This document shows, piece after piece, positions 1 through 64,000 of a stretch of 64,000 nucleotides of DNA. Where the stretch lies: assembly GCA_945830575.1 (NCBI GenBank), contig CALZZE010000007.1, positions 1-64,000 on the forward strand, in the 5' to 3' direction. The DNA is from an uncultured Subdoligranulum sp. Its GTDB lineage: Bacteria; Bacillota; Clostridia; Oscillospirales; Ruminococcaceae. Under the pieces are notes generated by a model. It worked only from the letters and a program-made list of their open reading frames with translations, made no database searches and was not told the origin of the DNA. The translations under genes and the position numbers were made by a program. Within the stretch, counting starts at the first letter, position 1, and each line of letters opens with the position of its first letter.

Positions 1-571
1 CGGTGGAATCCTCGATGGCGTGGTACTCCATAAAAATAAAGTGCTCGGCGCTGCGCAGGGCGGCCTTCTGGGCCTCCAGCGCCTCGTTGGTGTCGCCGTA
101 AAAGGTCACCTTGGTGTCGTCGTAGACCGGGTATCCGGCGGCGCGCTGTAAGTAGTGGAACTGGTTGGCAAGGCCCGCATCCAGCGCCTCCAGACGGGCG
201 GCGGCCTCGGGGTTTTGCGGCAGGCAGCCCTGCAATTCCTGCCCGATGCGCCCGAATTTGCGCTTCATCACAAAGGTGCTGGACTCCTGCCCGAACAACA
301 GAAACAGGCACAGGCCCGTGATGGGAAAGAGCAGCAGCAGGACAATCCAGGACAGCTTGTAGGCGTTGTTGATTTTATCGCCGCAGATGTGCAGCACCAC
401 CAGCAGGCTGAGCAGGCTGGTGATGAGCGAAATGACGCCGTAATACTGATTCAGACGGATAAACAGCCAGACGAGCCATGCCGCCTGCAGCAGCACGCTG
501 ACGGCCACCAGAACGCCCCGTCCCACGCTGTTTTTCATGGTCTGACGGCCTTCCTCGGTCTGTGTGTTCAA
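1..571 (-). CDS. cls: Cardiolipin synthase, N-terminal part (cut by window edge)
   Basis: Membrane phospholipase-D-family enzyme that joins phosphatidylglycerol molecules into cardiolipin. Only the first 190 codons are inside the window. They show two hydrophobic segments (residues about 18-36 and 42-60, then another near 72-92 ending in FPITGLCLFLLFG), the usual PLDc_N membrane anchor, followed by the first phospholipase domain start (YDDTKVTFYGD and FIFMEYHAIEDST). The HKD catalytic motifs would lie beyond position 1. I chose the TTG start at 571 because AAGGAGG lies 8 nt upstream at 580-586; the in-frame ATG at 538 has no such site. The gene is divergent from the polysaccharide cluster. 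The family assignment is confident; the symbol is by family only. Confidence 0.88.
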   Translation of the reverse strand, partial: MNTQTEEGRQTMKNSVGRGVLVAVSVLLQAAWLVWLFIRLNQYYGVISLITSLLSLLVVLHICGDKINNAYKLSWIVLLLLFPITGLCLFLLFGQESSTFVMKRKFGRIGQELQGCLPQNPEAAARLEALDAGLANQFHYLQRAAGYPVYDDTKVTFYGDTNEALEAQKAALRSAEHFIFMEYHAIEDST

Positions 572-595
572 AAAAACCGCCTCCTTTTTGGAACC

Positions 596-624
596 ATAGT
601 ACCACGGAGCGCAGCGTTTGTAAA
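596..624 (-). promoter_or_regulatory. Promoter of cls
   Basis: Read on the minus strand: TTTACA (624-619), 17-nt spacer, TACTAT (601-596), placing the transcript start just before the AAGGAGG of cls. It lies back to back with the promoter of the polysaccharide cluster, the two -35 boxes being only 3 nt apart. Confidence 0.55.
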
Positions 625-627
625 GGC

Positions 628-656
628 TTTACTTTGCCCCATGAATATCGTATAAT
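628..656 (+). promoter_or_regulatory. Promoter of the polysaccharide cluster
   Basis: TTTACT (628-633), 17-nt spacer and a perfect TATAAT (651-656), about 35 nt before the first glycosyltransferase. This is the only strong promoter seen before position 10176, so it probably drives genes 693-10190 as one transcript. Confidence 0.6.
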
Positions 657-692
657 GTATTTGGATTAGTATGCGAAAGGGGGCCTTTGCGG

Positions 693-1847
693 GTGAACAT
701 TCTGCTGGTACACTGCCATTACCGGCTGGCGGGCGGCGAGGACGCGGTGTTTGAGGACGAGCGCCGCATGCTGGAGCGCCACGGCCATACCGTGACGGTG
801 CTGGAAAGCACCAACGATGTGTCCGGCGTGTCCAAGGCGCTGCTGCCGCTGGCGGCGCTGTACAACCCGGCGGCGGCTGCGCAGGTGCGGCGGCTCATCC
901 GGGAGCGGGACATCCACCTTGTCCATGTCCACAACACGCTGCTGCGGCTCAGTCCCGCGGTGCTGTGCGCCGCCAAGGCCGCCGGGGTGCCGGTGGTGCA
1001 GACGCTGCACAATTTCCGGCTGTTCTGCCCCAACGGGGTGCTGCTGCGGCAGGGCCGCGTGTGCGAGGACTGCCCCCGGCAGGGGGCGGCGTGCGCGGTG
1101 CGCCACGCCTGCTACCGGGACAGCCAGCCCCTGAGCGCGCTGGTGGCGGCGGTATACGGCCTGCACCGGGCGGCGGGGACCTTCCGGGGGGTGACCTTGC
1201 TCACGCCCACTGAATTTGACCGCCGCAAGCTGGTGGAATTCAACCGGCTGTGCCCCACCTTTGACGAAGACCGCCTGTTTGTGAAGCCCAACCCGGTGAC
1301 CATTGCCGACCCGGGGGAGGTTCCGGTGAAAAACCAGCTGCTCTACGCCGGGCGGCTGGAGGAGTTGAAGGGCCTGCGCACCGTGCTGGAGGCCTGGAAG
1401 CTGCTGGGCGATGACGCGCCCCGGCTGGTGGTGGCGGGCAGCGGCCCGCTGGAGGGCTGGGCCAGAGACAACGCCACCCCGCAGGTGGAGTTTGTGGGAC
1501 GTCTGACCCGGGCGGGGCTGCACCACGCCATGGCGGAAAGCCAGGCGGTGGTGGCCGCCAGCCTGTGCTACGAGAGCTTTGCGCTGGTGCCCGCCGAGGC
1601 CCACGCGCTGGGCGTGCCGGTGCTGGCCAGCGATCTGGGCAACGTGGGGGACGCGGTGACCGAGGGCTTCAACGGGCTGCATTTTGCCCCCGGCGACGCC
1701 GCCGCGCTGGCGCAGGCGGTGCGCCGTCTGGACACCGTCCGCTTTGACCGCACCGCCATCCGGGCCGAGGCCGCCATCCGCATCAGCCCGGAGGAAAACT
1801 ACCAGACCCTCATGCAGATTTACCGCGCCGCCGGCGCGAACCCATAA
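693..1847 (+). CDS. Glycosyltransferase family 4 protein
   Basis: Predicted GT-B fold transferase that adds a sugar from a nucleotide donor to the growing surface glycan at the inner face of the membrane. About 384 residues. The N-terminal half shows the acceptor domain (NILLVHCHYRLAGGED) and a cysteine cluster near residues 120-140 (CEDCP, CAVRHACY) typical of a GT4 subgroup. The C-terminal half shows the donor domain (NQLLYAGRLEELKG, then ESFALVPAEAHALG, the EX7E element). The GTG at 693 lies 9 nt after AAAGGGGG; a TTG at 687 is too close to that site. It is the first gene of the cluster. Sugar specificity cannot be read from the sequence. Confidence 0.85.
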   Translation: MNILLVHCHYRLAGGEDAVFEDERRMLERHGHTVTVLESTNDVSGVSKALLPLAALYNPAAAAQVRRLIRERDIHLVHVHNTLLRLSPAVLCAAKAAGVPVVQTLHNFRLFCPNGVLLRQGRVCEDCPRQGAACAVRHACYRDSQPLSALVAAVYGLHRAAGTFRGVTLLTPTEFDRRKLVEFNRLCPTFDEDRLFVKPNPVTIADPGEVPVKNQLLYAGRLEELKGLRTVLEAWKLLGDDAPRLVVAGSGPLEGWARDNATPQVEFVGRLTRAGLHHAMAESQAVVAASLCYESFALVPAEAHALGVPVLASDLGNVGDAVTEGFNGLHFAPGDAAALAQAVRRLDTVRFDRTAIRAEAAIRISPEENYQTLMQIYRAAGANP

Positions 1848-1860
1848 GGAGGGCAGAACC

Positions 1861-2781
1861 ATGAATCAGCTGTACCGGGCGCTGCACATGCCGCTGCCCC
1901 GGCTGGTGAAAAAGCTCACTGGCTGCAAGGAAATCTATACCATCGCGGTACGCCCCCTGCCCACGGCGGAGGGCGCCGCGCCGCTGCCCGCGCTGGGCGA
2001 CGCGCCCTACACCCCCCTGCCCTACACCCCCGGCGTGTGGTACGCCGACCCGCTGCTGTATCACCGCGGCGGGGAGCGGGTGCTGTTCTGCGAGGCCTTT
2101 GACATGGCCGCCCACCGGGGGGATATCGCGGTGTTCCGCTTTGACGAACACGGCCTGCCCACCCAGCCCCAGGTGGTGCTGCAGGAGGACTGTCACCTGT
2201 CCTTCCCCATGGTGTTTGACTGGAACGGCGAAATCTGGATGATTCCCGAGACCAGCGAGAACCACACCCTGCGGCTGTACCGGTGCGTGGAATTTCCCGG
2301 ACAATGGGAATGTGCCGCCCGCTTTGAGGTGGGCATCGAGCTGTGCGACGCCATCCTCACCGAAAAAACCGACGATGCGCTGACCATTCTGTGCAGCGAG
2401 ACCCGGCCGGAAAACCAGCTGTATGTGCGCTACCGCCGTTACACACTGCGCCGCACCGGCGAGGGCTTTGCGCTGGAGGAGGACGAGGCGTTCAATCTGC
2501 GCAACCGGGAGTTCAGCCTGACCAGCCGCAACGCGGGGCCGCTGTTTTTGCTGGACGGCCAGACCATCCACCCCACGCAGGTGAGCACCACGGTGGATTA
2601 CGGCGTGTATCTGCAATTTTTCGCCCGGCGGGGGGCCAGCGAGGTCCCGCTGTGCGCCGCCACCCCCACCAATGTGACCATCACCGGGCTGGACAGGGCC
2701 GACATCATCGGCATCCATACCTACTGCCGGGACGATGCCGTGGAGGTCATTGACGCCCGGTATCTGAAGAAAATCGAGTAA
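1861..2781 (+). CDS. GINT1-N-like beta-propeller protein
   Basis: 306 residues. The motifs WYADPLLY, VLFCEAFD and LSFPMVFDWNGEIWMIPETSE are those of the family named for the N-terminal domain of plant glucosamine inositolphosphorylceramide transferase, a five-bladed propeller related to GH43 and GH32 folds and common in bacterial glycan clusters. In bacteria its role is not well defined; a sugar-binding or transferase-accessory role is inference. There is no signal peptide, so it should act in the cytoplasm. The ATG is preceded by AAGGAGG 8 nt upstream, 13 nt after the first glycosyltransferase, so the two are translated from one mRNA. Confidence 0.7.
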   Translation: MNQLYRALHMPLPRLVKKLTGCKEIYTIAVRPLPTAEGAAPLPALGDAPYTPLPYTPGVWYADPLLYHRGGERVLFCEAFDMAAHRGDIAVFRFDEHGLPTQPQVVLQEDCHLSFPMVFDWNGEIWMIPETSENHTLRLYRCVEFPGQWECAARFEVGIELCDAILTEKTDDALTILCSETRPENQLYVRYRRYTLRRTGEGFALEEDEAFNLRNREFSLTSRNAGPLFLLDGQTIHPTQVSTTVDYGVYLQFFARRGASEVPLCAATPTNVTITGLDRADIIGIHTYCRDDAVEVIDARYLKKIE

Positions 2782-2790
2782 GAGGTTTTT

Positions 2791-3897
2791 ATGCTGACCA
2801 TCGCCATTCCGCAGCTGTACTGCGGTGCGTCCGGGCAAAAGGGCGCTTACAACCGGCAGGAGGTGGGGCTGGCCCGGGCCTTTGCGGCGCTGGGCTGCCG
2901 CGCCGTGGTGCTGTACCCCGACGTGCAGGCCGCCGCGCCCCGGGTGGAGACCCCCGAGCCGGGCATCAAAATCTACTACTGCCCTGCGCGGGCGCTGGGC
3001 GTACACGCTTTTTTCAAAAGCTGGCAGGTGCTGCTGGAGGAAAAGGCGGACGCCGTGCATGTGATGGGGGACAACTCGCTGGGCGTGCCGGGGCTGTACC
3101 GGTTCTGCTGCGCCCACGGCATCTTCTTTTACAGCCAGCTGGGGGCCATCCGCAGCGCCTCCGACAAGGCGGCGGTGCGGGTGCTGATGGACGCGCTCAG
3201 CCTGCCCAACCGGCGCATCTACAAAAAAACGCCCACCTACGCCAAAACCCCCGCCCTTGCACAGGAGCTGCAAGACCTTGGCATCCCCTGCGCCGGGGTG
3301 ATGCCGGTGGGGCTGGACACCGCCATCATCCCCACCATTCCCGGTTCCCGCCGCGCCACGCGGGCCGCGCTGGGCCTTGACCCGGACGCGCACTATCTGG
3401 TGTTCGTGGGGCGGCTGGACGCCTACAAGCGGCCGCTGGATTTGATTCCGCTGCTGGAAAACCTGCCGGAGTGGCGGGCGGTCATCATCGGGCAGGGCGC
3501 GCTGGCCGCCGAGCTGGACGCCCGCCTGCCCGCCGGCCGGGTGACCCGCATTCCCCGGCTGGACAACAACGCGGTGCACGCCTACTACCATGCCTGCGAT
3601 GTGTTCGTCAACCTCAACGACCGGGAAATCTTCGGCATGAGCCTGCTGGAGGCCATGTACGCGGGCTGCCCGCCGGTGGCCCGCCACGCGCCGGGGCCGG
3701 ACCTCATCATTGAAAACGGGGTGTCCGGGATTCTGTGCGACACGGTGGACCAGCTGGCCGCCGGGGTTCGGCAGGCGGACGAGGCCATGGGCCGGGCGGC
3801 GCAAAAACGCATCAACGAGCATTTTTTGTGGCAGAACAGCGCCGAGACCGCGCTGGCCATGCTGGAACAGAAGGGGGTGCATTGCCGTGGACAATGA
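2791..3897 (+). CDS. Glycosyltransferase family 4 protein
   Basis: 368-residue GT-B enzyme. The N-terminal domain starts MLTIAIPQLYCGASGQKG. The donor-binding C-terminal domain shows YLVFVGRLDAYKRP and DREIFGMSLLEAMYAG, the EX7E catalytic element that positions the nucleotide sugar phosphate. Start ATG is 9 nt after the preceding stop, with an AAGAGG-like site. The last 11 nt overlap the next gene, indicating coupled translation. The donor and acceptor sugars are unknown; one of several transferases that together set the order of the repeat unit. Confidence 0.85.
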   Translation: MLTIAIPQLYCGASGQKGAYNRQEVGLARAFAALGCRAVVLYPDVQAAAPRVETPEPGIKIYYCPARALGVHAFFKSWQVLLEEKADAVHVMGDNSLGVPGLYRFCCAHGIFFYSQLGAIRSASDKAAVRVLMDALSLPNRRIYKKTPTYAKTPALAQELQDLGIPCAGVMPVGLDTAIIPTIPGSRRATRAALGLDPDAHYLVFVGRLDAYKRPLDLIPLLENLPEWRAVIIGQGALAAELDARLPAGRVTRIPRLDNNAVHAYYHACDVFVNLNDREIFGMSLLEAMYAGCPPVARHAPGPDLIIENGVSGILCDTVDQLAAGVRQADEAMGRAAQKRINEHFLWQNSAETALAMLEQKGVHCRGQ

Positions 3898-4789
3898 CGG
3901 CAAGCTGCTGGAGCTGCTGCGCAACACCTACAAGGGGCTGCGCTTCCGGCTGAAATACCGGGGCATCCGGGTGCTGGACGCGGCGGACGGCAACGCCCTT
4001 GCCAAAGACGCGCTGCTGCTGGGCAGGCCGTGGGCTTTCGGGCGGTGCGGCGCCACCGAGATGCGCACCGTGGCGGAGTATCTGGCGGGGGGCGGCTTTA
4101 CTGAAAAAGCGCGGCAGGACATTCAGAATCTGTCCGGCGTGTTCCCCACCGACGACGACACGCTGACCCGGTTCTGCCGGCTGTATATCGACTGCGTCCA
4201 CCGCACCGACCTGCTGGCGCTGTGGGACGTGGGCGCGGAGCGGCAGGTCATTGACGGCTGCACCGCCGCCCGGTTCACCCAGCTGCGGGCGCTGGAGCCT
4301 TACTACCACGAAAAACCGTGGAGCGCCGCGCTGGCGGGCAAACGGGTGCTGGTGGTGCATCCCTTCAAGCAGACCATTTTGCAGCAGTACGCCCGCCGGG
4401 AGCAGCTGTTCCCCGGCACCGACATTCTGCCGGAATTCGCCAGCCTGCGGGTGGTGCAGGCGGTGCAGGGGCTGGCCGGGCAGGACACCGGCTACCCGGA
4501 CTGGTTCGCCGCGCTGGACGCCATGGAACAGCAGATGGACGCCGAGCCGTATGATGTGGCCATCCTCGGCGCGGGGGCGTACAGCCTGCCGCTGGCGGTG
4601 TACGCCAAGGAGACCGGCCACATGGCGGTGCAGATGAGCGGCGCCACCCAGCTTTTGTTTGGCATCAAGGGCAAACGGTGGGACAGCCACCCGGTCATTG
4701 GCAGGCTGTACAACGAGGCGTGGGTGCGCCCCGCCGCCGCCGAGCAGCCCCGGCACAAGGAACGGGTGGAGGGAGGAAGCTACTGGTGA
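3887..4789 (+). CDS. GT-D fold glycosyltransferase-like protein
   Basis: 300 residues. Near residue 47 it has FGRCGATEMRTV, which resembles the GRFGxxE donor site of GT-D fold (DUF1792-type) transferases. Later blocks KRVLVVHPFKQTILQQYARR, PYDVAILGAGAYSLPLAVYA and ATQLLFGIKGKRW, and the closing VEGGSYW, match a conserved family often found in capsule and exopolysaccharide clusters. The GTG at 3887 sits 9 nt after AAGGGGG and inside the end of the previous gene. Catalytic role is inferred from fold similarity; it could be an accessory protein. Confidence 0.6.
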   Translation: MDNDGKLLELLRNTYKGLRFRLKYRGIRVLDAADGNALAKDALLLGRPWAFGRCGATEMRTVAEYLAGGGFTEKARQDIQNLSGVFPTDDDTLTRFCRLYIDCVHRTDLLALWDVGAERQVIDGCTAARFTQLRALEPYYHEKPWSAALAGKRVLVVHPFKQTILQQYARREQLFPGTDILPEFASLRVVQAVQGLAGQDTGYPDWFAALDAMEQQMDAEPYDVAILGAGAYSLPLAVYAKETGHMAVQMSGATQLLFGIKGKRWDSHPVIGRLYNEAWVRPAAAEQPRHKERVEGGSYW

Positions 4790-5892
4790 ACATCCTGATG
4801 ATCTCCAACCATCTGGGCGTGCAGAGCGGCGTGCAGAGGTATGTGCAGAACCTTCTTTTGAATATGGATACCCGGCGGTATCAGGTAGACCTGTTCGTGG
4901 GGCAGTGCCCGCCGGATCAGGCCTCCACCGCCCCGGCGCTGGAGGCGGCCGGGGTGCGTCTTTTCCCGGTGCCTGACCACAAAAAAGACCGCATCATCGC
5001 GCTGTATCACCATCTGCGGCAGCACCGGGACTACGACATCATCCACTACCACACCGCCAGCAAGGTGGGCGCGCCGGTGAGCGCCATGATGCGGCTGCTC
5101 TGCCCGGGGGCCAAGCTCATCGTCCACAGCCACATCGTCTACCCGCCCATGACGCTGACCTGGCGGCTGGCCCACGGCATCTACCAGCTGTCCGCCCACT
5201 ATTTTCTGGGCTGCGGCGTGGCGGCGGGGCGGTTCGTGTTTGGCGACCGCATCGACCGGCGCAAAAACTTTGCGGTGGCCTGCAACGCAGTGGACAAGCG
5301 CCGCTTTCACCCGGACGCCGCCGCCAGAGCAGACGTCCGCGCCCGGTACGGCCTGTCGGACGCCGACCGGCTGGCGGGCTTTGTGGGGCGGCTGAACCAC
5401 CAGAAAAACCCGGAATTTCTGTTGGGCGTGTTTGCGGCAATGGCGAAAGCTGACCCCCGCTGGCACCTGATGCTGGTGGGCGGCGGCGAAAAGGAGCCGG
5501 TGCTGCGGGAATTGGCCGGGCAGTACGGCGTGGCGGACAGGGTCATTTTTGCGGGGGTGCAGAGCGATGTGCCCGCTTTCATGAACGCCTTTGATGTGTT
5601 TTTGCTGCCCAGCAACTTTGAGGGCAGCCCCGTGACGCTGGTGGAGGCGCAGGGCTGCGGGGTGCCGTGTCTGGCCTCCACCAACGTGCCGGATGACGGC
5701 TCGGTGACCGAGCTGGTGCATTTTCTGCCGCTGAGCGCCCCCTTTGAGGAGTGGGCCGCCAAGGCGGCGTCCATTGCGGGCAGCGGCCCCCACGCCGACC
5801 ACTGGCCGGTGCTGGAAGCGGCGGGGTATGAGCTGAAAACCGCCGCCCGCCGTATGGAGACCCTGTATGACAAGCTGGGAGGCGGCGCATGA
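4786..5892 (+). CDS. Glycosyltransferase family 4 protein
   Basis: 368 residues, GT-B fold. The N-terminus MNILMISNHLGVQSGVQRY is typical of the GT4 subfamily that acts on lipid-linked oligosaccharides, and residues about 70-120 contain YDIIHYHTASKVGAPV and KLIVHSHIVYPP. The donor domain shows LAGFVGRLNHQKNPEFLL and the EX7E-type stretch NFEGSPVTLVEAQGCGVP. The GTG start overlaps the previous stop (GTGA), with a GGAGG site 8-10 nt upstream, so translation is coupled. It overlaps the fucosyltransferase gene by 4 nt at its 3' end. The specific sugar is not known. Confidence 0.85.
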   Translation: MNILMISNHLGVQSGVQRYVQNLLLNMDTRRYQVDLFVGQCPPDQASTAPALEAAGVRLFPVPDHKKDRIIALYHHLRQHRDYDIIHYHTASKVGAPVSAMMRLLCPGAKLIVHSHIVYPPMTLTWRLAHGIYQLSAHYFLGCGVAAGRFVFGDRIDRRKNFAVACNAVDKRRFHPDAAARADVRARYGLSDADRLAGFVGRLNHQKNPEFLLGVFAAMAKADPRWHLMLVGGGEKEPVLRELAGQYGVADRVIFAGVQSDVPAFMNAFDVFLLPSNFEGSPVTLVEAQGCGVPCLASTNVPDDGSVTELVHFLPLSAPFEEWAAKAASIAGSGPHADHWPVLEAAGYELKTAARRMETLYDKLGGGA

Positions 5893-6794
5893 TCTACGCG
5901 GAATTGGCCGGCGGGCTGGGCAACCAGATGTTCATTTACGCCTTTGCCCGGGCGCTGGGGCTGCGCTGCGGTGAGTCCGTGACGCTGCTGGACCGGCAGG
6001 ACTGGCGGGACGGCGCGCCCGCTCACACCGCCTGCGCGCTGGGGGCGCTTGCCCTAAGCCCCGATGTGGCCATCGCGGCGGAGCCGGGCTTTGCCAAGGC
6101 GCATCTGCCAGTGCAGAACGCCGCCAAGGCGATGATGATCAAATATGAGCAAAAAAGCGGTATGCTCAGCCGGGACTGGAACGGCTTTGAGCGCCGCGCC
6201 GCACCGTTTTTGAACACGCTGGGCCTGCACTTTGCCACCGACGGCTATGTGCCGGTGCGCCGGGGGCCTGCGCGGGATTTTCTGGCATGGGGATATTTTC
6301 AGGGCGAGGCGTATTTTGCCGATGCGGCGGACGCTATCCGGCGGGAGCTGCTGCCCCGGTTTTCCCCGCCCTTTGAGACAAAGGGCACGCCGGTGTGCGT
6401 GCATCTGCGCCGGGGGGATTACCAGAACCCGGAAAACGCCATCTTACAGGTATGCACCCCCGGCTACTACGCCCGGGCGGTGCGGGCCGTGAAGGAGCGC
6501 TGCCCCGACGCGGTGCTGTACGTGTTTTCCGACGATGTGGCGTGGGCGCAGGACAATCTGGACGCCGCCGGGCTGGAAACGGTGTTTCTGCCCCGGGGCG
6601 ACGCGGCGCAGGACCTTGACCGGATGCGCCGCTGCCGGCATTTCATTTTGAGCAACTCCACCTACAGCTGGTGGGCGCAGTACCTTTGTGACGCGCCGGA
6701 CAAGCTGGTGCTGGTGCCGGACCGCTGGTACGCCCACACCAAACAGACCGCCCTGTATCAGCAGGGCATGACCAGGATTCCTTGCGGGGGGTGA
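5889..6794 (+). CDS. Alpha-1,2-fucosyltransferase, GT11
   Basis: 301-residue GT11 enzyme predicted to transfer L-fucose from GDP-fucose to O-2 of a galactose, the step that makes the H antigen (Fuc-alpha-1,2-Gal). Visible motifs: GGLGNQMFIYA at residues 8-18; HLRRGDY at 172-178, the GDP-fucose-binding HxRRxD signature; and the C-terminal SNSTYSWWAQYL. The ATG overlaps the previous stop. GDP-fucose synthesis genes (gmd, fcl) are not in the window and must be elsewhere. The GT6 gene three genes downstream belongs to a family that uses exactly this fucosylated acceptor. Linkage is from family knowledge; the acceptor is inference. Confidence 0.88.
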   Translation: MIYAELAGGLGNQMFIYAFARALGLRCGESVTLLDRQDWRDGAPAHTACALGALALSPDVAIAAEPGFAKAHLPVQNAAKAMMIKYEQKSGMLSRDWNGFERRAAPFLNTLGLHFATDGYVPVRRGPARDFLAWGYFQGEAYFADAADAIRRELLPRFSPPFETKGTPVCVHLRRGDYQNPENAILQVCTPGYYARAVRAVKERCPDAVLYVFSDDVAWAQDNLDAAGLETVFLPRGDAAQDLDRMRRCRHFILSNSTYSWWAQYLCDAPDKLVLVPDRWYAHTKQTALYQQGMTRIPCGG

Positions 6795-6798
6795 CGGG

Positions 6799-7800
6799 AT
6801 GCGCCGGGAGAGCGAACCCTTGTTTTCCATCATTGTGCCGGTGTACAATGTGCAGAAGTATCTGGCGGCCTGCGTGGCCTCGGTGGCAAACCAGCCCGGC
6901 GCGCCGGACTGGGAGTGCCTGCTCATCGACGACGGCTCCACCGATGTAAGCGGCCGCATCTGTGACGCGCTGGCCGCCGAGGTGCCCGGCGTGGAGGCAT
7001 TGCACCGTCCAAACGGCGGGCTTTCGGCGGCGCGCAACACCGGGCTGGACGCGGCCCGGGGGCAGTGGGTGCTGTTTCTGGACAGTGACGACAAAATGGC
7101 CCCCGGTCTGTTGGAGGCGCTGCGGGCAGAGACTGCCGCCCACCCGGAGGAGCACTGGCTGGTGGGCCGCTACGTGGAATATTTTGAGGATACCGGCGAG
7201 ACGCTGGCCCCCACCCATCTGGATTTTGTGCCGGGGCCGTTTGAGAGCGGCGACTATGCCGCCCGGGTGGCGCGGCTGTATGACGCCGCCCACTGGTCGG
7301 TGTGGAAATACTGTATCCGGCGGGACTGGCTGAGCGCCAGCGGCGTGCGGTTCTGGGAGGATGTGCGCTGGGCGGAGGACTGGCCCTTTGATTTGGCACT
7401 GCTGCGCTGTACCGACCGGCTGTATTTCACCGACACGGTGTTCACCGTCTACCGCAATGCCCGGGCGGGCAGTCTGCTCACCGATGCGGGCAACCTGCCC
7501 CGCCGGTTCGGCAGCATCGCCGCGGCGTGGCGGCATCTGGCGGCGCTGGACCCCACCGACGCGGAGTTGGAGGAGATGCGCCACCGCGCCGCCGATGTGC
7601 TGTGGCCGCAGGTGCGCACCGCCGCCGTGCGGGACAAAGCCCTCCGCCGGGCCTGCCTGCCGGGGCTGGCCCAGTGCGGGGCGCTGCTGCCCTACGGCCG
7701 GGAGGTGCGCACCCGCCGGGACTGGCGGGTCTTCCAATGGCTGACGTCCACCTTCGGGCCGCGCTTTGCCCTGTGGGCGGTCAGCCTGTTCAAACATTAA
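6799..7800 (+). CDS. Glycosyltransferase family 2 protein
   Basis: 333-residue GT-A enzyme. The nucleotide-binding start FSIIVPVYNVQKYL, LIDDGSTDVSG, NGGLSAARNTGLD and the metal-binding LFLDSDDK (DXD element near residue 93) are all present, and RFWEDVRWAEDWPF supplies the ED acidic pair expected for the catalytic base. It has no membrane segments. The ATG lies 4 nt after the preceding gene. It probably adds one residue of the repeat unit. Related CpsJ/WaaV-type enzymes often add a hexose, but specificity cannot be assigned here. Confidence 0.85.
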   Translation: MRRESEPLFSIIVPVYNVQKYLAACVASVANQPGAPDWECLLIDDGSTDVSGRICDALAAEVPGVEALHRPNGGLSAARNTGLDAARGQWVLFLDSDDKMAPGLLEALRAETAAHPEEHWLVGRYVEYFEDTGETLAPTHLDFVPGPFESGDYAARVARLYDAAHWSVWKYCIRRDWLSASGVRFWEDVRWAEDWPFDLALLRCTDRLYFTDTVFTVYRNARAGSLLTDAGNLPRRFGSIAAAWRHLAALDPTDAELEEMRHRAADVLWPQVRTAAVRDKALRRACLPGLAQCGALLPYGREVRTRRDWRVFQWLTSTFGPRFALWAVSLFKH

Positions 7801-7812
7801 GGAGAACCCATC

Positions 7813-9345
7813 TTGCGAACCAGACGAACCTTACTCAATCTTGCCTACGCGCTGCTGTCCAGCGTGGTGGTGCTGGTGCTGGGCCTTGTCACCCGCAAGC
7901 TGCTGGTGGTCAACTTCGGGCCTACCGTGTCCGGCGCGGCCTCGGTGGTGGAAAAGCTGTTCACCTTCTTTTCCATCGCGGAGTTCGGCGTCGGCTCGGT
8001 CATCAGCTACCGCCTGTATGAGCAGGTGGCCGCCAAAGACACCGAAAAAATCTGCAAGTACATGTCCATGTACAAGTGGAGCTACCGGGCCGTGGGCGTG
8101 GTCATCTGCCTGCTGGCGGGGCTGTGCGCCTTCGCCCTGCCGTGGATCATGCCCGGCGAGGATCTGCCCACCGTCTATACCATCTATATTCTGAACGTGG
8201 TATCGACACTTTCCAGCTATTTCCTCGTCACCCGGCGGCTCATGTACACCTGCACCCAGCAGGGGTATCTGTGTACCCGCATCGACATGGTCTGCACCAT
8301 CTTCAACTATCTGGCCCGCATCGCGGTGGCGCTGTGGCTGCCCAACTACGTGCTGTATTTCAGCGTCACCATCGTCACCTCGGTGTCCGCCAACCTCATC
8401 ATCGCCCGGCGCTACAAAAAGGATTTCCCGGAGCTGCATGAGGTTCCCGTCTCGCTGGCGGATTTCAAAGCGCTGGGCATCTTCCGGGATCTGCGGTATT
8501 ATCTGGTACACCGACTGTCCAACACCATCTACGGCTCGTCGGACGTCATCGTCACCTCCCGGATGGAAGGCTCGGTGCAGGTGACCAACCTTGGCTCCTA
8601 CACCACCATTTCCGATAACGTGACCAACATCGGCAACAAGATCATGGACAGCTTTGCCGCCGCCATCGGCAACATTGTCTACGACAAAAACGCCGCCGCC
8701 ACCGACCATGCCAAAGAGGTGTTCTGGGGCATGGATCTGTTCAGCTATTGCTTCGGCAGCTTTGTGGCCACCGCGTACCTGTGCCTGTTCCAGCCCTTCA
8801 TGGCCGCGTGGATGGGCGAAAAATACATGCTGTCCATGGGGTTCGTCATCGCCTTCGCCCTCAATGAGTACGTGGGCTGGAACCACCGCATGGTGGGCAG
8901 CTACCGGGCCGTGCTGGGCCGGTTCGAGGAGGACCAGTGGTTCATGGTGGCCTCCGCCGTCACCAATCTGGCGCTGAGCTTTGCGCTGGGCGCCGTGTGG
9001 GGCGTGCCGGGCATCGTTGCCGCCACGGTGGTCGCCCATAGCATCATGTGGGTGGGCCGGGCCAGAGTGGTCTGCCGCCACTACATGGTGGGCTGCGGGG
9101 CGCGGTATCTGCGGGTGCAGCTGGTGCATCTGGCCACGCTGGCGGCGGATATGCTGCTCACCTTCTGGCTGTGCGGCCTGCTGCCCGGCGGCTGGCTGGG
9201 CGTGGTGCTGCGGGCGGCGGTGGTCTGCGTGGTGCCCAACGCGGTGAATCTGGCCTGCTATCTCTGGACGCCGGACGCCGCCTATCTGCGCCGCCGCGGC
9301 GCCGAGCTGGTGCAAAAACTGAACCAACGGAGGAAACCACAATGA
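7813..9345 (+). CDS. Polysaccharide flippase, Wzx-like (MOP superfamily)
   Basis: 510-residue integral membrane protein with about 12-14 hydrophobic segments spread over its whole length (for example VVVLVLGLVTRKLLVV near the N-terminus and AADMLLTFWLCGLLPGGWLG near the C-terminus). This is the usual size and layout of Wzx/RfbX-like flippases, which move undecaprenyl-linked repeat units across the membrane. The TTG start has AAGGAG 7 nt upstream. It lies among the glycosyltransferases, which supports the role. No Wzy polymerase with a clear signature was found nearby. The MOP assignment is by topology and similarity, without a decisive motif. Confidence 0.75.
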   Translation: MRTRRTLLNLAYALLSSVVVLVLGLVTRKLLVVNFGPTVSGAASVVEKLFTFFSIAEFGVGSVISYRLYEQVAAKDTEKICKYMSMYKWSYRAVGVVICLLAGLCAFALPWIMPGEDLPTVYTIYILNVVSTLSSYFLVTRRLMYTCTQQGYLCTRIDMVCTIFNYLARIAVALWLPNYVLYFSVTIVTSVSANLIIARRYKKDFPELHEVPVSLADFKALGIFRDLRYYLVHRLSNTIYGSSDVIVTSRMEGSVQVTNLGSYTTISDNVTNIGNKIMDSFAAAIGNIVYDKNAAATDHAKEVFWGMDLFSYCFGSFVATAYLCLFQPFMAAWMGEKYMLSMGFVIAFALNEYVGWNHRMVGSYRAVLGRFEEDQWFMVASAVTNLALSFALGAVWGVPGIVAATVVAHSIMWVGRARVVCRHYMVGCGARYLRVQLVHLATLAADMLLTFWLCGLLPGGWLGVVLRAAVVCVVPNAVNLACYLWTPDAAYLRRRGAELVQKLNQRRKPQ

Positions 9346-10190
9346 CCCGTGTTGCCATGCTGTATCTCTGCACCGGGAAATACCAGGTGTTCTGGCCGGA
9401 ATTTTACCGCAGCTTTGAGGCGCATTTCCTGCCGGACTGCGAAAAACACTATTTCGTGTTCACCGATGCCGAAAGCCTGCCCTTTGCCGACGCCGCCAAC
9501 GTGGAAGTCATCGGGCAGGAGGCGCTGCCCTGGCCCTACTCCACCATGAAACGGTTTTCCGTCTTTCTGCGGCGGGAGGAGGTTTTGCGGGGCTTTGATT
9601 TCGTGTTTTTCTTCAACGCCAATCTGGTCTGCCAAAAGACCGTGACAGCGGAGGAATTTCTGCCCCGCCCCGCGCAGGGCGAAACGCTGCTGGTGGTGCA
9701 GCAGCCGGGCTTCTGGAACAAGCAGCCGCTGTTTTTCTCCTACGACCGCAACCCCCGCTGCACGGCGTACATCCCCTACAACTGCGGCCGGGATTATGTG
9801 AGCGGCGGGCTGAACGGCGGCACCGGCGCGGCCTTCATGGACCTGTGCCGGGAGCTGGACGCCCGCACCGAGGCGGACATCGCCACCGGGGTGACCCCTT
9901 TGTGGCATGACGAGAGCCAGCTGAACCGCTACATTGCCGAGACCGACCCGGCCCATTACCGTCTGTTACCCCCCGCCTACTGGTACCCGGAGGGCTGGGA
10001 CATGCCCTTTGAACAGAAAATCCTGGTGCGGGACAAAAACAAGGTGCTGGACATGGCCGCCGTCAAGGGCGCGCGGCGGGAAATGGGCTTTGCGGAGCGG
10101 AAATGGGACGCCTTCCGGGAGAAGTATCTGCCCTATCTCTGGCGGGCGCGGGACGCGGCGCTGGGCAAAAAAGTGTTGAAACAAAGGTGA
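9342..10190 (+). CDS. GT6 glycosyltransferase, ABO-like, with NXN in place of DXD
   Basis: 282 residues that follow the bacterial GT6 family closely (MLYLCTGKYQVFW, FFFNANL, YVSGGLNGG, WHDESQLNRYI, YPEGWDMPFEQKILVRDKNK). GT6 is the family of mammalian ABO blood-group transferases and alpha-1,3-galactosyltransferase. It transfers GalNAc or Gal to O-3 of a galactose, usually one already bearing alpha-1,2-fucose. Residues 92-94 are Asn-Ala-Asn, where mammalian members have Asp-X-Asp; this NXN form is known from metal-independent bacterial members such as the Bacteroides ovatus enzyme. The ATG overlaps the flippase stop. The gene shares a transcript with the GT11 fucosyltransferase. GalNAc versus Gal use cannot be decided by eye. 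Confidence 0.88.
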   Translation: MTRVAMLYLCTGKYQVFWPEFYRSFEAHFLPDCEKHYFVFTDAESLPFADAANVEVIGQEALPWPYSTMKRFSVFLRREEVLRGFDFVFFFNANLVCQKTVTAEEFLPRPAQGETLLVVQQPGFWNKQPLFFSYDRNPRCTAYIPYNCGRDYVSGGLNGGTGAAFMDLCRELDARTEADIATGVTPLWHDESQLNRYIAETDPAHYRLLPPAYWYPEGWDMPFEQKILVRDKNKVLDMAAVKGARREMGFAERKWDAFREKYLPYLWRARDAALGKKVLKQR

Positions 10191-10204
10191 TTCTGCGGTA
10201 CAAT
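10176..10204 (+). promoter_or_regulatory. Internal promoter in the polysaccharide cluster
   Basis: TTGAAA (10176-10181), 17-nt spacer, TACAAT (10199-10204), partly inside the 3' end of the GT6 gene and about 30 nt before the next start codon. It would allow genes 10236-17007 to be transcribed separately from the front half. Confidence 0.5.
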
Positions 10205-10235
10205 ACAAGGAGTATGACCGCGAAAGGAGGCCGCC

Positions 10236-11933
10236 ATGGACACAAAAACCGCCCGCCCGCTGTGGCGGCTGTTTCCGCTGGCGCTGGCACTGCTGGCGCT
10301 GGGCCGCAGCCTGTTCACCGGGCTGGAAATTGACGAGCAGTACGCGCTGTCTTTAAGCTACCGCCTTCTGCGCGGCGATGCACTGTTTTACTCCATGTGG
10401 GAGCCGCACCAGCTTTCCAGCCTGCCGCTGGTGCCGGTGCTGGCGCTGTTCATGGCCGTGACGGGCGGCACCGCCGGCATCCTGCTGTTTGTGCGGGCGG
10501 TGACGCTGCTGTGCAAGGCGGGGCTGTCCTTCTTGTTTTACCGGGCCGTCCGTCCCCGTTTGGGGCAGCCGGTGGCCTTCTGGGCGGCGCTGGTACTGCT
10601 GGTGTACACCCCCAAATGGTTTCTGGGACCGGATTACATCAGCCAGCAGTTCCACTTTACGGTGGCTGCGTTTTTGTGCCTGTGGCTGTATTACAGCGGC
10701 CGCCCGGCGGGCTGGGCGGCACTGGGCGCGGTGTGCGCCTGTTTCAGCTTTCTGGCCTTTCCCCAAAGTATTTTTGCCGCTCCTGTCTATTTTATCGGGA
10801 TGCTGGTGCTGGACCGCCAGCGGCGCGGCAAGGGTGCGTGGGTGTTTTTGGGCAGCTGTGTGGTCTGCGGGCTGGCCTTTGTGGCCTTTGTGCTGCGGGG
10901 GCTGCCCCTCTCCCAGCTTGTCTCCCGCGCTATGATGATTCTGAACGACCCCCAGTACAATTTCACCACCGGGGAGCGTCTGGCCCGGCTGGCGGCGCAG
11001 GCGGCGGACGTGGGCAAAATGCTGGCCAAGCCGGCGCTGCTGTCGGCGGTGTTCACGGTGGGGCTTTGCTGGCGCAGCCGCCGCCGGTTTTTTGAGACCT
11101 GGCTGCACGGGTTTGCCCTGTGGTCGGTGGTGTATTGTCTGGCCAGCGCGCTGACAGACCGCAGCATGGACATGCGGCAGTATCTGCCGGTGCTGGTGCT
11201 GCTGGGCGGCTGGACCTTCCGGGCGGACCGCAGGCAGGAAAACAGCCGCACTCGGGCGCTGCTGTTCTGGCTGGGCTGGCTGCCCGGCGTGGCGGCGTAT
11301 CTGATGATTCTGCGCTCCACGCTGCTGGGGCTGGCTCCCACCTTTATGTATCTGATGTGGCCCGCGGTGTGCGGCGTGCTGGCCATCTGCCTGCGGGCGG
11401 ACAGCCCCGAAACCGCGCTGCGCGCCAACAAGCTGTGCCACACACTGCTGGTGCTGGTGTTCCTGTTTGTGGTGGTGTGCCGCGTCTGCCTCATGATGAC
11501 CACCGGCTGGAAGCCCCACGCCGCGTGGGACACCCCGCTGCGGCAGGTGACCTCCGGCCCGGCGGCGGGCATCTGGATGGACGAGCGGGAGGCCGACCGG
11601 CAGGACGCGCTGGCGCTGGCGCTGGAGCCGTTTGCGGGAAAGCAGCTTTTGCAGTCCATCGGGGAGGCGGAGGGCCTTGCCTATCTGATGAATGACGGCA
11701 CCATGACGGTGGGGCAGGCGTCGGTGATCTCCGGCACCGACAGCGACCCCCGGTTCATCGCCTACTACGAGGAGCTGCCCGAAAAGCTGCCGGATGTGGT
11801 GCTGTATGACAAGAACGACAACCGTGATTTAGCGGAATTCCACCGCTGGATCGAGGAAAGCCTGCCCATTGCCCAGCGGTACGATGTGACGGTCGGCACC
11901 GCGGAGCTGGAAGTGCTGGTCGTGAATCCATGA
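10236..11933 (+). CDS. Membrane protein, GT-C glycosyltransferase-like
   Basis: 565 residues with about 10-12 membrane segments in the first 410 residues and a soluble C-terminal domain. Near residue 30 the first outer loop carries GLEIDEQYALSLSYRLLRGD, with the acidic DE pair expected of GT-C enzymes that use polyprenyl-phosphate sugars (PMT/ArnT type). Start ATG is preceded by AAAGGAGG. The next gene is a DPM1-like GT2, the enzyme type that makes polyprenyl-phosphate sugars, which fits a donor-maker and donor-user pair. The GT-C call rests on topology and the acidic motif, so an alternative is a polymerase (Wzy-like). Confidence 0.6.
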   Translation: MDTKTARPLWRLFPLALALLALGRSLFTGLEIDEQYALSLSYRLLRGDALFYSMWEPHQLSSLPLVPVLALFMAVTGGTAGILLFVRAVTLLCKAGLSFLFYRAVRPRLGQPVAFWAALVLLVYTPKWFLGPDYISQQFHFTVAAFLCLWLYYSGRPAGWAALGAVCACFSFLAFPQSIFAAPVYFIGMLVLDRQRRGKGAWVFLGSCVVCGLAFVAFVLRGLPLSQLVSRAMMILNDPQYNFTTGERLARLAAQAADVGKMLAKPALLSAVFTVGLCWRSRRRFFETWLHGFALWSVVYCLASALTDRSMDMRQYLPVLVLLGGWTFRADRRQENSRTRALLFWLGWLPGVAAYLMILRSTLLGLAPTFMYLMWPAVCGVLAICLRADSPETALRANKLCHTLLVLVFLFVVVCRVCLMMTTGWKPHAAWDTPLRQVTSGPAAGIWMDEREADRQDALALALEPFAGKQLLQSIGEAEGLAYLMNDGTMTVGQASVISGTDSDPRFIAYYEELPEKLPDVVLYDKNDNRDLAEFHRWIEESLPIAQRYDVTVGTAELEVLVVNP

Positions 11934-11948
11934 AAAGGAGCCGTTTGC

Positions 11949-12749
11949 ATGAAACCTGAAAAACTGCTGGTGTTTATCCCCGCCTACAACTGCGAAAAGC
12001 AGGTGCCCCGCGTGCTGGAGCAGCTGCTGGACCCGAAAATCACACCATGGCTGGGGGAGTGCATCGTGGTGAACAACCGCGCCACCGACGGCACCGAGGC
12101 CGCTGTGCAGCGCTGGATGGCCGCCCACCCCCAAGTGCCGGTGACGCTGTTGCGCAACGATGAAAACTACGGTCTGGGCGGCAGCCACAAGGTGGCCTTC
12201 GGTTACGCCGCCGCCCACGGCTACGCCCATGTGGCGGTGCTGCACGGGGACGACCAGGGGGACATCCGGGATCTTTTGCCCATTCTGGAAAAGGGCGCTT
12301 ATCTGCGGTACGACTGCTGCCTTGGCTCCCGGTTCATGAAGGGCAGCCGCATCAAGGGGTACAGCATGCTGCGCGTGGTGGGCAACTACGGCTTCAACTG
12401 GCTGTTCAGTCTGGTGGCGGGCAAAGCCATCACCGACCTTGGCAGCGGGCTGAACCTGTACGCCGTGGAGCCGCTGAAAACCGAATACTACAAAAAATTC
12501 CCCGATACACTGTACTTTAACGACTGCATGATTCTGGCGCTGTGCCATCTGAAACAGAAGGTGCTGTTCTTCCCCATCAGCTGGCGGGAGGAGGATCAGG
12601 TGTCCAACAACAAGCTGACCAGCTTTGGCATCAGCCTGCTGAAGCTCTGCGCCGAATATCTGCGCGGCCGCGACGCCTTTGTGGCCAAGGAGTGGCGCGC
12701 CAAACCCATTGAGGACTACACCAGCACCGTGGTGGCGTCCAACCTGTAA
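11949..12749 (+). CDS. Glycosyltransferase family 2, polyprenyl-phosphate sugar synthase-like
   Basis: 266-residue GT-A enzyme resembling dolichol/polyprenyl-phosphate mannosyltransferase. It shows LLVFIPAYNCEKQVPRVLEQ, VVNNRATDGTEA, the metal site VLHGDDQGDIRDLLP (DDQ in the DXD position) and CLGSRFMKGSRIKG. There is no long C-terminal membrane tail, unlike GtrB/ArnC. AAAGGAG precedes the ATG by 9 nt. It likely makes an undecaprenyl-phosphate sugar or adds a residue to the lipid-linked glycan. Its position just after the GT-C-like gene supports the first reading, which is inference. Confidence 0.72.
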   Translation: MKPEKLLVFIPAYNCEKQVPRVLEQLLDPKITPWLGECIVVNNRATDGTEAAVQRWMAAHPQVPVTLLRNDENYGLGGSHKVAFGYAAAHGYAHVAVLHGDDQGDIRDLLPILEKGAYLRYDCCLGSRFMKGSRIKGYSMLRVVGNYGFNWLFSLVAGKAITDLGSGLNLYAVEPLKTEYYKKFPDTLYFNDCMILALCHLKQKVLFFPISWREEDQVSNNKLTSFGISLLKLCAEYLRGRDAFVAKEWRAKPIEDYTSTVVASNL

Positions 12750-12761
12750 GGAGGGTCTTTT

Positions 12762-13784
12762 ATGAAGGTTTTAGTGACCGGCGCGGCCGGATTCATCGGC
12801 GGGCAGCTGTGGCACCGTCTGTGGCAGCGGGGCGACACCGTTGTGGGAATCGACAATTTTTCCTACGGAAATTTGGACAATCTGCGCTTTGCCGACCATG
12901 ATTTCGGCGGCGAAGTGGTGAAGATGGACATCCGCGACCGGGAGGCGCTGCCCGCCCTGTTTGAGCGGGAAAAGTTCGATGTGGTGTATAATATTGCAGG
13001 CATTGCTCCCCTGCCGGACTGCCAGAGCGACCCGGTGGCCGCCGTGGAGGTGAACACGCTGGGCCTTGTCCATGTGCTGGAGTGCGCCCGCCGCACCGGC
13101 GTGCAGCATGTGGTGCAGGCCTCCACCAACGCCATGTATGAAAATGAGACAGAGTTTCCCACCGCGGAGGACAAATTCAACGTTCCCACGCTGATTTATC
13201 CCAACACCAAATACTGCGGCGAGCGCTTTTGCCAGTCCTTTGCGGATACCTACGGCATGACCGTCACCTGTCTGCGGTTCGCCAACGTCTACGGCCCCCA
13301 CATCGACTGCCTGCGCAAGCAGCCCCCCTTTGTGGGCTACATGATCCGGGAGCTGTACTACGGCCGTACGCCGGAGTTCCACTCCGACGGCCACCAGCGC
13401 CGGGACTACATCTATGTGGACGACCTCATCGATCTGGCGCTGCGGGTGGTGGAGGTGGGCCATCCCGGCTTTGACGCGGTGAACGTGTCCAGCAACCAGA
13501 ACTACTCGGTGCGGGAGCTGTACGCCACCGCCTGCCGCCTGATGGGAAAGGACATCGAGGCAAAATACTGCCCCAGCGACCACTACTGGGCCAAGTACCC
13601 CGAGCTGTACGGCGGGGCCTACGGCATCAAGCCGGAGATTCTGGACCATGAGGTGAACAAGTATTCCCTGTGCGACAACGCCCACGCCCGCGATGCCTAC
13701 GGCTGGAGCCCCAAGGTGGACATCGAGACCGGGCTGGGCCGGGTCATCGAGGAAGAATGTAAAATGCTGGCCGCGTTGCAATAA
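12762..13784 (+). CDS. NAD-dependent epimerase/dehydratase (extended SDR)
   Basis: 340 residues. The nucleotide-binding motif VTGAAGFIGGQ is at residues 5-15, a Ser/Thr pair is in ASTNAMYENE, and the catalytic tyrosine-lysine pair is in YPNTKYCGER. The closing half has RDYIYVDDLIDLALRVVE, typical of UDP-sugar epimerases and dehydratases. It probably makes or interconverts a nucleotide sugar for the cluster; GalE-like UDP-Glc/GlcNAc 4-epimerase activity is plausible and would supply UDP-Gal or UDP-GalNAc for the GT6 enzyme. The exact substrate is unproven. AAGGAGG lies 7 nt before the ATG. Confidence 0.8.
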   Translation: MKVLVTGAAGFIGGQLWHRLWQRGDTVVGIDNFSYGNLDNLRFADHDFGGEVVKMDIRDREALPALFEREKFDVVYNIAGIAPLPDCQSDPVAAVEVNTLGLVHVLECARRTGVQHVVQASTNAMYENETEFPTAEDKFNVPTLIYPNTKYCGERFCQSFADTYGMTVTCLRFANVYGPHIDCLRKQPPFVGYMIRELYYGRTPEFHSDGHQRRDYIYVDDLIDLALRVVEVGHPGFDAVNVSSNQNYSVRELYATACRLMGKDIEAKYCPSDHYWAKYPELYGGAYGIKPEILDHEVNKYSLCDNAHARDAYGWSPKVDIETGLGRVIEEECKMLAALQ

Positions 13785-13796
13785 AAGGAGTCTGCC

Positions 13797-14540
13797 ATGT
13801 CCAAGCTGCATCTGATTTTGCCCATGGCCGGGCGGGGCAGCCGTTTTTTTGAGAACGGCTTCATCAGCCCCAAGCCGCTGATTGAGATCAACGGCAAGCC
13901 CTTTTTCTACTGGGCTGCGCGTTCCATCGAGAAATTTGTGGACTGCGCCGACCTCACCTTCGTGGTGCTGGAGGAGCACATCCGGGACTTTGCCATCGAC
14001 GCCCGCATCAAAGAATACTGGCCGGAGGCCCGCATCGTGGCGCTGCCCGCCGTCACCGAGGGCGCGGCCATCACGGCACTGCGGGGCTCCGAAAGCCTGC
14101 CGGAGGGCGAGCCGCTGCTGTTCAACGACTGCGACCACCTGTTTTACTGCAAGGCCTTCAACGAGTTCTGCGCGGCGGGACAGTTTGCCGGCGGCCCCGC
14201 CGGGGCGCTGCTGACCTTTGAGAGCGACTCCCCCGCGTACAGCTACCTGCAATATGACGAAAACGGCAATGTCTGCCACACGGTGGAAAAGCAGGTGGTG
14301 AGCCATGACGCCATCTGCGGCGCGTACTATTTCAAGGACAAGGCCACCTACGCCGCCGCGCTGGAGGAATACCTGCATCACTGCGATTACAAGGAGTATT
14401 TTGTCTCCGGTGTGTACAACGTGCTGGCCGCCCACGGGCAGCGGGTGGCGGGCTTTGCCTGCGATTTGCACCTGCCCTTCGGCACCCCCGCCGAATACCG
14501 CGCCGCCGAACACGCGAAAGGATTTGATTTGCTGCAATGA
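13797..14540 (+). CDS. Sugar- or alditol-phosphate nucleotidyltransferase-like protein
   Basis: 247 residues of the NTP-transferase fold. LILPMAGRGSRFFENGF near the start and KPLIEINGKPFFYW shortly after form the GxGxR...KP signature that binds NTP, and LLFNDCDHLFYCK carries the metal-binding aspartate. It would activate a sugar or alcohol phosphate to a CDP-, GDP- or UDP-compound. The 3' end overlaps the flippase-kinase fusion by 4 nt, and a HAD phosphatase follows. This resembles kinase-nucleotidyltransferase-phosphatase modules for unusual activated residues. The substrate is unknown. Confidence 0.75.
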   Translation: MSKLHLILPMAGRGSRFFENGFISPKPLIEINGKPFFYWAARSIEKFVDCADLTFVVLEEHIRDFAIDARIKEYWPEARIVALPAVTEGAAITALRGSESLPEGEPLLFNDCDHLFYCKAFNEFCAAGQFAGGPAGALLTFESDSPAYSYLQYDENGNVCHTVEKQVVSHDAICGAYYFKDKATYAAALEEYLHHCDYKEYFVSGVYNVLAAHGQRVAGFACDLHLPFGTPAEYRAAEHAKGFDLLQ

Positions 14541-16459
14541 GCCAGTTCGCTCTTTGGCTGCTCTCGGTCATGCTGGTGTTGGCGGGGCATCTGTTCCGCC
14601 TGCTGCGGTGGGAGCAGTTCATCCGCATCTACGAGCGCCCCGCCCGGGGGCAGCTGCTCCGCGGCATGGCCGGCGGCTATGCCGTCAATTTTCTGCTGCC
14701 GTTCCACGTGGGCGACCTGTTCCGGGCCGTCTGGGTGGGCCGCCGCATGGAGAGCGGCATCGGCTTTGCGCTGGCCACCGTCATCATGGATCGGTTTCTG
14801 GATGTGTGGGTGGTGGCGCTGCTCTACGCGGTGTTCCTGCTCACCGGCGCGCCGGTGCTGTCGGGGGCGGTGTTTTATCTGGCGGCCTCGCTGGCGCTGG
14901 TGCTGGCGCTGGCGCTGGTGCTGCTGGACCCGGTGCGGGACCTTTTGAAAAAAATCTGCCTTGCGGTGTGCGGCATCTTCAACGACAGCCTCAAGCTGGA
15001 CGGCATGGTGTTTTTCTGGAGCCTCATCCACACCTTCAAAGACCTGCGCCGGGTGCGCAAGGGGCGGCTGCTGCTCAATACCCTTGCCATGTGGGCGGCG
15101 TACCTTGCCTCCTACTCTGTGTTCGCGCTGGCGCTGGGCAGCTCCACCGTGCAGGTATTCGACCTGCTTTTTGGACGCAGCACCGTCAATATCACCAGTC
15201 TTGGCATCACCGACCAGCTGGGCGCGCCCTCGGCGAGGGGCTGGTTTATCGCCTGGTATCTGCTGCCGCTGGCGCTGATGTGGCTGGCCACGCTGCTGCC
15301 CGCCGCCTGGCGGGGCGCCATGAACCGGGCCGCCGGGGTGCCCGCCGCCGAGGGCGAGCGTTACCGCAACCTGCTGCCGCAGGTGGACCCGCAGGACCGC
15401 TCGGCGTTTCTGAGCCAGTATTTTGGCCTGCAAAACAAGGACTACGTGGACAAGTTCCTTTCCATCAACGAAAATATCACCATTTTGCAGGACTACTCCG
15501 CCGGGTCCAACGCCACCACCATGCTGTGCATGGACAAGACCGATACTTTCTACCGCAAATACGCCTTCGGCGCGGACGGGGACAAATTGGCCCAGCAGCT
15601 GGACTGGTTACAGGCCCAGCAGGGTCGGCTGCCGCTGTGCCGCATCCTGCGGGCGGAGCAGGAGCCGGGCTGCTGCTGGTATGACATGGCGTACAGTCCG
15701 CAGGCGGTTGGTTTTTTCCGGTACCTGCACTCCAACCCCGTGGAAAAAAGCGCCGCGCTGCTGCGGGAGGTGCTGGGCTCCTTGGAGCAAAATCTGTACG
15801 CCCCCACCGCCGCGATCCCCAACATGGCGCTGACCCGGGAATACATCACCAAAAAGGTGGACGCCAACCTGCAAAAGCTGCGGGAGGCCCGGGGCATCCG
15901 GGAGCTGATGGGCTACGACCGGGTGTGGGTGAACGGCGTCCCCTACCGGAATCTCAACGAGTTGTCGTGGCTTTTTGACCACGACCGGCTGGAGCGGCTC
16001 TTTGCGGAGGATCCCATCTGCACCATCCACGGGGATTTGACCATCGAGAACATCATCTGCCGCACCGATTCCGACGGCTGGTATCTCATCGACCCCAACA
16101 CGGGCAATCTGCACGAAAGTCCCTTTCTGGATTACGGCAAACTGCTGCAAAGCCTGCACGGCAGCTACGAGTTTATGATGATGACCCCCCGTGTGACCGT
16201 GACGGAAAACCGCATTGATTTTGCGCTGACCCGGTCGGCGGCCTATGACGGGCTGCTGGCGGCGCTGCGGGAGTATCTGCGGCAGCGGTACACCCCCCGG
16301 CAGGTGGAAAGCATCCTGATGCATGAGGTCATCCACTGGCTGCGGCTGATGCCCTACAAGCTGTCCAAAGACAAAAAACGCGCCGCCATGTTCTACGCCG
16401 GGCTGGTGATGGTGGCCAACGATGTGGCGAAGGAATTTCCCGGGGAGGGCGTATGCTGA
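14537..16459 (+). CDS. Fusion: LPG-synthase-type membrane domain plus APH/choline-kinase-like domain
   Basis: 640 residues in two parts. Residues 1 to about 265 are a UPF0104 (lysylphosphatidylglycerol synthase TM, flippase-like) domain with several membrane helices and the hallmark NFLLPFHVGDLFRAVWVGRR near residue 55. Residues about 280-640 are a soluble phosphotransferase domain of the aminoglycoside-phosphotransferase/choline-kinase type, with HGDLTIENI at about 498 (Brenner motif) and LIDPN at about 517-521. It is translationally coupled to the nucleotidyltransferase upstream and overlaps the HAD gene downstream. Known relatives of each half exist; what the fusion phosphorylates or moves is not known. 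Confidence 0.75.
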   Translation: MSQFALWLLSVMLVLAGHLFRLLRWEQFIRIYERPARGQLLRGMAGGYAVNFLLPFHVGDLFRAVWVGRRMESGIGFALATVIMDRFLDVWVVALLYAVFLLTGAPVLSGAVFYLAASLALVLALALVLLDPVRDLLKKICLAVCGIFNDSLKLDGMVFFWSLIHTFKDLRRVRKGRLLLNTLAMWAAYLASYSVFALALGSSTVQVFDLLFGRSTVNITSLGITDQLGAPSARGWFIAWYLLPLALMWLATLLPAAWRGAMNRAAGVPAAEGERYRNLLPQVDPQDRSAFLSQYFGLQNKDYVDKFLSINENITILQDYSAGSNATTMLCMDKTDTFYRKYAFGADGDKLAQQLDWLQAQQGRLPLCRILRAEQEPGCCWYDMAYSPQAVGFFRYLHSNPVEKSAALLREVLGSLEQNLYAPTAAIPNMALTREYITKKVDANLQKLREARGIRELMGYDRVWVNGVPYRNLNELSWLFDHDRLERLFAEDPICTIHGDLTIENIICRTDSDGWYLIDPNTGNLHESPFLDYGKLLQSLHGSYEFMMMTPRVTVTENRIDFALTRSAAYDGLLAALREYLRQRYTPRQVESILMHEVIHWLRLMPYKLSKDKKRAAMFYAGLVMVANDVAKEFPGEGVC

Positions 16460-17007
16460 TTTGTGTGGATTTAGACGGGACCCTGTTTGATACGGTGGCG
16501 GTGAACGCCGCCAGCTACCGGGCCGCCCTCAACGAGGCGGGGTTCACCATCACCGACGACTACTACGCCCAATATTGCGACGGCGGGCACTACAAGACCT
16601 TTCTGCCCCCGCTGATGGGCGGCGACCCCGATCCGGCGCTGCTGGAGCAGGTTCATGACCGGAAAAAGGAGCTGTACGGCTCCTGCCTGGCCGCCGCCCG
16701 CAAAAACGAGGCGCTGTTCGCCCTGCTGGAGCGGCTGCGCCCCACCTGCGATCTGGCGGTGGTGACCACCGGCAGCCGCCGCAACGTCACGGAAATTCTG
16801 GAGGCCTTCGGCTGCCGGGACTGGTTCGGGCTGCTGGTCACCAGCGAGGACGTGACCCGCAACAAGCCCGACCCGGAAGGCTACCGCAAGGCGATGGCGC
16901 ATTTTGGCGCCGACGCCGCCCACACCATCATCTTTGAGGACAGCCCCACCGGCCTTGCCGCCGCCCGCGCCACAGGCGCGGCCGTTTTCAAAGTGGAAAA
17001 GTTTTAA
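16453..17007 (+). CDS. HAD-family phosphatase (beta-phosphoglucomutase/Gph subgroup)
   Basis: 184 residues. The HAD nucleophile motif DLDGTLFDT is at residues 6-14, motif II threonine is in VVTTGSRRN, the lysine region is in TRNKPDPEGY, and the acidic motif is IIFEDSPTGLAAARATG. A helical cap lies between residues 15 and 75, as in phosphoglycolate phosphatase and beta-phosphoglucomutase. It overlaps the end of the flippase-kinase fusion by 7 nt, so it closes the cluster and may dephosphorylate or isomerise a sugar phosphate for it. Substrate unassigned. Confidence 0.8.
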   Translation: MLICVDLDGTLFDTVAVNAASYRAALNEAGFTITDDYYAQYCDGGHYKTFLPPLMGGDPDPALLEQVHDRKKELYGSCLAAARKNEALFALLERLRPTCDLAVVTTGSRRNVTEILEAFGCRDWFGLLVTSEDVTRNKPDPEGYRKAMAHFGADAAHTIIFEDSPTGLAAARATGAAVFKVEKF

Positions 17008-17013
17008 CATCTG

Positions 17014-17037
17014 CGCCGCCGGTTTCCCCCGGCGGCG
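17014..17037 (+). terminator. Terminator hairpin after the polysaccharide cluster
   Basis: Nine-base-pair GC stem CGCCGCCGG/CCGGCGGCG with a 6-nt loop, 6 nt after the HAD stop, followed by GTTCCTTTG. The T-run is weak, so termination may be partial. Confidence 0.5.
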
Positions 17038-17079
17038 GTTCCTTTGTCACATCCGCAATAGATTGCACAATTCCGGGCG

Positions 17080-17108
17080 TTGTATTTTCGGTTCTTTTGT
17101 GGTAAAAT
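17080..17108 (+). promoter_or_regulatory. Promoter of the AraC-family regulator gene
   Basis: TTGTAT (17080-17085), 17-nt spacer, TAAAAT (17103-17108), about 30 nt before the start codon of the regulator. Confidence 0.6.
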
Positions 17109-17142
17109 ACCAGTATACCGTTGCGAAGGGAGAACCAATTCG

Positions 17143-18354
17143 ATGCAGGTCGATTTCATTCAGGCAGTGGAAAAGCTGCTCACCGTCCATAACGTCCAAC
17201 TCACCAGAGTCACGCCGCCCTTCGAGGGGCTGGAGCAGTTTGACTACGGGCTGCGCAAGGCGCTGGACCCGCAGTTTGACTGGCAGGAGTTTGGACAGAA
17301 CGCGCTGAATTCCCTTCCCCACCACACGCTGGTGCTGCTGGAGGGTGTGTTTGAGCTGCATTTTGCCATGTTCCGCCTGCCGAATGAGGAGGACGTGGCC
17401 TACATCGCGGGGCCGTGGATCACCGGGCCGCGCAGCGAAAAGAGCATCGAGTGGAGCACAAAGAACCTGACCGAGGAAGGCAACCGGGCCGTGACGGAAT
17501 ACTACAACGCCGTGCAGCTGCTGCCGGAGGAGGCCATCGGCACCGAGCTGCACGCGCTGCTGGCGCTGGTGTATCCCGCAGACCGGTTTGAGACAGTGGT
17601 CAACCATGAATTCATGCCGCTGAATTTCCGCCTTGACCTGCGGGTGTTTTCCGAGCCTGCCTTCTCTCAGGGCATCCCGGCAGCCATGATTGAGCAGCGC
17701 TACCAGAGCGAAAACGTCATGCTGGAGGCGGTGGCCCGGGGCGACAGCGCCGCCGCATTTCTGGCCATGCAGAGCAGCGGCCGGTTCCAGCTGGAGGAGC
17801 GGTTCAACAACCCCCTGCGCCACCGCAAAAATCTTGCCATTATCTTCAACACGCTGCTGCGCAAAACCATCGAGAAGGCCAGCGTCCACCCGTATTATAT
17901 CGACCGCATCAGCACCAAGTACGCCCTGCGCATCGAGGCGCTCACCTCCGAGAAGGAGTATCATACCCTTGTGCGGGATATGGTGAAGGAATACTGCATC
18001 TACGTGCAGAAATACTCTCTGCGCAACTATTCGCCGCTGGTGCAGAAGGTCATCAACCACATCAATCTGAATCTGGACACGCCGCTCTCGCTGAAATCCA
18101 TGGCGGCCATGTGCTACATCAGCCCCAGCTACCTGTCCAACATCTTCAAGCAGGAGACCAACCAGACCCTCACCGACTACATCAACACCCAGCGCATCCA
18201 CCGTGCGGCGGGGCGGCTGGCCCGCTCCGACCTGCCCATCGCCGCCGTGGCGGAGAGCGTGGGCATCTTTGACGTGAACTACTTCACCAAAATGTTCAAA
18301 AAGACCATGGGGACCACCCCCACCCAGTACCGCCGGGAGAACAAGGAGCGGTAA
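17143..18354 (+). CDS. AraC-family transcriptional regulator
   Basis: 403 residues. The last about 95 residues form the two-helix-turn-helix AraC DNA-binding domain: VQKVINHINLNLDTPLSLKS, YISPSYLSNIFKQETNQTL, then the signature ending FDVNYFTKMFKKTMGTTPTQYR. The first about 300 residues have no recognised sensor motif and no membrane segment, so the signal is unknown. The ATG at 17143 lies 9 nt after AAGGGAG. It sits between the polysaccharide cluster and fbp; with only 21 nt between its stop and the fbp start, it may be co-transcribed with fbp. Confidence 0.88.
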   Translation: MQVDFIQAVEKLLTVHNVQLTRVTPPFEGLEQFDYGLRKALDPQFDWQEFGQNALNSLPHHTLVLLEGVFELHFAMFRLPNEEDVAYIAGPWITGPRSEKSIEWSTKNLTEEGNRAVTEYYNAVQLLPEEAIGTELHALLALVYPADRFETVVNHEFMPLNFRLDLRVFSEPAFSQGIPAAMIEQRYQSENVMLEAVARGDSAAAFLAMQSSGRFQLEERFNNPLRHRKNLAIIFNTLLRKTIEKASVHPYYIDRISTKYALRIEALTSEKEYHTLVRDMVKEYCIYVQKYSLRNYSPLVQKVINHINLNLDTPLSLKSMAAMCYISPSYLSNIFKQETNQTLTDYINTQRIHRAAGRLARSDLPIAAVAESVGIFDVNYFTKMFKKTMGTTPTQYRRENKER

Positions 18355-18375
18355 TTGTCCAGAAAGGAGCCTGCC

Positions 18376-20358
18376 ATGCCCACCACGTCCCTCTCGCCGG
18401 AGCAGCTGCGGTATCTGGCGCTGCTGGCGGAAAAATATCCCACCGTGGCCGCCGCCGCCAGCGAGATCATCAAGCTGGAGGCGCTGATGCGCCTGCCCAA
18501 GGGCACCGAGCATTTTATGAGCGACCTCCACGGCGAGGACGAGGCCTTCACCCACATCCTCAACAACGCCTCCGGCGTCATCCGGGAAAAGATCGACACC
18601 ATCTTTGATGACACGGTGTCCGCCCCCGAGCGCGCCGAGCTTGCCACCCTCATCTACTACCCGCTGCAAAAGCTGCCCGAGCTGAAACGCCGTCAGAGTG
18701 ACCTGCCCGCCTGGTACCGCAAAACGCTGCTGCGGCTCATCGACCTGTGCCGGTTCGTGGCCTCCAAGCACACCCGCGCCCACGTGCGCAGCGTGCTGCC
18801 GGAAAACTGCGGCCACATTCTGGACGAGCTGCTCCACGCCCACTTTGAGGACCACGACAAGGACCTCTACTACGGCGAGATCATCGAGAGCATCATCCGC
18901 TATGAGCGGGCGGACGCCTACATTGTCCGGTTCTGTCAGGTCATCAAGCGGCTGGCGGTGGACCGGCTGCACATCGTGGGCGACCTGTTCGACCGCGGCC
19001 CCCGGCCCGATGTGATTCTGGACCGGCTGATGGAGCACCATGACGTGGACATCCAGTGGGGCAACCATGACGTGGTGTGGATGGGCGCGGCCGCCGGCAG
19101 CCCCATCTGCATCGCCACCGTGCTGAAAACCACCCTGTCCTACAACAATGTGGACACGCTGGAGCGGGGCTACGGCATCAATCTGCGGTGTCTGGAGCAT
19201 CTGGCGGAGGAAAACTACGCCGACAGCGATGTGACCCGCTGGATGCCCCACGCCGGGCCGCGCACCGACACCAACGAGGAAAACCTGCGCCGGGTTGCCA
19301 AAATGCACAAGGCCGTCACGGTGCTGATGCTGAAACTGGAGGCGCAGGTCATCGCCCGCAATCCGGATTTCCAGATGCAGGGGCGGGATTACCTGAACCA
19401 GATGGACTTCGCGGCGGGCACCGTCACCTGCGGCGGGCGGGTCTATCCGCTGCTGGACGCGGACTTCCCCACCGTGGACCCGGAGCGGCCCTCCAAGCTC
19501 ACCCGCCGGGAGCAGAACGTGCTGCGGGACCTGGTGCGCTCCTTCATGGAGAGCGAGCGGTTACAGCGCCACGTGCAGTTTTTGTACAGCCACGGCGCGG
19601 TGTACAAGATCTGCAACGGCAACCTGCTGTACCACGGCGCGGTGCCCATGACCCCCGACGGCGACTTTGCCGCTGAGACCTTCGAGGGGCAGACCTACGC
19701 GGGCAAGGCGCTGTTTGACTACTGCGACCGCCGCGCCCGGCAGGGCTACTTTGCGCCCCGGGACAGCGCCGTGCGCCAGTCCGGGCAGGACTTTTTGTGG
19801 TACTTATGGTGCGGGGCGAAATCCCCCATCTTCGGCCGCAGTGCCATGACCACCTTCGAGCGGCTGTACATTGCCGACAAACGCACCCACGCCGAGGCGA
19901 AAGACCCCTACTACAGCCTGTACAATGACCCCCGCATCGTGGAAAAAATTCTGCGGGAGTTCGGGCTGGAGGGCGAGGGCTGCCACATCATCAACGGCCA
20001 TGTGCCGGTGCGGGCCATCGAGGGCGAAAACCCGGTGAAGGGCGGCGGCAGGCTCATCGTCATTGACGGCGGGTTCTGCAACGCCTACCACGAAAAAACC
20101 GGCATCGCGGGCTACACGCTGGTGTTCAACTCCCGGGGGCTGGCGCTGCGCACCCACCAGCCCTTCCCCGGCGCGGAAAAGGCCATCCGGCAGGATGACG
20201 ACATCCATTCCCGTATCGAGTACATTTACAACGCACCCACGCGGATTCTGGTGCGGGACACCGACGAGGGCAGGCGCAAGCAGGTGCTCATTCAGGACCT
20301 GTGCCGTCTGGTGCGTGCCTACCAGACCGGTGCTGTCCGGGAGCGGTTCAGCAAATAA
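18376..20358 (+). CDS. fbp: Fructose-1,6-bisphosphatase class III
   Basis: Gluconeogenic enzyme converting fructose-1,6-bisphosphate to fructose-6-phosphate. 660 residues, the usual size of the class III (Firmicutes-type) enzyme. Calcineurin-like metal-binding motifs are visible: FMSDLHGEDEAF, IVGDLFDRGPRPD and IQWGNHDVVWMGA, with HIINGHVPV near the C-terminus. The ATG at 18376 is placed 7 nt after AGAAAGGAG; an upstream TTG at 18355 precedes that site and is rejected. A hairpin follows the stop. Confidence 0.93.
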   Translation: MPTTSLSPEQLRYLALLAEKYPTVAAAASEIIKLEALMRLPKGTEHFMSDLHGEDEAFTHILNNASGVIREKIDTIFDDTVSAPERAELATLIYYPLQKLPELKRRQSDLPAWYRKTLLRLIDLCRFVASKHTRAHVRSVLPENCGHILDELLHAHFEDHDKDLYYGEIIESIIRYERADAYIVRFCQVIKRLAVDRLHIVGDLFDRGPRPDVILDRLMEHHDVDIQWGNHDVVWMGAAAGSPICIATVLKTTLSYNNVDTLERGYGINLRCLEHLAEENYADSDVTRWMPHAGPRTDTNEENLRRVAKMHKAVTVLMLKLEAQVIARNPDFQMQGRDYLNQMDFAAGTVTCGGRVYPLLDADFPTVDPERPSKLTRREQNVLRDLVRSFMESERLQRHVQFLYSHGAVYKICNGNLLYHGAVPMTPDGDFAAETFEGQTYAGKALFDYCDRRARQGYFAPRDSAVRQSGQDFLWYLWCGAKSPIFGRSAMTTFERLYIADKRTHAEAKDPYYSLYNDPRIVEKILREFGLEGEGCHIINGHVPVRAIEGENPVKGGGRLIVIDGGFCNAYHEKTGIAGYTLVFNSRGLALRTHQPFPGAEKAIRQDDDIHSRIEYIYNAPTRILVRDTDEGRRKQVLIQDLCRLVRAYQTGAVRERFSK

Positions 20359-20362
20359 CAAG

Positions 20363-20385
20363 GGGCGGGCGTTCTGCGCCCGCCC
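20363..20385 (+). terminator. Hairpin between fbp and sbcD
   Basis: Perfect 9-bp stem GGGCGGGCG/CGCCCGCCC with a TTCTG loop, directly after fbp. It lacks a good T-run, so it may slow or stabilise rather than stop the transcript before sbcD. Confidence 0.4.
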
Positions 20386-20413
20386 TCCACTTTCCCCACA
20401 GAAAGGGTTTTCC

Positions 20414-21553
20414 ATGAAATTGTTCCATCTGTCCGACCTGCATCTGGGCAAGCGGGTCAACGAATTTTCCATGCTGGAGGATCAGCAGTACATCCTTGCC
20501 GAAATTCTGCGCCTGCTGGACGATGTGCGCCCCGATGGCGTGCTCATCGCCGGGGACGTGTACGACAAATCGGTGCCCAGCGCCGAGGCGGTGACGCTGC
20601 TGGACGACTTCCTTGTGCAGCTGTCCCGGCGAAAGGTGCCGGTGTTCCTCATTGCGGGCAACCACGACTCCCCCGAGCGGCTGGCCTTCGGCGGGCGGCT
20701 GATGGCCCACAGCGGCATCCATCTGGCCCCGGTGTATGACGGCTCGGTGGCGCCCTTCACGCTGGAGGACAGCCACGGCCCGGTGGACATTTATCTTTTG
20801 CCGTTCTTAAAACCCGCGCAGGTGCGCCGGTTTTTCCCAGAGCAGGAAATCTCCGGCTACACCGCCGCCCTCGCCGCCGCCATCGGCGCCATGCACCCCG
20901 ACCCCGCCCGCCGCAGCGTGCTGGTGACCCACCAGTTCGTTACGGGGGCCGCCCGGTGCGATTCCGAGGAGGTGTCGGTGGGCGGCGCGGACAACGTGGA
21001 CGCTGCCGTGTTCGACCCCTTTGACTATGTGGCGCTGGGGCATCTGCACGGCCCCCAGCAGGCGGGCCGGGAAACGGTGCGCTACTGCGGCACGCCGCTG
21101 AAATACTCCTTCTCGGAGGCGGGGCAGCAGAAATCCGTGACGGTGGTGGAGCTGGCCGAAAAGGGACGCGTGACGCTGCGCACCCTGCCGCTGAAACCGC
21201 TGCGGGACATGGCCGAGCTGCGGGGCCGCTACGACGAGCTGACCTTCCGGGGCTTTTACGAGGGTGCGCCCTTCCGGGACAGCTACCTGCACATCACCCT
21301 CACCGATGAGGAGGACATTCCCGACGCGGTGAGCCGCCTGCGGGTGATGTATCCCTATCTGATGAAGCTGGACTACGACAACAAACGCACCCGCGCCGGG
21401 ACGGCGGTGCAGGAGGGCGGGGATGCGCGGCAGCGCTCGCCGCTGGAGCTGCTGGAGGAATTTTACAGCCTGCAAAACGGCCAGCCCATGAGCGCCGACC
21501 AGCAGGACTTTGCCCGGGCGCTCATTGAAACCATCTGGGAGGGTGAGGAATGA
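20414..21553 (+). CDS. sbcD: Exonuclease SbcCD, nuclease subunit SbcD
   Basis: 379-residue Mre11-like phosphoesterase that forms the nuclease of SbcCD, which opens DNA hairpins and trims double-strand ends. The metallophosphoesterase motifs are all present: LSDLHLGKRVNEF, IAGDVYDKSVPS, FLIAGNHDSPERL, VLVTHQFVTG and YVALGHLHGPQ. The ATG at 20414 lies just after AGAAAGGG. It overlaps sbcC by 4 nt (ATGA), giving 1:1 coupled translation of the complex. Confidence 0.95.
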   Translation: MKLFHLSDLHLGKRVNEFSMLEDQQYILAEILRLLDDVRPDGVLIAGDVYDKSVPSAEAVTLLDDFLVQLSRRKVPVFLIAGNHDSPERLAFGGRLMAHSGIHLAPVYDGSVAPFTLEDSHGPVDIYLLPFLKPAQVRRFFPEQEISGYTAALAAAIGAMHPDPARRSVLVTHQFVTGAARCDSEEVSVGGADNVDAAVFDPFDYVALGHLHGPQQAGRETVRYCGTPLKYSFSEAGQQKSVTVVELAEKGRVTLRTLPLKPLRDMAELRGRYDELTFRGFYEGAPFRDSYLHITLTDEEDIPDAVSRLRVMYPYLMKLDYDNKRTRAGTAVQEGGDARQRSPLELLEEFYSLQNGQPMSADQQDFARALIETIWEGEE

Positions 21554-24500
21554 GACCGCTGAAACTGACGCTTTCCGCCTTTGGCCCCTACGCCGGGACG
21601 GTCTGCCTTGCCATGGACCGGCTGGGCACCCGGGGGCTGTACCTCATCACGGGGGACACCGGCGCAGGCAAGACCACCATCTTTGACGCCATCACCTACG
21701 CCCTGTACGGCGAGGCCAGCGGCGACAACCGGGACGCCTCCATGTTCCGCTCCAAGTACGCGCTGCCGGAGACCCCCACCTTTGTGGAGCTGGAATTTCT
21801 TTGCAGCGGCAGGCGCTACACGGTGCGCCGCAGCCCGGAATACCTGCGCCCCGCCCGCCGGGGCGGCGGCACCACGGTGCAGAAGGCCGAGGCGGAGCTG
21901 CATCTGCCCGGGCGGGTGGTGACCAAGCCCCGGGAAGTGACCGCCGAGATCGTCTCCATCATCGGGCTGAATCGGAGCCAGTTCTCCCAGATCGCCATGA
22001 TCGCGCAGGGGGATTTTCTCAAGCTGCTGCTGGCGGACACCAAAAGCCGGCAGGAGATTTTTCGGGAAATCTTCAAGACCCGGTATTATATGGTGCTGCA
22101 GGAGCGGCTGAAAGGGGAATCCGGCCGGTTGCAGCGCAGCTGTGAGGCGGAGCAGGCCAGCGCGCAGCAGTACATTGGCGGCGTGCAGGGGGACGACCCC
22201 CGCCTGACGCTGGCCAAACAGGGGGCGCTGCCCTTTGGCGAAACGCTGGAGCTGGTGGAGCAGCTCATTGCCGCCGACGAGCAGGCCGAGACGGACAGCC
22301 AGCAGGCGATGGCGGCGCTGGAAGGCCAGCTGGACGAGGTGACGGCGCTGCTGGGCAAGGCGGAGGAGCTGGAAAAGACCCGCGCCCGGCTGGCGCAGGC
22401 CCGCCAGCAGCGGGAGGCGCTGGGTGCCAAGGTCGTGGCGGACCGGGCGGCGCTGGAGGTACGGCTGGCCGACGCGCCCAAACGGCAGGCGTTGGAGGAG
22501 CAGCTGCACGCATGGCAGGCGGAGTTTCCCCGCTACGCGGAGCTGCGCCAGCGGCAGGACACCCTGACGGCGCTGGAAAAGCAGCGGGTGCAGACCGCCG
22601 CCGGCCTTGCCGCCGGGGAGCAGCAGCGCGCCGCCAAACAGGCCGCGCTGGAGGACTGGCGGCGGGAGGCCTCCGCACTGGCCGGTGCGGAGGGCGAAAA
22701 AGAACGTCTGCGCGCCGAAACCGTCCGCGCCGAGAGCCGCCGTCAGGCGCTGCTGGCCTTGCAGGAGGACGCGGCGCAGTGGGAGCGGCTGGGCCGCGCC
22801 TTGCAGGAGGGGCAGGCCCAATGCGCGGCACTGGCCCGCCAGCAGGAAACGCTGGAGGAAACTCTGCGCGGCGAGACCGCCGCCTTGCAGACCCTCCGGG
22901 CGCAGTGGAACGCCGAGGAGGGGCTGGAGGCCCGGCGGGAACAGCTGCGCGGCCAGCTGCGGCAGACCCGTGCCGATGACGCGGCGCTGGCCGACCTGCA
23001 AACCCAGCTGGCGCAGTGCGAAAAGGCGCGGCGCGCCGCCGACACGGCGCTGGCGGCGTACCGGAGCGCCATGCAGCGGGGCACCCGGCTGGGGGAGGAC
23101 TTCCGGCAGAAGAATCAGGCATTTTTGGACGAGCAGGCGGGGATTCTGGCGCAGACCCTGCAGGAGGGCGCGCCCTGCCCGGTGTGCGGCGCGGTGCATC
23201 ACCCCGCCCCGGCGCAGATGTCCCGCACCGCCCCCACCGAGGCGGAACTGAACGCCGCCCGGGAGGCGCTGGAGGACGCCCGCCGTCAGGCCATGGAAAA
23301 AAGCCTTGCGGCGGGGCGGGCCAGATCCGCCTTTGAGGAGCGGCAGCGCCAGCTGCTGGAGGGCATGGCCCCCTACGCGGCCGACCCATCCCCCGACACC
23401 GCCGCCGAACAGCTGGCCCGGTGCCGGGAGGACACCACCGGGACGCTGGCGAAGCTGGACGCGGCGCTGGCGAAGCTGGACGAACGCATTGCCCGGCGGG
23501 AGGCGCTGGGAAAGACCATTCAGGAGCGGGAAGCTGCCCTTGAAGCCCGGCAGCAGCAGCGGGAGGCGCTGGCCGGGCAAAGCAGCAAGGCGCTGGCGGC
23601 GCAGAGCGGGCTGCGGGGCCAGCGGGAAACGCTGCATGCGGGCCTTGTGCGCCAGATGGCGGATACTCTGCCGGGCCGCGAGCTGACAGAGCTGGCCGGT
23701 GCGCTGGCCGACGTGCAGGCCGCGCTGGACACGCTGGCACAGCAGCGCACACAGGCGGAGCAGCGGCTGCGCCGGGGGCAGGAGTTGGCCATTCTGGTGC
23801 CCCGGCAGGAGCAGGCGGTGCAGGCGCTGGACGCCCGGCTGGCCGCCGACCGGGAACAGCTGGCGGGGCTGAACAGCCGCCGGGCCGAGCTGTCTTCCCA
23901 GCTGGACGCGCTGCAAGCGGGGCTGCAATTTCCCGATGCGGCGGCCTCCCAGGCCGCCCAGCAGCAGGCCCGGCAGGCCATGGAGCAGCTGGACGCGGCC
24001 CGTAAGGCCGCCGAGGATGCCTGCCACGCCAGCAGCGCCGAGCTGCTGGGCATCGACACCGCCATCCAGCAGCTGACCGCCCTGCTGGCGCAGAGCGAGG
24101 AAATCGACGCCGCCGCCCAGCAGGCCCGCCGGGAAAGCCTGCTGGCGCAGAAGGCGCAGGCCGCCGGGGCGCTGCAAACGCTGCGCACCCGGCTGACCAC
24201 CAACCGCACCGCGCTGGACAACATCCGGCAGCGGACGGCCAGCCTGCAAACGCTGGAGCAGCGGTACGCGTGGGTGCGGGCGCTTTCCAACACCGCCAAC
24301 GGCAACCTGCCCGGCAAGGAGAAAATTGCGCTGGAAACCTACGTGCAGATGACCTTTTTTGACCGCATCCTGCGGCGGGCCAATCTGCGGCTGCTGGTGA
24401 TGTCCGGCGGGCAGTACGAGCTGAAACGCCGCCGCACCGCCGAAAACAACCGCAGCCAGAGCGGTCTGGAACTGGACGTGGTGGACCACTACAACGGCTC

Positions 24501-24822
24501 GGAGCGCAGCGTGCGGTCGCTGTCCGGCGGCGAATCCTTCAAGGCGTCGCTGTCGCTGGCGCTGGGGCTGTCCGACGAGGTGCAGTCCGCGGCGGGCGGC
24601 ATCCGGCTGGACACCATGTTCGTGGACGAGGGGTTCGGCTCACTGGACGAGGAATCCTTACAGCAGGCGCTGCGGGCGCTCACCGGCCTGACCGAGGGCA
24701 GCCGGCTGGTGGGCATCATCTCCCATGTTTCGGAGCTGAAGGAGCGTATCGACAAGCAGATCATCGTCACCAAGGACCGCACCGGCGGCAGCCGGGCACA
24801 GATCGTGGGCGGCGGGGAATAA
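21550..24822 (+). CDS. sbcC: Exonuclease SbcCD, ATPase subunit SbcC
   Basis: 1090-residue Rad50-like SMC ATPase. Walker A is ITGDTGAGKTTIFDAI near residue 37. A long alanine/glutamine/arginine-rich coiled coil follows, folded at a zinc hook CPVC (residues 543-546). A second coiled-coil arm leads to the ABC signature RSLSGGESFKASLSLALG and Walker B LDTMFVDEGFGSLDEE. It opens with PLKLTLSAFGPYAG, as in other SbcC proteins. It partners SbcD, encoded 4 nt overlapping upstream. The very GC-rich coiled-coil codons create long false frames on the other strand. Confidence 0.95.
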   Translation: MRPLKLTLSAFGPYAGTVCLAMDRLGTRGLYLITGDTGAGKTTIFDAITYALYGEASGDNRDASMFRSKYALPETPTFVELEFLCSGRRYTVRRSPEYLRPARRGGGTTVQKAEAELHLPGRVVTKPREVTAEIVSIIGLNRSQFSQIAMIAQGDFLKLLLADTKSRQEIFREIFKTRYYMVLQERLKGESGRLQRSCEAEQASAQQYIGGVQGDDPRLTLAKQGALPFGETLELVEQLIAADEQAETDSQQAMAALEGQLDEVTALLGKAEELEKTRARLAQARQQREALGAKVVADRAALEVRLADAPKRQALEEQLHAWQAEFPRYAELRQRQDTLTALEKQRVQTAAGLAAGEQQRAAKQAALEDWRREASALAGAEGEKERLRAETVRAESRRQALLALQEDAAQWERLGRALQEGQAQCAALARQQETLEETLRGETAALQTLRAQWNAEEGLEARREQLRGQLRQTRADDAALADLQTQLAQCEKARRAADTALAAYRSAMQRGTRLGEDFRQKNQAFLDEQAGILAQTLQEGAPCPVCGAVHHPAPAQMSRTAPTEAELNAAREALEDARRQAMEKSLAAGRARSAFEERQRQLLEGMAPYAADPSPDTAAEQLARCREDTTGTLAKLDAALAKLDERIARREALGKTIQEREAALEARQQQREALAGQSSKALAAQSGLRGQRETLHAGLVRQMADTLPGRELTELAGALADVQAALDTLAQQRTQAEQRLRRGQELAILVPRQEQAVQALDARLAADREQLAGLNSRRAELSSQLDALQAGLQFPDAAASQAAQQQARQAMEQLDAARKAAEDACHASSAELLGIDTAIQQLTALLAQSEEIDAAAQQARRESLLAQKAQAAGALQTLRTRLTTNRTALDNIRQRTASLQTLEQRYAWVRALSNTANGNLPGKEKIALETYVQMTFFDRILRRANLRLLVMSGGQYELKRRRTAENNRSQSGLELDVVDHYNGSERSVRSLSGGESFKASLSLALGLSDEVQSAAGGIRLDTMFVDEGFGSLDEESLQQALRALTGLTEGSRLVGIISHVSELKERIDKQIIVTKDRTGGSRAQIVGGGE

Positions 24823-24826
24823 CCAA

Positions 24827-25065
24827 GGGGAGCGAACGCTCCCCTCAGTTTGTCAAAGAACCCTTTTTCTGGTTTGCGATGAATATAATAATCGGTTTGT
24901 AGGGGCGGGACATGTCCCGCCCGTGGTGCGTTGCCAAGCCAAAAACATCGTTGTAAGGCCACCTTTTGCGGGCGAGGCATGCCTCGCCCCTACGAATGAT
25001 GGCAAGCTTTCTCGTTGTGATTGGACTTTTTTGACAAGCTGAGGGGAGCAAACGCTCCCCTTTTT
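24827..25065 (+). repeat. Palindromic intergenic repeat, copy 1
   Basis: The stretch between sbcC and ktrB is filled by a repeat element. It begins and ends with the same terminator-like hairpin (GGGGAGCG-AA-CGCTCCCC at 24827-24844; nearly identical at 25043-25060, then five T). Inside are CAGTTTGTCAAAGAACC at the left, two palindromes (GGGCGGGACATGTCCCGCCC and GGGCGAGGCATGCCTCGCCC), the block ATCGTTGTAAGGC and, at the right, TTTCTCGTTGTGATTGGAC followed by TTTTTTGACA. The same blocks occur at 40404-40652 and, inverted and diverged, at 55547-55743. There is no coding capacity. The right hairpin with its T-run probably terminates sbcDC. Confidence 0.75.
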
Positions 25066-25164
25066 CATTTTAATGCAATCTTAACGCGGCGAAAAATGTC
25101 TTAACGCCGTTCTCATTTTCTTTATGCTACAATAAAGCCACCAACAACAAGGAGGCTGCGGCGA

Positions 25165-26511
25165 ATGGCACGGTGGAAACAGGGCCACATCACCCCTGCA
25201 CAGGTCATCATGGCGGGGTTCGGGGCCATCATTCTGGCGGGCACGCTGCTGCTCTGCCTGCCCTTTGCCACCGCCAGCGGCCGCAGCGCCGGGCTGGAGA
25301 CCGCCCTGTTCACCGCCACCTCCGCCACCTGCGTCACCGGGCTGATTTTGCAGGATACCGCCACCTTCTGGTCCCCCTTCGGGCAGGCGGTGATTTTACT
25401 GCTCATCCAGATCGGCGGGCTGGGGGTGGTCACCATGGCGCTGGCGCTGTCCATTCTGACGGGCCGTAAAATCGGGCTGCGGCAGCGGTGGGTCATGCAG
25501 GAATCCATCTCCGCGCCGCAGGTGGGCGGCATCGTGCGGCAGACCCGGTTCATCCTGCGCGCCGCCGCCTGTGTGGAGGGCGCGGGCGCGCTGCTGCTCT
25601 GCCTGTATTTTATCCCCCGGCTGGGATTTTTGCGGGGGCTCTGGTACGCGCTGTTCCACTCGGTATCCGCCTTCTGCAACGCCGGGTTCGATCTGATGGG
25701 CGCCGTCACCGGGCCGTTCACCTCCATGACGGCGGGCGTGGCGGACGGGTACCTGAACGTGGTGCTCTGCCTGCTCATCGTGCTGGGCGGTCTTGGGTTT
25801 CTGGTCTGGCGGGACCTGCTGGACTGCAGGGGCGATTTCCGCCGCCTGCGCCTGCACGCCAAGCTGGTGCTGTGCGTCACCGGGGCGCTGCTGCTCTTTG
25901 GCTTTGTGTTTTTCTATTTTTATGAGTTCCGCTGCCGCCAGTGGCGGGAAATGGACGGTGCCACGCGGTTCTGGGCGGCGGTGTTCCAGTCGGTCACGCC
26001 GCGCACCGCCGGGTTCAATACGGTGGATCAGGCCGCGCTCAGCGAGCCGGGCCAGCTGGTGACGCTGCTGCTCATGCTCACCGGCGGCTCCCCCGGCTCC
26101 ACGGCGGGCGGCATGAAAACCACCACGCTGGCGGTGCTGCTGCTGGGCACCTGGGCGGTGTTCCACCACCAGGAAAGCCCGGAATGCTTTGGCCGCCGCC
26201 TGCCCGGCGAGGTGCTGCGCAGTGCGCTGGCCCTGCTGATGCTGTATCTGCTGCTGGTGTTTGCCGGCGGCACCGCCATCTGCATGCTGGAGGGCGTGCC
26301 GCTGATGCCCGCGCTGTTTGAGGCCGCCTCCGCCATCGGCACGGTGGGGCTGAGTCAGGGATTGACGCCGCTGCTCGGCACGCCCTCCCGGCTGATTCTG
26401 ATTTTTCTGATGTATCTGGGCCGCGTGGGCGGCCTGACCATGATGTACGCCATGAGCGCCGGGCGGCCGGGACATTTTCGGCTGCCGCAGGAGCGGGTCA
26501 CGGTGGGATAA
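25165..26511 (+). CDS. ktrB: Potassium uptake channel subunit, KtrB/TrkH type
   Basis: 448-residue membrane channel for potassium, working with the RCK subunit encoded next. It has four repeated membrane-pore-membrane units whose pore loops are visible: FTATSATCVTGL, HSVSAFCNAGFDLMG, QSVTPRTAGFNTVD and EAASAIGTVGLSQGL, each with the selectivity glycine. The length fits KtrB (about 450) rather than the longer proteobacterial TrkH. AAGGAGG precedes the ATG by 9 nt, and an extended -10 TGCTACAAT lies at 25125-25133 without a good -35 box. First gene of a three-gene operon. Confidence 0.92.
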   Translation: MARWKQGHITPAQVIMAGFGAIILAGTLLLCLPFATASGRSAGLETALFTATSATCVTGLILQDTATFWSPFGQAVILLLIQIGGLGVVTMALALSILTGRKIGLRQRWVMQESISAPQVGGIVRQTRFILRAAACVEGAGALLLCLYFIPRLGFLRGLWYALFHSVSAFCNAGFDLMGAVTGPFTSMTAGVADGYLNVVLCLLIVLGGLGFLVWRDLLDCRGDFRRLRLHAKLVLCVTGALLLFGFVFFYFYEFRCRQWREMDGATRFWAAVFQSVTPRTAGFNTVDQAALSEPGQLVTLLLMLTGGSPGSTAGGMKTTTLAVLLLGTWAVFHHQESPECFGRRLPGEVLRSALALLMLYLLLVFAGGTAICMLEGVPLMPALFEAASAIGTVGLSQGLTPLLGTPSRLILIFLMYLGRVGGLTMMYAMSAGRPGHFRLPQERVTVG

Positions 26512-26521
26512 GGAGTGTTGT

Positions 26522-27169
26522 ATGAAATCGGTACTGTTGATCGGCCTTGGCCGTTTTGGACGTCACATGGCGCAAAAGCTGCACGAAATGCACCATGAGG
26601 TGCTGGGCGTGGACCGGGACGAGCAAAAGCTGGACGACGCCCTGCCCTACCTGACGGGGGGCAAGATCGGGGACGCCACGGTGCCCCAGTTCGTGGACGA
26701 GCTGGGGGTGCGCAACTTCGATTTGTGCGTGGTGGCCATCGGGGACGATTTCCAAAGCTCGCTGGAGACCACCAACCTGCTGAAGGAAAAGGGCGCGCCC
26801 TTTGTGCTGGCCCGGGCCACCCGGGACGTTCACGCCAAGTTTCTTTTGCACAACGGCGCGGACGATGTGGTGTACACCGAAAAGCAGATGGCCATCTGGG
26901 CCGCGGTGCGCTACACCGCCGACCATGTGTTTGACTATCTGGAGCTGACGCCCCAGTATTCCATCTACGAGGTGGAGCTTCCCCGGGAATGGGTGGGCCG
27001 CACCCCGGCGCAGCTGGACATCCGCCGCAAGCACCGCATCAACGTGCTGGCCACCAAGCGGGGCAGCGCGCTGGACCCGCTGCCCGGCCCGGACCATGTG
27101 TTCCAGAGTGACGAGCGCATTTTGATTTTGAGCAGCAACGAGGACGCTGCCAAGTTTTTGAAATACTGA
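26522..27169 (+). CDS. ktrA: Potassium uptake regulatory subunit, KtrA/TrkA (single RCK)
   Basis: 215-residue cytoplasmic ring subunit that gates KtrB on nucleotide binding. The Rossmann start VLLIGLGRFGRHMAQKL gives the GxGxxG nucleotide site, followed by VLGVDRDEQK with the acidic ribose-binding residue. Residues about 140-215 are the TrkA_C domain (IRRKHRINVLATKRGS, DERILILSSNEDAAKF). One RCK unit only, as in KtrA. It starts 10 nt after ktrB, so the pair is translated together. Confidence 0.92.
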   Translation: MKSVLLIGLGRFGRHMAQKLHEMHHEVLGVDRDEQKLDDALPYLTGGKIGDATVPQFVDELGVRNFDLCVVAIGDDFQSSLETTNLLKEKGAPFVLARATRDVHAKFLLHNGADDVVYTEKQMAIWAAVRYTADHVFDYLELTPQYSIYEVELPREWVGRTPAQLDIRRKHRINVLATKRGSALDPLPGPDHVFQSDERILILSSNEDAAKFLKY

Positions 27170-27197
27170 CCCGGAGGGGCCAAAGGGAGGGCCGGAC

Positions 27198-27335
27198 ATG
27201 GAAATGGTGCTGGTATGCGTGCTGCTGGCGGTGGGCGTGCTGGGCTATTGGGTCATGGACGGGCTGGACCGGTTTTTCCACAGCCCCCAATGGCACCCTG
27301 ATGAATGGGAACCCCCGGAGGACGACGAACCGTAA
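27198..27335 (+). CDS. 45-residue single-pass membrane protein in the ktr operon
   Basis: Small gene not recognised as a named family. The ATG is preceded by AAAGGGAGGG at a proper distance, 28 nt after ktrA. The product starts with a hydrophobic helix (MVLVCVLLAVGVLGYWVM, residues 3-20). It then turns acidic and proline-rich, ending PPEDDEP, so it should be anchored in the membrane with a short charged tail. Its size and place recall tiny accessory subunits of potassium systems such as KdpF, but that link is inference. It might instead be a remnant. Confidence 0.6.
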   Translation: MEMVLVCVLLAVGVLGYWVMDGLDRFFHSPQWHPDEWEPPEDDEP

Positions 27336-27346
27336 ACAGCACAAGC

Positions 27347-27370
27347 CCCCCGCGCCGTACGGCGCGGGGG
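27347..27370. terminator. Hairpin between convergent ktr and arg operons
   Basis: Ten-base-pair stem CCCCCGCGCC/GGCGCGGGGG with loop GTAC, between the converging ktr and arginine operons. Neither strand has a strong T-run, so its efficiency is uncertain. Confidence 0.4.
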
Positions 27371-27378
27371 CGCTGTGA

Positions 27379-28290
27379 TTATTTCCCGGCAAGGAGGATT
27401 TCCAGAACCGCCTTTTCCACGTGGAGGCGGTTTTCCGCCTCATCAAAAATCTCATCGGCGTGGGCCTCCAGCACCTCGTCGGTGATCTCCTCGCCCCGGC
27501 GGGCGGGCAGCGGATGCTGCACAAGGCAGCCCGGCGCGGTGAGCGCCATGCGGGCTGCGTCCACCGTGAAGCCGGCAAAATCCCGGCGGCGGCGCTCGGT
27601 CTCCCGCTCCATGCCCATGCTCACCCACACATCGGTGAACAGCACCTGCGCGCCGCGGGCGGCCTCTTCCGGGTCCTGCACCAGCCGGAACCGGTCACCG
27701 TACCGCCGCGCCAGCAGCAGCACATCCGCCGCCGGGCGATAACCGCGGGGGCAGGCCGCCGTCAGGCGCATCCCCGCCGTGAGGCAGCCCACAATCAGGG
27801 AGTTGGCCATGTTGTAGCCGTCCCCGATAAAGCCCGCCTGCACGCCGTCCAGACTGCCAAGGCGCTCCCGCACCGTCATCAGGTCGGCCAGCACCTGCAG
27901 GGGGTGGGCGTAGTCCGTCATGCCGGAGATCACCGGCACGCCGCTGTACCGGGCCAGCGTTTCCAGATCGCCCTGCTTGTAGGTGCGGCAGACGATGGCG
28001 TCATAGTACCGCCCCAGCACCCGGGCGGTGTCCTTGATGGGCTCACCCCGGGCGGTTTGCAGCTCGGCGGCGCTCAGATAGGTGCCCAGGCCCCCCAGCT
28101 GGTGGATGCCCACCTCCAGACTGGTGCGGGTGCGGGTGGAGTTTTTGGCAAACAGCAGCGCCACCGCTTTGCCCTCCAGCAGCTTGGGGTCGCGGCCTTC
28201 TTTGTGCAGGCGCTTGGCCTCGTCCGCCACGTCCAGCACGTGGAGCAGCTCTTCTTTTGTCAGGTCGGAGAGTTTCAACAGGTGTTTCAT
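27379..28290 (-). CDS. argF: Ornithine carbamoyltransferase
   Basis: 303 residues. Makes citrulline from ornithine and carbamoyl phosphate in arginine synthesis. The carbamoyl-phosphate site STRTRTS is near residue 52, with SVVVCRTY-like region IVCRTYKQGD, the ornithine-binding DGVQAGFIGDGYN region and the closing catalytic HPLPARRGEEI (with the H-P-L-P motif, cysteine in CLVQHPLPA). Last gene of the operon argGHCJBDF, 3 nt after argD. A catabolic role is unlikely given its biosynthetic neighbours. Confidence 0.94.
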   Translation of the reverse strand: MKHLLKLSDLTKEELLHVLDVADEAKRLHKEGRDPKLLEGKAVALLFAKNSTRTRTSLEVGIHQLGGLGTYLSAAELQTARGEPIKDTARVLGRYYDAIVCRTYKQGDLETLARYSGVPVISGMTDYAHPLQVLADLMTVRERLGSLDGVQAGFIGDGYNMANSLIVGCLTAGMRLTAACPRGYRPAADVLLLARRYGDRFRLVQDPEEAARGAQVLFTDVWVSMGMERETERRRRDFAGFTVDAARMALTAPGCLVQHPLPARRGEEITDEVLEAHADEIFDEAENRLHVEKAVLEILLAGK

Positions 28291-28293
28291 AGC

Positions 28294-29472
28294 TCAGTCC
28301 TTTTCCAGAACGTCCTTGAGAATTGCCAGCGCGGCGTTCACATCTGCCTCGCTTAAAATCAGCGGCGGCAGCAGCCGCAGCCGGGTCTTGGCGGTGAGCA
28401 CCAGCAGCCCCGCCTTCTCGCAGGCGGCGCGGACTTCCGCGGCCTTGCGGGTGTCATCCAGCTGGATGCCCACCATCAGGCCCAGACCGCTCACGGCGGT
28501 GACATGGGGCAGCGCCGCCAGTCCCCTGCGCAGCTGGGCGGCGCGGGCGTTCACGTTGTCCATAAAGGCGTCGTCCATGGTCTCCAGCACCGCCAGCGCA
28601 CCGGCGCAGCACACCGGGTTGCCGCCAAAGGTGGAGCCGTGGCTGCCCGGGCCCATGCCCGCCGCCACTGCCTCAGTCATGAGTACCGCGCCGATGGGCA
28701 GGCCGCCGCCAAGGCCCTTGGCCAGCGTGACGATGTCGGGTTTTAAGCCGTAATGCTGGCAGGCCAGAAAGGTGCCGGTGCGGCCCACGCCGGTCTGCAC
28801 CTCGTCCACCACCAGCAGGATGTCGCGGGCCTTGCAGTAGTCCGCCACGGCGTGGACATAGTCCGCGTCCTGTGCCACCACACCGCCCTCGCCCTGCACC
28901 AGCTCCATCACGACGGCGCACAGCGTGCCGTCATCGGCGGCGGTGAGGGCGTCAAAATCCCCGGCGGGCAGATAGACGAAGTTTTCCGGGAACGGCCCGA
29001 AATCCTTGTGGAACACCTCCTGCCCGGTGGCCGCCAGCGTGGCCAGCGTGCGCCCGTGGAAGGAGTTCACCAGCGTGGCCACCTTGCTGCGGCCCTCGCC
29101 GTAGCGGTCCACGCTGTATTTGCGGGCGGCCTTGATGGCGCCCTCGTTGGCCTCGGCGCCGGAATTGCCGAAAAACACCTTGTCCATGCCGGTGCGCTTG
29201 CACAGCTTTTTGGCCAGCTTGGCGTCCGGCGCGGTGACGTACAGGTTGCTGATGTGCTGCAGGGCGCCCGCCTGCGCGGCCACCGCCGCTGTCCAGGCCG
29301 GATGGCAGAACCCCAGCGAGTTGACCCCGATGCCGGAGGTGAAGTCCAGATACGCCTTTCCCTCCGCGTCATAAGCGGTCATTCCCTCGCCCCGCACCAG
29401 CGCCAGCGGGCTGCGGGCGTAGGTGTGCAGGATGTATTTTTCGTCCCGTTTGATGAGTTTTTCACTATTCAT
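28294..29472 (-). CDS. argD: Acetylornithine aminotransferase
   Basis: 392-residue PLP enzyme of the class III aminotransferase family. Converts N-acetylglutamate semialdehyde to N-acetylornithine. It shows FFGNSGAEANEGAIKAARKY, FHGRTLATLAATG, the aspartate motif LLVVDEVQTGVGRTG and the PLP lysine in PDIVTLAKGLGGGLPIGA. Encoded between argB and argF with very short gaps, so it is clearly the ArgD of this pathway rather than an omega-amino acid transaminase. Confidence 0.94.
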   Translation of the reverse strand: MNSEKLIKRDEKYILHTYARSPLALVRGEGMTAYDAEGKAYLDFTSGIGVNSLGFCHPAWTAAVAAQAGALQHISNLYVTAPDAKLAKKLCKRTGMDKVFFGNSGAEANEGAIKAARKYSVDRYGEGRSKVATLVNSFHGRTLATLAATGQEVFHKDFGPFPENFVYLPAGDFDALTAADDGTLCAVVMELVQGEGGVVAQDADYVHAVADYCKARDILLVVDEVQTGVGRTGTFLACQHYGLKPDIVTLAKGLGGGLPIGAVLMTEAVAAGMGPGSHGSTFGGNPVCCAGALAVLETMDDAFMDNVNARAAQLRRGLAALPHVTAVSGLGLMVGIQLDDTRKAAEVRAACEKAGLLVLTAKTRLRLLPPLILSEADVNAALAILKDVLEKD

Positions 29473-29484
29473 GGTGCACCTCCC

Positions 29485-30339
29485 TTAACGGTTGCCCCGG
29501 CGGTAGAACAGCGTGCCGGAGCCGCGGTCGGAGAACATTTCCAGCAGGATGGAGTGAGGCACCCGGCCGTCGATGATGACCGCCTCATGCACGCCCTCGT
29601 AGATGGCATCCGCCATGCCCTCGATCTTGGGCAGCATGCCGCCCGCAATGACGCCCGCCGCCTTGTAGCCGTCGATCTCGGAGACCTCCACCTCGGAAAT
29701 CAGCGTGGACTCGTCATTTCTGTCGTACAGCAGACCCACGATGTCGGTCATGGAGACCAGCTTTTCGGCGTGCAGCGCAATGGCGATGGCCGCCGCGGCG
29801 GTGTCGGCGTTGATGTTGTAGGGGATGCCGTTGTCGTCCATGCCCACCGTGGCAATGACCGGGATGAAGCTGTCCGCCAGCAGATGCTCGATGAGGGTGG
29901 TATCCACCCGCTCAATTTCGCCCACAAAACCAAGGTCCATGTCGGTCTTGCGGTTGCAGGTGATCATGTGGCCGTCCATGCCGCAAAGCCCCACGCCGCG
30001 GCCCTTGAGCAGCGCCACCAGATCCTTGTTCACCTGCCCGGCCAGCACCTGCTGCACAATGCCCATGGTCTCGGCGTCGGTGTAGCGCAGGCCGCCCACG
30101 AACTTGGATTCCTTGCCGACTTTATTCAGCATCTGGTTGATGGCAGGCCCGCCGCCGTGTACCAACACCACCCGCACGCCCAGCAGCGTGAGGGTGACAA
30201 GGTCGTTCATGACGGCCAGCTTCAGCTCGTCATTCACCATGGCGTTGCCGCCGTACTTGATGACCAGCGTTTTGCCGTGGTATTTCTGGATATACGGCGT
30301 GGCCTCGGAAAAAAGCAGCGCCATTTCCTGATTTTTCAT
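29485..30339 (-). CDS. argB: Acetylglutamate kinase
   Basis: 284 residues of the amino acid kinase family. Phosphorylates N-acetylglutamate. Visible are LVIKYGGNAMVNDELK at residues about 25-40, VLVHGGGPAINQMLNKVG (the glycine-rich substrate loop), and the nucleotide region NADTAAAAIAIALHAEKLVSMTD. The N-terminal helix (about 20 residues before the kinase core) is the extension associated with arginine-feedback-inhibited hexameric enzymes. Between argJ and argD in the operon. Confidence 0.94.
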   Translation of the reverse strand: MKNQEMALLFSEATPYIQKYHGKTLVIKYGGNAMVNDELKLAVMNDLVTLTLLGVRVVLVHGGGPAINQMLNKVGKESKFVGGLRYTDAETMGIVQQVLAGQVNKDLVALLKGRGVGLCGMDGHMITCNRKTDMDLGFVGEIERVDTTLIEHLLADSFIPVIATVGMDDNGIPYNINADTAAAAIAIALHAEKLVSMTDIVGLLYDRNDESTLISEVEVSEIDGYKAAGVIAGGMLPKIEGMADAIYEGVHEAVIIDGRVPHSILLEMFSDRGSGTLFYRRGNR

Positions 30340-30352
30340 TGGTATTCCCCCA

Positions 30353-31582
30353 TCAGGTACGATAGTCCCCGTTGATTTTCACGTAATCGTAGGTCAGGTC
30401 GCAGCCCCAGGCCTTGCCGTCCGCCTCGCCGTCCCCCATGTCCACCTTCACAAGGATGTCGTGCTCCGCCAGAATGTTAGCGGCCTCCTCCTCGCTGAAG
30501 GGGTGGTAGGCGGCGTTCTCGCAGACGTGGACCTCCCCCGCCGCGCTGGCGATGCGCACCGCCACATGGTCGATGGAGAAATCCCCCGGCGTGTAGCCGA
30601 TGGCGCAGAGGATGCGGCCCCAGTTGGCATCACGGCCGAACACCGCCGCCTTGAACAGGTTGGAGCAGACCACGCTTTTGGCGATGGCACGTGCGATTTC
30701 GTGGCTGGGCGCGTGGGTCACCTCGCAGGTGATGAGGTGGGTGGCGCCTTCGCCGTCGCTGGCGTGGAGGGCGCACATGTGCCCCGCCACCGCGTACAGC
30801 GCAGCCAGAAACGCCTCGTAGTCGGGGCCTTCCTCCGTCACAGGCTCGTTGCCGGCAAGGCCGGAGGCCAGCAGCAGCAGCGTATCGTTGGTGGAGGTGT
30901 CCAGATCCACGCTCATCTGGTTGTAGGTGGTGGGCACCACAGTGCGCAGCGCCTTTTGCAGCAGCGCCGGGCTGACGGCGGCGTCGGTGGTGTAGAACGC
31001 CAGCATGGTGGCCATGTTGGGGGCGATCATGCCGCTGCCCTTGCCGATGGCACCCATGCGGCAGGTTTTGCCGCCGAGGGTGAACTCGATGGCGTACTCT
31101 TTTTCGTAGGTGTCGGTGGTCATGATGGCCTTGGCCGCCTGATTGCTGCCGTGGGCGGTGGCCTCCAGCTGGGCGGCCGCCTCGGGGATGCCCTTCTCGA
31201 AGGGGTCGATGACCATCGGCTGGCCGATGACGCCGGTGGAGGCGGGCAGCACATCCGCCGCGTCGATACCCAGCGCTTTGGCAGTCAGTTCACAGCACTG
31301 GGTCGCCAGCGCCACGCCGTTGGCGGCGCAGGTGTTGGCGTTGCCGCTGTTCACCACGATGGCCTGCGCGTAGCCGTCCGCCAGATGCGCCCGGTCCACC
31401 TTGATGGGCGCGCCGTACACCTTGTTGGTGGTGAACACGCCCGCGGCGGCGCAGCGGACCTCCGCCTTGATGATGGCAAGGTCCAGCTTGCCGGGGTTGT
31501 GCCGGATGCCCGCGTGGACGCCCGACGCCGAAAATCCCTTGGGCGCGCACACGCCGCCGGGAACTACCTTAAACTCACTCAT
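30353..31582 (-). CDS. argJ: Bifunctional ornithine acetyltransferase/N-acetylglutamate synthase
   Basis: 409 residues. Moves the acetyl group from N-acetylornithine to glutamate, and in bifunctional forms makes N-acetylglutamate from acetyl-CoA, closing the acetyl cycle so no argA or argE is needed. The self-cleavage site is visible in KGSGMIAPNMATML (cut before the threonine), giving alpha and beta chains. The ATG at 31582 is chosen because a purine-rich AAGGGGAATGGG lies just upstream; longer readings run into argC. Whether it is mono- or bifunctional cannot be told by eye. Confidence 0.93.
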   Translation of the reverse strand: MSEFKVVPGGVCAPKGFSASGVHAGIRHNPGKLDLAIIKAEVRCAAAGVFTTNKVYGAPIKVDRAHLADGYAQAIVVNSGNANTCAANGVALATQCCELTAKALGIDAADVLPASTGVIGQPMVIDPFEKGIPEAAAQLEATAHGSNQAAKAIMTTDTYEKEYAIEFTLGGKTCRMGAIGKGSGMIAPNMATMLAFYTTDAAVSPALLQKALRTVVPTTYNQMSVDLDTSTNDTLLLLASGLAGNEPVTEEGPDYEAFLAALYAVAGHMCALHASDGEGATHLITCEVTHAPSHEIARAIAKSVVCSNLFKAAVFGRDANWGRILCAIGYTPGDFSIDHVAVRIASAAGEVHVCENAAYHPFSEEEAANILAEHDILVKVDMGDGEADGKAWGCDLTYDYVKINGDYRT

Positions 31583-31604
31583 TTCCCATTCCCCTTTTCC
31601 ACTC

Positions 31605-32537
31605 TTACAGCGCCAGTCCCTCGCACTCGTCAAGGCCCAGCATCACGTTCATGCACTGCACCGCTGCACCGCTGCTGCCCTTGCCCAGATTGTCCAGCAG
31701 GCTGATGAGCAGCATCCGCTGCCCGTCCGGGCTGACGGTGGGATAAATTTCCAGCGTGTCCTTCCCGGCAAGGGTGTTGGCGGGCAGGAAATCCGGCGCG
31801 GTGTTCAAGGGATGCACCGTGATGAGCGGTTCGTCCCTGTAATAGTCCGCCAGCGCGGCGGCCAGTTCCTCGGCGGTGCGGCCCACCTGCGCCAGATGCA
31901 GCGGCACCGTCACCTCCATGCCGGCGTAGTAGTCGTCCACCACGGGGCAGAACAGCGGCGGGCAGGAAAGCCCGCACACCGCCTGCATTTCCGGCAGGTG
32001 CTTGTGGTGCAGCGTCAGGCCGTAGGGGCGGGGGCTGTCCAGCGCGCCGCTGCGGTCGCGGGCGGTGTACTGGGCGATGCCCGCCTTGCCCGCCCCGGAA
32101 TAGCCCGACAGGCCGTACACCGTCATGGGCAGGTCGGCGGGCAGAAGGCCCTGCTGCACCAGCGGGGCCACCGCCATGATGAACCCGGTGGCGTAGCAGC
32201 CCGGCACCGCCACGCGGGCGGCAGTGCGCAGCTTTTCCCGGGTGCCGTGCAGCTCCGGCATGCCGTACACCCAGCCGGGGGCGGTGCGGTGGGCGGTGGA
32301 GGTGTCCAGCACCCGCACATGCTCGTTGATGAGCGGCAGGATTTCCCTTGCCGCCGCGTCCGGCAGGCACAAAAACGACAAGTCGCTGCCGTTGATGGCC
32401 GCCGCGCGGGCGGCGGGGTCCTTGCGGTCGGCCTCGCTGAGGGTCACCAGCGTGAACTCCGGCCGCACCGCCAGCCGTTCCCGGATGCGCAGCCCGGTGG
32501 TGCCGGAGGAACCGTCAATAAAAATTTTGTATGCCAT
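31605..32537 (-). CDS. argC: N-acetyl-gamma-glutamyl-phosphate reductase
   Basis: 310 residues, the short type-2 form. NADPH-dependent reduction of acetylglutamyl phosphate to the semialdehyde. It shows the Rossmann start IFIDGSSGTTGLRIRERL, the catalytic cysteine in RVAVPGCYATGFIMAVAPL and the substrate region YGLSGYSGAGK. The ATG at 32537 overlaps the end region of argH with a modest GGGTGAT ribosome site, so translation is probably coupled. Third gene of argGHCJBDF. Confidence 0.93.
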   Translation of the reverse strand: MAYKIFIDGSSGTTGLRIRERLAVRPEFTLVTLSEADRKDPAARAAAINGSDLSFLCLPDAAAREILPLINEHVRVLDTSTAHRTAPGWVYGMPELHGTREKLRTAARVAVPGCYATGFIMAVAPLVQQGLLPADLPMTVYGLSGYSGAGKAGIAQYTARDRSGALDSPRPYGLTLHHKHLPEMQAVCGLSCPPLFCPVVDDYYAGMEVTVPLHLAQVGRTAEELAAALADYYRDEPLITVHPLNTAPDFLPANTLAGKDTLEIYPTVSPDGQRMLLISLLDNLGKGSSGAAVQCMNVMLGLDECEGLAL

Positions 32538-32541
32538 GGTA

Positions 32542-33918
<1,377 letters not shown>

Positions 33919-33995
33919 AGTATCCTCCTGATAAAACCAAAGTACGCCGGAGCGGGGTTGCCCCCGCCTCGGCGGTGTATGTGTTTCCCGTGAAA

Positions 33996-35228
33996 TTACT
34001 TGGGCCACTTCTTGGCCAGCTTGGCGCGCTCGGCGATGGGCAGGCCGAACAGGTTGATGAAGCCCGCGGAATCGCTCTGGTCGTAGTCGTTGTCCTCGCC
34101 AAAGCTGGCGGTCTGCTCGTCATACAGCGTGTAGGGGCTGGTGACGCCGGCGTTGATGAGGTTGCCCTTGTACAGCTTGAGCTTGACATCGCCGGTGACG
34201 GTGGCCTGCAGGCTGTCGGTGAAGGCGCAGATAGCCTCCCGCAGCGGGGTGTACCACTGGCCGTTGTAGACGATGTCCGCCATCTTCTGGGCCACGATCT
34301 CCTTGAAGTGGAAGGCTTCCTTGTCCAGCGTGATGGTCTCCAGCACCTTGTGGGCGTGGTACAGGATGGTGCCGCCGGGGGTCTCGTAGACGCCACGGCT
34401 CTTCATGCCCACCAGCCGGTTTTCCACAATGTCCAAAAGGCCGATGCCGTTGGCGCCGCCCACCTTGTTCAGGTACTCGATGAGGGAAACGCCGTCCATC
34501 TCCTCGCCGTTGACGGCGGTGGGGATGCCCTTCTCAAAGTGGATGGTCAGGTAGGTGGGGGTGTCGGGCGCCTGCTCGGGGGAAACGCCCAGCTCCAAAA
34601 AGCCTTCCTTGTTGTACTGCGGCTCCTGAGAGGGCAGCTCCAGATCGAGGCCCTCATGGGACAGGTGCCACAGGTTCTTGTCCTTGGAATAGTTGGTCTC
34701 CCGGCTGATGCGCAGCGGGATGTTGTGAGCCTCGGCGTAGTCGATCTCCTCGTCACGGCTCTTGATGCTCCACTCCCGCCAGGGGGCGATGATGGCCATG
34801 TCGGGGGCCAGCGCCTTGAGGGTCAGCTCAAACCGCACCTGATCGTTGCCCTTGCCGGTGCAGCCGTGGCAGATGGCGTCGGCACCCTCCTTGATGGCAA
34901 TTTCCGCCAGACCCTTGGCAATGCAGGGCCGCGCGTGGGAGGTGCCCAGCAGGTAGTCCTCATACTTGGCGTCCGCCTTCAGGCAGGGCCAGATGAAGTC
35001 CTCCACATACTCCTTCTTCAGATCCAGCACATACAGCTTGGACGCGCCGGTCTTGATGGCCTTCTCCTCCAGACCGTCCAGCTCGGTGCCCTGCCCCACG
35101 TCGCCGGAAACGGCGATGACCTCGCAGTTGTTGTAGTTCTCTTTCAGCCAGGGAATGATGATGGAGGTGTCCAGCCCGCCGGAGTAGGCCAGCACCACCT
35201 TTTTGATCTGATCCTTGCTCTTTTTCAT
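33996..35228 (-). CDS. argG: Argininosuccinate synthase
   Basis: 410 residues. Joins citrulline and aspartate with ATP. The PP-loop [20 protein letters not shown] is near residue 12, [17 protein letters not shown] and the [14 protein letters not shown] block follow. ATG at 35228 with TGAGGAATAG upstream. First gene of the arginine operon, whose leader carries an ArgR operator just after the -10 box, so the whole operon should be repressed by arginine. Confidence 0.95.
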
Positions 35229-35253
35229 GGTTCTATTCCTCATTTCTCACGAA

Positions 35254-35271
35254 GTTGAATATTTATTCATC
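35254..35271 (-). promoter_or_regulatory. ArgR/AhrC operator (ARG box) of the arginine operon
   Basis: Minus strand GATGAATAAATATTCAAC, very close to the Bacillus ARG box (CATGAATAAAAATKCAAK) and nearly palindromic. It lies a few bases downstream of the expected transcript start, where a bound repressor would block argG transcription. Confidence 0.75.
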
Positions 35272-35281
35272 TGTGAGTATT

Positions 35282-35309
35282 ATTATACACGATTTCCGCG
35301 CCATTTCAA
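35282..35309 (-). promoter_or_regulatory. Promoter of the arginine operon
   Basis: Minus strand TTGAAA (35309-35304), 16-nt spacer, TATAAT (35287-35282), about 55 nt before the argG start, followed immediately by the ARG box. Confidence 0.65.
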
Positions 35310-35394
35310 GACGGGATATTGCACAGGAAACCGCCAACAATTCCCAGCTTTTTAGACATTTTTGGCAATGCGGTGTTTTGACGAGCCTTTTTCT

Positions 35395-35431
35395 ATGTAT
35401 TTTTATTCATCTTTTCTGCATAAATGAATAA
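35395..35431 (+). promoter_or_regulatory. Second ARG-box-like site, upstream of the amino acid ABC transporter
   Basis: Minus strand GATGAATAAAAATACATA (35411-35394) matches the ARG box core, and a mirrored ATGAATAA lies at 35424-35431, giving the inverted pair TTATTCAT/ATGAATAA 13 nt apart. It sits about 40 nt before the -35 box of the transporter promoter, so ArgR could control both divergent operons. Confidence 0.55.
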
Positions 35432-35467
35432 GTCCGTGACAAATCGGGAAAAAATTGGCGAAACCTC

Positions 35468-35496
35468 TTGCACATTTCCTTATTTTATATTACACT
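35468..35496 (+). promoter_or_regulatory. Promoter of the amino acid ABC transporter
   Basis: TTGCAC (35468-35473), 17-nt spacer, TACACT (35491-35496). It precedes a small hairpin and the lipoprotein gene. Confidence 0.55.
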
Positions 35497-35501
35497 AAAG
35501 A

Positions 35502-35524
35502 AGTCGATTCTGATTCAATCGACT
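35502..35524 (+). promoter_or_regulatory. Hairpin at the start of the transporter leader
   Basis: Perfect 8-bp inverted repeat AGTCGATT/AATCGACT with a 7-nt loop right at the expected transcript start. It could be an operator or an mRNA 5' stability hairpin; there is no T-run. Confidence 0.45.
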
Positions 35525-35555
35525 AAAGCGAATGGAATTGAGAGGGGAAACCAAC

Positions 35556-36413
35556 ATGAAAAAACTGCTTTGCACCGTTCTGGCGCTGGGTATGGCCATG
35601 AGCATGGCCGCCTGTGGCGCCGCTCCCGCCGCCTCCAGCGCGGCCGCGTCCAGTGAGGCCGCCTCCAGCGAGGCTCCCTCCAGCGAAGCCACCGAGGCCG
35701 CCGCGGAGGACAGCGATCTGGAGTACATCCTCGGCAATGGCAAGATGGTCATCGGCTACACCGTGTATGAGCCGATGAACTACACCAACGAAAATGGCGA
35801 GTTCGTGGGCTTTGACACCGACCTGGCCAAGGCCGTCTGCGCCGAGCTGGGCGTGGAGCCGGAGTTTGTGGAGATCAACTGGGACACCAAGGAGACCGAG
35901 CTGGCCGCCAAGAGCATCGACTGCATCTGGAACGGCCTGACCCTGACCCCTGAGCGTGAGGCCAACATGGCCTGCACCGACCCCTACGTGAAGAACGCGC
36001 AGGTGGTCGTGATGAAGAAGGACGCCGGTTACACCGGCACCGCCGACCTGGTGGGCAAGACGCTGGTGGCCGAGGCCGGTTCCGCCGGTGAGGAGACCAT
36101 CACCGGGGACGAGAACCTGTCCCAGGGCGAGCTGGTCACCAAGACCGTCCAGACCGACTGCCTGATGGAAGTGGCCGCCGGCACCGCCGACGCCGCTGTG
36201 CTGGACCTGACGCTGGCCTCCGCCATGATCGGCGAGGGCACCGACTACGAGGGTCTGGAGATCGTGGACGAGCTGAATGTGGAGGAGTACGGCGTGGCGT
36301 TCCGCAAAGGCTCCGACGTGGCCGCCGCTGTCAATGACATCTTTGCCAAGCTGTCCGCGGACGGCACCATGCAGGCGCTGGCCGATGTGTACGGCCTGAC
36401 GCTGGCGGAGTAA
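35556..36413 (+). CDS. Polar amino acid ABC transporter, substrate-binding lipoprotein
   Basis: 285 residues. The signal peptide ends in a lipobox (SMAAC, Cys20), followed by a low-complexity Ala/Ser/Glu linker to about residue 55 that tethers the domain to the membrane. The SBP_bac_3 domain begins VIGYTVYEPMNYTNENGEFVG and contains TPEREANMACTDPY. The family binds polar amino acids: arginine, glutamine, lysine, cystine. The ARG-box-like site upstream and the divergent arginine operon make arginine the best guess. The start has GAGGGGAAA upstream. Confidence 0.88.
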   Translation: MKKLLCTVLALGMAMSMAACGAAPAASSAAASSEAASSEAPSSEATEAAAEDSDLEYILGNGKMVIGYTVYEPMNYTNENGEFVGFDTDLAKAVCAELGVEPEFVEINWDTKETELAAKSIDCIWNGLTLTPEREANMACTDPYVKNAQVVVMKKDAGYTGTADLVGKTLVAEAGSAGEETITGDENLSQGELVTKTVQTDCLMEVAAGTADAAVLDLTLASAMIGEGTDYEGLEIVDELNVEEYGVAFRKGSDVAAAVNDIFAKLSADGTMQALADVYGLTLAE

Positions 36414-36421
36414 GCACCCAT

Positions 36422-36441
36422 GCCCCCGGCCCGCCGGGGGC
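36422..36441 (+). terminator. Intra-operon hairpin after the binding-protein gene
   Basis: Perfect 8-bp stem GCCCCCGG/CCGGGGGC with loop CCCG and ATTCTTT after it. Placed between the binding protein and the permease, it would lower permease and ATPase expression or protect the binding-protein mRNA. Confidence 0.5.
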
Positions 36442-36468
36442 ATTCTTTGATGTGAAAAGGAATCGTTT

Positions 36469-37131
36469 ATGAGCACCGAATTCAGTGTTATCATCGGCCG
36501 GCTGGTGAGCGCGTTTACGCTGAACTGCGAACTGTTCTGCCTGACGCTGCTCTTCGCGCTGCCGCTGGGGCTGGTCATCGCCTTCGGCAGCATGAGCCGT
36601 TTTGCCCCGCTGCGCGCCGCCGTCAAGACCTTTGTGTGGGTCATCCGCGGCACCCCGCTGATGCTGCAGGTCATCGTCATCTTCCTCGGCCCCGGCCTGC
36701 TGGGGTTCCAGTCGCCCTGGCCCTCCAACAGCAGCGGCCGCATGATGGCGGCGGTGGCGGCCTTCGTCATCAACTACGCCTGCTATTTTTCCGAGATTTA
36801 CCGCGGCGGCATCGAGGCGGTGCCCAAGGGCCAGACCGAGGCCGGGCAGGTGCTGGGCATGACCCGCAGCCAGATCTTCTTCAAGGTCACGCTGTTACAG
36901 GTCATCAAGCGCATCCTGCCCCCCATGGGCAACGAGATCATCACGCTGGTGAAGGACACCTCGCTGGCCAACGTCATCTCCAACAAGGAGATCATCATGA
37001 TGGCGAAGGAATACAGCGCCAAGGGCCTCATCTGGCCGCTGTTCTCCACGGCCATCTTCTTCCTGATTTTTGTGGGCGCGCTGACGCTGCTGTTCGGCTG
37101 GCTGGAAAAGCGGCTGGACTATTTCCGTTAA
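36469..37131 (+). CDS. Polar amino acid ABC transporter, permease
   Basis: 220 residues with five membrane segments. HisM/GlnP family: FVWVIRGTPLMLQVIVIF (the RGTPL motif), FVINYACYFSEIYRGGIEAVPKGQTEAGQVLGM (the EAA loop that contacts the ATPase) and VKDTSLANVISNKEI. It starts 55 nt after the lipoprotein gene with AAAAGGAATC before it. It forms a homodimer pore with the ATPase that follows. Confidence 0.92.
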   Translation: MSTEFSVIIGRLVSAFTLNCELFCLTLLFALPLGLVIAFGSMSRFAPLRAAVKTFVWVIRGTPLMLQVIVIFLGPGLLGFQSPWPSNSSGRMMAAVAAFVINYACYFSEIYRGGIEAVPKGQTEAGQVLGMTRSQIFFKVTLLQVIKRILPPMGNEIITLVKDTSLANVISNKEIIMMAKEYSAKGLIWPLFSTAIFFLIFVGALTLLFGWLEKRLDYFR

Positions 37132-37143
37132 AGGAGGGGCACC

Positions 37144-37926
37144 ATGGCATTACTGGAAGTGAGCGGCATCAGCAAACGCTTTGACAGCACCGAGGTGCTC
37201 AAGGATATTTCGCTGGAGCTGGAAAAGGGCGAGGCCATCGCCATCATCGGGTCCTCCGGCAGCGGAAAAACCACGCTGCTGCGCTGTCTGAATTTTCTGG
37301 AGACCGCCGACACCGGCTGCATCAAGGTGGGCGGCGAGACGCTGTGGGACGCCAAGCTCCCCCACACCCAGAGCGAGAGTGAGATCCGCAAAAAGCGGCT
37401 GCATTTCGGGCTGGTGTTCCAGAACTTCAACCTGTTCCCCCAATACACCGCGCTGCAGAATGTGATGCTGGCGGGCGAGCTGCTGGCGAAGGAGCAGCCC
37501 GGCTACAAGGCCAACAAAAAGCGCATCCACGCCGAATTGGAGCAGCAGGCCCGCGACCTGCTGGCCCAGATGGGTCTGAGCGACCGGGCAGACCATTATC
37601 CGCACCAGCTGTCCGGCGGACAGCAGCAGCGGGTGGCCATCGCCCGTGCGCTGGCGCTGCACCCGGACATTCTGTGCTTTGACGAGCCCACCAGCGCCCT
37701 TGACCCGGAGCTGACCGGCGAGGTGCTGCGGGTGCTGCGGGAACTGGCGGCCAACAACACCACCATGATCATTGTGACCCACGAAATGAGCTTTGCCCGT
37801 GATGTGGCGGACCGCATCCTGTTCATGGACGGCGGCGTGGTGGTGGAGCAAGGCCCCGCCAAGGAGGTCATCGACCACCCGAAGGAGGAGCGCACCCGGC
37901 AGTTTCTGGCCCATTATGGGAATTGA
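37144..37926 (+). CDS. Polar amino acid ABC transporter, ATP-binding protein
   Basis: 260 residues. Walker A IIGSSGSGKTTLLRCL near residue 38, Q-loop VFQNFNLFPQYTALQN, signature LSGGQQQRVAIARALAL, Walker B ILCFDEPTSALDPEL, and H-loop VTHEMSFARDVADRI. It belongs to the GlnQ/HisP subfamily. AAAGGAGG lies 6 nt before the ATG, 12 nt after the permease stop. Last gene of the transporter operon, followed by a strong terminator. Confidence 0.94.
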   Translation: MALLEVSGISKRFDSTEVLKDISLELEKGEAIAIIGSSGSGKTTLLRCLNFLETADTGCIKVGGETLWDAKLPHTQSESEIRKKRLHFGLVFQNFNLFPQYTALQNVMLAGELLAKEQPGYKANKKRIHAELEQQARDLLAQMGLSDRADHYPHQLSGGQQQRVAIARALALHPDILCFDEPTSALDPELTGEVLRVLRELAANNTTMIIVTHEMSFARDVADRILFMDGGVVVEQGPAKEVIDHPKEERTRQFLAHYGN

Positions 37927-37949
37927 CGGATATCGGATTCACGCAAAAG

Positions 37950-37976
37950 CCCCCGGTCTTGCGACCGGGGGTTTTT
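37950..37976. terminator. Terminator after the amino acid transporter
   Basis: Nine-base-pair stem CCCCCGGTC/GACCGGGGG with loop TTGC and TTTTT after it. The other strand reads GCTTTTGC after the hairpin, so it may work for both converging transcripts. Confidence 0.8.
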
Positions 37977-38020
37977 GCTGTATGAAGGGAGGACGGGAAT
38001 AGTTTGTTAAGGGCCGCGCA

Positions 38021-40276
38021 TCAATCCTTCTTGATCTTGATGAGCGCGTCGTTGATCTGCTGCTTCATCTCGGCGGTGACGTTCTTGCCGGCCATCTTCA
38101 TCAGGTCGGTCAAACGCATCATGTTGTAGAAACCGGACATGGGATTGTCCTCGGTCTGCTTCTTGGCATCCATCATGCCGAAGGCGCTGCCGCCAAGGAT
38201 CTTGCCCATGGCGTCCTTCAGAACGGCGGCGGTCTCGCTGTTGGCCATCAGCGTGCCCACCTTGTCCTTGATGGAGTAGTACCCGGCGGGGAACTTCATG
38301 GCCTTGCGGGCGGCCACGGCGGCGGGGTCGTCAAACCAGTTGGCGCCCTGGTTGCCTTCCGGCACATCGTAGGCAAAGTTGTGCTCCGCCACGGGGCGCA
38401 CCGTGATGGTGTTGCCCTCCACCTCGCCGTGTTTGGCGGTGACGGTGTTGTCGCCTTCCTTCAGCGCGACATTCTTGAACACCACCGCGTGATCCTCGGC
38501 CTTCTTGGCGCCGATGCACTCGCCGTTGACGTACAGCGTCACCTCATCGCAGTTGGTGTAGACGGTGATGTCCCGCTCGTCAGGGGCGCGGTCCACAAAC
38601 CGCTCGCCGCAGACATGGATCATCGGCTTGTCGGTCCAGTAGGCCTGATAGATATAGAATGCGTCCTTCTTGGTCTTGCGGTCGTAGGTGACAAGACCCT
38701 TGTTGTTGCGGCCCCGCACGCCGCCCTCGTCACGGGCGTCCGCGGCGAAGTCAAACATGTTCCACACATGGGTGCTCCACAGGTAGGGACGGGTGGCGAA
38801 GGTCTTGAGCATCTCGTGATGGTAGTGGCTGGCGTATTCCTCGGTGTAGTCGTGGTTGTCCGGGAAGGCGGTGTGCCACTTGAGGATGTTCTCGGCGCCG
38901 TACTCCGACACGCCCAGGCAGCGGTCGGGGTTCAGCTCATGGAACTTGTCGAACCAGGGGCCGTTGTCCTCCACATCGCCCACGTACCAGCCGAAGTAAT
39001 GGTTGTAGCTCTGCACATCGGTGATGTAGGTGTGCTCGGAGTTCATGGGAACCATGGACACCTGTGCCATGGTGGTCAGGCGGGAGGGATCCAGCTTCTT
39101 GCACAGGGCGTGCAGCTCGGTGAGGTTCTGGTACAGGCCCTCGGTCTCACCGGCGATGGTGATCTCGTTGGAGATGCCCCAGAAGAAGATGGCGGGATGG
39201 TTGTAGTTCTGGGCAACCAGCTCGGTCATTTGGGAGATGGTGTTGTCGTGGGCTTCCTTGGTGGGGATGAACTGGCTGATGAAGGGAATCTCCGCCCACA
39301 GGGCAAAGCCGGTATGGTCGCACAGGTCGTAGAAATACTGGTCATGCTGGTAGTGGGCCAGACGGATGGTGTTGGCGCCGATCTCCTTGATGAGGGCGAT
39401 GTCCTGCTCGTGGTCGGCCTTGGAGATGGCCCAGCCCTTGTCCTGACGATCCTGATGGCGGGAAACGCCGTGCAGCGGCACATTTTTGCCGTTGAGCCAG
39501 AAGCCGGTGTTGGGGTCCACATGGAAGGAACGGTAGCCGATGGTGACGGTCACGGTATCCACGGGGGCAACCTCCAGCACATCGATGCCGGCGCACAGGC
39601 TGGCCTCCACGGTGTAGCAGTAGGGGTCCGCCATGCCGTTCCACAGGTGGGGGTTCTTCACATCCAGCTTGATGACGGTGTGCGCCTCGGCCTTGGCCTT
39701 GCCGGTGGCCACCACCTTGCCCTCGGCGTCCTTCACATCCACCGTCACGGTGTGGCCGTCGGCGTTCACCGGGAACAGGTCGATGCGGGTCTTGCCGTTG
39801 GAGCGGGGCGTGACGAACACACCGGCGGTGCCGTCCTTGAGCAGCGTGAAGTGGGCAGGCTCCACCTCGATGAAGTTGACGTCACGGTACAGACCGCCGT
39901 AGAAGGTGAAATCGGCGTTCTGGGGGTAGATGTCGCTCTTGGCGTTGGTCACCACCACGGTGAGCACGTTGCCCTCCGGCTTCATGGCCTCGGTGAGGTC
40001 GAACCGGAAGGTGGAAAAGCCGCCCTTGTGGGTGCCCAGCTCGCGGCCGTTGCAGTACACGGTGGCCACGTGGTTGGCGCCCTGGAACTCGATGTACTGG
40101 CGCTTGCCCTTGGTGGGGGCGGGCAGCTCGATCTGGTAGGTGCCGATGCCGCGCCAGTAATCGTTGCCGCCGTCCTGGCCGTCCAGCGCGTTCCAGGTAT
40201 GGGGCAGCGCCACGGGCGCGAGGGATTCGCCCTGCTTGGCAAACAGGGCCTTGGTTAACAGTGTGACAGTGCGCAT
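38021..40276 (-). CDS. Glycoside hydrolase family 2 (beta-galactosidase or beta-glucuronidase)
   Basis: 751 residues, no signal peptide, so it is a cytoplasmic glycosidase. Domain order is a sugar-binding jelly roll (residues 20-140), an immunoglobulin-like domain (about 145-250), a TIM barrel (about 255-550) with the catalytic acid/base in WGISNE (Glu371) and the nucleophile in GVSEYGAE (Glu458), a further beta domain (560-640), and an unusual helical, methionine-rich tail of about 80 residues. The GRNNKGLVTYDRK segment with N-x-K can be read either way: beta-galactosidase is the likelier name, but beta-glucuronidase is not excluded. AAAGGAG precedes the ATG. It stands alone. Confidence 0.85.
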   Translation of the reverse strand: MRTVTLLTKALFAKQGESLAPVALPHTWNALDGQDGGNDYWRGIGTYQIELPAPTKGKRQYIEFQGANHVATVYCNGRELGTHKGGFSTFRFDLTEAMKPEGNVLTVVVTNAKSDIYPQNADFTFYGGLYRDVNFIEVEPAHFTLLKDGTAGVFVTPRSNGKTRIDLFPVNADGHTVTVDVKDAEGKVVATGKAKAEAHTVIKLDVKNPHLWNGMADPYCYTVEASLCAGIDVLEVAPVDTVTVTIGYRSFHVDPNTGFWLNGKNVPLHGVSRHQDRQDKGWAISKADHEQDIALIKEIGANTIRLAHYQHDQYFYDLCDHTGFALWAEIPFISQFIPTKEAHDNTISQMTELVAQNYNHPAIFFWGISNEITIAGETEGLYQNLTELHALCKKLDPSRLTTMAQVSMVPMNSEHTYITDVQSYNHYFGWYVGDVEDNGPWFDKFHELNPDRCLGVSEYGAENILKWHTAFPDNHDYTEEYASHYHHEMLKTFATRPYLWSTHVWNMFDFAADARDEGGVRGRNNKGLVTYDRKTKKDAFYIYQAYWTDKPMIHVCGERFVDRAPDERDITVYTNCDEVTLYVNGECIGAKKAEDHAVVFKNVALKEGDNTVTAKHGEVEGNTITVRPVAEHNFAYDVPEGNQGANWFDDPAAVAARKAMKFPAGYYSIKDKVGTLMANSETAAVLKDAMGKILGGSAFGMMDAKKQTEDNPMSGFYNMMRLTDLMKMAGKNVTAEMKQQINDALIKIKKD

Positions 40277-40322
40277 AATTTACTCCTTTCCTTCCGTACA
40301 GCGAAGGGTCTCCTTGTCTGAT

Positions 40323-40352
40323 AGTATACCGCAGCGGGGCGGCTGACAATAA
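40323..40352 (-). promoter_or_regulatory. Promoter of the GH2 gene
   Basis: Minus strand TATACT (40328-40323) with TTATTG 18 nt upstream (40352-40347); about 45 nt before the start codon. The -35 box is weak, which suits regulated expression. Confidence 0.45.
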
Positions 40353-40403
40353 GAACAAAATTGCGGATTTTTAGTAAAATTTTATGGTGAAATTAAGAAA
40401 GAA

Positions 40404-40652
40404 CGCGCAGCGCCGGGGGCGCTGCGCGGCAGTTTGTCGAAAAACCAGCATGCGCACTTGTAGGGGGCGGCGTCCTCGACGCCCCGCTGGGCGTTGTCAT
40501 ACAATAAATATCGTTGTAAGGCAACCTTTTGCGGGCGGGACTGCAGGGCACCCTTACGGGCTGTCCCGCCCCTACGGATGATGACAAGGTTTCTCGTTGT
40601 GATTGGACTTTTTTGACAGTCTGACGCGCAGCGCCGGGGGGGCGCTGCGCGG
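40404..40652 (+). repeat. Palindromic intergenic repeat, copy 2
   Basis: Between the GH2 and mgsA-like genes. It is bounded by two copies of one hairpin (CGCGCAGCGCC...CGCTGCGCG at 40404-40428 and 40625-40652, the second followed by TTTT). The interior matches copy 1: CAGTTTGTCGAAAAACC at the left, palindromes of the GGGGCG type, ATCGTTGTAAGGC, and TTTCTCGTTGTGATTGGAC with TTTTTTGACA at the right. It occupies almost all of the 390-nt gene-free gap and has no coding potential. Confidence 0.75.
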
Positions 40653-40666
40653 TTTTCTGTGTAATT

Positions 40667-41071
40667 CTACATGCGGCTGTGCAAAATGGTGCGCCAGTCC
40701 AGATCGCCGTGTTCCAGACCGTGGACCAGCACCTCGGCGGTGGCGATGTTGGTGGCAATGGGGATGTTGTGCACATCGCAGATGCGCAAAAGGCCCATAT
40801 CGTTGGGTTCGTTGGAGCTGGACAGGATGGGGTCGCGGAAAAAGAGCAGCAGATCCACCTCGTCACAGGCGATGCGGGAGGAGAGCTGTTGGCTGCCTCC
40901 AAGGCGGCCGGGCAGGAACTGTTCCACATTCAGCTGGGCGCGGTCACTCACCAGACGGCCGGTGCTGCCGGTGGCGATGAGGCGGTGTTCGCTCAAAACA
41001 CGGCGGTAGGCTGTGCAAAATTGCGCCAACAGTTCTTTTTTGGAATCATGCGCGGTCAATGCGATGGTCAT
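40667..41071 (-). CDS. mgsA: Methylglyoxal synthase-like protein lacking catalytic aspartates
   Basis: 134 residues with the MGS-like domain (MTIALTAHDSKK, IATGSTGRLVS, LLFFRDPI, LATNIATAEVL-type end). Methylglyoxal synthase converts dihydroxyacetone phosphate to methylglyoxal. By alignment from memory with the Escherichia coli enzyme, the catalytic base Asp71 (GGDQQ) is Ser60 here (GGSQQ), and Asp101 aligns with Asn90; Asp20 and Asp91 counterparts are kept. Activity is therefore doubtful. It may be a regulatory MGS domain. Start ATG at 41071 with AAAGGCGGG upstream. Probably co-transcribed with minD. Confidence 0.75.
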   Translation of the reverse strand: MTIALTAHDSKKELLAQFCTAYRRVLSEHRLIATGSTGRLVSDRAQLNVEQFLPGRLGGSQQLSSRIACDEVDLLLFFRDPILSSSNEPNDMGLLRICDVHNIPIATNIATAEVLVHGLEHGDLDWRTILHSRM

Positions 41072-41136
41072 GCTGGGTCCCGCCTTTCCTATCGATTTTA
41101 TGGCGTCGGGGACGCCGCCTGGTTCTATTGTATTCC

Positions 41137-41880
41137 TCACCACAGCGTTAATGGCACGCGATTGCCGCAAAGACGTTTGGCCAGCGCCCGGCCCGCCGCG
41201 GCGGCGGCGCAGTCCCGGGGCAGCGCGACGCCCGCCATGGCGGCCTGCTGCAGTTCCCGGCTTTCCGGGATGACCCCGATGAGCTGTGCGCCCACCGTGT
41301 CGATACATTCATCCAAATCCGCCACCGGGGCGTTTTTGCCAAAGCTATGCTTCTGCACCCGGTTCATCACCAGCCGCACCCGGCTCTGGGGGCGGCGGCC
41401 AGCCAGCAGGCGGTCCGCCACAATGCGCCCGTCCCGCAGCGCCACTGGGTCCGGCGTGAGCACCAGCAGCGCCCGATCGGCCACCTGCGCGGCGGCGGCA
41501 AAGGGCGCGCCCATCCCGGCGGCGGTGTCCAGCAGCACAAAGTCATAGAAGGGCCGCACGGCGGCAGCAAGCCTTTGCAGCGGCGCGGGGGCCACCTCGC
41601 CGCCCTCATAGGGCGCACTGATGACAGACAGCCCGGGGTACAGCGGGCTGTCCACAATGGCCTTGCGGCCCTCGCAGCGGCCGCAGAGCACATCCTCAAT
41701 ATCATACACTGTTTTGCCGTACACACCGGCAATGATGTCCACGCTACGCAGGCCGGAGTCCAGCTCGATGAGCAGCACCCGCTTGCCCTGTGCAGCCAGC
41801 GACGCCCCGGTGAGCACAGACACCGTGCTTTTGCCGGTGCCGCCCTTGCCGGAGCAGAGCATCAGAATTTCAGCTGCCAT
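41137..41880 (-). CDS. minD: MinD/ParA-family ATPase
   Basis: 247 residues. The deviant Walker A motif LCSGKGGTGKSTVSVLTG is at residues 7-24, followed by LLIELDSGLRSVDIIAG, DFVLLDTAAGMGAPF and LVLTPDPVALRDG, the MinD layout. MinD positions the division septum with MinC, neither minC nor minE is nearby, and the C-terminus (CGNRVPLTLW) lacks a clear amphipathic membrane helix. It could therefore be a MinD paralogue with another cargo. It has its own promoter and is followed by the mgsA-like gene. Confidence 0.78.
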   Translation of the reverse strand: MAAEILMLCSGKGGTGKSTVSVLTGASLAAQGKRVLLIELDSGLRSVDIIAGVYGKTVYDIEDVLCGRCEGRKAIVDSPLYPGLSVISAPYEGGEVAPAPLQRLAAAVRPFYDFVLLDTAAGMGAPFAAAAQVADRALLVLTPDPVALRDGRIVADRLLAGRRPQSRVRLVMNRVQKHSFGKNAPVADLDECIDTVGAQLIGVIPESRELQQAAMAGVALPRDCAAAAAGRALAKRLCGNRVPLTLW

Positions 41881-41899
41881 TTTAACCTACCATAATCGT

Positions 41900-41928
41900 A
41901 TTTTATCACAGGAAACCCGGCGCGGCAA
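41900..41928 (-). promoter_or_regulatory. Promoter of minD
   Basis: Minus strand TTGCCG (41928-41923), 17-nt spacer, TAAAAT (41905-41900), 20 nt before the start codon. Confidence 0.55.
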
Positions 41929-41979
41929 CTGTGAGAATTGTAGAATTTTCATCGGATTTTTTGACGTTTTACCGATACA

Positions 41980-43050
41980 TCACGCCCCTGCCAGCGGCGC
42001 GAGCAGTACGCCTGCCAAATACAAAAGGTAGAATCCCAGACACGCCGCGCCCTGCCGCCGGTACAGCCGTTTTGTGAGCAGCGGCGGCAGCAACAGCACC
42101 GCGCCCAGCGCCAGCGTGACGGGCAGGTCGTACATGCGGAACTGCGCGCCCAGCGGCAGACGGCGGCGGTACATGAGGCTGGACAGCGGCAGCGCCAGCG
42201 TAAGGCTGACGATGGCGCTGTTGAGCATCTGCATGGGCAGCGACTGGGGCGGATAGGTGCGGCAGCGCTCCGAGAAGCGTTTCCACACCGAGCCGAAGGG
42301 GTGATGCAGCACCTCGGCCAGCAGCGGCAGGCAGAACCCGAAGCTGATGAGGGTGGCCGCCCACAGCGCCTGGATGGTGCCGGTGAGGCTGGCCATGGTG
42401 GCCGCGCTGTACAGCAGCATTTCCGCGCCGGTGCAAAGCACCGTCAGGCCCGCCACCACGCCGAACAGGTTTTTCAGGCTGTTGCCGATGCTCATGACCG
42501 GGAACGCCATGGTGTGGGCGGTGTAGCCCTCCACCTGGTCCCGGCGCACCGGCCTGTCCCCCACCGTCATCATGTCCAGCGTTGGCTCAAACAGGAACCG
42601 ATGCTGGCAGGCAATGCTTTCCAGCACGAACACCGCGAACAGCAGCATGAGCAGCCCGATGCCGGTGTAGCTCAGGCGGCCCTCCCGCACCGTGAGCACC
42701 ACCACCAGCGCGGCGGCCAGCAGCAGCAAACATTTGCGGCAGTATTCGCCCCGTTCCACCACCACGCTGCGGCGCAAAAGGCACAGCGCCAGCACCAGAC
42801 CCACGTCGGTGACGGCCCCGGCCAGCGCCACGCCCACCGCCAGCGCGGTCAGCTCCGACCCGGCGGCCAGAAAGGCGAACACCAGCTGGGGCAGCGCCAG
42901 ACACACCGGGGCCACCATGCCGCCCACCACCCACATGGGCAGGCCGCACAGCGCGCAGCACCAGACGGTGCAGCGCGCAGAAAGCCGGCTGCCAACGGCA
43001 GCCAGCACCATGCCCAGCGCGTAAATTGTGAGGGTGAATACAATGTCCAT
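41980..43050 (-). CDS. Degenerate CaCA (sodium/calcium exchanger)-like membrane protein
   Basis: 356 residues with about 10 membrane helices. The spacing resembles the two alpha repeats of cation exchangers: residues about 45-100 contain ALPQLVFAFLAAGSELTALA, where exchangers have GTSLPEL, and residues about 210-265 contain GLTVLCTGAEMLLYSAATMA then GFCLPLLAEVL. The ion-binding glutamates are not in their usual positions (LPQ for LPE). The family link is my reading from pattern; an uncharacterised membrane protein is the safe name. The ATG at 43050 lies just past the proS terminator, with AGGGAC of that hairpin as the likely ribosome site. Confidence 0.5.
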   Translation of the reverse strand: MDIVFTLTIYALGMVLAAVGSRLSARCTVWCCALCGLPMWVVGGMVAPVCLALPQLVFAFLAAGSELTALAVGVALAGAVTDVGLVLALCLLRRSVVVERGEYCRKCLLLLAAALVVVLTVREGRLSYTGIGLLMLLFAVFVLESIACQHRFLFEPTLDMMTVGDRPVRRDQVEGYTAHTMAFPVMSIGNSLKNLFGVVAGLTVLCTGAEMLLYSAATMASLTGTIQALWAATLISFGFCLPLLAEVLHHPFGSVWKRFSERCRTYPPQSLPMQMLNSAIVSLTLALPLSSLMYRRRLPLGAQFRMYDLPVTLALGAVLLLPPLLTKRLYRRQGAACLGFYLLYLAGVLLAPLAGA

Positions 43051-43054
43051 GTTC

Positions 43055-43085
43055 AAAAATGTCCCTGTGCCGCCGGCACAGGGAC
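43055..43085 (-). terminator. Terminator of proS overlapping the next gene's ribosome site
   Basis: Eleven-base-pair perfect stem GTCCCTGTGCC/GGCACAGGGAC followed on the minus strand by ATTTTTG, 6 nt after the proS stop. Its 3' arm holds AGGGAC, 10 nt before the ATG of the next gene. Confidence 0.75.
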
Positions 43086-43091
43086 CCTCTT

Positions 43092-44531
43092 TTAATAAGC
43101 GATGCCCCAGACCACCATTTTGCTGGCGGGCTTGCCGCACACCGGGCAGACGTCCGCGATGTGCTCCTGCTCATAGGGCATGCAGCGGCTGGACAGGCCA
43201 GCCTGCTCCTTCATGGCCTCCTCACAGGCCAGCTCGCCGCACCACATGGTCTTGACAAAGCCGGTATTCTTGGAAACGATGTCCTTCACCTCGTCCATGG
43301 TGGCGGCGCTCCAGGTGCGGGCCTCCCGGTTGGCGAGGGCGCGGTCGTACAGATCCTGACCCAGCGCCGCAAGCTGCTGGGGGATCAGCTCGGCCAGCGC
43401 GTCCAGAGAGACGAACTGCTTTTCCCGGGTGTCCCGGCGCACCAGCACGCACTGGTTCTTTTCCAGATCGCGGGGGCCGACTTCGATGCGCAGCGGCACA
43501 CCCTTCATCTCCCACTGGGCAAACTTCCAGCCGGGCTGCTTGTCGGAATCGTCCAGCTTGACGCGGGCGACCTTGCCAAGATTTTCCGCCAGCTCGCGGC
43601 ATTTTTCCAGCACGCCGGGCTTGTGGGCGGCCACCGGCACGATGACCACCTGAATGGGCGCGATGGCGGGGGGCAGAATCAGGCCGTCGTCATCGCCGTG
43701 GGCCATGATGATGGCGCCGATCATGCGGGTGGAGGTGCCCCAGCTGGTCTGGAAGGGGTATTGCAGGGTGTTGTCCCGGCCGGTGAAGGTCACATCATAG
43801 GCGCGGGAGAACTTGTCCCCGAAATAGTGGCTGGTGCCGCTCTGCAGCGCCTTGCCGTCCTTCATCATGGCCTCGATGGTGTAGGTGGCCTCGGCGCCGG
43901 CAAACTTTTCCTTGTCGGTCTTGCGGCCCTTAATGACGGGGATGTTCAGTTCCTTCTCAAAGAAATCCGCGTAGCAGTCCAGCTGCTGGGCGGTCTCGGC
44001 CTGGGCCTCCTCGGCGGTCTCGTGGATGGTGTGGCCCTCCTGCCACCAGAATTCCCGGCTGCGCAGGAAGGGACGGGTGGTCTTTTCCCACCGCACCACG
44101 CTGCACCACTGGTTGTATTTCATGGGCAGCTCACGATAGCTGTGCAGCACCCGGCTCCAGTGGTCGCAGAACATGGTCTCGCTGGTGGGACGGATGGCCA
44201 TGCGCTCCTCCAGCGCCTCGCTGCCGCCGGCGGTGACCCACGCCACCTCGGGGGCAAAGCCGTTGACCAGTTCGCCCTCCTTTTTCAGCAGGCTCTCCGG
44301 GATGAGCAGCGGCATGGCCACGTTCTCGTGGCCGGTGGCCTTGAACCGGGCGTCCATCAGCCGCTGGATGTTCTCCCAGATGGCCTGCCCGTAGGGGCGC
44401 AGAATGATAAAGCCCTTGACGCTGGAGTATTCCACCAGCTCGGCCTTGGTGCAGATGTCGGTGTACCACTGCGCAAAATCCACTTCCTGCGCGGTGATGG
44501 CCTCCACCATTTTTTTCTTGTCGTTTGCCAT
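43092..44531 (-). CDS. proS: Prolyl-tRNA synthetase, short (ProS3/archaeal-like) type
   Basis: 479 residues. Charges tRNA-Pro. Class II motifs are visible: motif 2 in RPTSETMFCDHWSRVL and WCSVVRWEKTTRPFLRSREFWWQEGHT, motif 3 region in TRMIGAIIMAHGDDDGLILP. The length, the absence of the about 180-residue INS editing domain, and the C-terminal extension with CPVCGKPA and a terminal Tyr identify the eukaryal/archaeal-like form found in many Clostridia. The ATG at 44531 has AGAGGAGAA upstream. It follows acpP by 19 nt. Confidence 0.94.
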   Translation of the reverse strand: MANDKKKMVEAITAQEVDFAQWYTDICTKAELVEYSSVKGFIILRPYGQAIWENIQRLMDARFKATGHENVAMPLLIPESLLKKEGELVNGFAPEVAWVTAGGSEALEERMAIRPTSETMFCDHWSRVLHSYRELPMKYNQWCSVVRWEKTTRPFLRSREFWWQEGHTIHETAEEAQAETAQQLDCYADFFEKELNIPVIKGRKTDKEKFAGAEATYTIEAMMKDGKALQSGTSHYFGDKFSRAYDVTFTGRDNTLQYPFQTSWGTSTRMIGAIIMAHGDDDGLILPPAIAPIQVVIVPVAAHKPGVLEKCRELAENLGKVARVKLDDSDKQPGWKFAQWEMKGVPLRIEVGPRDLEKNQCVLVRRDTREKQFVSLDALAELIPQQLAALGQDLYDRALANREARTWSAATMDEVKDIVSKNTGFVKTMWCGELACEEAMKEQAGLSSRCMPYEQEHIADVCPVCGKPASKMVVWGIAY

Positions 44532-44550
44532 GATTCTCCTCTTCCGCCTC

Positions 44551-44787
44551 TTACAGCCGCTCCTCCACGTAGGCGACCACATCGCCCACCGTGTGGAAGG
44601 TCTCAATATCCTCATCGGGAATTTCCACGCCGAATTCATCGGACAGCGTGGTGATCATATCGATGACATCCAGACTGTCGGCGTCAAAATCATTGATGAT
44701 GTCGCTTTCGGGAGTGATTTTTTCCGGCTCCACATCCAGCTGGTCGGCCAGATAATCCCGGATGCGTTCAAAAACTTCGGAATCCAT
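44551..44787 (-). CDS. acpP: Acyl carrier protein
   Basis: 78 residues, acidic. The phosphopantetheine attachment site is Ser38 in DFDADSLDVIDMI, and the helix pattern (VFERIRDYLADQLDVEP at the start, DEDIETFHTVGDVVAYVEERL at the end) is canonical. It carries acyl chains in fatty acid synthesis. AAAGGAG precedes the ATG. Linkage to proS instead of fab genes is unusual, so it may be the main ACP of a dispersed system or a dedicated carrier. Confidence 0.92.
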   Translation of the reverse strand: MDSEVFERIRDYLADQLDVEPEKITPESDIINDFDADSLDVIDMITTLSDEFGVEIPDEDIETFHTVGDVVAYVEERL

Positions 44788-44823
44788 AGTCCAATCTCCT
44801 TTATATACAGATGCTACCTTAAT

Positions 44824-44852
44824 TATATATCGTATTCAGCGAAACTTGTCAA
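44824..44852 (-). promoter_or_regulatory. Promoter of acpP-proS
   Basis: Minus strand TTGACA (44852-44847), 17-nt spacer, TATATA (44829-44824), overlapping a TATAAT (44827-44822) that would give a 19-nt spacer. Confidence 0.65.
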
Positions 44853-44892
44853 GTACCGATGTGCTTTTTTTGTACAATACGGCCAAAGATGG

Positions 44893-44921
44893 TTGTGATT
44901 CGCGCCGGAAACGGATATAAT
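44893..44921 (+). promoter_or_regulatory. Promoter of the dapF leader
   Basis: TTGTGA (44893-44898), 17-nt spacer, perfect TATAAT (44916-44921). The expected start, about 44928, falls at the very beginning of the 174-bp palindrome. Confidence 0.65.
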
Positions 44922-44931
44922 AAAGTTGATA

Positions 44932-45105
44932 GGGCAACAACGCATAATTCTGCGTGCCGATACGGCGAGCGAGGTGCGCCAGATGTGACCCAAAAAGCGC
45001 AGAGAATACTTTGTGTATTCTCGAGCATTTTTGGGCCGCAGATGGTGTGCCGCAGCCGTCGGAGCGGTGCGCAAGGTGTTAACCGTGAATTGTGCGGTGT
45101 TGCCC
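44932..45105 (+). repeat. Long imperfect palindrome forming the dapF leader
   Basis: The two ends match as an inverted repeat (GGGCAACAACGCATAATTC at 44932 against GGGCAACACCGCACAATTC read from 45105 backwards). Inner blocks also pair (GACCCAAAAAGCGCAGAGAATAC against GGCCCAAAAATGCTCGAGAATAC, quoted here in part), closing at AGAATAC-TTTGT-GTATTCT (45003-45021). The RNA would be one long hairpin ending right before the AAGGAGGGG of dapF. It looks like a MITE-type element or a structured leader. It does not fit the lysine riboswitch consensus as I know it. Confidence 0.65.
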
Positions 45106-45121
45106 AAGGAGGGGAGGCTTT

Positions 45122-45970
45122 ATGAAACTGCAATTTACCAAAATGCACGGCTGCGGCAATGATTACATGTATCTGGACTGCCGGCAGACCGGCCTGCCGG
45201 AGGAAATTTCCGCGTGGAGCGTGCGGTTTTCCCGGCGGCATTTCTCGGTGGGGGCGGACGGCATCATCTGCATCTGCCCGCCGCTGCTGGCGGACGGGGA
45301 CGCCACCATGCGGATGTTCAACGCGGACGGCTCCGAGGGCAAAATGTGCGGCAACGGGGTGCGCTGCGTGGCGCAGTACCTGTACACCCACGGGGTGCAG
45401 AAAGACGTGATTGAAATTGACACCATGGCGGCGGGACGCAAGACGCTGCGGCGCATGGGGGACGGCATCTGGCAGGCGGACATGGGGCGGTTTTCCGCCA
45501 TGGCGGGCGATTTGCCCGCCGTGGGCCTTGGCGGCGGGCCGCTGGTCCACGCGCCGCTGACGGTGGCGGGCGAGACCTACGATGTGGCCTGTGTCAGCAT
45601 GGGCAACCCCCATTGCGTGGTGCAGTGGCAGGGTGAGCCGCCCACCGGCGCAGCGCTGGCGGCCATCGGCCCGGCGTTTGAGCGGCATCCGGCGTTCCCG
45701 GAAGGCACCAACACGGAGTTTGTGCAGGTGCTGGACGCCACCCATCTGGTGATGCGGGTGTGGGAGCGGGGCAGCGGCGAGACCTGGGCCTGCGGCACCG
45801 GGGCCTGCGCCTCGGCGGCGGCGATGGTGCTGCGGGGCATCTGTCCCCGGAATGTCCCCATTGAGGTGTCGCTTTTGGGCGGCGTGCTGGCCATCACGGT
45901 GGACGACGGGGACAACGTGCGGATGACCGGCCCCGCCGAGACCGCCTTTGAGGGCGTTGTGGAAGCGTGA
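45122..45970 (+). CDS. dapF: Diaminopimelate epimerase
   Basis: 282 residues. Converts LL- to meso-diaminopimelate for lysine and peptidoglycan. PLP-independent enzyme with two catalytic cysteines, visible in GSEGKMCGNGVRCVA (near residue 78) and in WACGTGACASAAAM (near residue 225). The N-terminus KLQFTKMHGCGNDY is canonical. The ATG is 8 nt after AAGGAGGGG. No other lysine pathway genes are adjacent; it has its own promoter and terminator and so forms a single-gene unit behind the palindromic leader. Confidence 0.95.
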   Translation: MKLQFTKMHGCGNDYMYLDCRQTGLPEEISAWSVRFSRRHFSVGADGIICICPPLLADGDATMRMFNADGSEGKMCGNGVRCVAQYLYTHGVQKDVIEIDTMAAGRKTLRRMGDGIWQADMGRFSAMAGDLPAVGLGGGPLVHAPLTVAGETYDVACVSMGNPHCVVQWQGEPPTGAALAAIGPAFERHPAFPEGTNTEFVQVLDATHLVMRVWERGSGETWACGTGACASAAAMVLRGICPRNVPIEVSLLGGVLAITVDDGDNVRMTGPAETAFEGVVEA

Positions 45971-45975
45971 AAAAA

Positions 45976-46010
45976 TTCCCCGGCGCAGAAATGCGCCGGG
46001 GGGATTTTTT
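45976..46010 (+). terminator. Terminator of dapF
   Basis: Ten-base-pair stem CCCCGGCGCA/TGCGCCGGGG with loop GAAA, then GGATTTTTT; A-run on the 5' side. Confidence 0.85.
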
Positions 46011-46197
46011 CTATGTTCTGGCCGGGCGGGCCTTGTTGGTTGGCCGCCCCGCGGCCGGGCATCTGCCCTCGCATGGCCGGGAGGCGATAGGTTTGTCTGT
46101 TCCGATTGGTTTTGACTTCCCTTACAGCATACCGGAACATTGTGTCCGCCCGGTGAAGTGGTTTTGAACGATTTGTAAACCTCTTCCAAACAAATTG

Positions 46198-46893
46198 TTA
46201 CCGCAGCCGCTTGTCGCACCGGACGGCCAGACGGGTGCCCACGCTCTGCATCACCTGCACCAGCACCACCAGCAGGGCGGTGGCGAAGTATTCCAGAATC
46301 CAGTTGAAGCGGTAGTAGCCGTAGTTGATGGCCACCTTGCCTAAGCCCCCGCCGCCAATGATGCCCGCCATGGCGCCGTAGCCCAGAATGGTGGTGGCGG
46401 CGATGGTGATGTTGGACACAAGGCTGGGCAGGCTTTCGGGGATCATGACCTTGGTGATGATCTGGAACGGCGTGGCGCCCATGCTCTGGGCGGCCTCGAT
46501 GACGCCGCCGTCCACCTCACGCAGGCTGGTCTCGATCAAACGCGCCACAAAGGGGAAGGACGCGATGACCAGCGGCACGATGGCCGCCTTGGTGCCGATG
46601 GAGGTGCCCACGATGAGCCGGGACAGCGGAATGACCATGATCATTAAAATAAGGAAGGGAATGGAGCGAAGCAGGTTGATGAACCCGTTGAGAAGCGTCA
46701 TGACCCACTTGGGCAGCGGGAGCACGCCGCCCTTCTCCCCTGCCACCAGCAGCACGCCCAGCGGCAGGCCGATGACCAGCGCCAGCGCGGTGGACAGCAC
46801 GGTGGAATAGATGGTGTCCCATGTTTCCATGGGGATGGTGGGCAGCACCTCCAGAAAGGTCTGCCAGTATTTTCCCGCAAAAAACTCGCTCAT
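46198..46893 (-). CDS. metI: Methionine ABC transporter, permease MetI
   Basis: 231 residues with five to six membrane segments. MetI family: DTIYSTVLSTALALVIGLPLGVLL at the N-terminus, VIEAAQSMGATPFQIITKVMIPESLPSL (EAA loop binding MetN) and ILGYGAMAGIIGGGGLGKVAINYGY. It forms the membrane pore for D/L-methionine uptake. Overlaps metN by 4 nt. The 190 nt beyond its stop, up to the dapF terminator, show no gene or clear terminator. Confidence 0.93.
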   Translation of the reverse strand: MSEFFAGKYWQTFLEVLPTIPMETWDTIYSTVLSTALALVIGLPLGVLLVAGEKGGVLPLPKWVMTLLNGFINLLRSIPFLILMIMVIPLSRLIVGTSIGTKAAIVPLVIASFPFVARLIETSLREVDGGVIEAAQSMGATPFQIITKVMIPESLPSLVSNITIAATTILGYGAMAGIIGGGGLGKVAINYGYYRFNWILEYFATALLVVLVQVMQSVGTRLAVRCDKRLR

Positions 46894-47891
46894 GCTTCCA
46901 CCTCCTCATAGCTGATGCCGGGGTACTCGGCAATGTAGGCCAGCGCACGGCGGGCGCCGTCCGCATCCTCCGGCAGAGCCAGCAGCATACTGCCCAGCGT
47001 CTGGCCGTGGACCTGCCGGGTGTCGGCGGCTAAGATGGACACCATGGCCTGACATTCCAACGCCAGCGAGGCCACCAGCGGTTTGTCGGTGGTGGCGGAG
47101 CCGTTGAAGGCCACCCGCACACAGCGCCGCCCCGGAATGGCCCCGCCGTGGGGCGCACCGGAGGGGAACACCAGCCGTTTGGCTGCATCGGATTTGGGAT
47201 GGCTGAAAATCTCCGCCACGGGGCCTTCCTCCACGACCTTGCCGCCGTCCAGAATGGCCACGTTGTTGCAGATCTCCTCCACCACGCTCATCTGGTGGGT
47301 GATGACCACCACCGTGATGCCCAGTTCCCGGTTGATTTTCTGAATGAGCTGCAAAATGGCGTGGGTGGTGTTGGGGTCCAGCGCACTGGTGGCCTCGTCA
47401 CACAGCAGCACCTTGGGGTCGGTGGCCAGGGCGCGGGCGATGGCGATGCGCTGCTTCTGTCCGCCGGACAGCTGGGCCGGGTAGGCGTTGGCCTTGTCGG
47501 GCAAACCCACCAGTTCCAGCAGTTCCTTGGCGCGCTGTTCCGCCTGCGCCTTGGGCGTGCCGGAAAGCTCCATGGGAAAGCAGATGTTTTTCAGACAGGT
47601 GCGCTGCATGAGCAGGTTGAACTGCTGGAAGATCATGGTGATCTCCCGCCGCTCGGCACGCAGCTGGGCGGGGGTCAGCGATTCCATGGCCTTGCCGCCC
47701 ACGGTGACGGAGCCCTCCTCCGGGCGCTCCAGCATGTTGATGCAGCGCACCAGCGTGGATTTGCCCGCGCCGGACATGCCGATGATGCCGTAAATGTCCC
47801 CGTCCCGGATGGTGAGGTTGATGTCCTGCAACGCCACGACGGTGCCGTTTTTGCCCTCGAAGCGTTTGGTCAGGTGTCGGATTTCAATCAT
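46890..47891 (-). CDS. metN: Methionine ABC transporter, ATP-binding protein MetN
   Basis: 333 residues. Walker A IIGMSGAGKSTLVRCINML, signature LSGGQKQRIAIARALAT, Walker B VLLCDEATSALDPNT, then a C-terminal NIL/ACT-like domain (residues about 255-333, with VRVAFNGSATTDKPLVASLA) that in MetN senses cytoplasmic methionine and inhibits transport. It follows metQ by 69 nt in the order metQ-metN-metI. Substrate is supported by the NIL domain, by MetQ and by the methionine-rich leader peptide upstream. Confidence 0.95.
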   Translation of the reverse strand: MIEIRHLTKRFEGKNGTVVALQDINLTIRDGDIYGIIGMSGAGKSTLVRCINMLERPEEGSVTVGGKAMESLTPAQLRAERREITMIFQQFNLLMQRTCLKNICFPMELSGTPKAQAEQRAKELLELVGLPDKANAYPAQLSGGQKQRIAIARALATDPKVLLCDEATSALDPNTTHAILQLIQKINRELGITVVVITHQMSVVEEICNNVAILDGGKVVEEGPVAEIFSHPKSDAAKRLVFPSGAPHGGAIPGRRCVRVAFNGSATTDKPLVASLALECQAMVSILAADTRQVHGQTLGSMLLALPEDADGARRALAYIAEYPGISYEEVEA

Positions 47892-47960
47892 GGGAGCCTC
47901 CCGGATTCATAAAATGAGGGGAACGCCTGTGCGGCGCTCCCCTTTATTGTAGCGTATTTT

Positions 47961-48848
47961 TTAGAAAATAGCAACCACCGCGCCGGAGTAAGTTTCGTCG
48001 ATGAAGTTCTTGACCTGCTCGCTCTGCAGGGCAGCCAGCAAAGCCTGAATGGCGGGGTTGTCCTCGTTGCCTTCCTTGACCACCAGAATGTTGGCGAAGG
48101 TCTGGGCGGCCTCAGAGGAGGCGTCCTCCACGGCCAGCGCATCGGTGGCGGCGTTCAGGCCTGCCTCGGCGGCGTAGTTGCCGTTGATGACCGCGAAGTC
48201 CACATCAGCCAGCGTGCGGGGCAGCTGCGCGGCCTCCATCTCCACGATGTCCACGTTGTGGGGGTTCTCGGCGATGTCGTTCTTGGTGGCGGTCAGGCCG
48301 GCGCCCTCCTTCAGGGTGATGATGCCCTGGGCGGCCAGCAGCTGCAAAGCGCGGGCCTCGTTGGTGGTGTCGTTGGGAACGGCGATCTTTGCGCCGTCAG
48401 CCAGCTCGTCCAGCGTGGCGGTCTTGCCCGCGAACAGGCCGAACGGCTCGTAGTGGATGGCGCCCACGCTCACCAGATGGGTGCCGTTCTCCTCGTTGAA
48501 GGAATCCAGATAGGGGGTGTGCTGGAAGTAGTTGGCGTCCACCTCACCGCTCTCGGTGACCATGTTGGGCTGGACGTAATCGGTGTACTCGATAATTTCC
48601 AGCGTGATGCCCTGCTCGGCCAGAATGTCCTTGGCGACGCCGAGAATTTCGGCATGGGGCACCGGGGAGGCGGCCACCTTGAGGGTGGTGCCGGCCAGGT
48701 CGTTGGTCTCGGCGGCGGCTTCGCTGGAAACAGCCTCAGAGGAGGCGGCTTCGGAGGAGGCAGCGGCGGAGGAGGAGGCGGTGGAGCCGCAGGCGGCCAG
48801 GCTCAGGGCCAGCGCACCCGCGAGGACGGCGGAAATCAGCTTTTTCAT
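47961..48848 (-). CDS. metQ: Methionine ABC transporter, substrate-binding lipoprotein MetQ
   Basis: 295 residues. Lipoprotein signal with lipobox SLAAC (Cys20), Ala/Ser/Glu linker to about residue 50, then a NlpA/MetQ domain: LKVAASPVPHAEILGVAKDIL, IIEYTDYVQPN and FQHTPYLDSFNEENG. AAAAGGAGAATG precedes the ATG. First structural gene after the attenuator; the 108 nt between the terminator and its ATG contain one more GC hairpin (GGGGCAGC/GCTGCCCC) with no T-run on this strand. Lipid anchoring places it on the outer face of the membrane. Confidence 0.93.
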   Translation of the reverse strand: MKKLISAVLAGALALSLAACGSTASSSAAASSEAASSEAVSSEAAAETNDLAGTTLKVAASPVPHAEILGVAKDILAEQGITLEIIEYTDYVQPNMVTESGEVDANYFQHTPYLDSFNEENGTHLVSVGAIHYEPFGLFAGKTATLDELADGAKIAVPNDTTNEARALQLLAAQGIITLKEGAGLTATKNDIAENPHNVDIVEMEAAQLPRTLADVDFAVINGNYAAEAGLNAATDALAVEDASSEAAQTFANILVVKEGNEDNPAIQALLAALQSEQVKNFIDETYSGAVVAIF

Positions 48849-48956
48849 GGTTCATTCTCCTTTTGTTTCAAAATGTTCTTTCCCAGAATTCGCGGACCGC
48901 GGCAGTGGGGGGCCTTTTTCGGGGCAGCGGGCTTGCAGGCAGCTGCCCCTCCAAAG

Positions 48957-48985
48957 AAAAAAGCAGGATGCCGACGGCATCCTGC
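48957..48985 (-). terminator. Attenuator terminator of metQNI
   Basis: Minus strand perfect stem GCAGGATGCC-GTC-GGCATCCTGC followed by TTTTTTC. The left arm (48985-48976) can instead pair with GGCATTCTGT inside the leader peptide gene (49040-49031; 10 pairs, two of them G-U), which would abolish the terminator. Confidence 0.8.
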
Positions 48986-48999
48986 TTTCGGTTTCTCGG

Positions 49000-49092
49000 T
49001 TACGCCTCAGACGCGCAAGGAGAAACAGGCACAGAATGCCACAGCACACTGCACATGCACATCATCATGGAACGGCTGCTGCGATACTTCAT
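49000..49092 (-). CDS. Met/Cys-rich leader peptide of the metQNI operon
   Basis: A 30-codon gene with a proper ribosome site (AAAGGAG, 9 nt before the ATG). It starts MKYRSSRS and then has codons 9-14 Met-Met-Met-Cys-Met-Cys, and ends PCASEA with TAA 14 nt before the attenuator hairpin. Runs of the regulated amino acid before a terminator are the hallmark of translation-coupled attenuation. A ribosome stalled at codons 9-14 leaves the antiterminator strand (codons 18-21) free, while a ribosome that reaches the stop covers it. The regulated signal would be charged Met-tRNA and perhaps Cys-tRNA. No S-box or T-box is seen. Confidence 0.75.
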   Translation of the reverse strand: MKYRSSRSMMMCMCSVLWHSVPVSPCASEA

Positions 49093-49160
49093 GGTGCGTT
49101 TCTCCTTTCCTCAAAAGTTCCAAATTCCCATCGCTTTAGTCGGTTGAACTCTATGGGTTG

Positions 49161-49189
49161 AGTATAGACCTTTTGGCGGCATTTGTCAA
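49161..49189 (-). promoter_or_regulatory. Promoter of the metQNI leader
   Basis: Minus strand TTGACA (49189-49184), 17-nt spacer, TATACT (49166-49161): near consensus, so control must act after initiation, in keeping with attenuation. Confidence 0.8.
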
Positions 49190-49208
49190 CAGGTTTTTGA
49201 AATTTTTT

Positions 49209-50408
49209 TCAGCAAAGACCGCCAAGCCGGGTTTTGAAGTCCTCATACCCGAAGCGGCGCAGGCAGGTGAAGCGGCCGTCCGCCGCCCGCAGCCAGATGG
49301 CGGGCAGCGGCATGCCGTTGAAGGTGTTGTTTTTGCAGGTGGTGTAGATGGCCATATCGCCAAAGCAGAGAAGGTCCCCCTCCCGCAGCGGCGCGGCAAA
49401 GCGGTAGTCCCCGATGACGTCGCCGGACAGGCAGGTGGGCCCGCCCAGACGCACCGGGAACGCCGCGGCATCGTCCGCGCCCCACAGCGGCGGGCGGTAG
49501 GGCATTTCCAGCACATCCGGCATGTGGCAGGCGGCGCTGGTGTCCAGAATGGCAAAGGCGGTGCCGCCGTTTTGCCCCACGTCCAGCACGCGGGACACAA
49601 GAAAGCCCGCGTTGAGGGCCACCGCCTCCCCCGGCTCCAGATAGACCTGCACGCCCCACCGGTCACGGGCCGCCGTCAGGCAGCGCTCCAGCCGGGGGAG
49701 GTCGTAGCCGGGGCGGGTGATGTGGTGCCCGCCGCCCATGTTGAGCCACTGCATCCGGGGCAGCACATCCCCGAACCGCTCCCCCACTGCCTCCAGCGTG
49801 GTTTCCAGCGCATCGGCATCCTGCTCACAGAGGGTGTGGAAGTGCAGCCCGTCCAGCAGCGCCAGCAGCGCCGGGGTCATGGCCGCGTCCCATTGGGCGC
49901 GGGTGACGCCCAGCCGGCTGCCGGGGGCGCAGGGGTCGTAGATGGCGTGTCCCTCCTGCGTGGAACATTCCGGGTTGACGCGCAGCCCCACGCTTTTGCC
50001 CGCCGCTTTGGCCGCCGGGCCGAATTTTGCCAGCTGGTTCAGCGAATTGAACACAATGTGATCGGCGTATTGCAGCAGTTCGCTGAATTCCTCTGCCCGG
50101 TAGGCGGCGCAGAACACATGCACCTCTTTGCCGGGCATTTCCTCTGCGCCAAGGCGGGCCTCGTACAGGCCGCTGGCCTCGGTGCCCGCCAGATAGCCCG
50201 CCAGCAGCGGGTACACAGCAAAGTTGGAGAACGCCTTCTGCGCCAGCAGGATTTTGCAGCCGGTACGCGCCGCCACCCCGGCCAGCAGTTCCCCATTGCG
50301 GCGCAGGGCGGCTTCATCCAGCACATAGCAAGGGGTGGGCAGGGCGGCGAATACCGCCGCCGGGTCCCGCCCGGCCAGCGCCGCGAAGGGCGCCATGGCG
50401 CCGCCCAT
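49209..50408 (-). CDS. nspC: Carboxynorspermidine/carboxyspermidine decarboxylase
   Basis: 399-residue fold-type III PLP enzyme of the alanine racemase-like decarboxylases. It removes CO2 from carboxy(nor)spermidine to give spermidine or norspermidine. The PLP lysine lies in LPTPCYVLDEAALRRN and KILLAQKAFSNFAVYPLL, and other family blocks are FHTLCEQDADALE, WLNMGGGHHITRPGYD, YLEPGEAVALNAGF and GPTCLSGDVIGDY. The ATG overlaps the upstream stop by one base, so it is translated with the dehydrogenase. Last gene of the polyamine operon. Confidence 0.93.
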   Translation of the reverse strand: MGGAMAPFAALAGRDPAAVFAALPTPCYVLDEAALRRNGELLAGVAARTGCKILLAQKAFSNFAVYPLLAGYLAGTEASGLYEARLGAEEMPGKEVHVFCAAYRAEEFSELLQYADHIVFNSLNQLAKFGPAAKAAGKSVGLRVNPECSTQEGHAIYDPCAPGSRLGVTRAQWDAAMTPALLALLDGLHFHTLCEQDADALETTLEAVGERFGDVLPRMQWLNMGGGHHITRPGYDLPRLERCLTAARDRWGVQVYLEPGEAVALNAGFLVSRVLDVGQNGGTAFAILDTSAACHMPDVLEMPYRPPLWGADDAAAFPVRLGGPTCLSGDVIGDYRFAAPLREGDLLCFGDMAIYTTCKNNTFNGMPLPAIWLRAADGRFTCLRRFGYEDFKTRLGGLC

Positions 50409-51667
50409 CAATCCACCAGCGCCGGGGCGTGGCTCTCGCTGCGGGGCAGGCCGTACTTGTCCAGCGCGTCAAGGAACGGGTCCGGGTCAAACTCCTCCAC
50501 GGTATGCACGCCGGGGGTGGTCCATTGGCCGGTGAGCAGCATCAGCGCGCCGCACATGGCCGGTACGCCGGTGGTGTAGCTGACGGCCTGGCTCTCCACC
50601 TCTTTGTAACATTCCTGATGGTCGCAGACGTTGTAGATGTAGTAGGTCTTGTCCTGCCCGTCCTTTCTGCCGGTGAAGATGCAGCCGATGTTGGTCTTGC
50701 CGTGGGTGCGGGGGCCAAGGCTGGCCGGGTCGGGCAGCAGGGCTTTGAGGAACTTGATGGGCACGATTTCCCGGCCCTCGAACAGCACCGGCGCGGTGGA
50801 GAGCATCCCCACATCCTCCAGACAGCGCATATGGTCCAGATAGCTCTGGCCGAAGGTCATGAAGAACCGGATGCGCTTTGCCTCCGGGATGTTGGCGGCG
50901 AGGGACTCGATTTCCTCATGGTGGAGCAGGTACATGTCCTTGCGGCCCACCTTGTCAAAATCGTACTCCCGCTTGACGGACATGGCGGGAATCTCCACCC
51001 AATGCCCGTTCTCCCAGTAGCTGCCGGGGGCGGAGACCTCCCGCAGATTGACCTCCGGGTTGAAGTTGGTGGCGAAGGCGTAGCCGTGGTCGCCGCCGTT
51101 GCAGTCCAGAATATCAATGGTGTCGATTTCGTCAAACTCGTGCTTTTTGGCGTAGGCACAATAGGCCTGCGTCACGCCGGGGTCAAAGCCGCAGCCCAGC
51201 AGCGCGGTCAGGCCCGCGTCCTCGAACTTTTTGCGGTAGGCCCACTGCCAGCTGTAATCAAAGTAGGCGGAAAAGCCCGCCTCCTTGCAGCGCTTTTCGT
51301 AGATGGCCCGCCACGCGGGATCCTCGGTGTCCTCCGGCTCGTAGTTGGCGGTGTCCATGTAGTTGACGCCGCAGGCCAGGCAGGCGTCCATGATGGTCAG
51401 GTCCTGATAGGGCAGCGCGATGTTCATGACCAGATCGGGCTGGTAGGCCTTGATGAGGGCGATGACCTCCTCCACCTTGTCGGCGTCCACCTGCGCGGTG
51501 GTGAGCTTGGTGGCGGTTTTGCCCTTAAGCGCGGCGGCCAACGCGTCGCACTTGGATTTGGTGCGGCTGGCGATGCACAGCTCGGTGAACACCTCGCTGA
51601 CCTGACAGCATTTGCGGATGGCCACGTTGGCAACGCCGCCGCAGCCGATGACAAGGACTTTGCTCAT
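50408..51667 (-). CDS. Carboxynorspermidine/carboxyspermidine dehydrogenase (saccharopine dehydrogenase family)
   Basis: 419 residues. NADPH-dependent enzyme that condenses putrescine (or diaminopropane) with aspartate semialdehyde to carboxyspermidine. The Rossmann start VLVIGCGGVANVAIRKCC is followed by LVMNIALPYQDLTIMDACLA and LTALLGCGFDPGVTQAYCAYA, typical of the Lys9/CASDH group. Its neighbours nspC and speB point to the CASDH role and away from lysine metabolism. GAGGAGGAA lies upstream of the ATG. With agmatinase supplying putrescine, spermidine is the likeliest product. Confidence 0.9.
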   Translation of the reverse strand: MSKVLVIGCGGVANVAIRKCCQVSEVFTELCIASRTKSKCDALAAALKGKTATKLTTAQVDADKVEEVIALIKAYQPDLVMNIALPYQDLTIMDACLACGVNYMDTANYEPEDTEDPAWRAIYEKRCKEAGFSAYFDYSWQWAYRKKFEDAGLTALLGCGFDPGVTQAYCAYAKKHEFDEIDTIDILDCNGGDHGYAFATNFNPEVNLREVSAPGSYWENGHWVEIPAMSVKREYDFDKVGRKDMYLLHHEEIESLAANIPEAKRIRFFMTFGQSYLDHMRCLEDVGMLSTAPVLFEGREIVPIKFLKALLPDPASLGPRTHGKTNIGCIFTGRKDGQDKTYYIYNVCDHQECYKEVESQAVSYTTGVPAMCGALMLLTGQWTTPGVHTVEEFDPDPFLDALDKYGLPRSESHAPALVD

Positions 51668-51680
51668 TTGTAATTCCTCC

Positions 51681-52544
51681 TCAATGTTTGTTGCAGATGG
51701 CCAGCAGCAGTTCCCGCAGCACCTTGCAGGCGGTGGCGGTGGACACGCCGGAGGCATCCAGCATGGGGGCCAGCTCGTTCACATCGGCCCCCACCACCCG
51801 GGCGGTGCAGACCAGACGCAGCGCGTCCAGCAGCTGGGGAAAGCTGACGCCCCCCGCCTCCGGGGTGCCGGTTCCGGGAAATACGCCGGGGTCAAGGCAG
51901 TCCAGGTCGATGGTAAAGTACACCGGTACGTCGGTTTTGCGCAGCCAGTCCGCCAGTTCCGGCAGACCGTCAAAGCCGAAGGGGTGCAGGTCGGTGTGGG
52001 CGGCGGCGAAGGAAAACTCCTCCCGGTCGCCGCTGCGAATGCAGAACTGGTGGATGCGCCCGTCCCCCACCAGTTCATGGCAGCGGCGCAGCACACAGGC
52101 GTGGCTCAAGGTCGCGCCCAAATAGTCCTGCCGCAAATCGGCGTGGGCGTCAAAGTGGACGATGTGTACATCGGGATAGTGCCGCAGCACCGCCCGCACC
52201 GCGCCCAGCGTCACCAGATGCTCCCCGCCCAGCAGCAGAGGGAATTTGCCGTCCCGCAGAATTTCCGCGGCGCGGGATTCAATGTCGTTCAACGCGCTCT
52301 CGGCGCTGCCGAAGCACAATTCCAGATCGCCGCTGTCAAAAATCTCAAAATCCGTCAGGTCGGCGTTCTGGTAGGGGCTGTAGGTTTCCAGCCCGAAGCT
52401 CTCGTGGCGCATGGCCGCCGGGCCAAACCGCGCCCCGGGGCGAAAGCTGGTGGTGGAATCAAACGGTGCGCCGTACAGCACCACCTGCGCGGGGCGGTAG
52501 GCGCTGTCACAGCCGAGAAAGGTCTCCACATTGCGGGTGAGCAT
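51681..52544 (-). CDS. speB: Agmatinase
   Basis: 287 residues of the ureohydrolase family. Hydrolyses agmatine to putrescine and urea. Binuclear manganese motifs are visible: LLLGGEHLVTLG, VHFDAHADLRQDY and FTIDLDCLDPGV. The ATG at 52544 has GGAGGTGGAG upstream and overlaps the speE stop by one base. Placed directly downstream of speA and speE, it fits the second step of the arginine-to-putrescine route, so agmatinase is preferred to arginase. Confidence 0.92.
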   Translation of the reverse strand: MLTRNVETFLGCDSAYRPAQVVLYGAPFDSTTSFRPGARFGPAAMRHESFGLETYSPYQNADLTDFEIFDSGDLELCFGSAESALNDIESRAAEILRDGKFPLLLGGEHLVTLGAVRAVLRHYPDVHIVHFDAHADLRQDYLGATLSHACVLRRCHELVGDGRIHQFCIRSGDREEFSFAAAHTDLHPFGFDGLPELADWLRKTDVPVYFTIDLDCLDPGVFPGTGTPEAGGVSFPQLLDALRLVCTARVVGADVNELAPMLDASGVSTATACKVLRELLLAICNKH

Positions 52545-53395
52545 CACTCCACCTCCTTGAGCATCTCTTCGAGGAACGCGGGCAGATAAAACGCGCCCAC
52601 ATGCAGCCGGGGGGTGTAGTACCGGGTGCGCAGATTGAGCTTTTTCCACTGTTCCACGTTCAAATCGTCGATGGGATGATATTTCTTGCTGGCAAAGCCG
52701 AACAGCCAGTACCCCGCCGCGTAGGTGGGGATGTGCGCCTGATACACCCGGCTGATGGGGAACGTGCTGGCGATGCGCTTGTGGCTGCGCTGCATGGCGT
52801 CGGCGTCCTGCTGGTAGAACGGGCTGCCCTGCTGGTTCACCATGATGCCGTCCTCTTTCAGGGCGTTGAAGCAGCTGCCGTAAAATTCCTTGGTGAACAG
52901 CCCCTCGGAGGGGCCGAAGGGGTCGGTGGAATCCACGATGATGAGGTCGTATTCCTCCTCGCAGCGGCGGATGAATTTGAGGGCGTTCTCAAAGTAGATG
53001 TGCACCCGCCGGTCGTCCATGCGGCAGGCGTTGCCGGGCAGGAAGGCGCGGCAGGCCTCCACCACCTGCGGGTCCATCTCCACCAAATCAATGCGCCGCA
53101 CCCGGTCGTAGCGGGTCAGCTCCCGCACCACGCCGCCGTCCCCCGCGCCGATGACCAGAATGTCCTCGATGCCGGTATGCACCGCCATGGGCACATGGGT
53201 CATCATCTCATCGTAGATGAACTCGTCCCGCTCGGTGAGCATGACGTTGCCGTCCAGCGTCAGCACCCGGCCGAACTCCGGCGTGTCAAAAATGTCGATG
53301 CGCTGATAATCGCTCTGTTTGGAGTACAGCTGCCGGTTGACCCGGATGCTGTGTTTCACGTCCGGGGTGTGAAACTCCGAAAACCAAAATTCCAT
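52544..53395 (-). CDS. speE: Spermidine synthase
   Basis: 283 residues. Aminopropyltransferase that moves the aminopropyl group of decarboxylated SAM to putrescine. It shows YQRIDIFDTPEFGRVLTLDGNVM, the decarboxylated-SAM site VIGAGDGGVVRELTRYD, IDLVEMDPQVVEACR and the catalytic aspartate region IIVDSTDPFGPSEGLF. A SAM decarboxylase (speD) is not in the window, though this route needs one. The same operon also encodes the carboxyspermidine route, which does not. Confidence 0.93.
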   Translation of the reverse strand: MEFWFSEFHTPDVKHSIRVNRQLYSKQSDYQRIDIFDTPEFGRVLTLDGNVMLTERDEFIYDEMMTHVPMAVHTGIEDILVIGAGDGGVVRELTRYDRVRRIDLVEMDPQVVEACRAFLPGNACRMDDRRVHIYFENALKFIRRCEEEYDLIIVDSTDPFGPSEGLFTKEFYGSCFNALKEDGIMVNQQGSPFYQQDADAMQRSHKRIASTFPISRVYQAHIPTYAAGYWLFGFASKKYHPIDDLNVEQWKKLNLRTRYYTPRLHVGAFYLPAFLEEMLKEVE

Positions 53396-53407
53396 ACGCT
53401 CCCCCTT

Positions 53408-54868
53408 TCACGCCAGCACGTTCAGGTACTCGATGGCCGGATCCTCGGGGCCGGTCATGGAGCAGCCCTTGGCCTTGGCGTACTCGATGTAATCCAGAAT
53501 CTGGGCGGTGATGCGCTCGCCGGGCGCCAGAATGGGAATGCCCGGCGGATAGCACATGACGAACTCGCTGCATACCCGGCCGATGCTGTCCCGCAGCGGC
53601 AGGCTGGTTTTTTCGGCGTAGAACGCCTCCTGCGGGCTGGTGACCACCTCCGGGTCAATGTACTCCTGACTGAGCAGGCCCGCGCCGTCGGTCTGGTAGC
53701 GGCGGCGAATCTCCGCCAGCGCGCTGACAAGGCGTTCCAGCTCCTGCGGGCGGTCGCCCATGGAAAGGTAGGCCAGAATGTTGCCGATGTCACCGAATTC
53801 GATTTGAATGTCGTACTCATCCCGCAGGATGTCGTAGACCTCGATGCCCGCAAGGCCGATGTCCAGCGTGTGGACGCTGAGCTTGGTGGTGTCAAAGTCA
53901 AACACCGAGTTGCCGTTGACCAGCTCCTTGCCGAAGGCGTAGTACCCGCCGATGGCGTTGATTTCCTCGCGGGCGTACTCCGCCATGTCGGCCACCTGAT
54001 GGAACACCCGCCGGCCCCGCAGCGCCAGATTGCGCCGGGAAATATCCAGACTGGACATGAGCAGATAGCTGCCGGAGGTGGTCTGGGTCAGGTTGATGAT
54101 CTGCCGCACATAGCCCGCCTGCACCCCCGGCCCGGTGAGCAGCAGGCTGGACTGGGTGAGGCTGCCGCCGCTTTTGTGCATGGACACAGCGGCCATATCC
54201 GCCCCCGCCGCCATGGCGGACACCGGCAGCCCGCCGCCGAAATAAAAGTGGGTGCCGTGGGCCTCGTCCGCAAGGCAGAGCATCCCCGCGTCGTGGGCCA
54301 TGCGGACGATGGCCCGCAGATCGCTGCAAATGCCGTAGTAGGTGGGGTTGTTCACCAGCACGGCCACCGCATTGGGGTGCTCCGCGATGGCCTTGGCCAC
54401 CTGTTCCCGCCGCATGCCCAGACTGATGCCCAGCCGGGCGTCGGTCTCGGGGTTGACGTACACCGGCACCGCGCCGCACAGCACCAGCGCGTTGATGACG
54501 CTGCGGTGCACGTTGCGGGGCAGAATAATTTCGTCCCCCCGCTTGCAGGCGGCCAGCACCATGCTCTGCACGCTGCTGGTGGTGCCGCCCACCATCAGAA
54601 AGGCGTGGGCCGCGCCGAAGGCGTCGGCGGCCAGCTCCTCCGCGTCCCGGATGACCGAGACGGGATGGCAGAGGTTGTCCAACGGTTTCATGCTGTTGAC
54701 GTCCACGCCCACGCACTGCTGGCCCAGAAACTCCGTCAGTTCCGGGTTGCCGCGCCCCCGCTTGTGGCCGGGAACGTCAAAGGGCACCACCCGCATGCGC
54801 CGGAACTGCTCCAGCGCCTCATAGATGGGGGCGCGGGTCTGATCCAGCCTTGCCCGGTTTTTTGTCAC
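53408..54868 (-). CDS. speA: Arginine decarboxylase (Orn/Lys/Arg decarboxylase family, Firmicutes type)
   Basis: 486-residue fold-type I PLP enzyme. Decarboxylates arginine to agmatine, the entry step of the operon. It opens APIYEALEQFRRMRVVPFDVPGHKRG, has LMVGGTTSSVQSMVLAACKRGDEIILPRNVHRS, VNNPTYYGICSDL and the PLP lysine in AAVSMHKSGGSLTQSS. It lacks the long N-terminal wing domain of inducible proteobacterial enzymes. The GTG at 54868 is chosen because GAGG lies 11 nt upstream and longer readings enter the leader terminator. Arginine rather than lysine is favoured by the agmatinase next door. Confidence 0.9.
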   Translation of the reverse strand: MTKNRARLDQTRAPIYEALEQFRRMRVVPFDVPGHKRGRGNPELTEFLGQQCVGVDVNSMKPLDNLCHPVSVIRDAEELAADAFGAAHAFLMVGGTTSSVQSMVLAACKRGDEIILPRNVHRSVINALVLCGAVPVYVNPETDARLGISLGMRREQVAKAIAEHPNAVAVLVNNPTYYGICSDLRAIVRMAHDAGMLCLADEAHGTHFYFGGGLPVSAMAAGADMAAVSMHKSGGSLTQSSLLLTGPGVQAGYVRQIINLTQTTSGSYLLMSSLDISRRNLALRGRRVFHQVADMAEYAREEINAIGGYYAFGKELVNGNSVFDFDTTKLSVHTLDIGLAGIEVYDILRDEYDIQIEFGDIGNILAYLSMGDRPQELERLVSALAEIRRRYQTDGAGLLSQEYIDPEVVTSPQEAFYAEKTSLPLRDSIGRVCSEFVMCYPPGIPILAPGERITAQILDYIEYAKAKGCSMTGPEDPAIEYLNVLA

Positions 54869-54897
54869 GTTTTCCACATCCTCACACCGTTGGCAAC

Positions 54898-54934
54898 AAA
54901 AAAACCGCAGGCTGTGCGTCACACAGCTTGCGGT
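54898..54934 (-). terminator. Terminator in the speA leader
   Basis: Thirteen-pair stem (one G-U) ACCGCAAGCTGTG/CACAGCCTGCGGT with a 5-nt loop, then seven T, ending 30 nt before the speA start. A mini-gene GTG-GAA-TCA-CCG-CAA-GCT-GTG-TGA (54942-54919) with GGGGGAG before it ends in the loop; whether it is translated is uncertain. Confidence 0.75.
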
Positions 54935-54977
54935 GATTCCACGATGATACGACTCCCCCTGTACAGACAGAGAGAAA

Positions 54978-55239
54978 GATTTTCGATCGCGACGGATTGA
55001 CAGAGTCTATATAGCAAACCACTTTTACCACTCTTATTGACCGTTTCACAAGTCTGCGCACAGCGCATTTCGGTTATGAAGTAACCAACTTATAAAATTT
55101 GAGCTTTTAACTCAATCAATAATGCGGCGCAACGCCGCCTTCGGCAGTGGACCCGGCTGTCCGTATGGCCTTAACTCCCTGTCGGAGTGGTCCGGGGATT
55201 GCATTGAAGACCCGTTTCTCTGTTTCTCGCTCCAAAATC
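54978..55239 (-). ncRNA. Candidate structured leader RNA of the polyamine operon
   Basis: About 262 nt between a strong promoter and the speA terminator. The two ends pair (GATTTT 55239-55234 with AAAATC 54983-54978; GCGA with TCGC; ACAGAG 55223-55218 with CTCTGT 55005-55000). Inside are at least five short hairpins: 55174-55188 (ACTCC/GGAGT), 55124-55138 (GCGGCG/CGCCGC), 55099-55115 (TTGAG/CTCAA), 55072-55086 (GGTTA/TAACC), 55056-55066 (GCGC/GCGC). It does not match the T-box, 6S, SRP, RNase P, tmRNA, 5S, cobalamin or lysine consensus as I know them. The layout aptamer-like domain, then terminator, then gene suggests a cis-regulator. Confidence 0.55.
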
Positions 55240-55245
55240 AAGGCG

Positions 55246-55274
55246 AGTATAGCACAGGATTTGACCTTTGTCAA
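55246..55274 (-). promoter_or_regulatory. Promoter of the speA leader RNA
   Basis: Minus strand TTGACA (55274-55269), 17-nt spacer, TATACT (55251-55246): near consensus, starting transcription at about 55239, exactly where the closing stem begins. Confidence 0.8.
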
Positions 55275-55334
55275 CGGATTTGTCAAAAGAATGACTTTTA
55301 AACTGCCGTTCCGGCAGACTGCTTGACAAATCCG
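55275..55334. repeat. Inverted repeat beside the speA promoter
   Basis: Perfect 12-bp arms CGGATTTGTCAA (55275-55286) and TTGACAAATCCG (55323-55334), with a second hairpin CTGCC/GGCAG nested at 55303-55317. It abuts the -35 box of the speA leader promoter and lies in the broken 5' end of the HD-hydrolase remnant. It could be an operator or an insertion scar. Confidence 0.5.
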
Positions 55335-55537
55335 GCGCGGCGGCGCTGATGCGGCCCTCCAAGAGCGTCAGCGACATGGAAGTGAAGTCCGTCAAGAAAA
55401 AGTTCAAGGACAAAAAGTTCGCGGCGGGCTGCTCCCGGGAGGTCATCGAGCGCGGCGCCGCCATGCTGGGCTGGGATTTGACCACCCTCATCGACCGCAC
55501 CCTTCAGGCCATGCAGGCCAGCAGCGCCGTGGACTGA
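55295..55537 (+). pseudogene. Remnant of an HD-domain hydrolase (C-terminal end only)
   Basis: An open frame without a ribosome site. Its last about 60 residues (MRPSKSVSDMEVKSVKKKF, then FAAGCSREVIERGAAMLGW) look like the C-terminus of an HD-superfamily hydrolase of about 200 residues known from many Clostridia. The HD metal-binding part is absent: upstream the frame runs into an unrelated inverted repeat and the speA promoter. It is best read as a decayed gene cut off at its 5' side. Similarity is from memory of the family, so the family name is tentative. It ends just before repeat copy 3. Confidence 0.5.
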
Positions 55538-55546
55538 ACCACACAC

Positions 55547-55743
55547 AGCGGGGCTTGACATGCCCCGCTCAGACTGTCAAAAAAGGGCAAGCATCACGAG
55601 AAACCTGGCCACCATTCGTAGGGTCCGGATATATCCGGACCGAGGCAGATTACGTCATTACGATGTTTTTTGTTTGGCAACGCACCACGGGACGCTGCAG
55701 GTTTTTCGACACGCTGAGCAGAGGGCCTTTCCGACCCTCTGCT
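55547..55743 (-). repeat. Palindromic intergenic repeat, copy 3 (inverted, diverged)
   Basis: Minus-strand copy of the family at 24827 and 40404: GTGTCGAAAAACCTGC at one end (55711-55696 region), TTTCTCGTGATGCTTGCCC then TTTTTTGACAGTCTGA at the other, and one inner palindrome GGTCCGGATATATCCGGACC (55622-55641). Its flanking hairpins differ from each other (AGCGGGGC...GCCCCGCT at 55547-55569; AGCAGAGGG...CCCTCTGCT at 55717-55743, then TTGTTTTTT). No coding potential. Confidence 0.65.
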
Positions 55744-55751
55744 GTTGTTTT

Positions 55752-56693
55752 TTACAGGAAGCTCTGCACCAGTCCGGCAAAGACCGGCAGGGTGGCGATG
55801 CTGAGCAGCGTGGTGAGGACCACGCTGCCTGCGGCCAGCTGCTCGTCGTAGCCGTAGCGGATGGAGAACACCGAGGTCACCGCCGCCGTGGGGCAGGCCT
55901 CCAGCAGCACCACCACCTGCGGGGCCATGCCGCTGACCCCCAGCAGGGCGCACAGCACAAAGCCCACCAGCGGCACCGCCACCAGACGCATCCCAATGAC
56001 CTTCCACACCCCGGCGCTGCGCACCACGGCTTTCAGGTCGCTGCCTGCAATCATCATGCCGGTGATGAACATAGCCAGCGGCGTGTTCATGTCACCGATC
56101 ATTTGGATGGGCGTGGCCAGCACCGCGGGCAGCGGGATCTGTGCGCAGTAAATCACCAGCCCGATGGGCACCGCCAGCAGCGCCGGGTTGGTGACGGCGT
56201 TGCGCATGGTGACGGCAAGGGGCGCGGGTTCGCCGTTTTCGCCCCGGTCCAGCAGCATGCAGCCGTGGCTCCACAGCAGCAGGTTGAACACCGTCAGGTA
56301 GGCGCTGGCGTACAGCAGGCCCTCCTGCCCGAACAGCGCCGCCACCAGCGGAAAGCCCATATACCCCGCGTTGGAGTAGATACAGCCGAACCGCAGAATG
56401 GGCGCCTCGCCGCCGTGAAACAGCGGCCGGGCCAGCCGCGCCGCCAGAATGGCCGTGCCCTGCAGCAACACCGCCAGCCCGCCGGCCAGCAGCAGGTTTT
56501 GCAGGGTGCGCCAGTCAAATTCCGCCATGTAGGAGTTCAAAATCATGCAGGGAGCCACAAGCCCCAGCAGCAGGTCGGAGAACGCCTTTTTGGCGTCCAT
56601 CGCCACCACGCCGGTCCGGACGCACACGAACCCCGCAAAAATCATGACAAACAGCGCGGCCACCTGCCGCACACAGATCAGTGCCAGCTCCAT
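55752..56693 (-). CDS. AEC-family transporter (auxin efflux carrier-like)
   Basis: 313 residues with ten membrane segments and the family layout of two five-helix halves: FVMIFAGFVCVRTGVVAMDAKKAF near the N-terminus, GCIYSNAGYMGFPLVAALFG in the first crossover (conserved N-x-G-x-x-G-x-P) and VVVLLEACPTAAVTSVFSIRYG in the second. Bacterial AEC proteins export or exchange organic acids such as malate. The substrate is not known. GAAGAGGGATG lies upstream. Follows the DUF3089 gene by 28 nt in the same direction. Confidence 0.85.
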   Translation of the reverse strand: MELALICVRQVAALFVMIFAGFVCVRTGVVAMDAKKAFSDLLLGLVAPCMILNSYMAEFDWRTLQNLLLAGGLAVLLQGTAILAARLARPLFHGGEAPILRFGCIYSNAGYMGFPLVAALFGQEGLLYASAYLTVFNLLLWSHGCMLLDRGENGEPAPLAVTMRNAVTNPALLAVPIGLVIYCAQIPLPAVLATPIQMIGDMNTPLAMFITGMMIAGSDLKAVVRSAGVWKVIGMRLVAVPLVGFVLCALLGVSGMAPQVVVLLEACPTAAVTSVFSIRYGYDEQLAAGSVVLTTLLSIATLPVFAGLVQSFL

Positions 56694-56721
56694 CCCAAAT
56701 CCATCCCTCTTCCAAAACGGC

Positions 56722-57726
56722 TTATGCCGCGTTCTGCCCGGTCATGCCCAGATAGGTGTCCACCCGCAGTGCCACATTTTCCTGCAAATTGCGGAAAAAG
56801 AACTGGTAATCGTAAAGGTGGTACGCGCCCTCCGGCAGGCCCGGCACCTTGGCGGGGTAGTCCTCCGCCGACACGTCCGTCACCTTGAGCACGCCGCGCT
56901 CTTCGTCTATGTAGCAGCCGCACAGCGCAGGCTCCTCGCGGAGGATGCCGCCGCTGTAATCGGGAAAGCAGGCGCCCAGATTTTCCTCCTTAGAGGCCGG
57001 GGTACCGTCGGTTTTCCAGTTCAGCGGATTGATGGACAGCATCCTTGTCCCCTTCGGGACGAGAAAGCTCTCGTCCACCTCCTCCGCCTCGCACTCAAAG
57101 CTGACGATGACCCCCACATCATCCGCCCCCTGCGCCGCCTTCATCTGGGGGGATTGCCGGGTCATTTCCTCCGTCAGCGGCCAGCCGATGGCATACACCG
57201 CCACCAGCTGCTCCGCCAGCGCGGCATCGTCAAAATACTCCTCCATCAGCCGGTAGCACATGGCCGCACCCTGAGAAAAGCCCGCCAGAATCAGCGGCCT
57301 GCCGTTGTTTTCCTCTTTCAGATAATGGGCAAACGCCGCCGACACATCCAGATAGGCGGTCTCCAGATACGGCTCCCACTGCTCCCTCGGCTGGCTGTAC
57401 ACCTTCATGGCCGCCTGCTTGTAGTAGGGGGCAAACAGCCTTGCGGAATCCTCGTAGATGCCCCGCTCCATGTTGAGCGCGCCGAGAAACTTCGCCTTTG
57501 TTTTGTCATCGGTCAGGGACATGTTCCACTCGTCCCGCGTATCCACCGTGGGGCAGACGAAGAACACGTCCACCGCCTTGTCCTCCCCAACGCCGTACCA
57601 CGCCCAGTTTTCCGCCTGGGCGTAGTCCACATCCGAGACAGGACGGCTCTGCGCCCCGCAGGCGGTCAGCGCCATCACAAGCACCAGAACCAGTGCCGGA
57701 ATTCCTCTTTTTTGCATAGTTTTCAC
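56722..57726 (-). CDS. DUF3089-family lipoprotein, alpha/beta hydrolase-like
   Basis: 334 residues. Lipoprotein signal (ALVLVLVMALTAC, Cys23), so it is anchored on the outer face of the membrane. The body matches DUF3089 hydrolases: VDVFFVCPTVDTRDEWN, then the nucleophile elbow LILAGFSQGAAMCYRLM (serine in GFSQGA) and a C-terminal YQFFFRNLQENVALR. An esterase-like activity is expected; the substrate is unknown. The GTG at 57726 follows AAAGGAG by 4 nt; an in-frame ATG at 57717 is the alternative start. Confidence 0.75.
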   Translation of the reverse strand: MKTMQKRGIPALVLVLVMALTACGAQSRPVSDVDYAQAENWAWYGVGEDKAVDVFFVCPTVDTRDEWNMSLTDDKTKAKFLGALNMERGIYEDSARLFAPYYKQAAMKVYSQPREQWEPYLETAYLDVSAAFAHYLKEENNGRPLILAGFSQGAAMCYRLMEEYFDDAALAEQLVAVYAIGWPLTEEMTRQSPQMKAAQGADDVGVIVSFECEAEEVDESFLVPKGTRMLSINPLNWKTDGTPASKEENLGACFPDYSGGILREEPALCGCYIDEERGVLKVTDVSAEDYPAKVPGLPEGAYHLYDYQFFFRNLQENVALRVDTYLGMTGQNAA

Positions 57727-57752
57727 CGCGCTCCTTTGCTGATTTCTTTAGT

Positions 57753-57781
57753 ATTATACCACATTTTGCCGGTTGGTGAAA
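57753..57781 (-). promoter_or_regulatory. Promoter of the DUF3089-AEC pair
   Basis: Minus strand TTTCAC (57781-57776), 17-nt spacer, TATAAT (57758-57753), about 27 nt before the GTG start. Confidence 0.6.
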
Positions 57782-57803
57782 TAGCTTTCCGCAAATCTCC
57801 GTC

Positions 57804-57832
57804 TTGCGCCGTCGGTTCAAAGCTGGTACAAT
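57804..57832 (+). promoter_or_regulatory. Promoter of the GNAT gene
   Basis: TTGCGC (57804-57809), 17-nt spacer, TACAAT (57827-57832), 32 nt before the start codon; divergent from the promoter at 57753. Confidence 0.6.
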
Positions 57833-57863
57833 AAGGGCAATCCCGCACAGGAGGAAGGAATCC

Positions 57864-58355
57864 ATGGAAATTCGACACGCAGAACCCGCCGATTTGGAGC
57901 GGATGATGGAAATTTACGCGCAGGCGCGCCGTTTTATGGCTGACCACGGCAACCCCAACCAGTGGGGGCCGACCTGCTGGCCGCCCCGCGCACTCGTGGA
58001 GCAGGACATCGCCCGCCGGCGCAGCTACCTCTGCGTGGCGGACGGCCGGGTGGTGGGCGCTTTCTTTTTTGATGTGGGCGGCCATGTGGAGCCGGGCTAT
58101 GACCGCATCGAGGACGGCTGCTGGCGCGGCAGCGACACCTACGGCGTGGTACATCGGCTGGCGTCGGACGGGTCGGTCCCCGGCGTGGGGACCTGCTGCC
58201 TGCACTGGGCCTTTGCCCAATGCGGGCATCTACGGGTGGACACCCACGGGGACAACGTGGTGATGCAGCGACTTCTGACCAAGCTGGGATTCGCCCACTG
58301 CGGTACCATCTACGTGGAGGAGGACAACGATCCCCGTCTGGCTTACGAATTATGA
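57864..58355 (+). CDS. GNAT-family N-acetyltransferase
   Basis: 163 residues. The N-terminal MEIRHAEPADLERMMEIYAQAR is the usual GNAT beta1-alpha1. Beta4 is in SYLCVADGRVVGAFFFDVG, and the acetyl-CoA region reads GTCCLHWAFAQCGHLRVDTHGDN, ending with VMQRLLTKLGFAHCGTIYVE, as in acetyltransferases that act on small amines. The canonical Q/RxxGxG/A loop is partly changed (SVPGVGTCC). AGGAGGAAGG lies before the ATG. A one-gene unit with its own promoter and terminator; the substrate is unknown. Confidence 0.85.
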   Translation: MEIRHAEPADLERMMEIYAQARRFMADHGNPNQWGPTCWPPRALVEQDIARRRSYLCVADGRVVGAFFFDVGGHVEPGYDRIEDGCWRGSDTYGVVHRLASDGSVPGVGTCCLHWAFAQCGHLRVDTHGDNVVMQRLLTKLGFAHCGTIYVEEDNDPRLAYEL

Positions 58356-58357
58356 GG

Positions 58358-58387
58358 TGGGGAGAGTTTTTCTCTCCCCATCTTTTT
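58358..58387 (+). terminator. Terminator of the GNAT gene
   Basis: Eight-base-pair stem GGGGAGAG/CTCTCCCC with a short T loop, followed by ATCTTTTTTT. Confidence 0.8.
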
Positions 58388-58440
58388 TTGTGCGTTTTTG
58401 TGTGCTATAATGGGAAAAACGCGAAAGGAGGGCGTGAAGA

Positions 58441-59769
58441 ATGACCGGTGTAGCCAGAGCGGTGTTCCGCGCCCTCCATGAGGGCAAGTGGCTGAGCATC
58501 GAATACCGAAACGGTTCCGACAAGGTGACCCGGTTCTGGATCGGCATCCGGGGGCTGGACGCGAAAAATCGCTCCCTCATCGTGGACGGGCTGCACCTGC
58601 ACGACCACACGGTGGAGAAGCGCATGCTGTACCTTGACCGCATCCAGTGGGCCGAGGTGGTGGAGGGCAGCTTTTGCCCCCGCAATGAGGCGCTGCTGCG
58701 GGATATGGACAACGACCCCCGCCGCTATGACGCGCTGTTCGGCAGCACCGCCAACCTGCGGGTGCTGGACTATCTGGCCGCCTGCAGCAAGCTGGACAAC
58801 ACCCCCTGCCGGGCGGACTACCAGCTCATTGAGCGGCTGGACGAAAGCCGCCTGCAAAACGGCGTGTACCAGCTGGAGGACGGGCAGTTCCGCCAGATCG
58901 TGGAGCGGTTCCAGCAGCGCACCACCAGAAAGCGCCGCCCCGGCGAGCCGCTGCGGCTGGTGTCGCTGGGGCTGAATCTGCTGAGCATCCCCACCAAAGA
59001 CGGGCTGTATGTGCTGGCCTACCGGGCGCTGATCCGGGAGACGCTGCGGGACAACCAGCTGCCCGACAACGCCTGCGGCACGGTACACGCCTTTCAGGGG
59101 GACGAGAAGGACGTCATCATTTTCTCGCTGGCCCTCACCGACCGCACCCGGCAGGCCACCTACAACTGGTTAAAGGACAACAAGGAGCTGCTGAATGTGG
59201 CGGTGTCCCGGGCGCGGAAGCAGCTGGTCATTGTGTCCAGCCAGAAGGAGCTGGACCGCCTGCACGCCGCCGCGGGCAGCAGCGACGACCTGTACGAGCT
59301 GGTGCAGTACACCCGCACCAACGGCGCCAGCGTTGTGACAGAAAAGCCGGCCGCCTCCCGTGCGCTGGGCATCAAGCCATACAGCACCAAGACCGAGGCA
59401 GCCTTTCTGGAAAATCTCAACCACGCGCTGGACAACGCCGAGCTGTACGGCGGTCGTTGCGTGGTGCGCAAGGAGGTGCCTATCTCGCAGGTGTTTGTGG
59501 AGGACGAGGCCGGGCTGGACCTGTTCTACACAGGGCGGTTCGACTTTGTGGTGTACCAGAAGTACGGCCGGGAGGAACGCCCGGTGTTCGCCATCGAGCT
59601 GGACGGCCGGGAGCACCGGGAGGACCCCATCGTGCAGAAGCGCGACCGCAAAAAGGAGGCCATCTGCGAGGAGCACGGGTTCCAGCTCATCCGGGTGGAA
59701 AACAGCTACGCCCGGCGGTACCATTATATCAAGGACATTCTCATCCGCTTCTTCAAAGCTACCCGGTGA
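58441..59769 (+). CDS. DUF2726 helicase-like protein lacking its motor core (in-frame deletion)
   Basis: 442 residues in three parts. Residues 1 to about 195 (LHEGKWLSIEYRNGSDKVTR, IVDGLHLHDHTVEKRML, LSIPTKDGLYVLAYR) match the WYL-like N-terminus of a large Firmicutes helicase family. Residues about 215-265 (GTVHAFQGDEKDVIIFSLALT, LLNVAVSRARKQLVIV) are helicase motifs V-VI of superfamily 1. Residues about 310-442 are DUF2726, a PD-(D/E)xK-like nuclease (RFDFVVYQ, VFAIELDGREH). Walker A and B and motifs II-IV, which lie between the first two parts in full-length relatives of over 1000 residues, are missing while the frame stays open. It cannot hydrolyse ATP. A weak -35 with TGCTATAAT lies upstream. 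Confidence 0.7.
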   Translation: MTGVARAVFRALHEGKWLSIEYRNGSDKVTRFWIGIRGLDAKNRSLIVDGLHLHDHTVEKRMLYLDRIQWAEVVEGSFCPRNEALLRDMDNDPRRYDALFGSTANLRVLDYLAACSKLDNTPCRADYQLIERLDESRLQNGVYQLEDGQFRQIVERFQQRTTRKRRPGEPLRLVSLGLNLLSIPTKDGLYVLAYRALIRETLRDNQLPDNACGTVHAFQGDEKDVIIFSLALTDRTRQATYNWLKDNKELLNVAVSRARKQLVIVSSQKELDRLHAAAGSSDDLYELVQYTRTNGASVVTEKPAASRALGIKPYSTKTEAAFLENLNHALDNAELYGGRCVVRKEVPISQVFVEDEAGLDLFYTGRFDFVVYQKYGREERPVFAIELDGREHREDPIVQKRDRKKEAICEEHGFQLIRVENSYARRYHYIKDILIRFFKATR

Positions 59770-59772
59770 CAG

Positions 59773-59813
59773 CGCCACGCCGCCCCGGTTGACAGAACCG
59801 GGGCGGCGTGGCG
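59773..59813 (+). terminator. Perfect hairpin fused to the next remnant
   Basis: Eighteen-base-pair perfect stem (core CCACGCCGCCCCGGTT/AACCGGGGCGGCGTGG) with a GACAG loop right after the helicase-like gene. The expected T-run is absent: coding sequence of the next remnant follows at once, suggesting a deletion joint. Confidence 0.6.
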
Positions 59814-60104
59814 GTGGCGCGGGTGGAGTTTGACGGCGGGCACTATGTGCTGCTGACCGGCCTGGCCGGGGAGCAGGTCCGCCTGTTTGACCCCTACTAC
59901 CGGGCGCAGCCCTTTGAGGATCCGGCGCTGCGGATGGTCACCGACTGCCCGGACGTCTGCAACCGCATCGTTCCGGCGCCGTATCTGGAGCGGCAGACCC
60001 GCGACGCCTACGCTTTTGGCCCGGTGGAGGAGCGGGAGGCGGTGCTTTTGTTCAACGAGCGCACGGTGCTGACCGCCGACCGCACCGTGGAATACATGAT
60101 ATAG
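59808..60104 (+). pseudogene. Remnant of a C39-like cysteine peptidase (C-terminal half)
   Basis: 98 codons. ARVEFDGGHYVLLTGL followed by VRLFDPYYRAQPFEDP looks like the histidine and aspartate half of a peptidase C39-like (papain-fold) domain, with FGPVEEREAVLLFNER at the end. The N-terminal part with the catalytic cysteine is missing. The only start codon, GTG at 59808, is inside the stem of the preceding hairpin and has no ribosome site. Best read as a truncated, probably dead gene. The peptidase call is tentative. It converges with the SDR gene, 9 nt between stops. Confidence 0.5.
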
Positions 60105-60113
60105 CCGGGCGTG

Positions 60114-60899
60114 TCAGAGAAGCCCGTACTCCTGCAGGCACTTTGTCAGGCCGGTCAGCACATCGCTGAACACCACGCCGTACCGGGCGGCCTTGCCGCA
60201 GTCCATCCAGAGGTCGTGCCGCGGCGGCGCGTCCTCCACCGCAAGCGGTTTGCCCAGCAGCGCCGCCAGCCGTTTCGTCAGCTCCTGCATGGACAGGGTG
60301 GTTTCGCTGCCGAAGTTGTAGGCCCCGCCGGGCAGCGCCAGCACCCGGTCCATGTTTTCGGCCACCTCGCCCAGATAGGTGACACCCCGGTACTGCCGGG
60401 AGCTGAAAGCCACCGTGCCCTCCGCCCGCAGAACGTTCAGAAGATAGTTGGGTTTGGGGGCGCGCAGGTCGTACATCCATTCGGCGCGCAGCATCACCGC
60501 CTCCGGCAGGATTTCCAGCACCCGCTGTTCCATCTCCAGCTTGTGGCAGGCATACACGTTTCCCGGGGCCGTCATTTCTTCGGAATACGGCCCCGCTTCC
60601 CTGCTGCCGCTGTACACCTGATCGGAGCTGAAACAAATCAGCTTTCGGTTCCCTGCGGCCTTGGCGAGCCAGAGGGGGAGCTGCACATTCGCCCGATAGG
60701 AGGCCTCCGGGTCGGCCTGACAGGCCCCGATATCGGAGATGGCCGCCGTGTGGATGATGGCCTCCGCGCCGCTCTCCTCCACGATGCGTCGGATATCCTC
60801 CTGCGAGGCATTGCGCAGTGACGGCGCGGCCACGGCGCCCGGTACCGTTTCCATCAGCCGCCGGCCCACAAATCCGGCTGCGCCTGTAATCAGAATCAT
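60114..60899 (-). CDS. NAD(P)-dependent SDR, RmlD/dTDP-4-dehydrorhamnose reductase-like
   Basis: 261 residues. The Rossmann motif MILITGAAGFVGRRLM opens the protein, AIIHTAAISDIGACQADPEASYRANV matches the RmlD group, the catalytic triad region shows CFSSDQVYSGSR and YACHKLEMEQ (Tyr-x-x-x-Lys as YACHK). It might reduce a nucleotide sugar or modify a nucleotide-linked substrate; no rml genes are near, so the symbol is withheld. The ATG at 60899 is 7 nt after AAGGAGG. Downstream partner of the cysteine-rich U32-like gene, 12 nt apart. Confidence 0.75.
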   Translation of the reverse strand: MILITGAAGFVGRRLMETVPGAVAAPSLRNASQEDIRRIVEESGAEAIIHTAAISDIGACQADPEASYRANVQLPLWLAKAAGNRKLICFSSDQVYSGSREAGPYSEEMTAPGNVYACHKLEMEQRVLEILPEAVMLRAEWMYDLRAPKPNYLLNVLRAEGTVAFSSRQYRGVTYLGEVAENMDRVLALPGGAYNFGSETTLSMQELTKRLAALLGKPLAVEDAPPRHDLWMDCGKAARYGVVFSDVLTGLTKCLQEYGLL

Positions 60900-60911
60900 C
60901 ACATTCCCTCC

Positions 60912-61802
60912 TTAAAACAAATCCAGCATACTGTCCAGATAAATGGCCTCCCGGACGTGGAGGTGGTATTCCGGTTTGGTCAGGTAATACAGCAGAAATT
61001 CCAGGATCAGCGCGCTGCCAAGGCTGCGACCCTCGATTTTGAAGTGGGTAAAGCCCATGGGCAGGTAGGTGTTCCGGATATCCCCCACACCGATAAAGCC
61101 GGGGTTCTCCATGGCCCGAGAAAAGCGGTATCCCTCCCCGCCGCCCGGCGCGGCGCAGCGATGCTCCGGGCACGGCTCGCCCAGGTTCTTGCGGCTGACT
61201 GTTTCGTAGCAGGCTTTCCGGTCCTGACAGCCGAACCAGCAGCACTCGTTGCAGAGAAATTCCACCTTGTCTTTTTGGCTCTGGGGCAGGGCGTTCAGCC
61301 GGTCAAAGGCCTTGTTCAGGCGGAAATCCGGCACCACAAAGCGGAAATCCTCCCGGTCAAGCTCCTGTTGGAGCTGGTCAAACGCCGTCAGCACCTTGGT
61401 GGTGGAGGAGACAAAATACAGGTTGGGGTACTTCTGTTTGAGATACCCCAGCAGCAGGTCGGAATGGACGATGACGCCGTTGCCGTCCTGTTGGGCAAAC
61501 AGGGCGCAGAGGGCGTTGCAGGCCCTGTCGGAGAGATGCTCCTGCCGCAGCAGCGAGTTGCTGAAGGTCAGGCGGGCGGAAATGCCGTATTCCCGCGTGA
61601 GCGCCAGCACCTTGCGGGGGTCGTCGTCCCCGAATCCGGCGCGGCCGCCGCCCCACAGGCAGCCCGCCGGGGCGCCGTACAGGGAGCCGATGCCGCACCA
61701 GTCATAGAAATACTCCCGGTGCGTCCGGTACAGCGGCAGAAAGGCGCGGTACAGGTCGTAAAACTCGAACAGGCCGGGCAGGTGGTAGTGGGCCGTGGGC
61801 AT
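60912..61802 (-). CDS. Uncharacterised cysteine-rich protein, peptidase U32-like
   Basis: 296 residues. The middle holds a cysteine cluster CNECCWFGCQDRKACYE and a further CPEHRC, and the end SLGSALILEFLLYYLTKPEYH. A TIM-barrel-like run (IGSLYGAPAGCLWGGG, YGISARLTFSNSLLR, GVIVHSDLLLGYLK, YFVSSTTKVLT) recalls the U32 family, whose members bind an iron-sulfur cluster in RNA and ubiquinone hydroxylation. It belongs to a conserved family I have seen in many Clostridia without a known function. GGAAAGGAGG precedes the ATG at 61802. Pairs with the SDR downstream. The U32 link and cluster binding are inference. Confidence 0.65.
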   Translation of the reverse strand: MPTAHYHLPGLFEFYDLYRAFLPLYRTHREYFYDWCGIGSLYGAPAGCLWGGGRAGFGDDDPRKVLALTREYGISARLTFSNSLLRQEHLSDRACNALCALFAQQDGNGVIVHSDLLLGYLKQKYPNLYFVSSTTKVLTAFDQLQQELDREDFRFVVPDFRLNKAFDRLNALPQSQKDKVEFLCNECCWFGCQDRKACYETVSRKNLGEPCPEHRCAAPGGGEGYRFSRAMENPGFIGVGDIRNTYLPMGFTHFKIEGRSLGSALILEFLLYYLTKPEYHLHVREAIYLDSMLDLF

Positions 61803-61821
61803 GGTGTCCTCCTTTCCGCAC

Positions 61822-61851
61822 AAAAAGCGCTCCCCGCAGGCAGGGAGCGCC
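61822..61851 (-). terminator. Terminator of the glycine-riboswitch operon
   Basis: Minus strand stem GGCGCTCCC/GGGGAGCGC with a 6- to 7-nt loop and TTTTTG after it, right behind the second membrane gene. Confidence 0.8.
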
Positions 61852-61856
61852 TTCTC

Positions 61857-62612
61857 TCAGGCTACGTTTTCCGAATCCTTCTTCGGCTCCACGGCGACCA
61901 CCTTGACCACGCCCTTTTTCCACAGGATGCGGGCGCACAGGATGGTGACGGGGATCATCAGGATGAGCAGATACCCGGCCAGACCGTTGGAGGCAATGCC
62001 CATGATGGTGAGCACCGACACCAGCAGGGCGGGCACCACGGCGCAGAGCAGGCGGTTTTTCACGTAGGTCTTGCCGCCGCCGTTGCCCATGAGGCTGAGC
62101 GACATGCAGCCGAACAGCGCGGGCAGGATGTAGTTGCTGGCAGTCGCCACATAAGGGTTGCTGAGGATGGGCTGCAGCGGCACGATGAGCACCAGACCCA
62201 CCGCCAGCACCACGATGGTGACAATGGAGCTGACCGCCGTGGCAATGAGCGCCACCGCGTCACCCTCCGGGGTGCCCTGCTCCACCCCGGCCAGCTTCTG
62301 GGCGTTGACGACGCAGGGGATTTTCAGATTCATCAGGTTGCCGGTGGCAAAGGTCAGGTAGCAGCTGGAGCCCAGAATGGGGGTAAAGCTGCCGATCTCC
62401 GCGATGCCGGTGGGCACCATGATGGCCAGAATGGTAATCAGCCCCGGCAGCACCTGCTGGAAGGTGGGCATGCAGTCATACACGGTGCAGACAATGACGG
62501 GCAGCGCCACCATGTACACCACAAAGCAGGCCAGCGTGGCCCGGCCGAACCGATGCGCCCACTGGACAAAGGGGTCCATGGTCAGGGCCTCTTTTTTCTC
62601 GTTTTTCGCCAT
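61857..62612 (-). CDS. Membrane protein, second gene of the DUF5058 operon
   Basis: 251 residues with six to seven membrane segments (LACFVVYMVALPVIVCTVYD, LPGLITILAIMVPTGIAEIGS, IATAVSSIVTIVVLAVGLVLIV, VPALLVSVLTIMGIASNGLAG, LLILMIPVTILCARILW) and a charged C-terminal tail. Not a named family that I recognise. The ATG at 62612 lies 8 nt after GGGAGG. It follows the DUF5058 gene by 19 nt, so the two products are likely subunits of one membrane complex under glycine control. Confidence 0.7.
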   Translation of the reverse strand: MAKNEKKEALTMDPFVQWAHRFGRATLACFVVYMVALPVIVCTVYDCMPTFQQVLPGLITILAIMVPTGIAEIGSFTPILGSSCYLTFATGNLMNLKIPCVVNAQKLAGVEQGTPEGDAVALIATAVSSIVTIVVLAVGLVLIVPLQPILSNPYVATASNYILPALFGCMSLSLMGNGGGKTYVKNRLLCAVVPALLVSVLTIMGIASNGLAGYLLILMIPVTILCARILWKKGVVKVVAVEPKKDSENVA

Positions 62613-62631
62613 TTTCATTTCCTCCCTCAAC

Positions 62632-63342
62632 TCAGCCGAACAGCTGGACCCACACAACGCTGGACGCCATCGCCACGATCATGGCGATCGCCATGGTGAA
62701 GTTGCCCAGCCATGTTGCCTTGCGGGACAGCACGCCGCACAGCAGCGTGACGCCCAGACTGACCACCAGCGTGAGGGTGGTGGGCAGGTCGCTGAAAATC
62801 ATGATGGGCAGGTACACCGCGAACATCGCCAGAAAGAAGCAGCCGGACATGATCTGGCCCCACTCGTTGGAGCCGGTTTTGGCTTTCATAATGCCGGTGG
62901 AATACTTTTTGCCCAGCAGCACCACGGCCAGCGGCTCGATCATGATGCCGATGGTCATGACCATCATCACCGCGCCGAACACATTGGCCGGGCTGTCCAT
63001 GATTTCATTGAGCACCACGCCCAGACCGTTGGCGGTGTACTGGGTGGCCATGACCTCGTAGGACAGCGAGCCGATGACCGACAGCCGCCACCAGGGCCAC
63101 GCGGCCCCCAGCGACACGCTGAGGGTGAGAAAGCCCAGCAGGATGGCCACGCTGGGCACAATGGCGGAGGCCACCGTGCCCTTGATGACGCCCTGAATGA
63201 CCTCCTGACGGATGCCAAGCTCGGCACAGCGGCGGCAGGCCTTCACCGCGCTGATGACGGCAAACACCACCACCATCGCAAGACCTGCGGCAATGAGGGC
63301 ATACAGCAGCGGGCTGGATGCCACAACGGAACCTTGAACCAT
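62632..63342 (-). CDS. DUF5058-family membrane protein
   Basis: 236 residues with six or so membrane segments. It opens LLYALIAAGLAMVVVFAVISAVKACRRCAELG and contains IKGTVASAIVPSVAILLGFLTLSVSLGAAWPWWRLSVIGS, the pattern I associate with DUF5058; the assignment is from memory. No transporter mechanism is known for the family. GAGGAGGGG precedes the ATG. First gene behind a glycine riboswitch with terminator, which makes glycine transport (uptake or export) the natural hypothesis. Confidence 0.75.
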   Translation of the reverse strand: MVQGSVVASSPLLYALIAAGLAMVVVFAVISAVKACRRCAELGIRQEVIQGVIKGTVASAIVPSVAILLGFLTLSVSLGAAWPWWRLSVIGSLSYEVMATQYTANGLGVVLNEIMDSPANVFGAVMMVMTIGIMIEPLAVVLLGKKYSTGIMKAKTGSNEWGQIMSGCFFLAMFAVYLPIMIFSDLPTTLTLVVSLGVTLLCGVLSRKATWLGNFTMAIAMIVAMASSVVWVQLFG

Positions 63343-63380
63343 AACAAACCCCTCCTCTATTTGTTCCGGCGAACGCGGAC

Positions 63381-63417
63381 AAAACAAAAAGCGCACGGGA
63401 CAGAAGTCCTCGTGCGC
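63381..63417 (-). terminator. Expression-platform terminator of the glycine riboswitch
   Basis: Minus strand stem GCGCACGAGGAC/GTCCCGTGCGC (one bulge) with loop TTCT, followed by TTTTTGTTTTG, 39 nt before the DUF5058 start. Confidence 0.85.
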
Positions 63418-63419
63418 CT

Positions 63420-63590
63420 TTGCAAGCGTTTGATGCCTCTGTCCGTTAACCCGGAAGATTCTCCGCCATGGGCGGATTGCTTCCCCGGTGCGTAAATACG
63501 CTTTCCAGAGTTTCGTCCCGAACCGGTCCTTTTGCCTGAGAGATTTTGCTTTCCCCTTCGGCGCCGCGTGTGCGGTCTCTCCCGGTACGT
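63420..63590 (-). promoter_or_regulatory. Glycine riboswitch (tandem; second aptamer degenerate)
   Basis: Read on the minus strand, the first aptamer is nearly textbook: GGGAGAGACCG, GCGCCGAAGGGG with AAGC, then AAATCTCTCAGGCAAAAGGAC. A second, poorer aptamer follows (CACCGGGGAAGC, then GAGAATCTTCCGGG, closing in GGACAGAGGCA). Known gcvT-type switches bind glycine with two such units. Here the terminator that follows implies transcription control, and since most glycine switches turn genes on, glycine probably raises expression of the two membrane proteins. Confidence 0.9.
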
Positions 63591-63609
63591 TCATCCGAAA
63601 TATGGTGGT

Positions 63610-63638
63610 ATTATAGCGCCAATGCGCTGTTTTGTCAA
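63610..63638 (-). promoter_or_regulatory. Promoter of the glycine-riboswitch operon
   Basis: Perfect consensus on the minus strand: TTGACA (63638-63633), 17-nt spacer, TATAAT (63615-63610). Confidence 0.9.
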
Positions 63639-63847
63639 GAAAAAGTTTAGGCAAGACCTCACAATTCACGGCTGACGCCTTACGCCGGTCCGCCTCTTGC
63701 TGCAGCTTGGCGGCAGCAGTCAGCACCATCTCGGCGTAGGCATCCTCACGCTGCACGGCCGCCTGCTGCTGTTACCGGACAGATGCATGGCCGCCGCGTT
63801 TTTCCACTTCGTGCTGCTGCTCATGCTCATCCCCCTCACCAGGGGCC

Positions 63848-64000
63848 TCAAATAACCACCTTCTTCTTTCTTCGCAAAATCCGCTCCGCTGCATCTGCGG
63901 GGCGGACGGCATACAGCCTCCGCATGTTGCTGTGAGGTTCGGATTCCGTCAAATTATCCAAAAGCACCTCGTTATTTTTGTCATCCGGCTTTTTGCAAAA
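63848..64000 (-). CDS. C-terminal end of an unrecognised protein (cut by window edge)
   Basis: An open frame of 50 codons that enters from position 64000 and stops with TGA at 63850-63848. It is charged, with NEVLLDNLTESEPHSNMRRL followed by a basic tail RRKKKVVI. Not recognised. The next 200 nt (63640-63847) contain short open stretches such as REDAYAEMVLTAAAKLQQEA without start signals, which may be debris of a mobile or conjugative element; the riboswitch promoter overlaps their end. Coding status is uncertain. Confidence 0.35.
   Translation of the reverse strand, partial: FCKKPDDKNNEVLLDNLTESEPHSNMRRLYAVRPADAAERILRRKKKVVI

Follow-up and report, generated by a model that had tools for sequence, protein, structure and literature searches.

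The leader locus and its parts

SAM riboswitches, T-boxes and repressors are the controls usually named for the methionine genes of Firmicutes. The window analysed here, which is the whole stretch of 64,000 nucleotides from an uncultured Subdoligranulum sp., holds the methionine transporter genes metQNI behind a short reading frame rich in Met codons, and the question is what controls this operon. The evidence presented below very probably identifies the control element as a trp/his-type ribosome-mediated transcription attenuator, which senses charged methionyl-tRNA and controls metQNI.

All parts of the attenuator as well as metQNI lie on the minus strand of the window (Table 1). The promoter, described as near-consensus in an earlier note on this DNA, agrees with the consensus at 11 of 12 positions and was the sole promoter-like site reported by the promoter scan in positions 48500-49500, where shuffled sequences averaged 0.2 sites. 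Behind it the 30-codon leader gene with a good ribosome site was found as that note had described it: the start codon lies nine bases 3' of AAGGAG, and the frame translates as MKYRSSRSMMMCMCSVLWHSVPVSPCASEA followed by the stop codon. Also the run Met-Met-Met-Cys-Met-Cys had been placed correctly at codons 9-14; among the 115,169 six-residue frames that the window offers, a single one has six consecutive M/C residues, and none of 20 dinucleotide-shuffled windows has any. Region 2, the left strand of the antiterminator, begins at leader base 53, approximately one footprint edge past codon 14.

The terminator is present before metQ, but its stem is 14 bp according to the terminator scan, and the 10 bp claimed previously are the core of this stem. 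The same scan reported also a weak 5-bp site at 49040-49028, with 1.3 sites expected by chance. The identification of the downstream genes as metQNI agrees with their best NCBIfam matches, MetQ, MetN and MetI, all of which score under the curated cut-offs. Five leader peptides compared with NCBIfam gave no match.

Table 1. Positions in the window of the attenuator parts and of the genes behind them.
Feature	Position	Strand	Basis
Sigma-70-type promoter, TTGACA-17-TATACT	49161..49189	-	Promoter scan and conservation in genus loci
Leader ribosome-binding site, AAGGAG	49102..49107	-	Sequence; SD-like motif in genus loci
Leader gene, 30 codons and stop	49000..49092	-	Kept across the genus as a short ORF with a Met run
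Sensing codons 9-14, Met-Met-Met-Cys-Met-Cys (ATG ATG ATG TGC ATG TGC)	49051..49068	-	
Antiterminator left strand (region 2), GGCATTCTGT, codons 18-21	49031..49040	-	Pairing and fold predictions
Second antiterminator helix, left strand GTTTCTC	49020..49026	-	Stalled-ribosome fold
Second antiterminator helix, right strand GAGAAAC	48991..48997	-	Stalled-ribosome fold
Region 3, GCAGGATGCC, terminator 5' arm and antiterminator right strand	48976..48985	-	
Intrinsic terminator, 14-bp stem, 3-nt loop GTC, T-run	48957..48989	-	Terminator scan (48989..48959)
Possible decayed remnant of a second uORF (QPGVRM type), weak	48885..48913	-	Local alignment to relatives
metQ, methionine-binding lipoprotein	47961..48848	-	NCBIfam best match
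metN, ATPase	46890..47891	-	NCBIfam best match
metI, permease	46198..46893	-	NCBIfam best match

The absence of a visible S-box or T-box, remarked on in the earlier note, was borne out by the Rfam searches. At the leader no family reached its gathering score and a permissive search returned just three low-scoring matches, so neither a T-box nor an S-box was detected there. A T-box was rejected, as the leader gave no match to RF00230 and this model does find T-boxes elsewhere in the same genome. A SAM (S-box) riboswitch was rejected likewise, with no RF00162 match at the leader and one elsewhere in the same genome. Within the genus, the S-box is present in 32 of 35 genomes and T-boxes in all 13 genomes searched, and metK follows the S-box in each of the eight genus S-box loci loaded.

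Two other RNA elements were observed in the window. Rfam RF02440 (SpF59, ldcC RNA) was matched at 55141-55193 on the minus strand; downstream of it polyamine genes are clustered, namely a decarboxylase-like gene, speE, agmatinase, carboxynorspermidine synthase and nspC. In addition, two adjacent glycine riboswitch aptamers are located at 63437-63594 on the same strand.

Conservation in Gemmiger

By the classification used, the window would belong to the genus of Gemmiger formicilis. The genus sample comprised 35 Gemmiger genomes, of which 32 include the Met-rich leader. The exact run was present once each in 30 of them and in none of the genomes outside the genus, 61 genomes being searched altogether; two leaders have a variant at the same place, MMMRMC in G032 and MMCMC in G011. 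The three genomes without the leader (G018, G024, G029) are drafts of 71-87% completeness and lack a full metQ match. In 31 of the 32 genomes metQ lies directly 3' of the leader, and the contig of the 32nd (G001) ends. A terminator hairpin with a T-run was found in all 31 leaders examined, and the short frame which the earlier note had proposed to look for in relatives thus stands, with its terminator, before metQ in 31 genus genomes.

The consensus of the leader peptides is roughly M...R..GMMMCM[CY]S.LRQPV.A..CA..GA. The promoter TTGACA-17-TATACT and an SD-like motif were found 5' of the leader in 30 of the 30 genus loci tested, a set which included the window and left out G032 and G011. In three relatives (L088, L090, L142) a divergent regulator of the Rrf2 family (Pfam PF02082) adjoins the metQ leader, and in the window the position of this Rrf2-type gene is taken by nspC.

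Alternative folds and pairing

The left arm of the terminator had been claimed to pair alternatively with codons 18-21 of the leader gene, and the pairing of GGCATTCTGT with GCAGGATGCC does comprise 10 of 10 pairs, two of them G-T. Folds were modelled with the edge of the ribosome assumed ten bases beyond the A-site codon. With the ribosome at codons 9-14 and the window RNA reaching up to the terminator 5' arm, an antiterminator of -31.2 to -33.7 kcal/mol is predicted, composed of this pairing together with GTTTCTC:GAGAAAC and an apical hairpin. With the ribosome from the stop codon onward, the predicted fold is the terminator. For window RNA starting at leader base 51 and reaching past the whole terminator, the best predicted fold includes the terminator (-43.9 kcal/mol), and the antiterminator would therefore have to win kinetically. 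Computation thus gives the parts of an attenuator, their conservation and two folds that are mutually exclusive.

The alternative stem was recovered also in the relatives: in the predicted pre-terminator fold of all 30 distinct sequences (the 31 leaders minus one duplicate, with G001, whose contig ends, omitted), leader and terminator 5' arm are joined by 7-13 pairs. An absence of the short frame or of this stem from relatives, given in the earlier note as grounds for refutation, was not observed. The mean number of pairs was 10.8, while the highest set mean among 200 shuffled sets was 6.4. At least seven pairs, a threshold chosen after the pair counts of the 30 sequences were known, were present in 30/30 observed sequences and in at most 17/30 in 200 sets of dinucleotide-shuffled leaders. 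An ungapped count with 31 sequences gave a mean of 8.29 out of 10 pairs in comparison to 6.50 with region 2 shuffled, and the observed value was not reached in 1,000 shuffled sets. For single species the signal varied: the duplex energy was better than that of shuffles at p<0.05 in just 9 of 31 species, and the z of the pre-terminator fold averaged -1.49, several species lying close to zero.

Covariation, which the earlier note had named as a further check of the stems, appeared weakly at most, with a p-value of 0.54 in the partner-swap energy test and of 0.049 in the pair-count permutation (20 distinct rows), the core being nearly invariant. What this stem shows is conservation, with little covariation.

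The same layout in other lineages

The pattern ATGATGATGTGYATGTRYN16CTG, run against 84,980 species genomes, produced 33 matches, of which 27 were from the genus, three from Synergistaceae, one from Lachnospiraceae, one from Pseudoalteromonas and one from an uncultured bacterium; the matches in Pseudoalteromonas and the uncultured bacterium appear to be chance. A metQ motif was found within 1,500 bases 3' of the run in 24 of the 27 genus matches. For two further ones (L169, L170) metQ is next to the leader on contigs of equal length, and the locus of the remaining one (L160) ends. A terminator and then metN-metI-metQ follow the leader in each of the three Synergistaceae and in the Lachnospiraceae. 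The run scan of viral contigs gave 22 matches. When 398 genomes of the phylum were searched with the pattern ATGATGATGTGYATG, 12 matches were found, and as judged by reading frames the window held the sole leader among them; a wide spread of the exact run was therefore rejected.

The Synergistaceae leaders (for example MLKNNIGINNMMMCMYTQGSSPDLAGA) are predicted to pair with the terminator arm by 7-10 pairs in all three cases, with a sequence unlike that of Gemmiger. This pairing was matched by 0.037 to 0.063 of shuffled leaders, the three sequences being closely similar to each other. The Lachnospiraceae leader has 13 Met in its first 27 residues, and its pairing with the arm had a p-value of 0.032 with the terminator limits redrawn. 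An unrelated Met-rich leader, which starts at GTG and is followed by a terminator, lies before metN in another family of the class (L295), and its predicted antiterminator of 11 bp had p-values from 0.005 to 0.012 depending on the length of leader given. An initial automatic test had counted 0 pairs between leader and arm for the Lachnospiraceae and two for L295, and the pairings appeared after the terminators were redrawn.

In a survey of metN, 30 loci were loaded from 196 genomes of the class, and the start was located in 26, one of these being the window's own. Of the 25 others among these 26, just one (L295) bore a Met-rich uORF, and the arrangement is therefore not general; the survey covers just the region upstream of metN and would thus miss the leaders of operons that start with metQ. 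An Rfam T-box was detected in one of the 20 metN loci scanned and a T-box-like string in two others. A T-box-like string was seen by eye also at one metQ locus (L097).

Proposed mechanism and rival explanations

In the mechanism that we propose, RNA polymerase would transcribe the leader while a ribosome translates it, and whether this ribosome clears region 2 would depend on the supply of Met-tRNA. Where Met-tRNA is ample, the ribosome would get to the stop codon and cover region 2, and the terminator would form. With scarce Met-tRNA it would stall at codons 9-14 and leave region 2 free. Region 2 and the terminator 5' arm would then pair within a long hairpin of three parts while the 3' arm is still to be made, and the polymerase would continue into metQ. 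Translation of the leader, stalling, read-through and the kinetic precedence of the antiterminator are all presumed in this scheme, as is Met, possibly together with Cys, as the signal.

The least improbable of the rival readings concerns the nature of the signal. The same attenuator might respond to cysteine, or to Met and Cys together, as in 31 of 32 genus leaders (all but G032), and likewise in those of the three Synergistaceae and of the Lachnospiraceae, a Cys comes directly after the block of Met. However, the last Cys is replaced by Tyr in six of the 32 (G002, G008, G012, G016, G025, G031) and the first by Arg in one, whereas every one of the 32 retains three or more Met codons within the run. 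The leaders of the Lachnospiraceae and of L295 are overwhelmingly Met, and the operon serves methionine. With these substitutions in the genus leaders Cys as the main signal was judged less likely, and a cysteine or joint signal is on the whole improbable. Attenuation by Met or Cys, as the earlier note had it, is supported by computation, and the signal narrows towards Met.

Considerably less probable is an arrest peptide, where the peptide sequence and not the supply of codons would stall the ribosome on Met or SAM. The residues past the run (LRQPV.A) are indeed largely conserved in the genus, but their codons coincide with the left strand of the antiterminator, and RNA pairing can therefore explain their conservation. 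In addition, the leaders of the other lineages share the Met-rich run and not the remainder of the peptide. The reading with the very least credit is one of no regulation at all, in which a constitutive terminator and a chance Met-rich ORF would happen to lie behind a polyamine operon. It could appeal to nspC (49209-50411), which is located upstream of the leader on the same strand of the window, yet the promoter directly 5' of the leader, the short ORF and the alternative fold are all conserved, and in the three relatives checked the neighbour is the divergent Rrf2-type regulator.

Another short reading frame before metQ and metY

Between the terminator and metQ, 27 of the 31 readable genus loci include a further short ORF with a pattern of roughly M..[GS][PS].[YC][KRG]QPG[VI]RM, followed by a stop or Cys; examples before Gemmiger metQ are L089 and L090. 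It is absent from G011, G012, G026 and the window, and because of the last it was missed in the earlier note, though 27 relatives have it. The possible remnant in the window (Table 1) gave p-values of 0.024, 0.094 and 0.768 in local alignment with the second uORF of three relatives. The search for QPG[VI]RM allowed any CGN codon for Arg, excluding AGA and AGG. Arg was CGA in 27 of 27 copies before metQ and CGT, CGG or CGC in the 13 other matches of the 40 rows. These matches away from metQ were rejected, all nine loaded of the 13 being inside rpoB.

Outside the genus, uORFs of the form FRxGRM were found before metQ in three of 17 other genomes with a metQ-like flank (L100, L103, L107). A gene-blind pattern search of 295 genomes of the order gave 114 matches in 92 genomes, against approximately 57 for a reversed control. 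Of the 30 loci loaded from it, 16 had the short ORF directly before metY (15, including L120 with its premature stop in the metY frame) or metN (one), while the other 14 look like chance. A stricter form of the motif fits 16 of the 30 loaded CGA loci, and with CGC, CGG or CGT it gave three matches in the 295 order genomes, none of them before a methionine gene as judged by the next ORF. Within the genus, seven of the 13 matches to the CGA pattern are directly before metY; a further locus (L338) has the uORF, its next frame being ambiguous.

The metY of the source genome (L141, contig 4) has its own promoter-like sequence and the frame MTYYFTRLLRANFRFGRM, ending in a stop codon, upstream. The metY sample of the class consisted of 70 loci, 30 of them loaded automatically and 40 hand-picked from the upper part of the match list. 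An upstream ORF with [FYW]R[FNC]GRM was present in 23 of the 70 (within L197-L256), the source genome included, and all 23 read CGA-ATG, though any Arg codon was allowed in the search; ORFs with bare GRM (L225 and L230 with CGA, L264 with AGG) were left uncounted. A terminator-like hairpin lies between the uORF and metY in one of the 23 loci (L244), and one is visible before metN in L132. Unmasking of the SD as the mechanism at metY was not supported, as accessibility rose by more than 0.1 in just seven of the 23 loci.

Selection on both codon and peptide would suggest, as far as sequence comparison goes, a programmed stall in which CGA occupies the P site and AUG the A site. For yeast, CGA-CGA pairs are reported to be inhibitory (PMC6301793); a stall of bacterial ribosomes at CGA-AUG is a guess. 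The Arg-Met uORF may be a new class, and searches for it and its peptide strings found no report in the openly licensed literature. The full proposal would be that Clostridia carry an undescribed class of methionine-responsive leader peptides, ...[FYW]-R-x-G-R-M with Arg CGA directly before Met AUG, immediately ahead of metY, metN or metQ, and that before Gemmiger metQ this takes the form QPG[VI]RM in tandem with the Met-run attenuator; we consider the arguments for and against it evenly balanced. For what may be a new kind of programmed stall, the uORF supplies a motif that is exact to the codon.

Two observations were made beside these loci. An NFRCGRM uORF lies before an amidohydrolase-like ORF, named by eye, on contig 76 of G005 (L343), and the same contig bears also a second metQ-like gene. 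A partly palindromic motif resembling ACCAACTT..AGGTAGG was noticed by eye next to the promoter in two metY loci (L197, L200) and one metQ locus (L107); it is possibly a repressor operator, and our guess would be an Rrf2-like one.

Comparison with known systems

We know of no Met-run attenuator, and a search of the openly licensed literature found no report of a Met leader attenuator. A genus which has both SAM riboswitches and T-boxes elsewhere, neither of these RNA families being detected at the leader, appears here to read Met-tRNA by means of the translating ribosome. Since every protein also begins with Met-tRNA, methionine makes an awkward signal, and separation of the supplies of initiator and elongator Met-tRNA becomes directly testable with this leader. 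The same layout stands before the same operon in Synergistaceae, in a Lachnospiraceae and in another family of the class.

Leader peptides with Cys codons are described, in the sections available of the papers concerned, for the cys operons of Actinobacteria (PMC1262725), for cysS with uORFC-8-2 of Rhodobacterales (PMC8632094) and in a mycobacterial study cited in PMC13236596. These share with the present leader the codons of a sulfur amino acid in the leader ORF, but have Cys runs and belong to other phyla; the mycobacterial cys leaders are, in the part of PMC1262725 available, without conserved terminator hairpins.

Closest are the attenuators of the trp/his type. Leaders of the his type in Firmicutes (PMC2965389, PMC9413887) and a Leu-rich ilv attenuator peptide of S. 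aureus (PMC5794164) have already been published, and as far as the excerpts available of these sources go, such attenuators share a leader ORF in which codons for the controlled amino acid form a run, a terminator and an overlapping antiterminator. The metQNI leader has an ORF with a ribosome-binding site and predicted translation, a codon run for the regulated amino acid, an intrinsic terminator between leader and first gene, and an antiterminator built with the terminator 5' arm, which in the folds predicted before the 3' arm would be free on stalling. In comparison to the his and Leu attenuators of those excerpts, the run here is of Met and the target a methionine transporter. Attenuation is a classic tactic, and a Met-run leader before methionine transporter genes would be a new case of it.
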